Part shown: piece by piece, positions 1-38,971 of the stretch
Position numbering within the stretch: the stretch's first letter is position 1
Layout: every line of letters begins with the position of its first letter
From: a virus
Strand: one strand, 5' to 3'
Length of the DNA: 38,971 bases
IMG/VR virus record: IMGVR_UViG_3300020219_000029
Span: 1-38,971 of that record
Made by a program: the position numbers and the translations under genes
The notes under the pieces: model-generated
The model's database searches: none
Told to the model about the DNA's origin: nothing
What the model saw: the letters and a program-made list of their open reading frames with translations, nothing else

Positions 1-52
1 CTGTAAGGAAATTTTAGGCTTTTCAAAATACAGGTCTTCCTGTAGGATCTAT

Positions 53-73
53 CGTATATTTCAGAATTTGACG
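53..73 (+). promoter_or_regulatory. Promoter-like motif, copy 1
   Basis: CGTATATTTCAG followed by TGACG, matching the motif family found about ten times in the window (core CGTATATGTCA, in some copies followed by TGACG). It lies 85-105 bases before the small terminase gene and probably drives the packaging genes. That it is a promoter is inferred from repeated intergenic position; no consistent -35 box is visible. Confidence 0.5.
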
Positions 74-157
74 TTAACTGGGGTATTTGGCGGGCTGCTG
101 GGGCGTCTGCTGACCTTATGCGGCGGCGTGTAAGTAATCGCTGTAACGGGGACTTGA

Positions 158-706
158 ATGGCTCGTCAATCGAGACGTAAAGACCAATTGATTCATGCGA
201 AGGCGAGTCGTATTGCGCTGATACTTGGCGTGGTGGTTTCCACCATGCATCAGTTGAAGAAGATACCGACATTTCCGCAGCCGAATGGTGACGCCGAGTA
301 TTGCATTCGTGATTGCGTTGAGTGGTGGCTGATCAATAAATCGGATAAGGCTCGCAAGACGGCCATGCACGCGGCTTTGGCTGACAGGCTGGGATTTATG
401 TCGCCCGATAGTCCGAAGGCGTCTACGGGGCATTCTGTGGCGTCAGATCGTGGACTGGACGATCAGATGAAGTTGCTGGACTTGCGTACTAAGGTGGCAA
501 AGTTCGAGCGTCAGTACGGCGACTGTGTGCGGGTGAAGCATGTTGCGCCAGTGCTTGAGGCGATGTCGAAGAGTATTCGTGAGATCCTTGAGTCGGTGAA
601 TCGGACGACTGGCGTGCCGATGGGTGACGGTGTGGAGCGGGCGATATCGGCGGCGATCGATAAACTGAATCAAATGGTGGGGTCACAAGATGATAACGCT
701 GGCTGA
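158..706 (+). CDS. Terminase small subunit (Nu1-like)
   Basis: A 182-residue protein placed directly before, and overlapping by 17 bases, the large terminase gene. Residues 14-55 look like a winged helix of the Nu1/TerS kind (SRIALILGVVVSTMHQLKK, then a Pro-rich turn and a CVEWWL helix), which in this family binds the packaging start site. The C-terminal half is helical and Asp/Glu/Lys-rich, fitting oligomerisation and contact with TerL. The ATG at 158 follows a modest GGGG ribosome site in CTGTAACGGGGACTTGA. The name rests on position and the helix-turn-helix pattern; sequence similarity is not strong by eye. Confidence 0.7.
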   Translation: MARQSRRKDQLIHAKASRIALILGVVVSTMHQLKKIPTFPQPNGDAEYCIRDCVEWWLINKSDKARKTAMHAALADRLGFMSPDSPKASTGHSVASDRGLDDQMKLLDLRTKVAKFERQYGDCVRVKHVAPVLEAMSKSIREILESVNRTTGVPMGDGVERAISAAIDKLNQMVGSQDDNAG

Positions 707-2669
707 TGCAGAGAATCTGAACGACGAATTGTACGTTCGCAGTGCTATCAGGGTTCTGAGTGATTCGTTGCGGATGATGGTTCCTGCGAGTCCGAGACCG
801 ATACTGGACTGGTGCGAGGATAATTTCACGTATCCATCAGGACCGAAAGCGAGCCTGCCATATAGGCGAGAAGACCAGCCAGCGACGGCTAAGTTTCTGG
901 AATTGCTGGAAGACACGTACTGGCGTCGGGCGATGCTTGTAGCGCCGAACCAGGTAGGTAAGAGTCTTTCGCTGTGGCAGTACGTCTTTCACGTGCTGTT
1001 CAACCTGCGGGAAGATCTGATCATCGGTATGCCCAACATCGATCAGATGTGGAAGGTGAAATACAACAAAGACTTTCTGCCTGCGTTGAGGGCCAGTAAG
1101 TTTCACTCGCAGATGCCTGATAAGGGGCCAGGCTCAGATGGTGGCACGCCTTCGGTGATCATTTTCAAGCATGGTCACTCGATGGTAACGATGGGGGCTG
1201 GTGCTGGAGACAGTCAGCGAGCAGGTTCGACGGCTCGCGTGGTGGCGATCACGGAGTTGAAGGACTTCGGTGAGGTGGCTGCGGGCAGTGATGAGGGCAC
1301 GAAGTTGGATCAGTTGATAAACCGCACGAAGGCGACGATGGGTCGGGAGATCATCTTCGGTGAGTCTACAGTCACTACGTTGAAGAACATTGCCTGGAAG
1401 TGGTATTTGAACGGCACGCAGAGTCAGCCGTACATGCCGTGTGAGTGTTGCGAGGAGTTTATCGCTCCAGAGCGTGAGCATTTAATCGGCTGGCAGCATG
1501 CGCGTACGGAAGAAGAGGCACGTGAGAAGGCGAGGTTCTCGTGCCCTCAATGCGGGATCGTGATGGATGAGCCAAAGCGTAAGCAGTTGTTGCAGCAGTG
1601 CGTGGTATTGCACCGTGGGCAGACAATGGATCGCGGCAAGGTGCTTGGAGATCTGCCGCCGACACGTAACTTGAGTTATCGATTTAGCGCGGCGATGAAC
1701 ATGATGGCGGATGCTGGGTCGATCGGCGTGGAAGAATGGAATCACATGCACGAGACGGAGCAGCGGGAGAAGATTACAAAGAACAGGGCATTGATGCAGG
1801 GAGTATGGGGTATGCCGACGTCCGACGATGACCTTCTGATTGATAAGCTCAACGAGAACGTACTGTCAAAGCGTGCAATTGCGCCAGAGTTCGGCATTGT
1901 ACCAGAAGACAGGAACATGCTGTGGGGCGGCGTGGACGTCCGAAAGACGGCATTGCACTGGGCGGTTATTGCGTCGGGTGTTGATGTTGGGCCGCGAGAG
2001 ATTGCATGGGGTGAGCAGCGTTTATTGCAGGACATTCCATTCGAGGAAGCCTTGAAGATCGGCGTGACGGCGTTGCAGGACAGGTTTCGCAACGGATTTG
2101 CGATGGAGAACGGTAAAACATACGTGCCAGTGACGTTGACGCTCATAGACTGTCGCTGGAAGACGCCATTGATTCAGGCTCTGTGCGATCAGGACGACTT
2201 TTGGTTGCCCGTGATGGGGTTCGGAGCTGGGATACTTGCGAAAAAGAAGTACATCACGCCATCTCGTAAGTCGGCGACGGTGAAATTCATCGGAGACGCC
2301 TTCGACGTTAAGCTAATGGATGAGACATGGGTGATTCACTCAGATGCGTCGGAGTGGAAGTCGCGATTGCATGAATCGTTGCGTGCTGACGTGAAGTCGG
2401 ACTCTGGATTGACGTTCTCACTGTCTGAACCGAGGCTTCTTCGGCTACTGACACAGCATTTGACGGCAGAGCATGAGGTTGTATCGCAGCAGGGCGGTCA
2501 GTCGAGCAGCATTTGGATTGAGGACAGTGAGCACAACCACTTGTTGGACGCGACGTCGTATTCGAATCTTGCTCGGTTCGTGTGGAAGTTTCTGGAAGAG
2601 TTCCTGTTTAGTCAGGAGCCAGAGGATGATGGTTACGTGGTGACGGGTAACGGGTCTTTGTTCGGTTGA
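690..2669 (+). CDS. Terminase large subunit (lambda gpA family)
   Basis: A 659-residue DNA-packaging motor: an ATPase that drives DNA into the prohead and a nuclease that cuts the concatemer. Walker A is APNQVGKS at residues 85-92; a Walker B-like stretch VVAITELKDF is at 184-193. A zinc-binding insert with Cys pairs near residues 251-254 and 285-288 is typical of gpA relatives. The nuclease domain begins near WGGVDVRK (Asp 417). Length fits the family (about 600-700). The start ATG at 690 lies within the end of terS, a common coupling. The final codons (VTGNGSLFG) correspond to a 25-base sequence repeated twice downstream. The start of this gene is also the likely homologue of the target of CRISPR spacer 5. 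Confidence 0.93.
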   Translation: MITLADAENLNDELYVRSAIRVLSDSLRMMVPASPRPILDWCEDNFTYPSGPKASLPYRREDQPATAKFLELLEDTYWRRAMLVAPNQVGKSLSLWQYVFHVLFNLREDLIIGMPNIDQMWKVKYNKDFLPALRASKFHSQMPDKGPGSDGGTPSVIIFKHGHSMVTMGAGAGDSQRAGSTARVVAITELKDFGEVAAGSDEGTKLDQLINRTKATMGREIIFGESTVTTLKNIAWKWYLNGTQSQPYMPCECCEEFIAPEREHLIGWQHARTEEEAREKARFSCPQCGIVMDEPKRKQLLQQCVVLHRGQTMDRGKVLGDLPPTRNLSYRFSAAMNMMADAGSIGVEEWNHMHETEQREKITKNRALMQGVWGMPTSDDDLLIDKLNENVLSKRAIAPEFGIVPEDRNMLWGGVDVRKTALHWAVIASGVDVGPREIAWGEQRLLQDIPFEEALKIGVTALQDRFRNGFAMENGKTYVPVTLTLIDCRWKTPLIQALCDQDDFWLPVMGFGAGILAKKKYITPSRKSATVKFIGDAFDVKLMDETWVIHSDASEWKSRLHESLRADVKSDSGLTFSLSEPRLLRLLTQHLTAEHEVVSQQGGQSSSIWIEDSEHNHLLDATSYSNLARFVWKFLEEFLFSQEPEDDGYVVTGNGSLFG

Positions 2670-2670
2670 T
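2646..2670 (+). repeat. 25-base dispersed repeat, copy A (3' end of terL)
   Basis: GGTAACGGGTCTTTGTTC and the following GGTTGAT. Here it encodes the last residues of the large terminase and most of its stop codon. Copies B (3161) and C (3576) are non-coding and precede later genes, with 23/25 and 22/25 matches to this copy by eye. Confidence 0.8.
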
Positions 2671-2683
2671 ACGGAGGTGATTT

Positions 2684-2929
2684 ATGATTACAGCGATAAA
2701 GGAATTTTCGCCAGACGGATTAGTCCAGTTTCATTGGCAGAGTATTGATGATCCGAGGAAAACAGAATTCGTTGCACAAGGAAAGTTTGATTCATGGAAG
2801 GATCTTGGGGAGTGGGTTAATCGGCAGGCGGTCAATCACCAGGATACATGCCCTGTTGGGTATCAGGCAATGATTTGTGATTCGTCCAGCAGTCATTTCA
2901 TGTTTGCGCCATTAAGGAAAGATCTATGA
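2684..2929 (+). CDS. Small phage protein, unknown function
   Basis: An 81-residue soluble protein that I do not recognise. It follows terL by 14 bases with a clear ribosome site (GGAGGTG) before ATG 2684, and its TGA overlaps the next ATG (ATGA), so translation of the two is probably coupled. The sequence is rich in aromatic residues and has two Cys (CPVGYQAMICD) but no motif I can name. It has no membrane segment or signal peptide. It is a real gene by spacing, ribosome site and codon use. Confidence 0.6.
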   Translation: MITAIKEFSPDGLVQFHWQSIDDPRKTEFVAQGKFDSWKDLGEWVNRQAVNHQDTCPVGYQAMICDSSSSHFMFAPLRKDL

Positions 2930-3135
2930 AGACATTTATTTTGAAACTGACGCACCGTTTATGGAATCGGCAGATCAGCCGTATTTTGTGTAGGGCGTGT
3001 GAGGAGCGACTGATTAGTGAGGAGCAGCTTCATCAGTTGACTGCCGCTTTTGATCCGACACAAAGGCATATCGTATACGGGTCGCGCGTTCAAAAAGGAT
3101 TTCAGCGTGGTGTGTTCGGGAAAGATGTTCCATAG
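2926..3135 (+). CDS. Small basic protein, unknown function
   Basis: A 69-residue basic protein overlapping the previous gene by 4 bases (ATGA). It contains an amphipathic N-terminal helix and a single Cys pair (CRACEE) near residue 22, too little for a zinc site on its own. There is no recognisable domain. The conserved overlap and its position between repeat copies A and B suggest that it and its neighbour form a small cassette. Function unknown. Confidence 0.5.
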   Translation: MKTFILKLTHRLWNRQISRILCRACEERLISEEQLHQLTAAFDPTQRHIVYGSRVQKGFQRGVFGKDVP

Positions 3136-3160
3136 ATGACCTAAAATCTCACACGGTTGT

Positions 3161-3185
3161 GGTAACGGGGCTTTGTTTGGTTGAT
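3161..3185 (+). repeat. 25-base dispersed repeat, copy B
   Basis: GGTAACGGGGCTTTGTTTGG followed by TTGAT. It is non-coding here and is followed, as in copy A, by a GGAGGTG ribosome site, for the membrane protein at 3199. It appears to be a duplicated end of terL used as a 5' leader. Confidence 0.8.
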
Positions 3186-3198
3186 CTGGAGGTGCGTG

Positions 3199-3567
3199 AT
3201 GGTAGTTGCAAGATATTATTTAGCAATGATGTTCTGCTGTGGAGCTATGATCGGCTGGTTGAGCTACGGGCAGATAGGAAAGAACGTAGTCTTAGGAATC
3301 GCAGTAATTGGCTTCACTGTGGCGTGGGTGAAATGGATTAAGCACAGTGGGGAGGGTGACTGTCCGATGCCAAATCCGTTTTGTCCGACCGCGAGCGGAG
3401 AACCTGCAGAGGACGTCACGTTTCGTTGTCGCTTCGAGTGGAAGCCACAGGATTTGTGGATTGGTGCGTTCTGGAAGCGACTCGGGAATAGCGTAGACGT
3501 TTGGATTTGCGTGATACCGTGTGTTCCGCTTCATCTGTGCTGGCACTGGAGAGATCCGGCGCAGTAA
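3199..3567 (+). CDS. Predicted inner-membrane protein
   Basis: A 122-residue protein with two N-terminal membrane spans (about residues 5-23, AMMFCCGAMIGWLSYG, and 27-46, VVLGIAVIGFTVAWVKW) and a soluble C-terminal part containing several Trp and Cys residues (FEWKPQDLWIG, LCWHW). The ATG at 3199 is chosen over an upstream TTG because GGAGGTG sits 5 bases before it. The C-terminal segment resembles a conserved part of unnamed phage proteins, but no function is established. A role in superinfection exclusion or lysis is possible; nothing in the sequence decides it. Confidence 0.6.
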   Translation: MVVARYYLAMMFCCGAMIGWLSYGQIGKNVVLGIAVIGFTVAWVKWIKHSGEGDCPMPNPFCPTASGEPAEDVTFRCRFEWKPQDLWIGAFWKRLGNSVDVWICVIPCVPLHLCWHWRDPAQ

Positions 3568-3575
3568 GTCTGACT

Positions 3576-3600
3576 GGTAACGGGGCTTTGTTTGGTCGAT
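3576..3600 (+). repeat. 25-base dispersed repeat, copy C
   Basis: Differs from copy B at one base. It precedes the DUF5662 gene. After this copy the shared ribosome-site sequence is lost and another (CAGGAG) is used. Confidence 0.8.
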
Positions 3601-3621
3601 TTAAACACAGGAGTTCAGGGC

Positions 3622-4236
3622 ATGTTGACGACAGAAGAAAAAGCGACAAACAACGACACGTTCAGGCATATCGAGCGGGTGCGAAACCTACTCAATGCGT
3701 GCGTTGTTGAAATAATGCGGCGCGGCGAGCTGCACGACCAATCAAAACTGGATCATCCAGAGGTCGAAGTGTTCACAGAGTTCACGCCGAAACTTGCTGG
3801 CAGTACGTATGGTTCGGATGAGTACAAATCGTTTTTGAAGGCGATGGGACCAGCGCTCGACCATCACTATGCGAACAACAGGCATCATCCAGAATTCTTT
3901 CCGTGGCATTGTGCAGTGTGCAACCGGCAGTATTCGAACGCTGAGTATGAAGAAGCTCCGCAAGGGCCGAACGATACTGGGTGGAGATATTGTCCAGTGT
4001 GTTCAGGGCCAGGCTTGGTTTACGAAACCCAGTTGATGCACAAACCTCAACTCGGTATCAACGGAATGAATCTGATCGACATTCTGGAGATGCTTGTTGA
4101 CTGGAAAGCAGCAGGTGAACGGCACGCGAATGGCTGTATTCGAAAGTCGATCGATATCAATGCGAAACGATTTAATCTATCTCCGCAGTTGGAAATGATT
4201 CTGCACAACACCGCTGATCTACTGTTTCCGCAGTGA
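3622..4236 (+). CDS. DUF5662 family protein (HD-like, with zinc ribbon insert)
   Basis: A 204-residue protein matching the pattern of DUF5662, a phage and bacterial family of unproven activity. Visible hallmarks are LHDQSKLDHPE near residue 42, DHHYANNRHHPEFF near 79, and a C-terminal MNLIDILEMLVDW followed by a helix. The repeated His-Asp motifs resemble HD-domain phosphohydrolases, so a nucleotide-related hydrolase is a reasonable guess. A CAVC/CPVC pair in the middle suggests an inserted zinc ribbon. ATG 3622 is preferred over the in-frame TTG at 3592, which lies inside repeat C. It ends just before a promoter-like motif. Confidence 0.7.
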   Translation: MLTTEEKATNNDTFRHIERVRNLLNACVVEIMRRGELHDQSKLDHPEVEVFTEFTPKLAGSTYGSDEYKSFLKAMGPALDHHYANNRHHPEFFPWHCAVCNRQYSNAEYEEAPQGPNDTGWRYCPVCSGPGLVYETQLMHKPQLGINGMNLIDILEMLVDWKAAGERHANGCIRKSIDINAKRFNLSPQLEMILHNTADLLFPQ

Positions 4237-4252
4237 ATGAATGCCTGTTTAC

Positions 4253-4266
4253 CGTATATGCCATAG
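4253..4266 (+). promoter_or_regulatory. Promoter-like motif, copy 2
   Basis: CGTATATGCCATAG, 28 bases before the ATG of the next gene. The leader would hold little more than the ribosome site (AGGGG), which argues that the motif is a -10-type element or another transcription start signal. Confidence 0.55.
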
Positions 4267-4280
4267 ATAGGGGTGACTTG

Positions 4281-4673
4281 ATGACAGATGCAGAAATAGC
4301 GGTGCAGCGGCTTACGGCATGGATTATCTCTGACGGAGGATATTGTAAAGCAAAGAACTTAGTCTTCGATGTATCACTTCTGGTGCTGATTGCCAAGAAA
4401 GCAATTGAAGATGCGAATTCGAAGCGTGGCGATGGATCGTCGGAAGATACGCTATTGCCTGACCAGTATCAGTGGGTCAAAGTTGCTGACAGATTGCCTG
4501 AACCATTCGTGTCGGTGATCGCGTGGGGCAGGTTGGCTGGTGATCCGACGTTCGAGTCTCACGAGATGTATTGGAATGACAGGTGGGTCTCGCCTCTTGT
4601 AATGGACTTTGGTGCAACGCCAGAGGTGGTGGCGTGGACTGAGATGCCTGTGTTTGTTGAGACTCAAGTTTGA
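4281..4673 (+). CDS. DUF551-containing protein
   Basis: A 130-residue protein. The C-terminal half (from WVKVADRLPEPFVSVIAW to VAWTEMP) carries the DUF551 pattern: a W-x-x-V-x-x-RLP start and a final W-x-x-MP, common in small phage and prophage proteins of unknown role. The N-terminal half is helical and unassigned. ATG 4281 is used, with AGGGGTGA upstream; the upstream in-frame ATG at 4233 would run through the promoter-like motif. No membrane segment. Confidence 0.65.
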   Translation: MTDAEIAVQRLTAWIISDGGYCKAKNLVFDVSLLVLIAKKAIEDANSKRGDGSSEDTLLPDQYQWVKVADRLPEPFVSVIAWGRLAGDPTFESHEMYWNDRWVSPLVMDFGATPEVVAWTEMPVFVETQV

Positions 4674-4674
4674 T

Positions 4675-4688
4675 CGTATGTGTCATAG
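4675..4688 (+). promoter_or_regulatory. Promoter-like motif, copy 3
   Basis: CGTATGTGTCATAG, 29 bases before the methyltransferase ATG at 4704; one base differs from the core hexamer (TATGTG rather than TATATG). It shares the downstream string of a purine-rich ribosome site with copy 2. Confidence 0.5.
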
Positions 4689-4703
4689 ACCGGGGTGATA
4701 AAA

Positions 4704-5444
4704 ATGTCAGGATTGCCGGAACCGTATTACCACGACGAGAGTAGCGGCATTACGATTTATCACGGGGACTGTCTGGAGGTTATGCGAGGCATACCGGAGG
4801 GTTCAGTGGATATGGTCTTGGCCGACCCACCGTATGGCACGACCGCTTGCAAGTGGGATACGATAATTCCGTTAGAGCCGATGTGGGAGCAGCTAAAGCG
4901 GATTGTGAAGCCGAACGGGGCTATTGTGATGACGGCAAGCCAGCCATTTACATCGGCGTTGGTGATGAGTAATGTCAAGATGTTCAAGTATTGTTGGGTT
5001 TGGCAAAAACGCACGTCTGCAAATGTCGGGGCGGCAAGGTTTCAGCCAATGAAAGTTCACGAAGATGTTGTCGTTTTCGGTGGTAAGTATAAACCTCAGA
5101 TGGCTACAGGTAAAATGAGGATGCGTGGCGGAAAGGCTGCTAACGGCACGGCAAACGGAGCAATGCCCGCAGTCTACTATCCGTCCGATCAATACTATCC
5201 AGTCAGCATCCTAGACATAAAGACAGAACGCGGACTACACCCCACCCAAAAGCCAGTCGCCCTCATGGAATACTTGATCCGCACATACACCAACCCCGAC
5301 GAGACTGTTTTAGATTTCACGATGGGATCAGGCACAACAGGTGTCGCTTGTGTCAAGTTGAGCCGAAAATTCATCGGCATCGAGATTGAAGAAAAGTATT
5401 GCGAGATCGCAGCAAACCGACTGCGCCAACGAGTATTATTCTAA
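4704..5444 (+). CDS. DNA amino-methyltransferase (N6-adenine or N4-cytosine type)
   Basis: A 246-residue enzyme of the N6_N4_Mtase family that transfers a methyl group from S-adenosylmethionine to an exocyclic amino group in DNA. The catalytic motif ADPPYG is at residues 40-45 and the SAM-binding motif DFTMGSGTTGVAC near residue 209. The DPPY-before-FxGxG order is that of the beta class. There is no restriction endonuclease nearby, so it is probably an orphan enzyme protecting phage DNA against host restriction. The target site cannot be read from the sequence. ATG 4704 is preferred, with CCGGGG upstream; a GTG at 4695 is an alternative. Confidence 0.9.
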   Translation: MSGLPEPYYHDESSGITIYHGDCLEVMRGIPEGSVDMVLADPPYGTTACKWDTIIPLEPMWEQLKRIVKPNGAIVMTASQPFTSALVMSNVKMFKYCWVWQKRTSANVGAARFQPMKVHEDVVVFGGKYKPQMATGKMRMRGGKAANGTANGAMPAVYYPSDQYYPVSILDIKTERGLHPTQKPVALMEYLIRTYTNPDETVLDFTMGSGTTGVACVKLSRKFIGIEIEEKYCEIAANRLRQRVLF

Positions 5445-5451
5445 GCGTCAC

Positions 5452-5465
5452 CGTATATGCCACAG
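5452..5465 (+). promoter_or_regulatory. Promoter-like motif, copy 4
   Basis: CGTATATGCCACAG, 26 bases before ATG 5478 of the first zinc-ribbon gene, with the same compact arrangement as copies 2, 3 and 7. Confidence 0.55.
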
Positions 5466-5477
5466 AACGGAGTGTCA

Positions 5478-5822
5478 ATGTCCACCATGCAAGACGAAGG
5501 GTGTCCAACATGCGGCTCGCAGAGCGCAACCAGGCTGGCAGGTCCGGACGACCGTTCATCTGACGTGGAAGACTTAGACATGTGCCGGTCAGGCACGTTT
5601 GCGTGTGAGCGATGTGGCACTGAGTATTACGCTGAAGTCTCCACAGAGCCTCAGTTGAAAAAGATCGGCGAGAACCTGCCGAAGTTCAGTCCGACGGCGC
5701 GTTGCACGAAGTGTCAATCCTATCGAACGTCTGTGCGCACTACGCAGTCAGAGAAAAATCGTCGTAGCCATCAGTGCGAAGCCTGTTACGCCATATTCTG
5801 GACAGAAATGACAGATAAATGA
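5478..5822 (+). CDS. Zinc-ribbon protein A
   Basis: A 114-residue protein with three Cys-pair regions: CPTCG near residue 9, a middle CERCG, and a C-terminal CTKC...CEAC. The last 50 residues are similar to the first 50 of the next protein (both have LP-x-FSP, then C-x-C-x-x-C, then H-x-C-x-x-C), so the two genes are paralogues. Its TGA overlaps the next ATG. Multiple zinc ribbons suggest nucleic-acid or transcription-factor contact, but no target is evident. ATG 5478 has GGAG upstream. Confidence 0.65.
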   Translation: MSTMQDEGCPTCGSQSATRLAGPDDRSSDVEDLDMCRSGTFACERCGTEYYAEVSTEPQLKKIGENLPKFSPTARCTKCQSYRTSVRTTQSEKNRRSHQCEACYAIFWTEMTDK

Positions 5823-6154
5823 CGGAAAAACTGCCAGAATTCAGCCCGAAATGCCGGTGTACAGCCTGCAAATCGTTGGATACGACCATAGTTTCGACGC
5901 TGATCAAGAAGCGTCGCAGATTTCACAAGTGCAAAGCATGTGGCCACAAATTCCGATCTGAGATGCTGGACCATGAAAACTACGAAAAATCGACCGTCAG
6001 ACTGCGAAAACCGAAGAAATTTGAGTGGAACGGGCAGAAAAAAACGATCAAAGAACTTGCGTCAGAGGCCGGCATTAAGGAAAAGACGCTGAGAACTCGT
6101 CTGCATCGCGGTATGACGCTCGCTGAGGCGATGACCGTGGCGTTTTCTGGATAG
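5819..6154 (+). CDS. Zinc-ribbon protein B with C-terminal helix-turn-helix
   Basis: A 111-residue protein overlapping gene A by 4 bases. Residues 12-50 form a zinc ribbon (CRCTACKS, then HKCKACGHKF), paralogous to the end of protein A. The C-terminal part (KTIKELASEAGIKEKTLRTR) looks like a helix-turn-helix of the kind found in small phage and homing-endonuclease-associated DNA-binding proteins. A DNA-binding regulator is likely. Its last codons lie within a 79-base direct repeat whose second copy precedes cas12m. Confidence 0.65.
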   Translation: MTEKLPEFSPKCRCTACKSLDTTIVSTLIKKRRRFHKCKACGHKFRSEMLDHENYEKSTVRLRKPKKFEWNGQKKTIKELASEAGIKEKTLRTRLHRGMTLAEAMTVAFSG

Positions 6155-6219
6155 TTTGCAAAACTTTCGTATATGTCACAGAATTGTCTGTCGGGGCTTC
6201 TGCATGTGGCGTATCAATG
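6141..6219 (+). repeat. 79-base direct repeat, copy 1
   Basis: About 91% identical (7 differences by eye) to 11950-12028. It begins in the last codons of zinc-ribbon protein B, includes a promoter-like motif, and ends with GTATCAATG, the first nine bases of the CRISPR repeat. The two copies bracket the 5.8-kb accessory block. Confidence 0.85.
6168..6181 (+). promoter_or_regulatory. Promoter-like motif, copy 5
   Basis: CGTATATGTCACAG, identical to the copy at 11977 before cas12m. No strong gene begins close by; the next clear start is at 6452. Confidence 0.5.
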
Positions 6220-6243
6220 TACGAACAGCTTCGATAATCATAC
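6211..6243 (+). repeat. Possible decayed CRISPR repeat
   Basis: Starts with the repeat's first nine bases, then keeps CAG, CTTCG and TAA in the order found in the repeat, with a 3-base gap. The second copy of the preceding 79 bases leads into a near-perfect repeat, so this may be the same unit decayed. The alignment is short and gapped. Confidence 0.35.
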
Positions 6244-6270
6244 CTAAGACGCCCTGTCAGGAGAAATGCC

Positions 6271-6379
6271 ATGAAAACTTGAACTGCGTTTATTTACGAT
6301 CGAGGAGAACGCGGCTCCTGTAGATTTTCCGCACGATGTCATGGTTCAGCCGCTGCGAAGCATTACGCAGCGGCTGTAA
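6271..6379 (+). pseudogene. Possible frameshifted mini-gene
   Basis: After AGGAGA, an ATG at 6271 opens a frame that stops at the fourth codon (ATG AAA ACT TGA). Reading with one A fewer in the run of four gives 35 codons ending at TAA 6377 (KLELRLFTIEENAAPVDF and on). This could be a decayed gene, a sequencing slip or chance. The surrounding 300-base gap (6155-6451) otherwise holds only the repeat, the motif and a hairpin. Confidence 0.25.
6347..6376 (+). other. Perfect 11-bp hairpin
   Basis: CAGCCGCTGCG, an 8-base loop, then CGCAGCGGCTG. There is no T-run, so it is not a standard terminator. It could be an RNA structural element before the gene at 6452 or a protein-binding palindrome. Confidence 0.55.
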
Positions 6380-6451
6380 TGATACGAAACAATAAGGCAA
6401 CTAACAGTTGCGTGATTCATCGCGAGTTGCGGTGTAGAAGGGGGTCAGCCA

Positions 6452-6964
6452 ATGTTTTTTGATTCGCTGACCGAAGCAATCAAATCGCTCGTAAAAGAGG
6501 TGAGGTTTGCAGGTTCCGGAACCGCAGAGTTGGCGGATAAATTCGAAGAACAGGCAGACCGTTTAAAATCGCTGGCACGGGAGATTCGATTGCTTCATAA
6601 GACGCTCAGGCTGCGTATGCCTGGCGAGGTGAAGTTGGAAATTGTGTCACAGGAGAATGGGATGAGTACCGTATTTCGATTGAGGGTGCCGGCATCGGCA
6701 GCCGCAGATGTTTTAGTTGGTGGAAGTCGTAAGTTGGTCGTCAAGGTTGGAGATCGCGACGCGGTCGAACAGACATTGGCAGGAGACGCCACTGTTTCTG
6801 AAGAACTGACCGGTGAAGAACACGAAGTTGTGTCAGGGTCGATTGCAGACACCGACGACGACGGATTGACAGGGCCAGCGCGAGAGTTTTCGTTTCCGAT
6901 TCCTGACGTCACGCCACCTGGTCAGCCAGGCGACGTGAGCATCGAGATCGTTTCGCAAGACTGA
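6452..6964 (+). CDS. Unknown acidic protein
   Basis: A 170-residue protein with an N-terminal coiled-coil-like helix (about residues 5-50, heptad-spaced Leu/Ile/Ala) followed by an acidic, beta-prone region. The phrase EIVSQ occurs near residue 63 and again at the very end (IEIVSQD), suggesting a duplicated strand. I do not recognise it. ATG 6452 has GGGGG upstream. It ends 38 bases before an intrinsic terminator, so it closes a transcription unit. Confidence 0.55.
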   Translation: MFFDSLTEAIKSLVKEVRFAGSGTAELADKFEEQADRLKSLAREIRLLHKTLRLRMPGEVKLEIVSQENGMSTVFRLRVPASAAADVLVGGSRKLVVKVGDRDAVEQTLAGDATVSEELTGEEHEVVSGSIADTDDDGLTGPAREFSFPIPDVTPPGQPGDVSIEIVSQD

Positions 6965-7002
6965 GTGAGTGTGACGGCGCGAACATGAGTGTTCAATCCG
7001 CT

Positions 7003-7034
7003 AACCACCCGGACTACGGTCTGGGTGGTTTTTT
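7003..7034 (+). terminator. Intrinsic terminator
   Basis: AACCACCC, a 12-base loop, then GGGTGGTT running into a T-run. It ends the unit containing the gene at 6452. Confidence 0.85.
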
Positions 7035-7055
7035 ATGTCGGAGGATGGCGGTTAA

Positions 7056-8684
7056 ATGAGTAGATCAGAAACAATGAAACTGGTTGCCGAACTAAAGGCA
7101 GCAGGTGAGGATGCTGAGTTCTACCCGACTACTGACGAGATTATTCGCAAAGTCGCGCGGGACATTGACAAGACTCAAGATAACAATCGGCACGAAAGAT
7201 TGAAGTCAGTGCTCGACATCGGCGCTGGTGACGGTCGCGTACTAAAGGCCATCCAAAAGTTCCTGAAGTCGCGAGAGCTTCATGTAGACTGCTACGCGAT
7301 CGAAAAGGCAATCCACCACCTGTCGAACATGCCGAAGGATATCACAGTCATCGGCACTGACTTTGAGCAGCAGACGCTCGTTGACAAGCCAGTGAGCGTG
7401 ATCTTCTGCAATCCTCCTTACAGCGAGTTTGAACAATGGGTGATGCGGATCGTCCGTGAGGCGTCCACTGCATACGTTTATCTGGTGATACCTCGTCGCT
7501 GGCGTGATTCAATTGAGATCAAGCGAGCAATTGAGGCTCGGCTGGGTGAAGTGACATCACTGGGTGAGTTTGACTTCGAGAATGCCGATCGCAAGGCGCA
7601 GGCAAAGGTTGAGGTCGTTCGCATTGAATTCGGCTACGAGAAGCGAGACGCCTTCAGGTCAGTGATCGAAGACATGCTCCCGGAACTTGATGTCTTCGAC
7701 GTTGAGCTTGAGCCTGACGTCGTGGATCTGCATCAGGATATGATCAGCGGAAGCAAGAACCTCGTTGAGGCGCTGACGGACGCCTATGACGCAGAACTCG
7801 TCAAGATGGTCGAGAACTATCGGGCGGCGATGCGAATTGACGCCCATGTGTTAAAAGAGCTCGGCGTCACGAAAGACAGGGTGCTGGATGGTATCAAACT
7901 GAAGATTAAAGGGCTGAAGAACAAATACTGGAAAGCCCTGTTCAATGAAATAGACACGATCACGCAGCGCTTGGCAACAAAGCAGCGCAATTCGTTCCTT
8001 GAATCACTGAAGGACAAGGTCTCGATCGACTTCACGGCGAATAACGTCTACTCAATCCTGATCTGGGTGAGCAAGTGGGCAAACGACTTCTTTGACGAGC
8101 AGTTGATCGAGCTGTTCATGGCGCTGAGTACAGATAGTTGCGTGGTGAAGTACAAGAGCAACGATCGCGTGTGGACAAAAGCGGGCTGGAGATACCTGCG
8201 AGGTGAGGAAACCGATCCGACGCACTACAAACTGGAGTATCGAATCGTCCTGTCTCGCGGCGGAATTTGCACGAGCGACTACGGGTTTGAGCGTGATCAG
8301 CATCGCGGGCTTCAATCAAGCTCCTTCGAAATTCTGAAAGACATCGTCACAGTCGCAAACAATCTCGGGTTTCCATGCAAGGATAGCCCGAAGAACTATC
8401 AGTGGGAGTCAAACAAGCAGAACACGCTGATTTTGAGTAACGGCAAGCCACTGGTCGCTGTACGGGCATTTAAGAACGGCAATATGCACCTGCACTTCGA
8501 TCCAAAGGTGATGCTGGCAATCAACGTGGAAGCTGGTCGGCTGCTGAAGTGGATACGCAACCCTGCTGAGGCATGTTCTGAAATGGGATTGCAAGGCGAC
8601 GATGCAAAGCAGGTTGCGGAAATGTTTGGTTCGTCGTTCCGGATTACGCCGGACTCAGGGTTCTTGAGACTGACGGCAGGTTAA
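7056..8684 (+). CDS. SAM-dependent methyltransferase fused to DUF4942
   Basis: A 542-residue, two-part protein. Residues 50-60 hold the SAM-binding motif SVLDIGAGDG and residues 119-122 the NPPY catalytic motif of N6-adenine (DNA or rRNA/protein) methyltransferases. From about residue 235 the sequence fits DUF4942, a domain seen with such methyltransferases on phages and conjugative elements (VLDGIKLKIKGLKNKYWKAL and NNVYSILIWVSKW regions). It is probably a second orphan DNA methyltransferase with DUF4942 for target recognition or DNA binding. It starts after a terminator and has GGAGG upstream, so it needs its own promoter or read-through. Confidence 0.8.
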   Translation: MSRSETMKLVAELKAAGEDAEFYPTTDEIIRKVARDIDKTQDNNRHERLKSVLDIGAGDGRVLKAIQKFLKSRELHVDCYAIEKAIHHLSNMPKDITVIGTDFEQQTLVDKPVSVIFCNPPYSEFEQWVMRIVREASTAYVYLVIPRRWRDSIEIKRAIEARLGEVTSLGEFDFENADRKAQAKVEVVRIEFGYEKRDAFRSVIEDMLPELDVFDVELEPDVVDLHQDMISGSKNLVEALTDAYDAELVKMVENYRAAMRIDAHVLKELGVTKDRVLDGIKLKIKGLKNKYWKALFNEIDTITQRLATKQRNSFLESLKDKVSIDFTANNVYSILIWVSKWANDFFDEQLIELFMALSTDSCVVKYKSNDRVWTKAGWRYLRGEETDPTHYKLEYRIVLSRGGICTSDYGFERDQHRGLQSSSFEILKDIVTVANNLGFPCKDSPKNYQWESNKQNTLILSNGKPLVAVRAFKNGNMHLHFDPKVMLAINVEAGRLLKWIRNPAEACSEMGLQGDDAKQVAEMFGSSFRITPDSGFLRLTAG

Positions 8685-8730
8685 TTGATAAGCGGGCTCT
8701 AAACGCAAATTTTTCAATAATGGGGTAAAC

Positions 8731-9324
8731 ATGAAACGCATAGCAATAGCAGAGATGCCATCGCACGCAAGAATCCATTTCGAAGGCATGATGCAAAACA
8801 GTGTAATGCCATTACTTAGTGGTCTGCACATGATGTTGTTCGATCAACTTGAATTCGATAAATATGACATCCAGTTTCGTCAAGAGGAATCACAAACGTA
8901 TAAAAATGATGGCAACACGCCAGCAGCAGCGACGACGTATTCGACGCTCTGGGTTATTCCATTATGGCGAGAAAAAAGTGAAAACAATGAGTGGCATTCT
9001 TGGTCGAACGGAACCGGGCATTCGGCGATTTACATCCATGCGTCCGTTCAGTTTCGCAATAGCGACAACAAGCAAACGTGGCATGACAATTCATCGCTGT
9101 CGTTCGCGCCTGTGATACCAGATCCCGGTAAAACATCGTCACTGGAAAGGTTGTGCTACACGACAAGAGGCTCTTCGTTCGGAATGACTGAGGCGGTGTT
9201 TGTGCGGCTCGCCTGGTTGGTTGATCAAGCACAGCGTGATCATAATTTAGACGTGTATGCACGCCGTATTTGGGGTGCAGTGCAGTCGGCAGGAAATACT
9301 TCAGCAAAGAAAATGATCCAATGA
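8731..9324 (+). CDS. Unknown protein
   Basis: A 197-residue soluble protein with no motif I can name. It is rich in Trp, His and Ser in the middle (WSNGTGHSAIYIHASVQF), suggesting a beta-sheet domain, with helical ends. ATG 8731 follows GGGGT. Its stop overlaps the next gene's start (ATGATGA), so the two are translationally coupled. Confidence 0.55.
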   Translation: MKRIAIAEMPSHARIHFEGMMQNSVMPLLSGLHMMLFDQLEFDKYDIQFRQEESQTYKNDGNTPAAATTYSTLWVIPLWREKSENNEWHSWSNGTGHSAIYIHASVQFRNSDNKQTWHDNSSLSFAPVIPDPGKTSSLERLCYTTRGSSFGMTEAVFVRLAWLVDQAQRDHNLDVYARRIWGAVQSAGNTSAKKMIQ

Positions 9325-9518
9325 TGACACTATTCACGGTTCTGTTTTTTATGGCTTGCGGCTGGTTGCTGTGTGCAGTATTGATCGGAATTTACCTGAT
9401 TTGGATGAATGAGTCTTTCAGGCAGGATCAGGGAGGCGCAGTAGTTTTGGTGTTGACCTTACTGATGTTTCCCTCCGTCGTTTTAGGCGGTGTGATCGGT
9501 TACGTATTCTTCTGTTGA
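9321..9518 (+). CDS. Small two-span membrane protein
   Basis: A 65-residue protein with two hydrophobic spans (about residues 3-26 and 39-63) separated by a short polar loop (MNESFRQDQGG). ATG 9321 overlaps the stop of the previous gene by 4 bases. Size and topology fit a holin-like or membrane-remodelling phage protein, but no endolysin is adjacent, so the role remains open. Confidence 0.55.
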   Translation: MMTLFTVLFFMACGWLLCAVLIGIYLIWMNESFRQDQGGAVVLVLTLLMFPSVVLGGVIGYVFFC

Positions 9519-9540
9519 ATGTCCGGATTGAGCAAAAACC

Positions 9541-9564
9541 CCGAGTTCGAATCTCGGCCCGCAT
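9541..9564 (+). other. tRNA T-arm and 3' acceptor remnant (possible attP core)
   Basis: CCGAG TTCGAAT CTCGG is a perfect T-stem with canonical T-loop, followed by CCCGCAT as a 3' acceptor strand. No matching 5' acceptor (ATGCGGG) lies within a tRNA length upstream, and the D-arm is missing, so this is not a working tRNA. A tRNA 3' end in a phage genome often marks an attachment site; no integrase is visible in the window. Confidence 0.5.
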
Positions 9565-9579
9565 GTTTGAAAGAAGTTT

Positions 9580-9957
9580 ATGCCAAGCGAAGTCACAATT
9601 GATATCACAGTCATCGAGTGCAAGCGGAATTCCGTGTACATTCTCACGCGAGCGCAGGTGGATCAGCTTACGGCAGGAACGCTGGTATTCCTCGATGAGA
9701 CGAACGGTTCAGAGTTGGTGCCGAATCCGCAAAGTGTGTGGCATGGCAGCGATGGGGCAAAATGTTTCGCGTTTAAGATGCGAACATGCCTGTTGGCACT
9801 GATATCTCAATGCGTGCATGAAGAAACTATCGAATGCCAATTCTGTAAAGGTAGTGGCAAGGTTCGCACGCCTGGGTTTCTGAAGACACTAGTGCCATGT
9901 GGTTTTTGCGAGCAGAGTGGGCGTCTACCAACGACAGGAAGTGTTGATAATGGCTGA
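9580..9957 (+). CDS. Protein with DnaJ-type Cys motifs
   Basis: A 125-residue protein. The C-terminal quarter has two CxxCxGxG-like motifs, CQFCKGSGKV and CGFCEQSGRL, the pattern of the DnaJ zinc-binding region, which would bind one zinc ion. The N-terminal part is beta-prone and unassigned. It overlaps the next gene by 8 bases, suggesting coupled expression with the DUF5131 protein. Start ATG 9580 has GAAAGAAG upstream, an average site. Function unknown. Confidence 0.6.
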   Translation: MPSEVTIDITVIECKRNSVYILTRAQVDQLTAGTLVFLDETNGSELVPNPQSVWHGSDGAKCFAFKMRTCLLALISQCVHEETIECQFCKGSGKVRTPGFLKTLVPCGFCEQSGRLPTTGSVDNG

Positions 9958-10990
9958 GAACAGCAAAATCGAGTGGACTGATCACACTTTTAATCACGTA
10001 ATCGGATGCTCAAAGGTCTCACCAGCCTGCCATAATTGCTACGCTGAACGCGACATGGATCATCATTGGAAAAAGGCGAAGTGGGGGCCGCAAGGAACGC
10101 GCGTGATGACCGCAGATTCGTATTGGGGCAATCCGATTAAGTGGAATCGTGATGCTGAGGCGTCAGGGGTTAGGTGGCGTGTGTTCTGCGCGTCGCTTGC
10201 TGATGTGTTCGAAGATTGGAGCGGTCCGATCACTGGGCCGAAAGGAAAGTACCTCGTCCATACGACTGATGGCTGGCAGGAAGAAAACACAGAGCAGCAC
10301 GAAAGTTGTTCTCGTGTCACAATGGATGACGTTCGCCGCCGCTTGTTTCGGCTGATCGACGCGACTCCTAATCTTGACTGGCAGTTGCTGACGAAACGTC
10401 CGAAGAACATCATGAGGATGTGGACGATTCCAGAAAACGGTCGAGACCCCGGAGATCCGCAGTATCTCCTGCGTGAAAACGTGTGGCTCGGTGTGTCTGT
10501 CGAATCAGCGAAGTATCTGCCACGGATCGATGCGCTGAAAGCCTGCGGGGAATTGGCTTCCGTCCTGTTTCTGTCGTGCGAACCGTTGTTGGGTGCGATG
10601 CCGACAGTCGGCGAACATCTGGACGGAATCGACTGGCTGATTGCCGGGGGGGAATCAGGACCAAACTCCAGACTAAGTCACCCGGACTGGTTCAGGGCGA
10701 TTCGCGATCAGTGTGTCGCTGCTGACGTGAAATTCCTGTTCAAGCAATGGGGAGCACATCTTCCATTCGCCGAAAGTTCTCCGTGCCTGCATTGGGTCAC
10801 GGCACATGCAGAAGACGGCGGCAGAGAATATCTTGGCGCGACGATCAATGGTAAGAAATACTCTGCCGACAAGATCACGCATGACGCTCTCAGCGAAACT
10901 GTGTACGTCAGAGTCGGAAAGAAAGCAGCAGGTCGGTTGCTTGATGGCGTCACTCACGATGGGTTTCCAGTAGGGGTTCAGAAAGGGTAA
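9950..10990 (+). CDS. Phage Gp37/Gp68 family protein (DUF5131)
   Basis: A 346-residue protein with the hallmark opening KIEWTDHTFNHVIGCSKVS and a three-Cys cluster (Cys 20, 27, 30: C-x6-C-x-x-C in GCSKVSPACHNCYAER). Later segments (FLSCEPLLG, WLIAGGESGPNSR, VKFLFKQWG) are typical of the family. The Cys cluster suggests an iron-sulfur site and a radical-SAM-like fold, though the reaction is not established. Family members often pair with a three-Cys-motif partner methyltransferase; none is adjacent here. ATG 9950 is chosen as the start that matches the family N-terminus. Confidence 0.88.
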   Translation: MAENSKIEWTDHTFNHVIGCSKVSPACHNCYAERDMDHHWKKAKWGPQGTRVMTADSYWGNPIKWNRDAEASGVRWRVFCASLADVFEDWSGPITGPKGKYLVHTTDGWQEENTEQHESCSRVTMDDVRRRLFRLIDATPNLDWQLLTKRPKNIMRMWTIPENGRDPGDPQYLLRENVWLGVSVESAKYLPRIDALKACGELASVLFLSCEPLLGAMPTVGEHLDGIDWLIAGGESGPNSRLSHPDWFRAIRDQCVAADVKFLFKQWGAHLPFAESSPCLHWVTAHAEDGGREYLGATINGKKYSADKITHDALSETVYVRVGKKAAGRLLDGVTHDGFPVGVQKG

Positions 10991-10995
10991 GTGAA

Positions 10996-11313
10996 ATGAG
11001 TGGTGGACACTATGAATACAAATGCTTCGAAGTCTCACGGTTCGCTGAACTGGTTGAGATGGACGTGAAATCTCGCCAGGAGAAACGCGATATCGATCAA
11101 GGAGGAGGCTACGTTTACACGCAAGAGGCTCTACCGAAACCGTTACTGGACAAAATGCAGGCGTTTTCGGACGTGATGAAAATCTGCGGATCGATGGCCA
11201 GGGATATCGAGTGGTTCATGTCTGGTGATACGGGAGAAGACAAAACGATTGCGGACCTGCACAAAGGTCTGACTGAAATCGGCGGAATAATCGACAGGCA
11301 TTACTCAGTATGA
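10996..11313 (+). CDS. Conserved phage hypothetical protein
   Basis: A 105-residue protein beginning MSGGHYEYKCFEVSRFA, a beginning I associate with small phage proteins of unknown role. It is helical in the second half, with a charged surface and no membrane span. It follows the DUF5131 gene by 5 bases and is probably in the same operon. Ribosome site GGGTAAGTGAA is weak. Confidence 0.6.
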   Translation: MSGGHYEYKCFEVSRFAELVEMDVKSRQEKRDIDQGGGYVYTQEALPKPLLDKMQAFSDVMKICGSMARDIEWFMSGDTGEDKTIADLHKGLTEIGGIIDRHYSV

Positions 11314-11351
11314 CCGCGAACGTTCGATGATTTAGTATTAAAGGTAATCGA

Positions 11352-11609
11352 ATGCGTAAAAGAGAAAACTCGCAACCAGAAAATGCAGACGAATCAGAGA
11401 ACGCTGATTGTGATCCTTGCACCACATGCGAAAATACTGACAGGAACGAGTGCAAGTGTCCACAAGACTGCCATGATTGCAACCAAAGCCTATGGCTGAA
11501 AGACGGATATGATTGGCCGACTGGGCGTGTACGATGTTGGTCGTGTCAGAACGATCGGATCAAAACACTCGAGGACGCATTGAGCAGGATCGCTTCAACC
11601 GGCAATTGA
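11352..11609 (+). CDS. Small Cys-rich acidic protein
   Basis: An 85-residue protein with ten Cys. They fall into a CDPCTTC motif, a C-x-CPQDC-x-x-C cluster and a final CWSC, all suited to zinc binding. The first 20 residues are acidic and disordered (ENSQPENADESENAD). I do not recognise it; a zinc-stabilised protein-interaction module is a fair description. Ribosome site AAAGG precedes ATG 11352. Confidence 0.55.
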   Translation: MRKRENSQPENADESENADCDPCTTCENTDRNECKCPQDCHDCNQSLWLKDGYDWPTGRVRCWSCQNDRIKTLEDALSRIASTGN

Positions 11610-11637
11610 GTGAGTCAGAAATTGATATGGAGATGTT

Positions 11638-11884
11638 ATGGGGTTCTATACAAAAGTGCTGGCTGATTCACGTACGCTGAATGGAAGCCGGTTGACGACG
11701 GTTGAAATGGTGTATCCACGGATGGTGCATGCAGAAGCGTTAAGACATCGAGCGTTCTCACCAAACGTGGCATCCAGCAATCGCTGTCGATGAGCCTGTA
11801 AGCAAGGCCGATCACAAGGGCGGAAACTTCGGCGCGGGATGGATTCAGTTTCGTAAGTTGTTTGCAGGCGAGTTCACCGAATAG
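11638..11884 (+). pseudogene. thyX: Decayed flavin-dependent thymidylate synthase
   Basis: The first 51 codons match the N-terminus of ThyX, including LTTVEMVYPRMVHAEALRHR and FSPNVASSNR, which correspond to the RHR-x7-S signature region that binds FAD and dUMP. The frame then stops at 11791. In the +1 frame the sequence continues and ends with GNFGAGWIQFRKLFAGE, which looks like the usual ThyX C-terminus (GNF-x-GW-x-Q-x-RK). The middle 100 or more codons, with the rest of the active site, are missing. So an internal deletion plus frameshift has killed the gene. It has a good GGAG site and is followed by a terminator. Confidence 0.8.
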
Positions 11885-11912
11885 CAATCAATAAATCGAA
11901 CGAACAACCACA

Positions 11913-11949
11913 ATGCACAGTAACACGCCTGATGTTACCGTGCATTTTT
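11913..11949 (+). terminator. Intrinsic terminator
   Basis: ATGCAC-A-GTAACA pairs with TGTTAC-C-GTGCAT (one mismatch), 7-base loop, followed by TTTT. It separates the decayed thyX from the cas12m leader. Confidence 0.85.
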
Positions 11950-12028
11950 CGTTTTCCGAATAGTTTCGAAAACTTTCGTATATGTCACAGAATTGTCTGC
12001 CGGGGCGTCTACATGTGGCGTATCAATG
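11950..12028 (+). repeat. 79-base direct repeat, copy 2 (cas12m leader)
   Basis: About 91% identical to 6141-6219. Here it ends in GTATCAATG and runs straight into a near-perfect CRISPR repeat. It may be the leader of the system. Confidence 0.85.
11977..11990 (+). promoter_or_regulatory. Promoter-like motif, copy 6 (cas12m)
   Basis: CGTATATGTCACAG, 135 bases before the cas12m start. The long leader contains two CRISPR repeat copies. It probably drives cas12m and the array as one transcript, since no other promoter-like motif lies before the array. Confidence 0.55.
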
Positions 12029-12097
12029 GTATCAATGCCTACTCAGTGGCTTCGTAACAGAGACTTAAACGCCTACTCAGTGGCTTCGTAACTGAGA
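12029..12097 (+). repeat. Two CRISPR repeat copies in the cas12m 5' leader
   Basis: 12029-12064 is a full 36-base repeat with one change (T to A in the 3' arm of the hairpin stem). Five to six bases later, 12071-12097 carries 27 bases identical to the repeat's 3' portion, with an intact CTCAGT/ACTGAG stem. Its end lies 3 bases before the GGGGTG ribosome site and 14 bases before the GTG start of cas12m. There is no room for a spacer between them. The position suggests control of cas12m translation or mRNA stability by its own product. Confidence 0.9.
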
Positions 12098-12111
12098 ACT
12101 GGGGTGAAATA

Positions 12112-14076
12112 GTGGCTATACTAAACTGGTGTTACGGGGCAAAAGCGCCAACTCAAAACGCATCTATGGTTGATCAGCAAATCTGGCTGGCGCACCGATA
12201 TAAAAACAAACTGATCGAGATCGATAACGCCAGACGACAAAAGGCGTCACTGTCTGCGATGTCACTGTATCCACAGTTCGATGTCGCGATGAAATCATAC
12301 TCTGCCGCATGTGTCGTATTGGACGCAGCGTATGCGGCTGTCAAGGCAGCACGGTCGAAAGCAAAAAAGCGGATCGATGCGACTGACGAACAGCAGGCGG
12401 CTATCGATGCCGCAAAAGCGTCGCGTAAATCCGCAGCAAAAAACATGCAGGAACATAAATCCACAGCATGGAAGATTTTGGCCGAGGCGCAGAAGCCATA
12501 TCGTGACATAGCCGAGTCGGTCACGGAGATCCCAGATGGTGCAACAGACACGCATCGGAAAAAACTGATCCGCGACAGATACCTCCAAATGCTGGAAGAT
12601 GCAGGTCTTTCATCCGGCGAACAGGAACATTCTATCGCAGTGAAACGTGAACGCAATAAGTGTGGCTGTTACTGGGGGACGTACCTGATCGTTGAAGATG
12701 CAATGAAAGACATACATAAAGGCGCACCAGCTAAGTTCAGACGGTTCGAAGGTGACGGATCTATCGCCGTCCAATTGCAGGGTGGACTCACATACGTAGA
12801 CGCAATCGCTGGCACCGACACACGATTACGACTGTATCTGCCAAAACTCACAGAGCGTATGGCTGTCACTGGATGCGATAGTGGCCTGGACGCAGTCGGT
12901 GAGGCATGGATTCGCATCGGAACTGAGAACAACAAACCAGTGTGGTCCGTTGTTCCGTTCTGTTATCACCGTGAAATCCCACCTGATGCTGTAATCAAAT
13001 GGGCATTTATTGATCGGAAGCGAGTTGGCTTGCATGATCATCACACGCTGCGATTAACGATAGCCACGACGATGGATCGTCATGCGACGGATGCGACGGC
13101 CAAATGTGCTATCCATTGTGGCCACAGGATGGTAAGTGGCGGATTGCGAGTTGCCACTGCGCTGACAGATACAGGGATTCAGGAACTCATTATTCCGTCA
13201 GACGAGGTCGATCGTTTTGCTGAATCGTACAACCTCGTGGCTATTCGAGATTCGGTGTCTCACGACGTGTATGCTGAGTTCGTGGACTGGATTCGCACGA
13301 TTAAGGCGAATGAGTGGTTCGACACGCAGACAGAGACAATCGCGCATTGGCAGGGAGCGAATCGGCTTAATCGTCTCGTAAGGCTATGGCGTGATAATCG
13401 TTTTGAGGCTGATTCAGAATCTGCCTCGCATATGCCAGAAACATTGAGTTGGGCGATGTCGAAGTTGTCAGAATATAACGCAACGTCTGGCTATCATCCA
13501 GTGAATCCAGATGACCTGTCAACCGTGTATGGATTGATGGAGTTTTGGCGTCGGTTCGACAAGCATCTCCTGGAATGGGCTGCAAACTCCAAGCGGAAAT
13601 GCGGTAAGAGACGGGAGCAACTGTTTCGTGGTTTTGTCAAGAATCTTCGGCGTGAAAATAAAACCGCCGTCATAGCGAAGATCGACTGGGCTAAGTTGAG
13701 AGAAAAGCCAGATACTGACGAAGATGACGACGTGTGTACAAACATTCGCCGTCTCGCGGGCGTTGCATCGCCAGGGAGGCTGTCGGAAATCTTGAAGGAG
13801 GTGTTTGGTGGCGACTGTGTGTCAGTAGCATCGAAGGACATAACCAGAGAGTGTAGTGAATGTGGGAAATTGCATGAGTTCGACAGGATGAAGATCGTCA
13901 CAACATGCCGACACTGCGGTGCGGAATATGACCAAGACCATAACGCCGTACGGAACACGATGGCGAGAGGCGATGTGGTGTCACAGAAAAAACAGGAAAA
14001 CGCTGGGAAAAATAACGAAGAAATGGAGAAAAAAAAGAGTGCTCGCAAAGTGCGACGTAACCGCAAGTCTGTATAG
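12112..14076 (+). CDS. cas12m: Cas12m-type CRISPR effector (type V-M), predicted nuclease-inactive
   Basis: A 654-residue RNA-guided DNA-binding protein, close in length to known Cas12m (about 600). Blocks that fit Cas12m include QQIWLAHRYKNKL (22-34), FRRFEGDGSIAVQLQGG (209-225) and WIRIGTENNKPVW (266-278). The RuvC domain is C-terminal: motif I is AIHCGHR (333-339), with His 335 where active enzymes have Asp; the presumed motif II, VIAKIDW (520-526), has Lys 523 near the expected Glu; motif III YDQDHNAVRN (606-615) keeps Asp 607 and Asp 609. A zinc ribbon uses Cys 581, 584, 599 and 602. Known Cas12m binds DNA at TTN-flanked targets, silences without cutting, and processes its own crRNA. The start is GTG with GGGGTG upstream. 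No cas1 or cas2 is present; the array begins 17 bases after the stop. Confidence 0.85.
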   Translation: MAILNWCYGAKAPTQNASMVDQQIWLAHRYKNKLIEIDNARRQKASLSAMSLYPQFDVAMKSYSAACVVLDAAYAAVKAARSKAKKRIDATDEQQAAIDAAKASRKSAAKNMQEHKSTAWKILAEAQKPYRDIAESVTEIPDGATDTHRKKLIRDRYLQMLEDAGLSSGEQEHSIAVKRERNKCGCYWGTYLIVEDAMKDIHKGAPAKFRRFEGDGSIAVQLQGGLTYVDAIAGTDTRLRLYLPKLTERMAVTGCDSGLDAVGEAWIRIGTENNKPVWSVVPFCYHREIPPDAVIKWAFIDRKRVGLHDHHTLRLTIATTMDRHATDATAKCAIHCGHRMVSGGLRVATALTDTGIQELIIPSDEVDRFAESYNLVAIRDSVSHDVYAEFVDWIRTIKANEWFDTQTETIAHWQGANRLNRLVRLWRDNRFEADSESASHMPETLSWAMSKLSEYNATSGYHPVNPDDLSTVYGLMEFWRRFDKHLLEWAANSKRKCGKRREQLFRGFVKNLRRENKTAVIAKIDWAKLREKPDTDEDDDVCTNIRRLAGVASPGRLSEILKEVFGGDCVSVASKDITRECSECGKLHEFDRMKIVTTCRHCGAEYDQDHNAVRNTMARGDVVSQKKQENAGKNNEEMEKKKSARKVRRNRKSV

Positions 14077-14093
14077 TGGTTATGAGTCGTGCT

Positions 14094-14705
14094 GTATCAA
14101 TGCCTACTCAGTGGCTTCGTAACTGAGACGTTCGCCGGTCGTTGCTTGCCGTCTGCGCCTGTTTTCGTATCAATGCCTACTCAGTGGCTTCGTAACTGAG
14201 ACAACTCGGAGCAGGATCGGGAAAGAACAGACTCACAGTATCAATGCCTACTCAGTGGCTTCGTAACTGAGACATTAAAATAGCAGCAAATTAACTGCTT
14301 TCTGGTAAGGTATCAATGCCTACTCAGTGGCTTCGTAACTGAGACATAGATAGCGTGTCCAGGATCGAAAGCCCAAAACGCTGTATCAATGCCTACTCAG
14401 TGGCTTCGTAACTGAGACGTGAGCTCGATTACGCTGGCAGACGCTACGTTCATCGTATCAATGCCTACTCAGTGGCTTCGTAACTGAGACAGTGAAGATT
14501 TTGTCCGGTAAATGGTTGGTCGTTTGGTATCAATGCCTACTCAGTGGCTTCGTAACTGAGACCTGGTAAGCACTTTTAGAATCAGCGCTCTGAAACACGT
14601 ATCAATGCCTACTCAGTGGCTTCGTAACTGAGACCGGCAGATACCAATGAGTGATCGTGCAAGTTTCTGGTATCAATGCCTACTTAGTGGCTTCGTAACT
14701 GAGAC
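14094..14705 (+). CRISPR. CRISPR array, 9 repeats and 8 spacers
   Basis: 36-base repeats start at 14094, 14167, 14238, 14310, 14383, 14455, 14527, 14599 and 14670. All are identical except the last, which has one C to T change, marking the leader-distal end and transcription in the + direction. Each begins GTATCAATGCC and ends ACTGAGAC; the 3' part folds as CTCAGT-loop-ACTGAG. Spacers are 37, 35, 36, 37, 36, 36, 36 and 35 bases. Spacer 5 resembles the start of terL; spacers 3, 6 and 7 resemble the hairpin element at 14725 and 34360. No separate leader lies between cas12m and the first repeat. Confidence 0.99.
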
Positions 14706-14724
14706 AGAAAGGCACCAAAAACGG

Positions 14725-14770
14725 AAACTGCTTACCAGCAAGCACTTTCGGTGAAGATTTTGTGGCGTAA
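14725..14770 (+). repeat. Dispersed hairpin element, copy 1
   Basis: Begins AAACTGCTTACCAGCAAGCA, holding a hairpin TGCTT(ACCAGC)AAGCA, and ends GAAGATTTTGTGGCGTAA. It is nearly identical to 34360-34406. It lies 19 bases after the array and about 100 bases before the promoter motif of the portal operon. Spacers 3, 6 and 7 are diverged versions of parts of it. Confidence 0.85.
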
Positions 14771-14777
14771 ATTGTGA

Positions 14778-14822
14778 GGTCAAATCGGATTGTGATTTGT
14801 TCCGCACAATCCTAATGTGACC
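14778..14822 (+). other. Stem-loop after the array
   Basis: GGTCA...GGATTGTG, a 10-base loop, CACAATCC...TGACC: an 8-bp perfect inner stem and a 5-bp outer stem separated by an internal loop. There is no T-run. It could stabilise or end the array transcript, or bind a regulator ahead of the late operon. Confidence 0.55.
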
Positions 14823-14866
14823 ACCTGACTGGCGAGAGCACCGTTGCAATGTTGCAATGCTGCTGT

Positions 14867-14880
14867 CGTATATGCCAGTC
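14867..14880 (+). promoter_or_regulatory. Promoter-like motif, copy 7 (portal/capsid operon)
   Basis: CGTATATGCCAGTC, 28 bases before ATG 14895, the same spacing as copies 2-4. It is the likely start signal for the head genes. Confidence 0.55.
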
Positions 14881-14894
14881 TCTGAGGTGGCATA

Positions 14895-15194
14895 ATGGCC
14901 GTTGATCCAGCAATCCAACTTGAGCGATGCCGCGACCAGGCACTCGTTGCGATTGACGCGGATGACTGGGCCGGTGTAGTCAAAGCCTGCGTCAAGGCCG
15001 AACTCATACTGGCGACTATCCCCGACAGCCGTATCGGCAACATGTCAGACGTCGAGTGGGATCGTCCTGCCATCCGCCAGTTGCGACAGCGCGCCGAAGC
15101 GATTCTATCTCAGGGCGACGGCTGCGGGCTCGAAATCTGCAACGTTGAGTATGTGGGTCTCGGGAGCTACGGCGATGGAGGCTGCTCATGCTAG
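14895..15194 (+). CDS. Small protein in the gpW position
   Basis: A 99-residue, mostly helical protein overlapping the portal gene by 7 bases. In lambda-like phages the slot before the portal holds gpW, a small head-tail joining protein, and the size roughly fits, but I see no convincing sequence match. The C-terminus is Gly/Cys-rich (GLGSYGDGGCSC), which could bind metal. Ribosome site GAGGTGG precedes ATG 14895. Confidence 0.55.
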   Translation: MAVDPAIQLERCRDQALVAIDADDWAGVVKACVKAELILATIPDSRIGNMSDVEWDRPAIRQLRQRAEAILSQGDGCGLEICNVEYVGLGSYGDGGCSC

Positions 15195-16792
15195 ACATTA
15201 TTACCAACTTCTTCGCGCGCAAGAACCCAGACGCCTTGTTTGGCGCGGCTGATGATGTGCCACTTGAGGCGACTCGCGAAACGGAAGATATGCAGCTCCG
15301 TCGCTGGGATGGTGCGGCCACCAATCGACTCAACGCTGCACAGTTCGAGGACGTGACTGGCCGAACGATCAATGAGGATCTCGTCTGGAGCCTGCCTACG
15401 CTGATGACGCGGTGCTCACACGAGGCATCCACGAATCCGACGATCGAAGGCATGGTGGATACTCATGCAATCGATATCGTTGGTCCGGATGGCCCTCAAT
15501 GGCAAGTGCTTGCGAAAGACCCTACTCGCCTGAAGGGCAATAAATCTCTGCAGAATAAGTTTCTGGAGTATTCGGAAGCCGCAGAAGAAATCATCCAGGA
15601 CTGGTTCGCAATGCCAGACCTGAACGGCGACTTGTCTGGTGTGGATATCCTGACGATGGATGTCCAGCAGCAGTGGACGGCTGGAAATTCCATTGTGCAG
15701 GTCGTGATGGATGACAGCATCCGCGACAGACGAGCGATTCATACGCGATGGCATCCAATTCATGCGGAGCGTGTGTTCAATAACCGCTTGTATGGCGCGA
15801 AAGACGGCGGATCTATCGTGCTTGGCATGGAGCGCACGAAAAGTGGTAAACGCAAGGTGTACCACGTGCTGGAAGCCAATGACTACGGAAGTTTCTCTGG
15901 TTCGAATATCTCAAATCCAATTAACGCTGCGTACATCATTCATCGGTTCAGAAGTCGCGAGCCAGGTCAGATTTGCGGTGTGCCGATGCTGGCATCTGCA
16001 TTACCAACGATAGCCGATATTCGGCAGTTCGACAAACTAACGATGGAAGCTGCGAAGCTCGGCGCGTCGTTCGGAATCGTGTTTGAAGACCACTTCAACG
16101 ACACGCCAGTACGCAATGGCTCACCAACAACTCGTCGCACTGGTGGCGGGATGTTCAATTCCGTGAAGACCGGTATCGCACAGATCTTATGGGCACCGAA
16201 GGGCAAGAAGGCAACACAGATTGACCCGAAACATCCTGGCGATAATTACGTCGAGTTTCGCAATGAGCGATGGCGTGACGTTGGTCGTGCGTCACAGATG
16301 CCGCTGTTAATCGTGCGATTGGGTGCTGAAAACCATAACTTTGCGAGTGCTCGGTTCGACAGCCAGATCTATCAGCGTGGTATTCGCCGTGAGCAGTCAT
16401 CAATTGAGCGTAAATACACGCCATCAATGATGGACGTATTGCGTGAGGCTGAACTTGCTGGCTTGGTTCCATTTCGCCCATGTCAGGTTGAAATCGGTGG
16501 TATCTGGTCACGGTTGCCGCATGTCGATCCACAGAAGGAAGCGCGCGCACGCCAGATGGATCTGGAATCAATGTCCACAACTTTGATTGACATCTGGGCT
16601 GAAGACGGGATGCGTCCGCAGGAAATGGTAGCGAAGCTAAAACGTACGGTGAATTCACTGAATGACGTGAAGGAAGGGCTTGGCGATGCCTGGCTCTTGA
16701 ACAACCTGAAGAAAACAAATCCTGCTCTGATCGATATGTTCGACGAGCTAACATCCGATTCATCCGCCAAAAAATCCAGCGTGGTGGCTTGA
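15188..16792 (+). CDS. Portal protein (lambda family)
   Basis: A 534-residue protein that forms the dodecameric portal ring through which DNA enters and leaves the head. The N-terminal region with WSLPTLMTRCSHEASTNPT and IVGPDGPQWQVL, the middle RFRSREPGQICGVPML, and the conserved MPLLIVRLGAENHNFASAR are typical of the lambda gpB (Phage_portal_2) family. Length fits the 480-560 range. It follows the small gpW-position gene with overlapping start, and precedes the capsid gene by 21 bases. In many relatives this gene directly follows terL; here 12 kb of accessory DNA intervenes. Confidence 0.9.
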   Translation: MLDIITNFFARKNPDALFGAADDVPLEATRETEDMQLRRWDGAATNRLNAAQFEDVTGRTINEDLVWSLPTLMTRCSHEASTNPTIEGMVDTHAIDIVGPDGPQWQVLAKDPTRLKGNKSLQNKFLEYSEAAEEIIQDWFAMPDLNGDLSGVDILTMDVQQQWTAGNSIVQVVMDDSIRDRRAIHTRWHPIHAERVFNNRLYGAKDGGSIVLGMERTKSGKRKVYHVLEANDYGSFSGSNISNPINAAYIIHRFRSREPGQICGVPMLASALPTIADIRQFDKLTMEAAKLGASFGIVFEDHFNDTPVRNGSPTTRRTGGGMFNSVKTGIAQILWAPKGKKATQIDPKHPGDNYVEFRNERWRDVGRASQMPLLIVRLGAENHNFASARFDSQIYQRGIRREQSSIERKYTPSMMDVLREAELAGLVPFRPCQVEIGGIWSRLPHVDPQKEARARQMDLESMSTTLIDIWAEDGMRPQEMVAKLKRTVNSLNDVKEGLGDAWLLNNLKKTNPALIDMFDELTSDSSAKKSSVVA

Positions 16793-16813
16793 ACATATAT
16801 TGGAGAGTGTGAC

Positions 16814-19240
16814 ATGGTTCAATTTGTCAGCGCCTCAGGCGACCAGAGAGACGAACCGTTGCGGCATAGTGTGCGCATGATGCAACTGCGGAATGATTCT
16901 GCAGATGAAGCGACGATGTCGATTGACGCTGTGTTGAGCACAGAGCAGCCAGTACGCATGATCGACTGGAATGCTCGCGAGATGATGGATGAGATCCTGC
17001 TGTCTGATGGACGTCGGGCGTGTGAATGGCTGTCGATGCTGGATTCACATCGCCGGTCGTCTGTGGTGGACGACAATCTCGGTCACATGGACAGCATTCG
17101 CACGGAAGGCACAGATACTGTCGTTCGCTGCCACTTTGACAAGCATGATCAACGCGGCGTGAAGGCGTTCAACAAGTACCGTGACAGGCACGTACGAGGC
17201 TTGTCAGTTGGCTACACGGTCCATAACTATGTGGACATTCCAGCGGGCAAGTCACATGAAGTGAATAGTCGCAAGTTCACTGCTGGTCCGACACGCAAGC
17301 TGCGAGTTTGCACGGATTGGATGCCTGATGAGGGATCGTGCGTCATCAAGGGCGCTGATTCGATGGCATTGGCCAGGATGGCGACAGGCGTGCGTGGCGT
17401 GAGCTCTGAGATCACGGAAGAAGAGTTTGCCAATCTATCAAGTGAGCAGACGGCTGTGCGATCTGAAGTAGCGCCTGTTCTTGCTTCTGTCGAGCCTCTC
17501 ACGGCAAGTTTGAGTTCAATTTCACAGCCGCAGGTCGTGATCAATATCAACGGTGGTGAGCCTGTCAGGTCAGCGTCACCTGTCGAGGTCACAACGACCA
17601 CAGAAACCTCTGACCCTGTACGGTCAGAATCGAGCAATACGGCACTGAGTGCCGAACCGGATGAGTCCTTGGTGGATTCTGTCGTTTCAGCAATGCCAGC
17701 CGAAGTCGGCGGCAGTTCAAGGGAGAGTGGTAGAATGACTACCGAAGTTGCCGACACAAAGCCGGCTGTCGATGTTGAGAAGGTACGATCGGAAGCACTT
17801 GCAGAAGGCATCCGAATCGAAGGCGAACGTCGCAAGGCGATTCGCGATCTGGCAGGTACGGATGTTTCGGCTGAAACCCTGCAGCGATGCATGGACGATC
17901 CGAAAATCGATCTGGTACAGGCACAGGCCGCATTTTTGACGGACATCCGCGCCAATCACAAGGCTGGGTCACGTGCGGCTGAAGTGGACAGCCCAGCACC
18001 AGTCACTGGTGGTCGTGGTTCCTCTTCACGCAAACAGGCAACTGTTGGCGTGTTGTCAGCAGCCATCACGTTGCAGATGGGTGGTGAAGCCGCTGTGCGG
18101 TGTCTGCCTCGTATGCAGTACGACGCGAATACCGGCATCTTGCGTATGCGACGCGCTACGCACCAGATCACAGAAGAAGAACGCAAGGAGCACGAGCGTT
18201 GCGTGAATGAGGCTTACGCCTTCGAGCGTCGAGCTCAGATTGACCTCTGCATTGAGGCGCTGCGTATTGGGCAGATTGAATGCCCTGAGTACAGCGAAGA
18301 TATCGCGGTGCGTGCATTCAGCACACCAACGGTTTCAACGATGTACACCCAGACGATGGGTGCGATTCTGTTGAACAACCTCGGCGAAATGACTGACTCG
18401 ACAACCGGTTGGTGCAACGAGCAGGATGTGAAGAACTTCAAGCCGCAGGAACTACATCGGCTGGAAGGCGGAAAAATGTCGCGGCGTATTCGTGGCGAGA
18501 AGTCTCGCCAAGCCAGCTTCGCAGACACGATGGAGTCCTACCGACTGTCGGAGTATTCCAATACTCTGATCATCGACCGCCAGGATCTGATCGACGACGA
18601 CCTGAACGCATGGCAGAAAGCAATGCAGGAGTATGCCCGCGCAATTCAGGATCTGCGACCATCACTGGTCTACGCTTTCCTTGCAGCAAACGCGGCGTTG
18701 CTCACAGACAACGTGGCGTTGTTTCATGCTACCCACGCGAATCTGAATGCTTCATCCGCATTGTCAGCGTTAACGCTTCAGACAGCCATGACGGCACTCG
18801 CTTCACAGCGTGGGCCTGGCGGGTTGAATCTGAATCTGCGTGAGTGTGTGCTGGTCACCAGCGAGACGCTTTCGTTCGTTGCAGATCAGTTGACCACCTC
18901 AGCGGAAATTCGTGACAACACGACAAACGTTGTCTTCGGAACGTCCAATCCGTTGCGTTTGCGAAAGATTTCTACTCGATCAGACAGCCGTCTGAACACC
19001 GGGTTTACGAACCCACAGACGGATACTGCTGTCGCTGCTGCTGCAACAACCTGGTACTTGGCCGCTGCTGGCGGTGCATACGGTATCAATGTTGGTTACC
19101 GCACTGGATCAAACCGGATGCCAACCATGACAACCAAGGTGTTGAGCGGTGGCGGTGAGTTCGGATTGACGCTTGACGTTCAGCACGACATGGGTGTCGG
19201 CGTTGAAGGTCACCAAGGTCTTGTCAGGAACACTGCTTGA
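16814..19240 (+). CDS. Prohead protease / major capsid protein fusion
   Basis: An 808-residue polyprotein. Residues 1-200 resemble an HK97-type prohead protease, with likely catalytic His 79 (LDSHRRSS) and Ser 131 (VRGLSVGY). Residues 200-345 are low-complexity and acidic, as in scaffold linkers. From about residue 440 the sequence looks like a major head protein of the Mu gpT-like group (TMYTQTMGAILLNNLGEM, LVYAFLAANAALLTDN, LVTSETLSFVADQL). The protease probably cleaves itself from the capsid during head maturation. An internal in-frame ATG at 17735 with its own ribosome site could yield a separate scaffold-capsid product. A promoter motif and terminator follow. Confidence 0.88.
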   Translation: MVQFVSASGDQRDEPLRHSVRMMQLRNDSADEATMSIDAVLSTEQPVRMIDWNAREMMDEILLSDGRRACEWLSMLDSHRRSSVVDDNLGHMDSIRTEGTDTVVRCHFDKHDQRGVKAFNKYRDRHVRGLSVGYTVHNYVDIPAGKSHEVNSRKFTAGPTRKLRVCTDWMPDEGSCVIKGADSMALARMATGVRGVSSEITEEEFANLSSEQTAVRSEVAPVLASVEPLTASLSSISQPQVVININGGEPVRSASPVEVTTTTETSDPVRSESSNTALSAEPDESLVDSVVSAMPAEVGGSSRESGRMTTEVADTKPAVDVEKVRSEALAEGIRIEGERRKAIRDLAGTDVSAETLQRCMDDPKIDLVQAQAAFLTDIRANHKAGSRAAEVDSPAPVTGGRGSSSRKQATVGVLSAAITLQMGGEAAVRCLPRMQYDANTGILRMRRATHQITEEERKEHERCVNEAYAFERRAQIDLCIEALRIGQIECPEYSEDIAVRAFSTPTVSTMYTQTMGAILLNNLGEMTDSTTGWCNEQDVKNFKPQELHRLEGGKMSRRIRGEKSRQASFADTMESYRLSEYSNTLIIDRQDLIDDDLNAWQKAMQEYARAIQDLRPSLVYAFLAANAALLTDNVALFHATHANLNASSALSALTLQTAMTALASQRGPGGLNLNLRECVLVTSETLSFVADQLTTSAEIRDNTTNVVFGTSNPLRLRKISTRSDSRLNTGFTNPQTDTAVAAAATTWYLAAAGGAYGINVGYRTGSNRMPTMTTKVLSGGGEFGLTLDVQHDMGVGVEGHQGLVRNTA
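17721..17737 (+). promoter_or_regulatory. Internal ribosome site and in-frame start in the capsid gene
   Basis: GGGAGAGTGG then ATG at 17735, in frame at residue 308 (MTTEVADTKPAVD). Initiation here would make a protease-free scaffold and capsid protein, comparable in logic to the nested lambda C/nu3 start. Confidence 0.4.
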
Positions 19241-19247
19241 TCTTGAT

Positions 19248-19268
19248 CGTATATGTCAGAGTGTGACG
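19248..19268 (+). promoter_or_regulatory. Promoter-like motif, copy 8
   Basis: CGTATATGTCAGAGTGTGAC then G, 20 of 21 bases identical to the copy at 23330. It lies immediately before a terminator hairpin, so a transcript starting here would meet the hairpin at once. This is either attenuation or evidence that the motif has another role. Confidence 0.5.
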
Positions 19269-19298
19269 CGGCGACACGTCGGGTGTCGCCGCCTTTTT
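19268..19298 (+). terminator. Intrinsic terminator after the capsid gene
   Basis: GCGGCGACAC, loop GTCGG, GTGTCGCCGC, then CTTTTT: a perfect 10-bp GC-rich stem and T-run. Confidence 0.92.
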
Positions 19299-19326
19299 CG
19301 GATCAGTATTTTGGGCGGGTTCAAGC

Positions 19327-19854
19327 ATGTCGGAAATTATCGGAGTCAAACTTCACACTGAGGTAATCATTCCAGCGATAGGCGTGTGCCCTGCTGGAAC
19401 ACTGCTTAGCAGGGATCAGTGTGCTGACAGTTGGTTGTGGCTTCTGGATGGCCGCAACAACGTCGCAATCCCATGCACTGCCGAAGACATGGAACGGCAT
19501 GTTCAAGTCGCAGAAGCGATGGCAGCAGCCAAAGCAGAAGCGCCTCTGGAATCATCTGAAGTTGTTGCTCCAGAGTCTGATTCTGAAGTTATCGAAGGCG
19601 AATCCGCTACTGAAGTGGTTGAGCCATCAGGCGATACACCTGTCACGGAAGACGCATCAGGCGAGCCGGGTTCCGAAGTGCCTGAAAATGAGATGGTAGC
19701 GAAGCTCACTGAGATCCTGACGGGAGGCAAGAAACGCATGGACGTGCTGATGACGGCCACAGGGTTCGGTGAAGACGTGCTGAAAGCAGTGCTCACAGAA
19801 GCCAATGGGTTTTCAAAGAACCAACAGAGCTGGTGGGGCATCGCAAAAGTTTGA
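19327..19854 (+). CDS. Unknown head-region protein with disordered linker
   Basis: A 175-residue protein. The N-terminal 60 residues form a small beta-prone domain. Residues 65-115 are acidic and low-complexity (repeated Ser, Glu, Val, Pro). The last 50 residues, from EMVAKLTEILTGG, look like a small helix bundle or winged helix. A minor head or completion protein is likely from its place between capsid and cement genes; I cannot assign a family. ATG 19327 has a weak GGGTTCAAGC site. Confidence 0.55.
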   Translation: MSEIIGVKLHTEVIIPAIGVCPAGTLLSRDQCADSWLWLLDGRNNVAIPCTAEDMERHVQVAEAMAAAKAEAPLESSEVVAPESDSEVIEGESATEVVEPSGDTPVTEDASGEPGSEVPENEMVAKLTEILTGGKKRMDVLMTATGFGEDVLKAVLTEANGFSKNQQSWWGIAKV

Positions 19855-19920
19855 AACGAGAAGACGGCTCAATGTTGAGGCGTCATTGGTCCATAAGGTG
19901 AGTTCAAAGAGGAGGCAGTC

Positions 19921-20571
19921 ATGCCGATTGATAACGAAGATAATGCAGTACGTGTGACAGCGGCATCTGCTTTTGAGTGTGGTCAGTTTCAGTTGACGGC
20001 AGATGGTCGTGTTGGCGTCGTTAACAACATGGCTCCTGTGGCGATCGGCCAGGTTGCTTCACTGCAGACGGAAGGTCAGGCGATTGGCACAGCTGGTGCA
20101 ACAATGACTGCCGGAACAATTGTTGGGGTGATCATTTCATCGCAGTCGATTGTTACCGCAGGTACAGCAGCGTCAGTGCCTGCTGGAACCTTGTTGTACG
20201 ACGTAACATCAGCTGGTCAGGCGAGATTCGACCTGAATGAGTTTACTGGACGTGGCCGTGCGATCGGTGCCTCCACAGCCGCTTTCGGTACTACGTCCGT
20301 CGATGCCACAGTGCTGCCGGCAGCCACAGCAGCCGTGTATCCCACGACTGCCGCAAATGCTACGACAGGTGTACGTATCCACGTAAGTGACCTTGTGACA
20401 GGACGCCTGTTGTATATTGGGAACTCATCAGCAGCGGTTCTGAAGGTGTATGCACCGACTGGTGGCGCGATTAACGGTCTGGCCGTAGACGCTGCAGTTT
20501 TGTCGGTGACCAGCAAGGGTATAATTTTGATCTGCACAAGCTCAACAGCAAACACTTGGGTTGCGTTCTGA
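19921..20571 (+). CDS. Capsid cement/decoration-like protein (DUF2190-like) with extra domain
   Basis: A 216-residue protein. Residues 1-105 share a pattern with the next gene: a start with (D/E)N-x-V-RVTA, then ECGQ-x-x-L-x-x-DGRVGVV and a C-terminal LD-x-LN-type end. Such small Gly/Ala/Val-rich beta-barrel proteins next to the capsid gene fit DUF2190-like head decoration proteins. Residues 110-216 add a second beta-rich domain missing from the paralogue, perhaps surface exposed. Ribosome site AGAGGAGG is strong, fitting high expression. Confidence 0.65.
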   Translation: MPIDNEDNAVRVTAASAFECGQFQLTADGRVGVVNNMAPVAIGQVASLQTEGQAIGTAGATMTAGTIVGVIISSQSIVTAGTAASVPAGTLLYDVTSAGQARFDLNEFTGRGRAIGASTAAFGTTSVDATVLPAATAAVYPTTAANATTGVRIHVSDLVTGRLLYIGNSSAAVLKVYAPTGGAINGLAVDAAVLSVTSKGIILICTSSTANTWVAF

Positions 20572-20625
20572 TCGTCTGATTGGTCAGGCAGCGTTTGCAA
20601 GCCAGTATCGGTTTGGAGTGTTGAG

Positions 20626-20946
20626 ATGGTGCAGTTCATTGAGGACAACGTGTTGCGTGTCACTGCGACAGCAAATTGGGAATGCGGTCAGATGGTCCTT
20701 GTGCCTGATGGTCGTGTCGGCGTTGTGCTTGGATTAAAGCCAGTGGTGTTAGGTCAAGAAGCAGCGGTTCAAATTCGCGGCATTCTGGAGATTACGGCAG
20801 GTGCTGGCTTAACTGCAGGCGTTGTTGGAGCAATCCACATAGTCAATCAAAACCTGATAGCCACTGGTGGCGGAGGTGTGAATGCAGGCAAAGTGCTTTA
20901 CACCGTGTTGAGCGGTGCCAAGGCATATCTCGACCTGAACGTATGA
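20626..20946 (+). CDS. Capsid cement/decoration-like protein, short paralogue
   Basis: A 106-residue paralogue of the first domain of the previous protein (FIEDNVLRVTATANWECGQM, then LVPDGRVGVVLG). The pair arose by tandem duplication. It ends with a Leu-Asp-Leu-Asn stretch and is followed by a terminator. The role is inferred from position and fold pattern: stabilising the capsid lattice. Confidence 0.65.
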   Translation: MVQFIEDNVLRVTATANWECGQMVLVPDGRVGVVLGLKPVVLGQEAAVQIRGILEITAGAGLTAGVVGAIHIVNQNLIATGGGGVNAGKVLYTVLSGAKAYLDLNV

Positions 20947-20967
20947 CCGGCGTAATTGGAGAAATAG

Positions 20968-21027
20968 CGGCGATCGGTAAGCACCCCCAGCGACTGTCTT
21001 AGCCCCACAGTCCCGGTCGCCGTTTTT
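20968..21027 (+). terminator. Intrinsic terminator with long loop
   Basis: CGGCGATCGG pairs with CCGGTCGCCG (one G-T pair) across a 35-base loop and is followed by TTTTT. It ends the capsid/cement unit, just before a solitary CRISPR repeat fragment. Confidence 0.8.
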
Positions 21028-21034
21028 ATTAGAG

Positions 21035-21056
21035 TCAGTGGCTTCGTAACTGAGAC
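21035..21056 (+). repeat. Solitary CRISPR repeat fragment
   Basis: 22 bases identical to the 3' end of the array repeat (TCAGTGGCTTCGTAACTGAG plus AC), lying 6 kb from the array. It keeps 5 of 6 stem pairs. Its end is 8 bases before ATG 21065, so it covers the ribosome-binding region of the next gene, as the leader copies do at cas12m. Confidence 0.93.
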
Positions 21057-21064
21057 GAGAGTCA

Positions 21065-21409
21065 ATGTCGCATCGATCCTTTCAGGCATCTGTCGGAACA
21101 CCATTCCACCTCGCGTGGAACGGTGAGGACGTCAGCATCGGATCGGAAACGGCACAGTCTGTCAGAGCTGTAGTGGATCGTGACGTTCCACTCAGCAACT
21201 ACGATCGCGGCAATGGAGTAGTCGCCAGGGCAAAACTGATCTTCGCGGACGATACCACATACACGTTCGAACAGCCGGTATGGCTGAACGGCGAGCGGTG
21301 GGAGTATGACCGCGAACGTCGTCCGGAAGACGGCAACAAGATGATTATGGTGGTGCGGCGAGATCCAAACTTCACGACATCGCGATTTGGTGGATATCAG
21401 GGAGGGTAA
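21065..21409 (+). CDS. Probable head-tail connector protein
   Basis: A 114-residue protein, mostly beta-strand (FHLAWNGEDVSI, AKLIFADDTTYTFEQPVWL), in the position of the head completion or stopper proteins that seal the portal after packaging. No firm family match. Its ribosome site (GAGACGAGAG) is partly made from a solitary CRISPR repeat fragment, an unusual leader. The next gene starts 3 bases after its stop, so the connector genes form one operon. Confidence 0.55.
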   Translation: MSHRSFQASVGTPFHLAWNGEDVSIGSETAQSVRAVVDRDVPLSNYDRGNGVVARAKLIFADDTTYTFEQPVWLNGERWEYDRERRPEDGNKMIMVVRRDPNFTTSRFGGYQGG

Positions 21410-21412
21410 CTG

Positions 21413-21919
21413 ATGTCTGGGTACGGTAGTTTCTATCAGCCATATTTGCATATGGAACGGATGCTCAGCGAGTGTGCGACGTTTCAAACGATCACTGGTT
21501 CTGCCAATGCAACAGAAGCCAAAACGAGAATCAAGTTCATTACAGTTCAGGATTACGATCCTACGAAGCCAAAGGCGCAGATTTACATCGCGATTCCATG
21601 TCCACGGGTTGTTATCTGGAACATGAATCCTTCAAAGAGGCGTTCATCATCAAGCGGGTATTCGTGTGAGCCACGGTTACTGCTGAGTTTGGATATAGAA
21701 ATCCCATCGAATGTCGGGCCGACTGAGGATGAACAGTTCCGCTATTGTGGGCCGTTGTACGAGAGTATTGAGGATGAGGTAGCGTTATCGGGGATGCAGC
21801 CCGGGAATTTGTACATCATGGAAATGAACTATCTTATGGTTCCATCGCCTGAAGATCCAAAGTTGCATGGGGGACGCAGGATTTGGGCAGCGGATTTAGA
21901 GGTTGTTTGTCAGGGGTGA
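21413..21919 (+). CDS. Probable connector or tail-terminator protein
   Basis: A 168-residue protein with alternating strands and helices (LLLSLDIEIPSN, EDEVALSGMQPGNLYIMEMN, IWAADLEVVCQG). Size, fold pattern and position between the head-closure and minor tail genes fit a tail terminator, the ring that caps the tail tube; the sequence itself is not diagnostic. Ribosome site GGGAGGG is strong. Confidence 0.5.
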   Translation: MSGYGSFYQPYLHMERMLSECATFQTITGSANATEAKTRIKFITVQDYDPTKPKAQIYIAIPCPRVVIWNMNPSKRRSSSSGYSCEPRLLLSLDIEIPSNVGPTEDEQFRYCGPLYESIEDEVALSGMQPGNLYIMEMNYLMVPSPEDPKLHGGRRIWAADLEVVCQG

Positions 21920-21922
21920 TCT

Positions 21923-22399
21923 ATGTCAGGAATCATCAGTCAGGTTGAGATCATCTCTGAAAAAATGACATCGAGAACCGTGCGAAGGTTATTCAATGAT
22001 TTATTTCGTGAAGAAGGTCAAAGAGAGGCTACAGATGTTCTCCCACTGCATTTCATGTTCGGTGCGTACCAGAGATACAGGTACAAGCGGCGTGGAGCAA
22101 AATACACGCAGCAGAAGTTTCGAGAGCACCAGCATAGAGACCCGAACGTATTTACGGGCGACCTTCGCAGAATCATTCTTGCAACGGCACGAACAGGTGT
22201 AAGGGCAACACATCGAGGATTCAGTGTGTCCGCGAGGGGAACAGCAAAACATCCCATGTGGGCGCAGACTAAAAACGAATTGGAACAGTTCTCTTCGAAG
22301 GAAGAGAAGGATATCGGTGATAACGTAGTACGCAAGTTTTCAAAGAGATCCGGGACACCACAATATCAAGTTCGACGCCGTCGAGTTATCAGAAAGTAA
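21923..22399 (+). CDS. Basic minor tail or neck protein (HK97 gp10-like position)
   Basis: A 158-residue, very basic protein (many Arg and Lys, C-terminus RRRRVIRK). Position after the putative tail terminator and before the tail tube, plus size, fits the HK97 gp10 group of neck and tail-completion proteins, but the match is by context. It could also touch DNA in the tail channel. Start ATG 21923 has a GGGGTG site in the end of the preceding gene. Confidence 0.5.
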   Translation: MSGIISQVEIISEKMTSRTVRRLFNDLFREEGQREATDVLPLHFMFGAYQRYRYKRRGAKYTQQKFREHQHRDPNVFTGDLRRIILATARTGVRATHRGFSVSARGTAKHPMWAQTKNELEQFSSKEEKDIGDNVVRKFSKRSGTPQYQVRRRRVIRK

Positions 22400-22410
22400 A
22401 GAGGCAATAA

Positions 22411-23325
22411 ATGGGATCATATGTAGCATACGATGTTGTGTTTGGTGGATCACCAGACGTGGTCGTTCGTAATGTAAGATCGGTCGGGTATAACGACTCC
22501 GCTCAGGTTGTTATCGACCGAGCGGCAGGTTCGGCTGATCCGGGTAAGTTTTACCTCGGAACTTCTGAGCCGATGAACAGCCTTCAGTCTACAGATCTCG
22601 TGACTCTTTTGGGGCTAAATGGCGGTACGTTTGTTTCATCCGGCATTTGCTTAAACAGCAACACATTGACGATTCCAGTAGCTGTGCGTGCAGATTGCGC
22701 AGTATTGACGGCAGGTGCAACGCATGACAGAATGGCTGGTCCCGCAAGCATCACGACGCCAACTCAGTTCGAGGTGCGTCAGGATTCTGAAGAGGGAGCA
22801 ATGTGCAGTTTCGAAGTGCGGTGGCGGAGCAGTGACGGAATTCTTATACCAGTCACTTACACTCCCGCTGGCTATACACTCACAGCGTCTTCACTTGGAA
22901 CGACATTCGGGCTTGGGAAAGCATTCATCGATAACGTGGAGATCGGCTTTCTAACAGGTATTGTTGTTAATCCGGGTATCCAGATCCTGACGCAAAGATA
23001 CGGAGGCGGAATTTTCCCCCGTAATCATTTCATCCAGTACCGTGAGCCAACGATCGATATTCTGTGCGAAAACCTGTCACTGGCATCATCATTTATGCAC
23101 TCTTACAGCAGCACGCTTAACGCCGCGCTGCGTGTGTTTTTCAGGGCCAGAAAAGATGGCGCAACATATGAACCAGAAGCAGGGTTCAGCCATGTGAGAT
23201 TTTCCTTCGCAGCCGGGTTCTACAAGATCGAAGCATTGGACGCCGCACAGAGCGGTAATGGGTCAGCCACAATCCGCTGTTACGGGAAATCATTGGTATC
23301 TGCAACAGGCGTTGCAATCGCGTAA
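22411..23325 (+). CDS. Probable major tail (tube) protein
   Basis: A 304-residue beta-rich protein, Ser/Thr/Gly/Ala-rich with few charges, in the slot before the tape measure gene. The strands (YVAYDVVFGGSPDVVV, TIPVAVRADCAVL) and length fit a tail tube protein that stacks in rings around the tape measure. No specific family identified. Ribosome site AAAGAGG. A promoter-like motif lies 5 bases after its stop. Confidence 0.55.
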   Translation: MGSYVAYDVVFGGSPDVVVRNVRSVGYNDSAQVVIDRAAGSADPGKFYLGTSEPMNSLQSTDLVTLLGLNGGTFVSSGICLNSNTLTIPVAVRADCAVLTAGATHDRMAGPASITTPTQFEVRQDSEEGAMCSFEVRWRSSDGILIPVTYTPAGYTLTASSLGTTFGLGKAFIDNVEIGFLTGIVVNPGIQILTQRYGGGIFPRNHFIQYREPTIDILCENLSLASSFMHSYSSTLNAALRVFFRARKDGATYEPEAGFSHVRFSFAAGFYKIEALDAAQSGNGSATIRCYGKSLVSATGVAIA

Positions 23326-23329
23326 TTGG

Positions 23330-23350
23330 CGTATATGTCACAGTGTGACG
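23330..23350 (+). promoter_or_regulatory. Promoter-like motif, copy 9
   Basis: CGTATATGTCACAGTGTGAC then G. It lies 46 bases before ATG 23376 and could drive the tape measure and tail-tip genes. Confidence 0.55.
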
Positions 23351-23375
23351 TGTGGTCGTTTGTTTGGGGGCTAAA

Positions 23376-24032
23376 ATGGCACATCATTTGATTTTCATTG
23401 GTTCATCATGCACTGGCGACGGTGAGGTACTCAAGCGTCTGGGATTGGAGGATCACATAGCCGGTATGGAAGCAAGTCAGTTGGCTGGTGAGCAGTCACC
23501 AGATGGCGAGCCTGGCAACTTGTACGCATGGAGGGCTAAAGGCAATGAGCAGATGGTTGTCAATAAGGACAAGCAAACATGGGTGAAGTCTGCGTCCGGC
23601 TATTGGGTTGGTATTTGGAATGAGTCTCCACCATCGGAAACCGAACTGCGTAGACCATACATGCAGAACGGAGTGTGGCTGGAATTCGGTGAAGAAAAAA
23701 AGGGCACATGGAAGTTGCCTACGCCTGCGACAATCGACCAGAAGTTAGCACTCAGTGACGACGGCAACTGGAAGTATCTGCCGATCAGACAACTTGCCTG
23801 GTACAGCGAAGAGATGTCGAAACGCCGTGCTGGGTGTGAAATCATCGGTGATGGTGATGAGGCGAAGATCAACGTGAGTTTCGATGTATACGATGCAACT
23901 GCCCTGATTGTGCGGGCACTGCGAATCAACTACCGGATAACTCCGGAGGTGTGCCATCTGCTGGACCTATTCACTGAGCGGAACATAACGAACGCATACG
24001 GAAAAATCCTTGGTTTGACGCTCGAAGAATAG
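23376..24032 (+). CDS. Unknown tail-region protein (tail assembly chaperone position)
   Basis: A 218-residue protein between the tail tube and tape measure genes, where tail assembly chaperones are normally encoded. The first half contains a Trp-rich segment (YAWRAKG, TWVKSASGYWVGIWNESP); the second half (ALIVRALRINYRITPEV onwards) is helical. I saw no obvious slippery sequence for the -1 frameshift often used by such chaperones. ATG 23376 is chosen because GGGGGC lies before it; an upstream GTG at 23352 is less likely. Confidence 0.5.
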   Translation: MAHHLIFIGSSCTGDGEVLKRLGLEDHIAGMEASQLAGEQSPDGEPGNLYAWRAKGNEQMVVNKDKQTWVKSASGYWVGIWNESPPSETELRRPYMQNGVWLEFGEEKKGTWKLPTPATIDQKLALSDDGNWKYLPIRQLAWYSEEMSKRRAGCEIIGDGDEAKINVSFDVYDATALIVRALRINYRITPEVCHLLDLFTERNITNAYGKILGLTLEE

Positions 24033-24044
24033 CGGTGGTTTCCA

Positions 24045-26477
24045 ATGGGCAATACAATCAAGAAGACGTTTTCGGCTGATACATCTCAGTCCGAAATCGC
24101 GATTGATAAACTGGAAGCGAAGATCGTCAGCCTTGAGCGTAAGATGGTCACGCTCACAGCAAGGTCTGCAGCGTCGAATAAGACGTTCGGAAACTCATGG
24201 AACGCTGTCAAAAATCGCGTCGATGAGTACACCAAGGCTTTGAAGGCTGCTACGAATCTGAAAGACTGGTACGCAGCGACTGAGAAGTTGCAACAGGCGC
24301 AGCGTGAGTTCGCTGAAATAAATGCCTCGGTTGTGCAGTTGACACAATCGCAAGCTGCAGCAGCGGCTTCAGCACGCGGTTCGTACGACATGTTGCGTGA
24401 CGCCATCGATAGAACCCGCAAGGCACGCGATGCTGCCATGAAGGGATCTTCGGAGTTTGGCGCACTGGACGCAAAGCTCAAGCGTCTTACGGAAGGCTAT
24501 AATCGGCTGACATCAGCTACTGAGGCAAGCACAAAGGCTGCTTCAAAACAATCTTCAACTTTCCGCATGAACAGTAAGTCAATGGAGGGCGTTTCGCTTC
24601 AAATTGATGTTCTGCAGGCTAAGTTAGACAAAATGTCGCCTGGTAAGGCATTCAATAAACTGGCCGCTGTCATAAATAACCTGAAGGCGCAGCTTAGGGA
24701 TATGGAGAAAACAGCAGGCAGTGCAGGCAAGTCATTGGACGCGGCTGCAAGCGGGGCTGTAGGTTCATTTGCGCGTCTTGATGCAGAGCTTAAGAAGGCA
24801 GTGCGAGACCTGAAAAATATGACCGCTGGCACGGCGGCGTTTACAGCGCAGTCTGCGAAGGTTGCCGCGATGCGTGCGGAATGGACAAGGCTTGATGCCG
24901 TGATCAATAAGGCCGGCAAATCACAAAAGGAAATGTCTGGCATCGGCGGCACGATGGTTGGAGAGGCCAAGTCGTTTCTCGCCACATATATCGGAATTCA
25001 TCAGGTGATGCAGGAGATTACGAAGGAGTGGGAGAAACAGCGAGCATTCCAGATCGATGCCGGGGCGAAAGGTACAGCGACACAGGAAGCATTGGTTCGG
25101 CAGGCTCCCAATATAGGCGTTGAGAACCTTTCGCGAGTTAAGAAATGGGCTCGCGATAGTCAGGTTGACCTTGGTGTAGAGCGTCAGTCGGATCTCGTGA
25201 ATCTGGTCGGCAAAGCCATTTCGGGTGGTGTCGAAGATCCTGATACGGCTATGAAAGTCGTCGAGGCGGCAGTTAAGCTAAATGCTGGGGATGTTGAGCT
25301 TTCAGATGAAACAATACAGGGCGGCGTGGTGGTAGCGAGGTTAAATAATTCTGACGACTATGAGGCAGCGTTCGGCCAATTGAGATCATCTACCAAGGCA
25401 TCACAGGCTGTGAATGAAAACGAGTTCATCGGCAATGTGATGGGGAAGATGGCAGCACTCACACGCGGTCGCTCAAATATGGATGGCATGAGCACCGAAC
25501 GATCTTTGGAATACATCACGGCGGCGAGCCGTATTCAAGTGGATCGAACAGGTGAAACATCCAGTACGAATATGGCGGCAATCTTTCAGAGGATGGACGA
25601 GTTTAGTCCTGAGCACCGTAAGGTGCTGAAGGATAAGTCGGTTTCGACAATCGACGCTGAGACAATCAAGGCATTCAAGAGTGCCAGGTCATTCGATGAA
25701 AAACTCAGCCTGTTGCAAAACAATGAGGAGCTCGGAAAACAGTTTATTGATAAGCAAAAAACTGGTGGGCCAAAGGAACTGGCGTTTGCCTTAGTTCAAA
25801 ACAACCAGGCTGTACAGCAGATTATGAAGGAATCGAAAGACGCCGTTAAGCCCTTTGATGAGTCCGCGCCGGTGTACAAGAAGGCTGTTGAGGATTTGCA
25901 GAAAGAAATTCCGGATTTGATTGCTAGGCGACGTATTGCGGCGGGTGCTGAATACTCTTCCACAGATGACAGAACGATTCTGGAGGGATCTTCCCGTAGT
26001 GCGTACGATCAGATCTGGAATGGTACAGAGACGACGCCGGCAAAGAACCTGAGTGGCTGGGATACGCAAGCGAGAGGCGAGGCATACGCACAGACGTTGG
26101 CGATGCGCCAGGCGCGAAAACTGAAAGGACTTGCTCCGAACGAGGCAGCGGAAAGGGCTGCTGGGGTTAAGTTTTTGATAGAACGTGAAGAAACAAAAAC
26201 AGGCATGACTGGAGGAGTATTCAGGAATCTAGCTATGGGTTCAGGTACTGGCGTGATCCTTGCCGCAATTCTGAAAATGTCTGGCGAGAATAAGCCAGCA
26301 CTGGATGACATGCGCGTGAAGCTCAGTGAGCTCAATCGCATCGCAGCCTTGCTGGATGAACAGAACAGGCTGATGAAACAAGGGGCCGGTAACCCTGCTG
26401 CACCTCCATCTCCATCAAGTGTACGATTGCCTTCACCGCCAGTTCCACGAGCGCCTGTTGTGGCAGGAGCAAACTGA
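24045..26477 (+). CDS. Tape measure protein
   Basis: An 810-residue protein that spans the tail lumen and sets tail length. Residues 1-300 are long coiled coils rich in Ala, Lys and Gln (KLEAKIVSLERKMVTLTARS). A hydrophobic segment near residues 725-740 (MGSGTGVILAAILKM) resembles the membrane-inserting part of tape measures. The C-terminus is Pro/Ala-rich. At 810 residues a tail of roughly 120 nm would follow from the usual 0.15 nm per residue. It overlaps the next start by 1 base. Confidence 0.85.
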   Translation: MGNTIKKTFSADTSQSEIAIDKLEAKIVSLERKMVTLTARSAASNKTFGNSWNAVKNRVDEYTKALKAATNLKDWYAATEKLQQAQREFAEINASVVQLTQSQAAAAASARGSYDMLRDAIDRTRKARDAAMKGSSEFGALDAKLKRLTEGYNRLTSATEASTKAASKQSSTFRMNSKSMEGVSLQIDVLQAKLDKMSPGKAFNKLAAVINNLKAQLRDMEKTAGSAGKSLDAAASGAVGSFARLDAELKKAVRDLKNMTAGTAAFTAQSAKVAAMRAEWTRLDAVINKAGKSQKEMSGIGGTMVGEAKSFLATYIGIHQVMQEITKEWEKQRAFQIDAGAKGTATQEALVRQAPNIGVENLSRVKKWARDSQVDLGVERQSDLVNLVGKAISGGVEDPDTAMKVVEAAVKLNAGDVELSDETIQGGVVVARLNNSDDYEAAFGQLRSSTKASQAVNENEFIGNVMGKMAALTRGRSNMDGMSTERSLEYITAASRIQVDRTGETSSTNMAAIFQRMDEFSPEHRKVLKDKSVSTIDAETIKAFKSARSFDEKLSLLQNNEELGKQFIDKQKTGGPKELAFALVQNNQAVQQIMKESKDAVKPFDESAPVYKKAVEDLQKEIPDLIARRRIAAGAEYSSTDDRTILEGSSRSAYDQIWNGTETTPAKNLSGWDTQARGEAYAQTLAMRQARKLKGLAPNEAAERAAGVKFLIEREETKTGMTGGVFRNLAMGSGTGVILAAILKMSGENKPALDDMRVKLSELNRIAALLDEQNRLMKQGAGNPAAPPSPSSVRLPSPPVPRAPVVAGAN

Positions 26478-26893
26478 TGCTGCAATTCAATGGGTTTGTA
26501 ATGCCAGTCTCAAACTACGATCTTCCATTGTGGGGTTCGTGGGTTCGCCCTGTCTCTCTGAAAACATGGTTTGGTGTACGTGGAGCTTTAGCGCTCATGG
26601 GCGGTGTGCAATATCGTGAGTGTGTGATTCAAGTGACGATCAGTGGGATGCTACAGTTTACGCTACACGAGATATTTGCTGAGATTTGCGCCCAACTTCA
26701 GGAGCTGGGAGCCGGTGGTACTCTGGACGTGAATGGAACGTTGTATACGAAATGTATTTTCATGGGCTGGACGCCGGATGCTCCAGCATTTTACGATGGA
26801 TCTGGTCAACATAAATGGGTCCAGATGGGAAAACTATCATGGATGCAAATAAGGGGAGAATCATGGTTAGCGCCACAATTAAACAGAGCTTGA
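26477..26893 (+). CDS. Tail protein (distal-tail position)
   Basis: A 138-residue beta-rich protein directly after the tape measure (stop and start share a base). It has a repeated hydrophobic/aromatic pattern (FGVRGALALMGGVQYRECVI, MGWTPDAPAFYDG). In siphophages this slot holds the distal tail protein; size is smaller than classical Dit (about 200 or more), so the call is by place. Its 3' end overlaps the next gene by 31 bases. Confidence 0.5.
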   Translation: MLQFNGFVMPVSNYDLPLWGSWVRPVSLKTWFGVRGALALMGGVQYRECVIQVTISGMLQFTLHEIFAEICAQLQELGAGGTLDVNGTLYTKCIFMGWTPDAPAFYDGSGQHKWVQMGKLSWMQIRGESWLAPQLNRA

Positions 26894-27246
26894 GTGAAAA
26901 AATTGCGTTAGTTGAACTCGGCGAGAACGGCGATCAGGCGTGGGGCAGGCTCTACGGTGATCAATGTCGTCCATGCAACTTTCGTAACTGGTACGCTGCA
27001 ATCAACTCTGGTGACACGTCGCGTGTTCCTGCAGAGGTGGTCGAAAGTATTCAGGTACTGATCGAAGAGGGGCTGCACGTGGACGAAGCATTTCATGCGT
27101 ATGCTCCGGACTACGTTACGCCTGGCCAGTTTTATGTTGCGTTCGACAATGAAATTCAACGTCGAAAAAAACAGGCTGTACATGATGTCGTTCCAGCAGA
27201 TCAAGATGCTGTAATTACTGAAGCCGATCACTCCAGCGAAACGTGA
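26863..27246 (+). CDS. Unknown tail-region protein
   Basis: A 127-residue acidic protein with Trp and aromatic residues (WGRLYGDQCRPCNFRNWYAA) and a CRPC pair. ATG 26863 is chosen for its strong AAGGGGAG site; this makes a 31-base overlap with the previous gene in another frame. The disordered, acidic tail (VVPADQDAVITEADHSS) suggests an assembly factor. Not recognised. Confidence 0.5.
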   Translation: MVSATIKQSLSEKIALVELGENGDQAWGRLYGDQCRPCNFRNWYAAINSGDTSRVPAEVVESIQVLIEEGLHVDEAFHAYAPDYVTPGQFYVAFDNEIQRRKKQAVHDVVPADQDAVITEADHSSET

Positions 27247-27267
27247 TTGAGAAGGGATGATTAACGA

Positions 27268-29511
27268 ATGGCGATGACAGACCTGGTTATCACTGATCCG
27301 ACTACGTTCGCATTCAACTACCCTTCGTGGGTAGCCAGGGTGAGTACGGCTATGGATTTCGATTTACCGGGTCGGTTAGATAGTGTTCAGCCAAAATTGT
27401 GGTCAGACATATCATCGAATATGAAGCCGGTGTTTGTGTCGAGGTCTGCTGGTGGTCATCAGGTTGACTATGCAGATTTCGTGACGATGAATGCTGAGCC
27501 CACAGTAAACGTCGCGCAGCAACCGACAGCGTTTTCAAAAATGGTTGACATCATTTTTCCTGATACCAATCGTAAGCGAGCGTTCCTGGGTGACTACACA
27601 GAGGAAAACAATTCTGTTGATTCAGAGGAACGTGGTACATCGCGAATAGAGTTCCGTCCGTATCTGTTTGGGCGAGTGTTCGGCGGAATGCGGATGAGGC
27701 ATAATGCCGCTGGACCAATTCAGCAGGTGACCGGTACAGACGTGATCCTGAACCCTATGGTTGATGGGATCGTGTATGGGAACATGTCTGACATTAAGGA
27801 GAATGACACTTACCTCTGGATGGACCCGGAAATTGGTCAGTCGGATGCAGCCAAAGCCTTTCACGCTCAGGAACCTTCTGAGTGGACGATCTTCGAAGCG
27901 ATCAGGTCAATTTGTAATGTCTGCAACAAGGACGAGTTCTTTGTTCGCAATCCAGTAATGAATGAGGCTAATTTAATCTGGATCAATCAGCCGTTGCTTC
28001 GTGATGTGCGGTTTGCGACAGGCAAATACCTTCCGTATTATCTGGATGAGCTCCTGCACCCAAACGGCTACAACTGGCGTATTGAATACAATCAACCGTT
28101 CATTCGAAACACGTTCATTGAGGATCTGCTGTTTCCTGGTTACCTTGAGTATCCGAAGCCAATTATTGAAGTGTTCCGGCGTGGCTACAGCACAAAGCCA
28201 CCGAAACAGTTGAAGTTTCAGGCACCCAATACCATACTTAACCTGTCACTGTCGAACGTGAATGCGTATGCAATCCGTCGCCGTATAGCGGATGCCGTTA
28301 CAGCCGTGCGAGTTCTCGGCGATGAGCTTCGTGCGGAAATCACGATACCGCTGTATCCTGGGTGGGCGCAGGCGTCTGACGCACTGACGGACATTGAATT
28401 GGCGATTCAGGATGGTGCGTCCTACCCAAATAACAAGTTGGTACATCGTCTGTGGGTGGCGAATGAAGGAGCTGACTATACTGGATTACGGGCAGGTCTT
28501 TACCCAATAGGCGATCCTCCAAATCTGGATGCGATATTTGCGATCTGTGCAAGTGCTGACGGTGCAGCAGATCCTGTTCGGTATGAGACAAAGACAATCG
28601 CACGTCGAAGAATGATCGAACCGCCATTGACATTTCAGGGTGCGGAAGGAGACAGGGTTCGCCGTGAGTTGTTGCTGCAGTTCAGTGTAGATTCGGGCGG
28701 CACATGGACAGAAGTCACCAATGAAATTGGTGGTTGGGCTGTATTGGGAGACAGGATCGCGATCATCTTTACGGACAACCTTGTACCAATCGAGATTTAC
28801 CAGGCGTTTGCAGGTGGCGACCTTCGGATGCGACTGACTGGAACAATCAAGTCAGACCACACTCTGTACAACGTAGGGGCAGATACATACACACTCGGAA
28901 GCGTACAGGGGCGAGAAAACCTTGTAACGCTTGATCTGAGAGACAGGTTTCGCCATTGGTTTGTGCTTGGTCAGGGGCATCCAGATCGACCTGAACTGAA
29001 TGCGCATCCATTAAAAAGCGTGCTCAAGGATGATATCGCGGGTGCGGACGTGTATGACGACAGAGCGGCGATCATTAAGTTTGGCCAGGACATTATTAGG
29101 CCAATGCTGAATGCCGAGTACGATGGCACGTTCATTATTCCTGGCTGGACAGATGAGTATGAAATCGGGGATTTGCTTTCCGAGATCAACGGTCGGAACA
29201 TATCCCTGAATCAAGCGGCAATTGAGGCTCCCCCTTTGTACATGCAGGTGACTGGTGTGGAGTGGAGCTTGTCAGATGAGGATGGGCCTGAAACGAAGCT
29301 CATTGTGGATCGTGGGACGCGGGAGTATTCAGCACCAGGGTTTACTCCGAAACGCGGATTAGCGGATCAGGCTGGTGATTTTGCCGCTGGGGTTGCTATT
29401 GGACTGGGTATGAATGGTCCAGGTCTCGGTGTGAGAGTAGCGCAGATAATTGGCGGTTTGTTTGGCACGCCGCCAAAGACAAACAAGTTCGGTTCATTGG
29501 ATGTGAAGTGA
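27268..29511 (+). CDS. Tail-tip / tail hub protein
   Basis: A 747-residue protein following the tape measure and small tail genes, where the tail hub (Tal/gpJ-like) is usually encoded. The first third is beta-rich with aromatic loops, the middle contains EWTIFEAIRSICNVCNKDEF, and the end is Gly-rich and hydrophobic (DFAAGVAIGLGMNGPGLGV). It is probably a structural tip protein that anchors fibres and contacts the membrane. No enzymatic motif seen. Ribosome site GAAGGGA. Confidence 0.6.
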   Translation: MAMTDLVITDPTTFAFNYPSWVARVSTAMDFDLPGRLDSVQPKLWSDISSNMKPVFVSRSAGGHQVDYADFVTMNAEPTVNVAQQPTAFSKMVDIIFPDTNRKRAFLGDYTEENNSVDSEERGTSRIEFRPYLFGRVFGGMRMRHNAAGPIQQVTGTDVILNPMVDGIVYGNMSDIKENDTYLWMDPEIGQSDAAKAFHAQEPSEWTIFEAIRSICNVCNKDEFFVRNPVMNEANLIWINQPLLRDVRFATGKYLPYYLDELLHPNGYNWRIEYNQPFIRNTFIEDLLFPGYLEYPKPIIEVFRRGYSTKPPKQLKFQAPNTILNLSLSNVNAYAIRRRIADAVTAVRVLGDELRAEITIPLYPGWAQASDALTDIELAIQDGASYPNNKLVHRLWVANEGADYTGLRAGLYPIGDPPNLDAIFAICASADGAADPVRYETKTIARRRMIEPPLTFQGAEGDRVRRELLLQFSVDSGGTWTEVTNEIGGWAVLGDRIAIIFTDNLVPIEIYQAFAGGDLRMRLTGTIKSDHTLYNVGADTYTLGSVQGRENLVTLDLRDRFRHWFVLGQGHPDRPELNAHPLKSVLKDDIAGADVYDDRAAIIKFGQDIIRPMLNAEYDGTFIIPGWTDEYEIGDLLSEINGRNISLNQAAIEAPPLYMQVTGVEWSLSDEDGPETKLIVDRGTREYSAPGFTPKRGLADQAGDFAAGVAIGLGMNGPGLGVRVAQIIGGLFGTPPKTNKFGSLDVK

Positions 29512-29551
29512 TGGGTTCGTGGCGACTAAGTGATTGGTATATGGTGACACC

Positions 29552-29947
29552 ATGAGCGAGCGTCAGTTTGCATTTCCCCGTCGTCAGCAGCGCTTAGTCG
29601 TCGCTGGTGGTGGCGGTGGCGGTGGCACTTCAATGGTGCTGTTCACCATCCGAAACGCATATGAAACTCTACCGCTATCGATTGAGTCTGAGTTTTGGAT
29701 TGGTTCGTGTGACGATAAAGGCAATGAATATCAAGTGCCTGCTGCAGATCTGGACTACGGTTTACTCCGAGTCATAGATGTGCTTGGGTGTTTCTTCAAT
29801 GAGCCTTCGCACCGGCTGATCGGCAGAACCGGAATGGCAACCAGATTTGCAAGGCTGCCAACTGTTGGGGGCGCGGCGAACGACTGTGCCTGGGTCGTTC
29901 ATGCGATGTGCGCTCTGAGTGATTGCGACGATTTGACGGTGCTTTAA
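29552..29947 (+). CDS. Unknown tail-tip protein
   Basis: A 131-residue protein with a Gly run near residues 19-25 (VVAGGGGGGGTS) acting as a hinge, then a mixed alpha/beta domain with several Cys. Position between the hub and the Cys-rich protein makes a tail-tip part likely. The upstream string GGTATATGGTGACA resembles the promoter family only loosely. ATG 29552 is preferred over GTG/ATG alternatives further upstream that lack a ribosome site. Confidence 0.5.
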   Translation: MSERQFAFPRRQQRLVVAGGGGGGGTSMVLFTIRNAYETLPLSIESEFWIGSCDDKGNEYQVPAADLDYGLLRVIDVLGCFFNEPSHRLIGRTGMATRFARLPTVGGAANDCAWVVHAMCALSDCDDLTVL

Positions 29948-29948
29948 A

Positions 29949-31694
29949 ATGTCAAACAAACGCAAGAAAAGCAAAACAGAAAAGTGTTGCCGGTGCGAAA
30001 CATCGACACAGCCCCATAGCGATAACACGCAAGTCATCGAACGTGAAGATCAGGCGTGCCGATGTATGCCGTGCTACGTTTGCATCTCCACGAATTTTTA
30101 CGGCACGATATGCGACTATAATCAGGTTGTGCCCTTCACAAAAAGCACACAGTTCGCAGTAACGAGTGGGTACATGTTGTCGCTGACGTGCGGCAGTCGA
30201 ACTATCGACTTATTGATCAAGATGGAGACTGATTCGTATGGCATTTGCGCTCTTGTCTTAATCTCAAACTCGCTGGGTTACATCAAGACAGCATATGAGG
30301 ACACGCGGCTAAAGCACTACTTCGGGCCGTACGATGATGCGTGCCGACTGAACACAATGCACGACATTATCTTTGACGTCGATGATTACATTTTGGGTTC
30401 CGGAACCGTCACTGTTACGAGAGCAGGCTTTCTTGACAGCCCGATGGATATGGCTAAGTGTGGGCCAACGTCTGAGCCATACCAGTGCCTTTGTGGCAGG
30501 GCAGTAATCACGCGAGAGTACACTGATGTTTATGGAAATGCGGCCAGGGAACAGGTTACAGCGTGCTTTAAGGAATTCCCGTATCCATCTACACAATCCG
30601 GATGGATAGCTGACTTTTTAGGCGAGTCGAATGATGTGCAAATTTGGCGTGAGTCTGGAGGTCCAGAAGATCCCGGCAGTCCACTCGTCTTCGGCTTGAC
30701 AGCCCCACACTATTTGCCGGAAACTTTGACGCCACCTGGATCACCACTAAGAACCGTGCGCTGCGTGACGCCATACGATCTGGCTGCAAACATGAACGCT
30801 GAGTGGAGCGTAACACAAGGCCCACAGCCGTACAAAATATCCATACGGGCAGATGACCACTTCCACAAATTCCAGTGCTGCAAATGCTGGGTTGACTGCC
30901 TGTGCGTATCGGTGCAAACAGACCAGGCAACCGGGTGCATCGGACGAGGTGTCGTGTGCATGTCTCCGCCAGATCCGTATAGCCCGCAGGACAGAGTATG
31001 GACCTATAGTATTGCCTGCGGCACTGGGTATCCAGTCACAGGAACGATTAAGCTAGTCTGCAAATGCGATGACTCTCTGCCGCACCTTGAATTTGATGGA
31101 GACACGCTCAACACAATTGCCGTTGAGTGCCCGCTGTTCAATGTGCCAGAGTTCCCGAATTCGGCGATCTCATATACCCGAGTTGACGGTACTACAATAA
31201 CTGTCAAGGGACTGCCTTGCGGCACGCAATGCACAAGCGTTGACTGGCCATGCTGTCCAGGCACGGAATTCAAGGATGTCATCTATTTAACACTGATCAG
31301 CATGAATGCGTTGTGTGCGTGTATTAACGGGCAGGTTGTACCGATGCTATTGGTCAACGAGATCGACGGCAGGGTGTATTACAAAGCAATCTGGAAAATG
31401 CCATGCGTCGTTGAATTTCAACGGCCGGAAATAGTAAGGACATACACATTTTCCACTGACTGTGCAGCAGGTGGAGCATCACCGTTTGGAGTTATCACGA
31501 TTCGTTATACCCAGTCCGACTCGCCCGGAATAAATTTCGGTCCGTGGATTTACGACGCCATCACAAGTTATGAAAGCCCGTGCGATCCTCTTTATCTGAG
31601 GTATAGGGCCAACGGCGATGGTCAGGGTGCGTGGGTCCGTTGTGAGGACGACGTACAAGATCCGACAGATGTTGAGATGGAGCTTACATCATGA
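29949..31694 (+). CDS. Large Cys-rich protein, likely virion surface
   Basis: A 581-residue protein with about 37 Cys (over 6%), many in pairs or clusters (CCRCET, CRCMPCYVC, CCKCWVDCLC, WPCCPG). It has no signal peptide. Such density suggests either many zinc sites or a disulfide-stabilised extracellular structure. Its place among tail-tip genes suggests an adhesin or spike part. The N-terminal 12 residues are strongly basic. It overlaps the next gene by 4 bases (ATGA). I do not recognise a family. Confidence 0.55.
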   Translation: MSNKRKKSKTEKCCRCETSTQPHSDNTQVIEREDQACRCMPCYVCISTNFYGTICDYNQVVPFTKSTQFAVTSGYMLSLTCGSRTIDLLIKMETDSYGICALVLISNSLGYIKTAYEDTRLKHYFGPYDDACRLNTMHDIIFDVDDYILGSGTVTVTRAGFLDSPMDMAKCGPTSEPYQCLCGRAVITREYTDVYGNAAREQVTACFKEFPYPSTQSGWIADFLGESNDVQIWRESGGPEDPGSPLVFGLTAPHYLPETLTPPGSPLRTVRCVTPYDLAANMNAEWSVTQGPQPYKISIRADDHFHKFQCCKCWVDCLCVSVQTDQATGCIGRGVVCMSPPDPYSPQDRVWTYSIACGTGYPVTGTIKLVCKCDDSLPHLEFDGDTLNTIAVECPLFNVPEFPNSAISYTRVDGTTITVKGLPCGTQCTSVDWPCCPGTEFKDVIYLTLISMNALCACINGQVVPMLLVNEIDGRVYYKAIWKMPCVVEFQRPEIVRTYTFSTDCAAGGASPFGVITIRYTQSDSPGINFGPWIYDAITSYESPCDPLYLRYRANGDGQGAWVRCEDDVQDPTDVEMELTS

Positions 31695-33160
31695 GCGAAT
31701 CGGCAACCATACGTCCGCTCTCTGGCAGGATGCTTCAGATAGTTTCCGGACTGACGGAACTCAGTTCGCGTGACGTACAAAAATACCGCGAATTGATGGA
31801 GCGACAAGGGCACGCGCTGCCTGAACTGAAAGTCAACGTTCCAGTTGTGCGGCACCATGCAACAGGACAATCCCGAGTAAGCAGTTCGACTTCATTTGAA
31901 AGAGTCGGTACAGCACTTAAATCGCGTATTGAAGGCTTACTGTCTATTAAAGCCACGAACGCAACGTGTGGATGCCAGACACTCGCCACCGAAATGGACC
32001 GCTGGGGTATTACTGGATGCGAATCACGGCGGGATCACATCGTGGGGCAACTCATGGAGAAAGCGGATATGTTAGGCGTGTCGTTATCAAAAGCGACAGT
32101 AGCATACGTGAGAGGTGTCGGGATCGTCGCGGCAGCGGGGGCCGCTTCGACTTTAGTGGGGGACTGGTGGAGTGGTAAAGACGTGGAGCAGGAGGCGAAA
32201 CGTGCAGGGGCAAACTGGCTGCTGACCCGAGCAATTGAAGACGTGCGGAGTCAACTGTCTCGCGGGAAACCAGGATACTTCGCAGTCGGTGCGCAACCGG
32301 CCAGATTCATCACCTCTGCCCAGTTCCAGCACGACATCAAAGCGCTGCTAGCTAAAGTGCCCTCAGACATCACAGCTATTGCCGGAGTGGCAAGATCCGG
32401 CTTGAGTGTCGCAACCATGCTGGCTATGTACCTGCAGTTGCCAATGATCACGATCCGTCAGACAATGAATGACATCGTGCCCACCGGAAACGGATGGCGG
32501 CTAGGTGGTTCCCGTCACGTAGATCCGGCTGGAAAAATTCTTGTTGTCGATGACACGGTCATGACGGGAAACAGCCTCAAGGCTATCCGCCCTCTTGTGA
32601 CTGCTCAGCTCGGGAATGCTGTCTACGCTGCCGTTTACGTGAACCCAACTGCGAGCCTAAAGCCTGACATCTGGGCAGTCGATCTACCGTGGCCGCACAT
32701 CCTTGAATGGAACATTTTCAACTCGGTTCTGTCGCCTTCCGTCGCCGTGGACTTCGACGGCATCTTGTGCCACGACTGTCGCCCAGAGCAGGATGACGAC
32801 GGAGAAAAGTATCTGGATTTCGTCCGCAACGCTCCTCCGCTTTATGTGCCGCGCAAAAGCCCGATTCCACTGATCGTTACGGCAAGAATCGAGCGTTATC
32901 GACACGACACGGAAGCATGGCTCCGGCGCTACGGTATTCAGTGGAAGACGCTAGTCATGCACCCAGCGGCGACGTTGCATCAAAGAAACCAGACAGACAT
33001 TGCGGCCTATAAGGCATCGCATTATCAAGCATGGGCCGCGCAGCACCGAGCGTCGCCGGGTCCGGTTATGTTTTTCGAATCTGACGATCGGCAGGCACAA
33101 CGCATTGCACAGATATCTGGTAGGATGGTAATTTGCCCCCACACCGCAGGAGTGTATTGA
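31691..33160 (+). CDS. Phosphoribosyltransferase-HAD fusion protein
   Basis: A 489-residue fusion. Residues 1-200 are unassigned, with a CGC...C pair (93-110) and a hydrophobic stretch (139-158) that may touch membrane. Residues 225-325 hold a type I phosphoribosyltransferase with the PRPP-binding loop VVDDTVMTG (285-293). Residues 350-489 form a HAD-like domain: DFDG (Asp 354 and Asp 356), VTAR (396-399) and ESDD (463-466). The pair of activities suggests handling of a phosphorylated sugar or nucleotide, perhaps for host manipulation or virion modification. It lies in the tail gene cluster and overlaps both neighbours. Confidence 0.75.
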   Translation: MSESATIRPLSGRMLQIVSGLTELSSRDVQKYRELMERQGHALPELKVNVPVVRHHATGQSRVSSSTSFERVGTALKSRIEGLLSIKATNATCGCQTLATEMDRWGITGCESRRDHIVGQLMEKADMLGVSLSKATVAYVRGVGIVAAAGAASTLVGDWWSGKDVEQEAKRAGANWLLTRAIEDVRSQLSRGKPGYFAVGAQPARFITSAQFQHDIKALLAKVPSDITAIAGVARSGLSVATMLAMYLQLPMITIRQTMNDIVPTGNGWRLGGSRHVDPAGKILVVDDTVMTGNSLKAIRPLVTAQLGNAVYAAVYVNPTASLKPDIWAVDLPWPHILEWNIFNSVLSPSVAVDFDGILCHDCRPEQDDDGEKYLDFVRNAPPLYVPRKSPIPLIVTARIERYRHDTEAWLRRYGIQWKTLVMHPAATLHQRNQTDIAAYKASHYQAWAAQHRASPGPVMFFESDDRQAQRIAQISGRMVICPHTAGVY

Positions 33161-33708
33161 TGGACCGTCAACAGGTCATTGACGCTTGTTATCTCGTCCC
33201 AGGGCAGACATGGCCAACTGAACTCGGATGGCTGTATGACGAGCTACGACACAGCAAGACACACGCGGAGATCGGCACGTTCTGTGGCAGGTCATTGCTG
33301 GCCAGTTGTGGTGGAATGTGGCCCGGATCGGTTGTGTACTCGATCGACGATATGAGCGAGTGGCCAAACCCTGAGTGGGTGGATGCAGTTCGTGGAGCGA
33401 CAATGCGACTGATCCCGGCTGGTGTTACTGTACATTTCCTGAGGATGAATTCGATAGACGCCGCCCGTGAGTTGCGCGGCGTCAAATTCGATTCCATATT
33501 CATCGACGGCTGTCATGAGTACGCAGAATGCGGGGCAGACATCCAAGCGTGGTCATCACTTGTGCGACCCGGCGGATTGATTTGCGGGCATGACTACTGG
33601 CCAGCAGATGCTGGCGTGATGGACGCGGTCAACAAATTCGTGCCGGACTTCAAATGTTTCAGTGGGACTCGAATTTGGTGGACAACCGTGGTTGTCCCAA
33701 AGGCGTGA
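33160..33708 (+). CDS. Class I SAM-dependent methyltransferase (Methyltransf_24 type)
   Basis: A 182-residue protein. EIGTFCGRSLLA near residue 36 is the SAM-binding loop; FDSIFIDGCHEYAECGADI and LVRPGGLICGHDYW are the classic Methyltransf_24 segments, in which Asp/His residues of the IDG-x-H region sit at the active site. Substrate is probably a small molecule, sugar or glycan rather than DNA (no NPPY motif). It overlaps the phosphoribosyltransferase-HAD gene by one base, so the two may act in one pathway. Confidence 0.82.
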   Translation: MDRQQVIDACYLVPGQTWPTELGWLYDELRHSKTHAEIGTFCGRSLLASCGGMWPGSVVYSIDDMSEWPNPEWVDAVRGATMRLIPAGVTVHFLRMNSIDAARELRGVKFDSIFIDGCHEYAECGADIQAWSSLVRPGGLICGHDYWPADAGVMDAVNKFVPDFKCFSGTRIWWTTVVVPKA

Positions 33709-33747
33709 AGTTGTCGTTCCTGATTTGGATTTATGGAGGGCTGAGAG

Positions 33748-33951
33748 ATGATTCCTGAGATTGTAGTGTCTGGAATTGAAAACACTGGCGTCAAATGCGG
33801 CGCGTGGTCCGTTGATCGCCTCGTCTATTCGTGTGATGGCATAAGGCCTGCAGTAAACAAAAACTGCTTCATTCGGGCGTGCGAATTGCAGCCTGGTAAA
33901 TGGGGCGTCTCAATTTTTGATGAGGTGCAATTTATTGTGGTGGATGCGTGA
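33748..33951 (+). CDS. Small unknown protein
   Basis: A 67-residue, beta-prone protein with three Cys and no clear motif. It has a strong ribosome site (GGAGGG) before ATG 33748 and is the last + strand gene before a convergent - strand gene. Function unknown. Confidence 0.5.
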   Translation: MIPEIVVSGIENTGVKCGAWSVDRLVYSCDGIRPAVNKNCFIRACELQPGKWGVSIFDEVQFIVVDA

Positions 33952-33956
33952 TTTCG

Positions 33957-34193
33957 TTATTTCACGTCGCGAAATGAGTCGATTATGTACATCGCATCAC
34001 GCCTAATCGTGTTCATGTCAAAGCGTATCTCTCGGACGAATTGAGACGATGTGGTTTCTTGTTGCCGATCGACGTCAGGCATGAAAGCACTGCGAAAACC
34101 GGCATTGAATTCGCTTGCAATCGGAATAGTGGAATGGTTTAAAAGACAGGCGGCTACAAGTGCAGCGACAGATATTGCAATGAATTTCTTCAT
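33957..34193 (-). CDS. Predicted lipoprotein or secreted protein (antisense gene)
   Basis: The only credible - strand gene: 78 residues, starting MKKFIAISVAALVAACLLN. This is a typical signal peptide with a lipobox-like LVAAC (Cys 16), so the mature product would be a small lipoprotein of about 62 residues on the cell envelope. Start at 34193 has GAGAAA upstream on its strand. Such lone, opposite-strand lipoprotein genes in late regions are often morons expressed to block superinfection. That role is inferred, not shown. Confidence 0.5.
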   Translation of the reverse strand: MKKFIAISVAALVAACLLNHSTIPIASEFNAGFRSAFMPDVDRQQETTSSQFVREIRFDMNTIRRDAMYIIDSFRDVK

Positions 34194-34359
34194 GTGTTTC
34201 TCGTGGGTTAAAGGGCATGTGTATCAAGCAATGGTAGCATACAGACAATGCTCTACCAATCACAATCCACAATGGTTTCAGCGGTTTGATGAAACAAAAA
34301 CGAAGCAATAAGCAAGCCCGCGACGATCATTTTGCCTCGCTTCGTCGGCACAACTCTCA

Positions 34360-34406
34360 AAACTGCTTACCAGCAAGCACTTTCGCCTGAAGATTTTGTG
34401 GCGTAA
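34360..34406 (+). repeat. Dispersed hairpin element, copy 2
   Basis: Nearly identical to 14725-14770, with the same TGCTT(ACCAGC)AAGCA hairpin and the same GAAGATTTTGTGGCGTAA end, one base longer in the middle. It lies 15 bases before promoter-like copy 10. The rest of the gap from 34194 holds no clear gene, only the upstream region of the antisense gene and a weak CGACGA/TCGTCG inverted repeat. Confidence 0.85.
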
Positions 34407-34420
34407 CTTTTCGGCATGGT

Positions 34421-34441
34421 CGTATATATCACTTTCTGACG
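34421..34441 (+). promoter_or_regulatory. Promoter-like motif, copy 10
   Basis: CGTATATATCA followed by TGACG at the same spacing as copies 1, 8 and 9. It lies 88 bases before ATG 34509 and probably drives the membrane protein and fibre genes. Confidence 0.5.
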
Positions 34442-34508
34442 TGATACGGTATAGATGGGCGCTACAGAGCATTGCGTCATGCCACAGGAACCTGTGAGAG
34501 GTGAGTCG

Positions 34509-34958
34509 ATGACAGAAGAAAATGAAGAAGCCAAGTCACCGTGGTGGATCACCACGATCAACAGGCTGGGACTGCCAACAGCCTTGCTCTGTGTCATTCT
34601 TTTCATGTTGTGGCGTGGCGGAGTATGGGTGGCGGATCATGTGGCAATCCCTATTGTCAGCAAGCAGATTGAGTTCATCAACAGCGCGTCAAAAACCAAT
34701 GAAGAGATGGCGAAAATGACCGCTGAAATCAGAGACACCATGAAGCAACAGCAATTGCACGGTGATAATGCCACCCGTGAGCTACAGAAACTGTCAGTGA
34801 GCGTGGATGAGAACCAGATCCAGGCGGAAGGTCGGCGGAAATTGTTAGAAGTTTCTGCAGAGTACGATCAAAAGAATTTGGAAACCTTGAAGTCGATTGA
34901 CCAGACACTGAAAAGTCAGCAACTGGTCCTTCATTCTTTAAACAAGCACGAACAATAA
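34509..34958 (+). CDS. Single-span membrane protein with coiled coil
   Basis: A 149-residue protein: short acidic N-terminus, one membrane span (about residues 17-38, LPTALLCVILFMLWRGGVWV), then a long charged coiled coil (FINSASKTNEEMAKMTAEI to the end). The architecture recalls inner-membrane spanins or holin accessory proteins, which act in lysis, but there is no adjacent endolysin or outer spanin. ATG 34509 is chosen for AGAGGTGAG upstream; the ATG at 34455 lacks a site. Confidence 0.6.
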   Translation: MTEENEEAKSPWWITTINRLGLPTALLCVILFMLWRGGVWVADHVAIPIVSKQIEFINSASKTNEEMAKMTAEIRDTMKQQQLHGDNATRELQKLSVSVDENQIQAEGRRKLLEVSAEYDQKNLETLKSIDQTLKSQQLVLHSLNKHEQ

Positions 34959-35028
34959 TTCGACTCCGAAACGTATGAGCAGAGTTGTCTGGTCTCAGAC
35001 TGTGATCGCTAAGTAAGGCTGGTAATTC

Positions 35029-38000
35029 ATGCCGACAACAGCCCTCCCGTACACCGCGATCGTCGCTCAATTCGGCAGCGACGTAACAGGTGATGTCTAC
35101 TACAGAAGCGCAGCAGGCATCCTTGCTCGCCTGGGGATTGGTACGGCTGGTCAGGTTATCGGGATTTCTGGTGGGTTGCCAGCATGGGTGACCGTCGCTG
35201 GCTCTGGTGACATGATTCTGGCGGCAATTCAATCTGTTACAGGATTAAAGACGTTCGACACGTCCAGACTGGCGGTCAAGGGATCAGGCAGTGGCGTCAC
35301 AGCGATTGCGTCTGCTAATGCGTCTGTTACCGATTACGTGGCAACGCTCAAGGCTGCGACAGGCACGATTGCTTACATCGCTGACATTACCGGCACAAAC
35401 TCAGGCACCAATACAGGTGACCAGTTCGTGTTCGGCACGATCGCTATTGCCGGCGAGTCTAACGTGGTGGCGGATCAGGCGGGGGATACGCTCACTCTGG
35501 TTGCTGGGTCAAACATCACGCTCACTACGAATGCGGCGACAGATACGATCACGATTTCATCCGCTGGCGGCGGTGTGTCGGATGGCGATAAGGGCGACAT
35601 CACCGTTTCTTCGTCAGGCGCGGTATGGACGATCGACGCGGCGACGATCACGCTTGCCAAGATGGCCAATGTGGCTACGTCAACAGTCTTTTATCGCAAG
35701 ACGTCTGCGACAGGCGTGCCTGAAGTACAAACACTTGCAACACTGAAAACAGATCTTGGTCTGACCGGCACAAACTCAGGCGACCAGGATCTGAGTACAT
35801 ACGCCACAACGTCAGCAGTTGCAGCGGCGTATCAGCCATTGGATTCAGACCTGACTGTGATTGCGAGTCTCACGGCGACGTCAGATAACTTCCTGCAGTC
35901 AAAGGCGGGTGCGTGGGCGTCACGCACGATTGCTCAGGTGAAGACGGATCTGGGTTTGACGGGCACAAATAGCGGAGATCAGACATCGATCGTCGGCATC
36001 ACTGGCACGAAGGCTCAATTTGATACGGCTGTTACTGATGGAAACATCCTCTACGTTGGTGATGCGCCTACGGCCCACAATCACGTTGGCAGCGAAATAA
36101 CAAGTGGTACAGTAGATCCAGTACGGCTCGGTTCGGGTGCGTCGATCACAACGAAGTTTCTGCGTGGCGATTCGACATGGCAAACAATCTCTGGCGGCGG
36201 CGATGCTTTAACGGCGAGTAATCTATCGCAGTTTGCCGCGACGACATCGCTGCAGTTGCTTGGCGTAATGTCGGACGAAACTGGCACAGGTGCTTTGGTG
36301 TTCGCAACTTCGCCAACCTTCGTCACTCCGATTCTCGGTACTCCGACAAGCGGTGTTGCGACGAACTTAACAGGTACGGCAGCAGGTCTGACGGCAGGTT
36401 CCGTAACGACCAACGCTAATCTCACCGGACACGTGACAAGCACGGGTAATGCGGCTGTACTTGGCGCGTTCACAAAGGCGCAACTAGATACTGCTGTTTC
36501 GGACGGCAATGTTTTGTATGTTGGTGACGTAACAACAAATGCAACGCACACTGGAGACGCGACAGGCTCTGGTGCGTTAACAGTCGTTCGGTTGAACGGC
36601 ACGTCGCTGGCTGGCTTGGCAACAGGATTACTGCGGAACACGACATCGACAGGTGTTCCGAGCATCGCTGTCAACTCAGACCTGCCGGCGATGTCTGCGA
36701 CTGTCGGAGGTGCTGTGCCGACACCGCCGAATAATACGACGACGTTTTTGCGTGGTGATGGTACTTTTGCGACGCCTGCTGGTAGCGGCGATATGGTTTT
36801 GGCGAATACACAGACTGTAACTGGCGCAAAGACTTTCAATAACACGCGACTATTTCTCAGAAACGTGGCGGATACCTTCAGTGGATCATTCGTAAACACG
36901 AATACAGCAGATCGTGTTTACACACTGAAAGATGCGGCGGGCACTCTCGCGTTTACGACGGACATCACTGGTACTAATTCCGGTACAAATACTGGTGACA
37001 ATGCGGTGAATTCGCAGTATTCGGGTTTGATAAGCAACGCCACACACACGGGCGATGTGACAGGCGCGACTGCACTGACAATCTCGGCTGGTGTCGTAAC
37101 AAATGCGATGCTTGCGGGTTCGATTGATCTGACAACTAAAGTGACAGGCTCATTGCCGGTCGCCAATGGTGGCACAGGGCGAGCGACGTCCACGACAGCC
37201 TTTGCACTGATCGCAGCAGGCACAACAGCGACAGGTGTGCATCAGTCGCTGGCTGCTGGCGCGACAACGGAAATCTTGGTTGGTGGCGGAGCGTCAGCAT
37301 TGCCGGTCTGGACCACGGCCACGGGATCTGGCACACCAGTCCGGGCAACTTCCCCAAGTCTAGTCACACCATTACTTGGAACGCCAACCAGCGGAAACCT
37401 GGCAAACTGCACATTCCCGACACTCAATCAATCCACGAGCGGCAGTGCGGCAACACTCACGACGCCTCGGACGATTGGCGGAGTAGCGTTTGATGGGTCG
37501 GCAGCGATCGTGCCACAAACGATCCAGTCCGTAAACGAAGCGGCAGACACCACGTGTTTTTTGCTGTTCATATCAGCGTCAGGATCGCAGTCGCTACAGC
37601 CGCTTAACAACACGGCACTGACGTTCAACTCAAGTACCAGCGAGTTGGGGGCGACGAGTTTAGCGACGTCGCAAATCACTCTGAGTGGAAACATTTCCTC
37701 AGCAGCCTGGACAACGTCAGGAGTGCGAATTAAAGGTGTCTCAGCAACCTTTACTGACACGACTTCATCAGGCACGGTTGCAACAGCTTACACGAACGTC
37801 TACGGAGGCAACACGATTGCGGCATCTGCCGCTACCACATTCACGAACTATGTGACGGCGTATTTTCAGGAACCAGTAGCCGGAACAAATGTCACGCTCA
37901 CAAATAGGTGGGCGATTGGTGCTGACTCTCTTCGGGTTGGCACGAGCAACCAGTTTACTGTGACGCTTGCGGGAGTGGCTACGTTTGCAGCAGCGGTGTC

Positions 38001-38334
38001 AATCACGAAATCCGTGTATCACACCAACACGACAGGCACACCGTCTGGAACGACACAGACTATTGATTGGACACAGGGAAACTGGCAAACTCTAGATCTT
38101 GGGTCAGCGTCAGGTGCAGTCACGCTGACATTTACTGCACCGACAGGACCGGCGAACTTGACGCTGAAATTGGTTCAGGGAGCGACGGCCAGAAACATCA
38201 CATGGCCAGCGTCTGTTAAGTGGGATTCAATTGGTGCGCCAATATGGGGAAGTGACACGAGTAAGACGAGAATCATTTCGTTTGCATGGGATGGCACGAA
38301 CTATTTCGGCTTACCATCAGACACATTTACTTAG
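35029..38334 (+). CDS. Tail fibre / receptor-binding protein
   Basis: A 1101-residue protein rich in Gly, Thr, Ser and Ala with few charged residues. It contains recurring short motifs: LTGTNSGDQ (twice), ITGTNSGTNTGD (twice), LGTPTSG (twice), NATHTGD (twice), DGN-x-LYVGD (twice). These are hallmarks of repetitive trimeric phage fibres. The N-terminus probably anchors to the tail; the last 120 residues (WQTLDLGSASGAVTLTFTAP onward) look like a beta-sandwich tip that could bind the receptor. The internal repeats may recombine and change fibre length. Ribosome site AAGGCTGG. Confidence 0.8.
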   Translation: MPTTALPYTAIVAQFGSDVTGDVYYRSAAGILARLGIGTAGQVIGISGGLPAWVTVAGSGDMILAAIQSVTGLKTFDTSRLAVKGSGSGVTAIASANASVTDYVATLKAATGTIAYIADITGTNSGTNTGDQFVFGTIAIAGESNVVADQAGDTLTLVAGSNITLTTNAATDTITISSAGGGVSDGDKGDITVSSSGAVWTIDAATITLAKMANVATSTVFYRKTSATGVPEVQTLATLKTDLGLTGTNSGDQDLSTYATTSAVAAAYQPLDSDLTVIASLTATSDNFLQSKAGAWASRTIAQVKTDLGLTGTNSGDQTSIVGITGTKAQFDTAVTDGNILYVGDAPTAHNHVGSEITSGTVDPVRLGSGASITTKFLRGDSTWQTISGGGDALTASNLSQFAATTSLQLLGVMSDETGTGALVFATSPTFVTPILGTPTSGVATNLTGTAAGLTAGSVTTNANLTGHVTSTGNAAVLGAFTKAQLDTAVSDGNVLYVGDVTTNATHTGDATGSGALTVVRLNGTSLAGLATGLLRNTTSTGVPSIAVNSDLPAMSATVGGAVPTPPNNTTTFLRGDGTFATPAGSGDMVLANTQTVTGAKTFNNTRLFLRNVADTFSGSFVNTNTADRVYTLKDAAGTLAFTTDITGTNSGTNTGDNAVNSQYSGLISNATHTGDVTGATALTISAGVVTNAMLAGSIDLTTKVTGSLPVANGGTGRATSTTAFALIAAGTTATGVHQSLAAGATTEILVGGGASALPVWTTATGSGTPVRATSPSLVTPLLGTPTSGNLANCTFPTLNQSTSGSAATLTTPRTIGGVAFDGSAAIVPQTIQSVNEAADTTCFLLFISASGSQSLQPLNNTALTFNSSTSELGATSLATSQITLSGNISSAAWTTSGVRIKGVSATFTDTTSSGTVATAYTNVYGGNTIAASAATTFTNYVTAYFQEPVAGTNVTLTNRWAIGADSLRVGTSNQFTVTLAGVATFAAAVSITKSVYHTNTTGTPSGTTQTIDWTQGNWQTLDLGSASGAVTLTFTAPTGPANLTLKLVQGATARNITWPASVKWDSIGAPIWGSDTSKTRIISFAWDGTNYFGLPSDTFT

Positions 38335-38443
38335 GCGAGGGCAGACGTAGCTCGCAACCGATAAATGTGCGAGGAGCGTCGGGTGTTCCCGGACACCCAT
38401 ATCATTCCGGGTTTCAATCACTCATTAAAAAAAGGACAAGGCT

Positions 38444-38701
38444 ATGCCGTGGACGATTGATTTTCAACAAGACACCGAAACGAAAGGGACAGGCACGGCG
38501 ACCACCAGTTACGTTGGTGAAAATGCCGACGCAGGTATAGCGTTTTCAATGTCGTCTCGGCTCGATGAAAACGACGCGGCAAGCATCGATGCCTTTCTCA
38601 CAAAAGCTATCGACATGCTGGTAAAGCAGCGGTTGGCTAAAGTGGAAAAGAGCGCCGTGATCGTTAAGTTGACACTACTCCTAAACGCAAAGACCGCATA
38701 A
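38444..38701 (+). CDS. Small protein downstream of the fibre
   Basis: An 85-residue protein: a polar, beta-prone first half and a helical second half (IDAFLTKAIDMLVKQRLAKV). It has a strong AAAAGGA ribosome site and precedes the next gene by one base. It could be a fibre assembly factor or a small structural protein. The 109-base gap before it contains a GGGTGT/ACACCC hairpin without a T-run. Confidence 0.5.
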   Translation: MPWTIDFQQDTETKGTGTATTSYVGENADAGIAFSMSSRLDENDAASIDAFLTKAIDMLVKQRLAKVEKSAVIVKLTLLLNAKTA

Positions 38702-38702
38702 C

Positions 38703-38971
38703 ATGGCTGATATTAAATTCGAGTACCCAGCAGAAGCTGATGTTACAATTACGCTTGCGGCATTGGCTACTTCGTCAACGAGACTCGTTGGGCGACAATC
38801 GACAGCGATCAACAATACCGTAAACAAGTACCTCGACTACCTCGTCAGTGGTCGGATCATGACCGGCACAACGCCTACGACGGCGAGGTCTATTGAGATC
38901 TGGTGCGTCGCAGCTTTGGACAACGCAGCACCGACGTACCTTGCTGGCTTCGGTGCCAGTGATGCAGCAGG
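38703..38971 (+). CDS. Unknown protein, cut by window end
   Basis: ATG 38703 opens a frame that stays open to the last base (at least 89 codons, beginning MADIKFEYPAEADVTITLAA). It is Ala/Thr-rich and beta-prone, similar in composition to virion proteins. It starts one base after the previous stop, so it belongs to the same operon. Too little remains to assign it. Confidence 0.55.
   Translation, partial: MADIKFEYPAEADVTITLAALATSSTRLVGRQSTAINNTVNKYLDYLVSGRIMTGTTPTTARSIEIWCVAALDNAAPTYLAGFGASDAA

Follow-up and report, generated by a model that had tools for sequence, protein, structure and literature searches.

Effector, array, and genomic context

The DNA analysed here (the window; 38,971 nt, IMG/VR record IMGVR_UViG_3300020219_000029) encodes a Cas12m-like effector adjoined by a CRISPR array, and two copies of a dispersed element lie outside the array (Table 1). 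The last 127 nt of the window (38845-38971, plus strand) are identical to the first 127 nt of a second contig (G001; IMGVR_UViG_3300020219_000016, 71,914 bp), and the first 44 bases of this overlap were found in no other IMG/VR contig. Assemblers run at k=127 leave exact 127-nt end overlaps between adjacent contigs. Since the overlap is exact, window and G001 are very probably parts of one phage of at least 110.8 kb, as judged from their sequences, and their GC contents agree (0.515 and 0.509, respectively). The same overlap makes it very improbable that G001, as it first seemed, is a separate, related phage carrying the element. Therefore, features found on G001 are not treated as independent evidence.

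When compared with PADLOC profiles, the effector matched Cas12f (1.6e-73) and Cas12u1 (2.4e-73), and it matched a solved Cas12m structure (PDB 23vw) at E=2.6e-45, while its identity to plasmid and phage homologues was 22-27%. By these matches it is a homologue of Cas12m / V-U1 and belongs to type V-M. Alignment with the plasmid and phage homologues placed the predicted RuvC residues at H335, A522, and D609. Since these positions read H-A-D, the two-metal D-E-D centre is missing, and the replacement of Asp by His in motif I and of Glu by Ala in motif II predicts an effector that does not cut DNA. It probably grips DNA without cutting, a mode of action with precedent, i.e., non-canonical Cas12m2 silences by strong binding at targets with a 5'-TTN PAM (PMC10442227), and binding by Cas12m effectors, which read ~18 bp, blocks phages and plasmids (PMC11013384).

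The array adjoining the effector gene has, by sequence, the V-M repeat architecture, and the 3' half of its repeat resembles repeats beside the cas12m genes of Allomeiothermus and Methylomonas. No Cas1 was found in the window or in G001. Taken together, effector and array indicate that the phage carries a compact type V-M-like CRISPR system.

Table 1. Positions of the effector gene, array, matching spacers, and element copies in the window
Feature	Position	Strand	Basis
Two solo hairpins resembling the CRISPR repeat, in the leader directly before the cas12m start codon	12029..12098	+	
Cas12m-like (type V-M) effector, 654 aa, GTG start	12112..14076	+	PADLOC, PDB, homologue alignment
CRISPR array with nine 36-nt repeats and eight 35-37-nt spacers	14094..14705	+	
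Spacer 3; 3' 17 nt (AACTGCTTTCTGGTAAG) match the element palindrome	14274..14309	+	
Spacer 6; module beside the palindrome matched by nt 2-14 and 18-23, TTC PAM at 14747-14749	14491..14526	+	
Spacer 7; one mismatch to the palindrome core (minus strand) over nt 1-14, adjoins TTG	14563..14598	+	
Palindrome of element copy 1 (AAACTGCTTACCAGCAAGCACTTTCG); intergenic, with the 14895 gene and the portal gene downstream	14725..14750	.	
Element copy 1, downstream module GTGAAGATTTTGTGGCGTAAA	14751..14771	+	
Palindrome of element copy 2, same sequence as in copy 1; the 34455 gene lies downstream	34360..34385	.	
Element copy 2, downstream module TGAAGATTTTGTGGCGTAA	34388..34406	+	

Hairpins resembling the CRISPR repeat also occur singly outside the array, at 12042, 12076, and 21034 of the window and at 12915, 14750, 27807, and 62654 of G001, where ~0.05 per strand would be expected by chance. 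All are on the plus strand, and several lie directly upstream of start codons, including that of cas12m. In the hairpin at G001 14750, a stem pair is kept through changes on both sides. These solo repeats may serve in leaders as sites to which Cas12m binds, for autoregulation, or may be RNA anti-CRISPR-like units. When the sequence following them was read as guides, no above-null match was obtained in the phage except to the repeat itself.

A second dispersed sequence, a CGTATATGTCA-like motif, is present in the window (53, 4251, 6168, 11977, 14867, 16794, 19248, 23330, and 34421) and in G001 (8870, 12866, 15453, 33073, 52357, and 59703). It is often ~20-35 nt upstream of genes and is likely a phage promoter or leader motif. 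The motif is included in a 79-nt duplication (window 6141-6219 and 11950-12028; 91% identical) that ends in GTGGCGTATCAATG and abuts the first leader repeat of cas12m.

The dispersed element

A near-palindrome of 24-26 bp (AAACTGCTTACCAGCAAGCACTTT) occurs at 14725 and 34360 of the window and at 24727, 30768, and 51332 of G001. Each of the five copies is intergenic and has plus-strand genes downstream; for the copy at G001 24727 this holds when the gene is taken to begin at the ATG that follows its first possible GTG. The module TGAAGATTTTGTGGCGTAA follows the palindrome in both window copies and in none of the three on G001. A TTN is present on each strand of the element core, and predicted RNA folds for four copies ranged from -3.6 to -11.4 kcal/mol. 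The sequence fits an RNA hairpin and a DNA-binding palindrome (operator) equally well, and the element is presumably regulatory.

The degenerate pattern describing the family (AASTGCTTNCYRGNAAGCASTTT) matched only G001 in IMG/VR. When ~85,000 prokaryote genomes were scanned for the palindrome family, four isolated hits with unrelated flanks were obtained, which by our own estimate is probably about the number expected by chance; a host chromosome as the element's home is not supported by these hits. Searches of IMG/VR with the Cas12m and capsid proteins recovered no close relatives, and a second phage with the element was not found, the sole other carrier contig being G001, i.e., the continuation of the same genome. 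On these comparisons the element looks private to this phage and, by extension, its kin.

Similarity of spacers 3, 6, and 7 to the element

When the masked 39-kb window was scanned with the spacers, the top two hits were the two element copies for each of spacers 3, 6, and 7, and for no other spacer. Against the five element copies they scored 14, 13, and 13, respectively, whereas among 4,000 36-mers taken from elsewhere in the phage the frequency of scores of at least 13 was 0.0005 and that of scores of at least 14 was 0/4000. The preliminary description had proposed shuffling as a check, and the three spacers did exceed their dinucleotide shuffles (P=0.000, 0.004, and 0.002), while the other five scored at the null level. 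Homology of spacers 3, 6, and 7 to the element is therefore well supported at the sequence level. A 14-nt match of spacer 8 at 23305, which has no TTN PAM, was judged to be chance, and matches that spacers 2 and 5 gave at the protein level (p 0.01-0.02, uncorrected for frames) were discarded.

The match of spacer 6 described previously was reproduced at 14750-14785, where 22 of the first 29 positions agree, with 13 exact (GTGAAGATTTTGT) followed by GTAAAT, and TTC stands directly 5' of it. The last 17 nt of spacer 3 and the first 14-15 nt of spacer 7 match the palindrome in both window copies. Spacer 7 starts exactly at the palindrome centre, and its nt 1-10 are exact on the minus strand, adjoining TTG in both window copies and TTT in G001 (51345); it also matches the phage's own copies at nt 12-14/15, with TTG/TTT at three of them. 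The TTN reported before the matches of spacers 6 and 7 was thus present and in register, with the proviso that TTN is the PAM taken over from known Cas12m and that TTC, TTG, and TTT were seen only at the diverged matches of these two spacers.

As had been described, spacers 3 and 7 overlap, sharing 8 nt at their ends, and match the palindrome. Joined, they give a 23-nt composite (AACTGCTTTCTGGTAAGCACTTT) that the family pattern accommodates. Given the near symmetry of the element, they align better to its opposite strand: of the 23 positions of the composite, 3 differ from the window copies on the minus strand, 4 on the plus strand, and 2 differ from the copy at G001 51332. The earlier impression that changes were confined to the hairpin loop was an effect of orientation. 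The statement that all three spacers fall on the same element needs a similar adjustment: spacers 3 and 7 cover the palindrome, while spacer 6 covers the adjacent module, which is present only in the two window copies. No known copy has the flanks seen in spacers 3 and 7, and the module matched by spacer 6 is missing from them; therefore, the three spacers appear to go back to at least two different element copies.

We found only one further phage-borne V-M-like system, that of Virus Rctr197k (KX853510.1, 110803-114219), in which an effector annotated as 'similar to transposase' stands beside an annotated CRISPR array of ~20 spacers. None of its 20 readable spacers gave a self-match above null. 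Therefore, the scan itself does not generate the spacer-element pattern, and, as far as this single comparison goes, phage V-M arrays do not show the pattern in general.

Searches for the source of the spacers

Exact and degenerate pattern scans of IMG/VR yielded no exact protospacer of spacers 3, 6, or 7, and all of the pattern-scan hits had unrelated flanks. A blastn search with the whole array against INPHARED phages and PLSDB plasmids likewise gave no exact protospacer, and neither did a search of INPHARED phages with the composite of spacers 3 and 7. Near-exact protospacers in a related virus were not found in these three databases, which gave only the diverged matches to the phage's own element; no targets were found for the other five of the eight spacers. 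The preliminary description held that the three spacers hit the element in relatives and proposed exact protospacers in related phages as its check. None was found in IMG/VR, INPHARED, or PLSDB. The homology on which that claim was built stands; its assignment to relatives gained neither an exact protospacer nor a second carrier. From the homology combined with the divergence, we infer that the spacers were derived from relatives.

Proposed mechanism and alternatives

We consider it probable, with some reservation, that guides 3, 6, and 7 target variants of the element in relatives and that a non-cutting Cas12m blocks the element there. Three of the eight crRNAs would be aimed at variants of an element of which the phage itself has at least five copies. 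When a competing relative infects the same cell, these crRNAs would lead Cas12m to those element copies in the relative that are flanked by TTN; Cas12m would bind them without cutting, and block both use of the element and transcription through it. A repeated control element would suit an effector that acts by binding, as a single crRNA could serve many sites. In the phage's own copies, only 14-16 of the first 20 guide positions are matched; the mismatches fall in the PAM-distal half and on one or two positions of the seed, for which reason these copies would be spared or bound more weakly. That the true targets lie in relatives, and that binding blocks the relative, we infer from these features. 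The mechanism is weakened by the failure to find an exact protospacer or a related phage with the element, and by the five of eight spacers that have no target. A published observation also counts against it: changing the motif-II Asp of MmCas12m2 to Ala (HAD) reduced DNA binding and silencing (PMC10442227), and the natural alanine A522 occupies this same position.

In a bolder and distinctly more tentative form of the proposal, Cas12m might be an RNA-guided substitute for an immunity repressor, several of its guides occupying one operator-like element dispersed over the genomes of relatives and so conferring homoimmunity without cutting, while the phage's own copies have drifted only enough to be spared or merely tuned.

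The chief rival explanation, which we regard as unlikely, is self-regulation, i.e., crRNAs tuning the phage's own genes through 10-13-nt seed matches beside TTN, as in CreTA. A non-cutting effector would make self-binding harmless, and seeds are kept in the phage's own copies (for spacer 7, nt 1-10 beside TTG/TTT in three copies; for spacer 6, nt 2-14 beside TTC at 14750). In addition, partially complementary guides that repress transcription are known (PMC8501985), and solo repeat-like hairpins lie upstream of several phage genes. However, the own copies agree at no more than 16 of the first 20 positions, compared with the ~18 bp read by Cas12m (PMC11013384), the mismatches and the unrelated flanks have the look of a copy from another phage, not of selection for self, and the match of spacer 3 is at its PAM-distal end, where it would be useless for seeding.

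The spacers could also be ordinary, kin-derived ones without special meaning, captured wherever TTN occurs and sampling the element because it is repeated. Phage arrays against other phages are known (PMC7162821), and a multicopy element with a TTN on each core strand does raise the chance of capture. Yet element copies make up <0.5% of the known genome and account for three of the eight spacers, two of which (3 and 7) share 8 nt at a single type of site, and we consider this explanation improbable as well. Still less probable is that the true targets reside on a non-phage replicon (host chromosome, satellite, or plasmid) sharing the element, since the ~85,000 genomes gave only four isolated hits with unrelated flanks, about the chance number by our own estimate, and PLSDB plasmids had no match, although an unsampled satellite could share phage regulatory sites. 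Chance similarity selected by eye is highly improbable: the element was chosen post hoc and the matches are short (13-17 nt), but three of eight spacers reach P<=0.0005 each, both element copies are the top two window hits for each of the three, and the TTN register and the independent agreement of the 3+7 composite with the pattern of the five-copy family also argue against it.

If blocking of the element in relatives is indeed what these guides do, this would be natural inter-virus CRISPR interference aimed at a repeated control element instead of genes, and few guides could silence many transcription units of a rival simultaneously. The system would also offer a test bed for how a non-cutting effector discriminates self from a relative's element, and for why V-M systems spread on mobile elements.

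Comparison with known systems

Type V-M (Cas12m) systems are mostly carried by plasmids and some prophages (PMC10442227, PMC11013384, PMC11656645). The system described here resembles them in its effector family, its ~36-nt repeat with a GCTCAG...CTGAGAC hairpin and ~72-nt period, its apparently TTN-compatible targets, its predicted non-canonical RuvC, and the lack of Cas1 in window and G001. It is unlike known type V-M systems in being carried by a large phage, in its predicted H-A-D active site, in the apparent convergence of three guides on one dispersed element of the carrier's own kind, and in having solo repeat-like hairpins in phage leaders.

Two further systems invite comparison. Mycobacteriophage stoperators, which function in superinfection immunity (PMC9283540, PMC6550527), similarly provide one blocker with many sites across relatives' genomes; here, however, the blocker would be a crRNA-guided Cas12m instead of a repressor, acting at candidate sites. 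The guides CreA / CreTA (PMC8501985) likewise combine partial complementarity with a PAM, and they repress transcription; a putative PAM and a 10-13-nt seed are present at the phage's own element copies as well. Those guides are type I and toxin-linked, whereas here full-length spacers sit in a normal array.

Phage spacers that hit other phages are established (PMC7162821, PMC11656645). As in phage-borne arrays and mini-arrays (PMC11656645; PMC7162821), the spacers here are apparently directed against related or competing viruses, and adaptation genes are absent. In contrast to those arrays, this phage has its own, probably non-cutting effector, and the apparent target is a repeated non-coding element instead of a structural or regulatory gene. 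Virus-borne CRISPR aimed at kin is thus known already; what is new is the combination of a probably non-cutting effector with what is apparently a repeated non-coding target.
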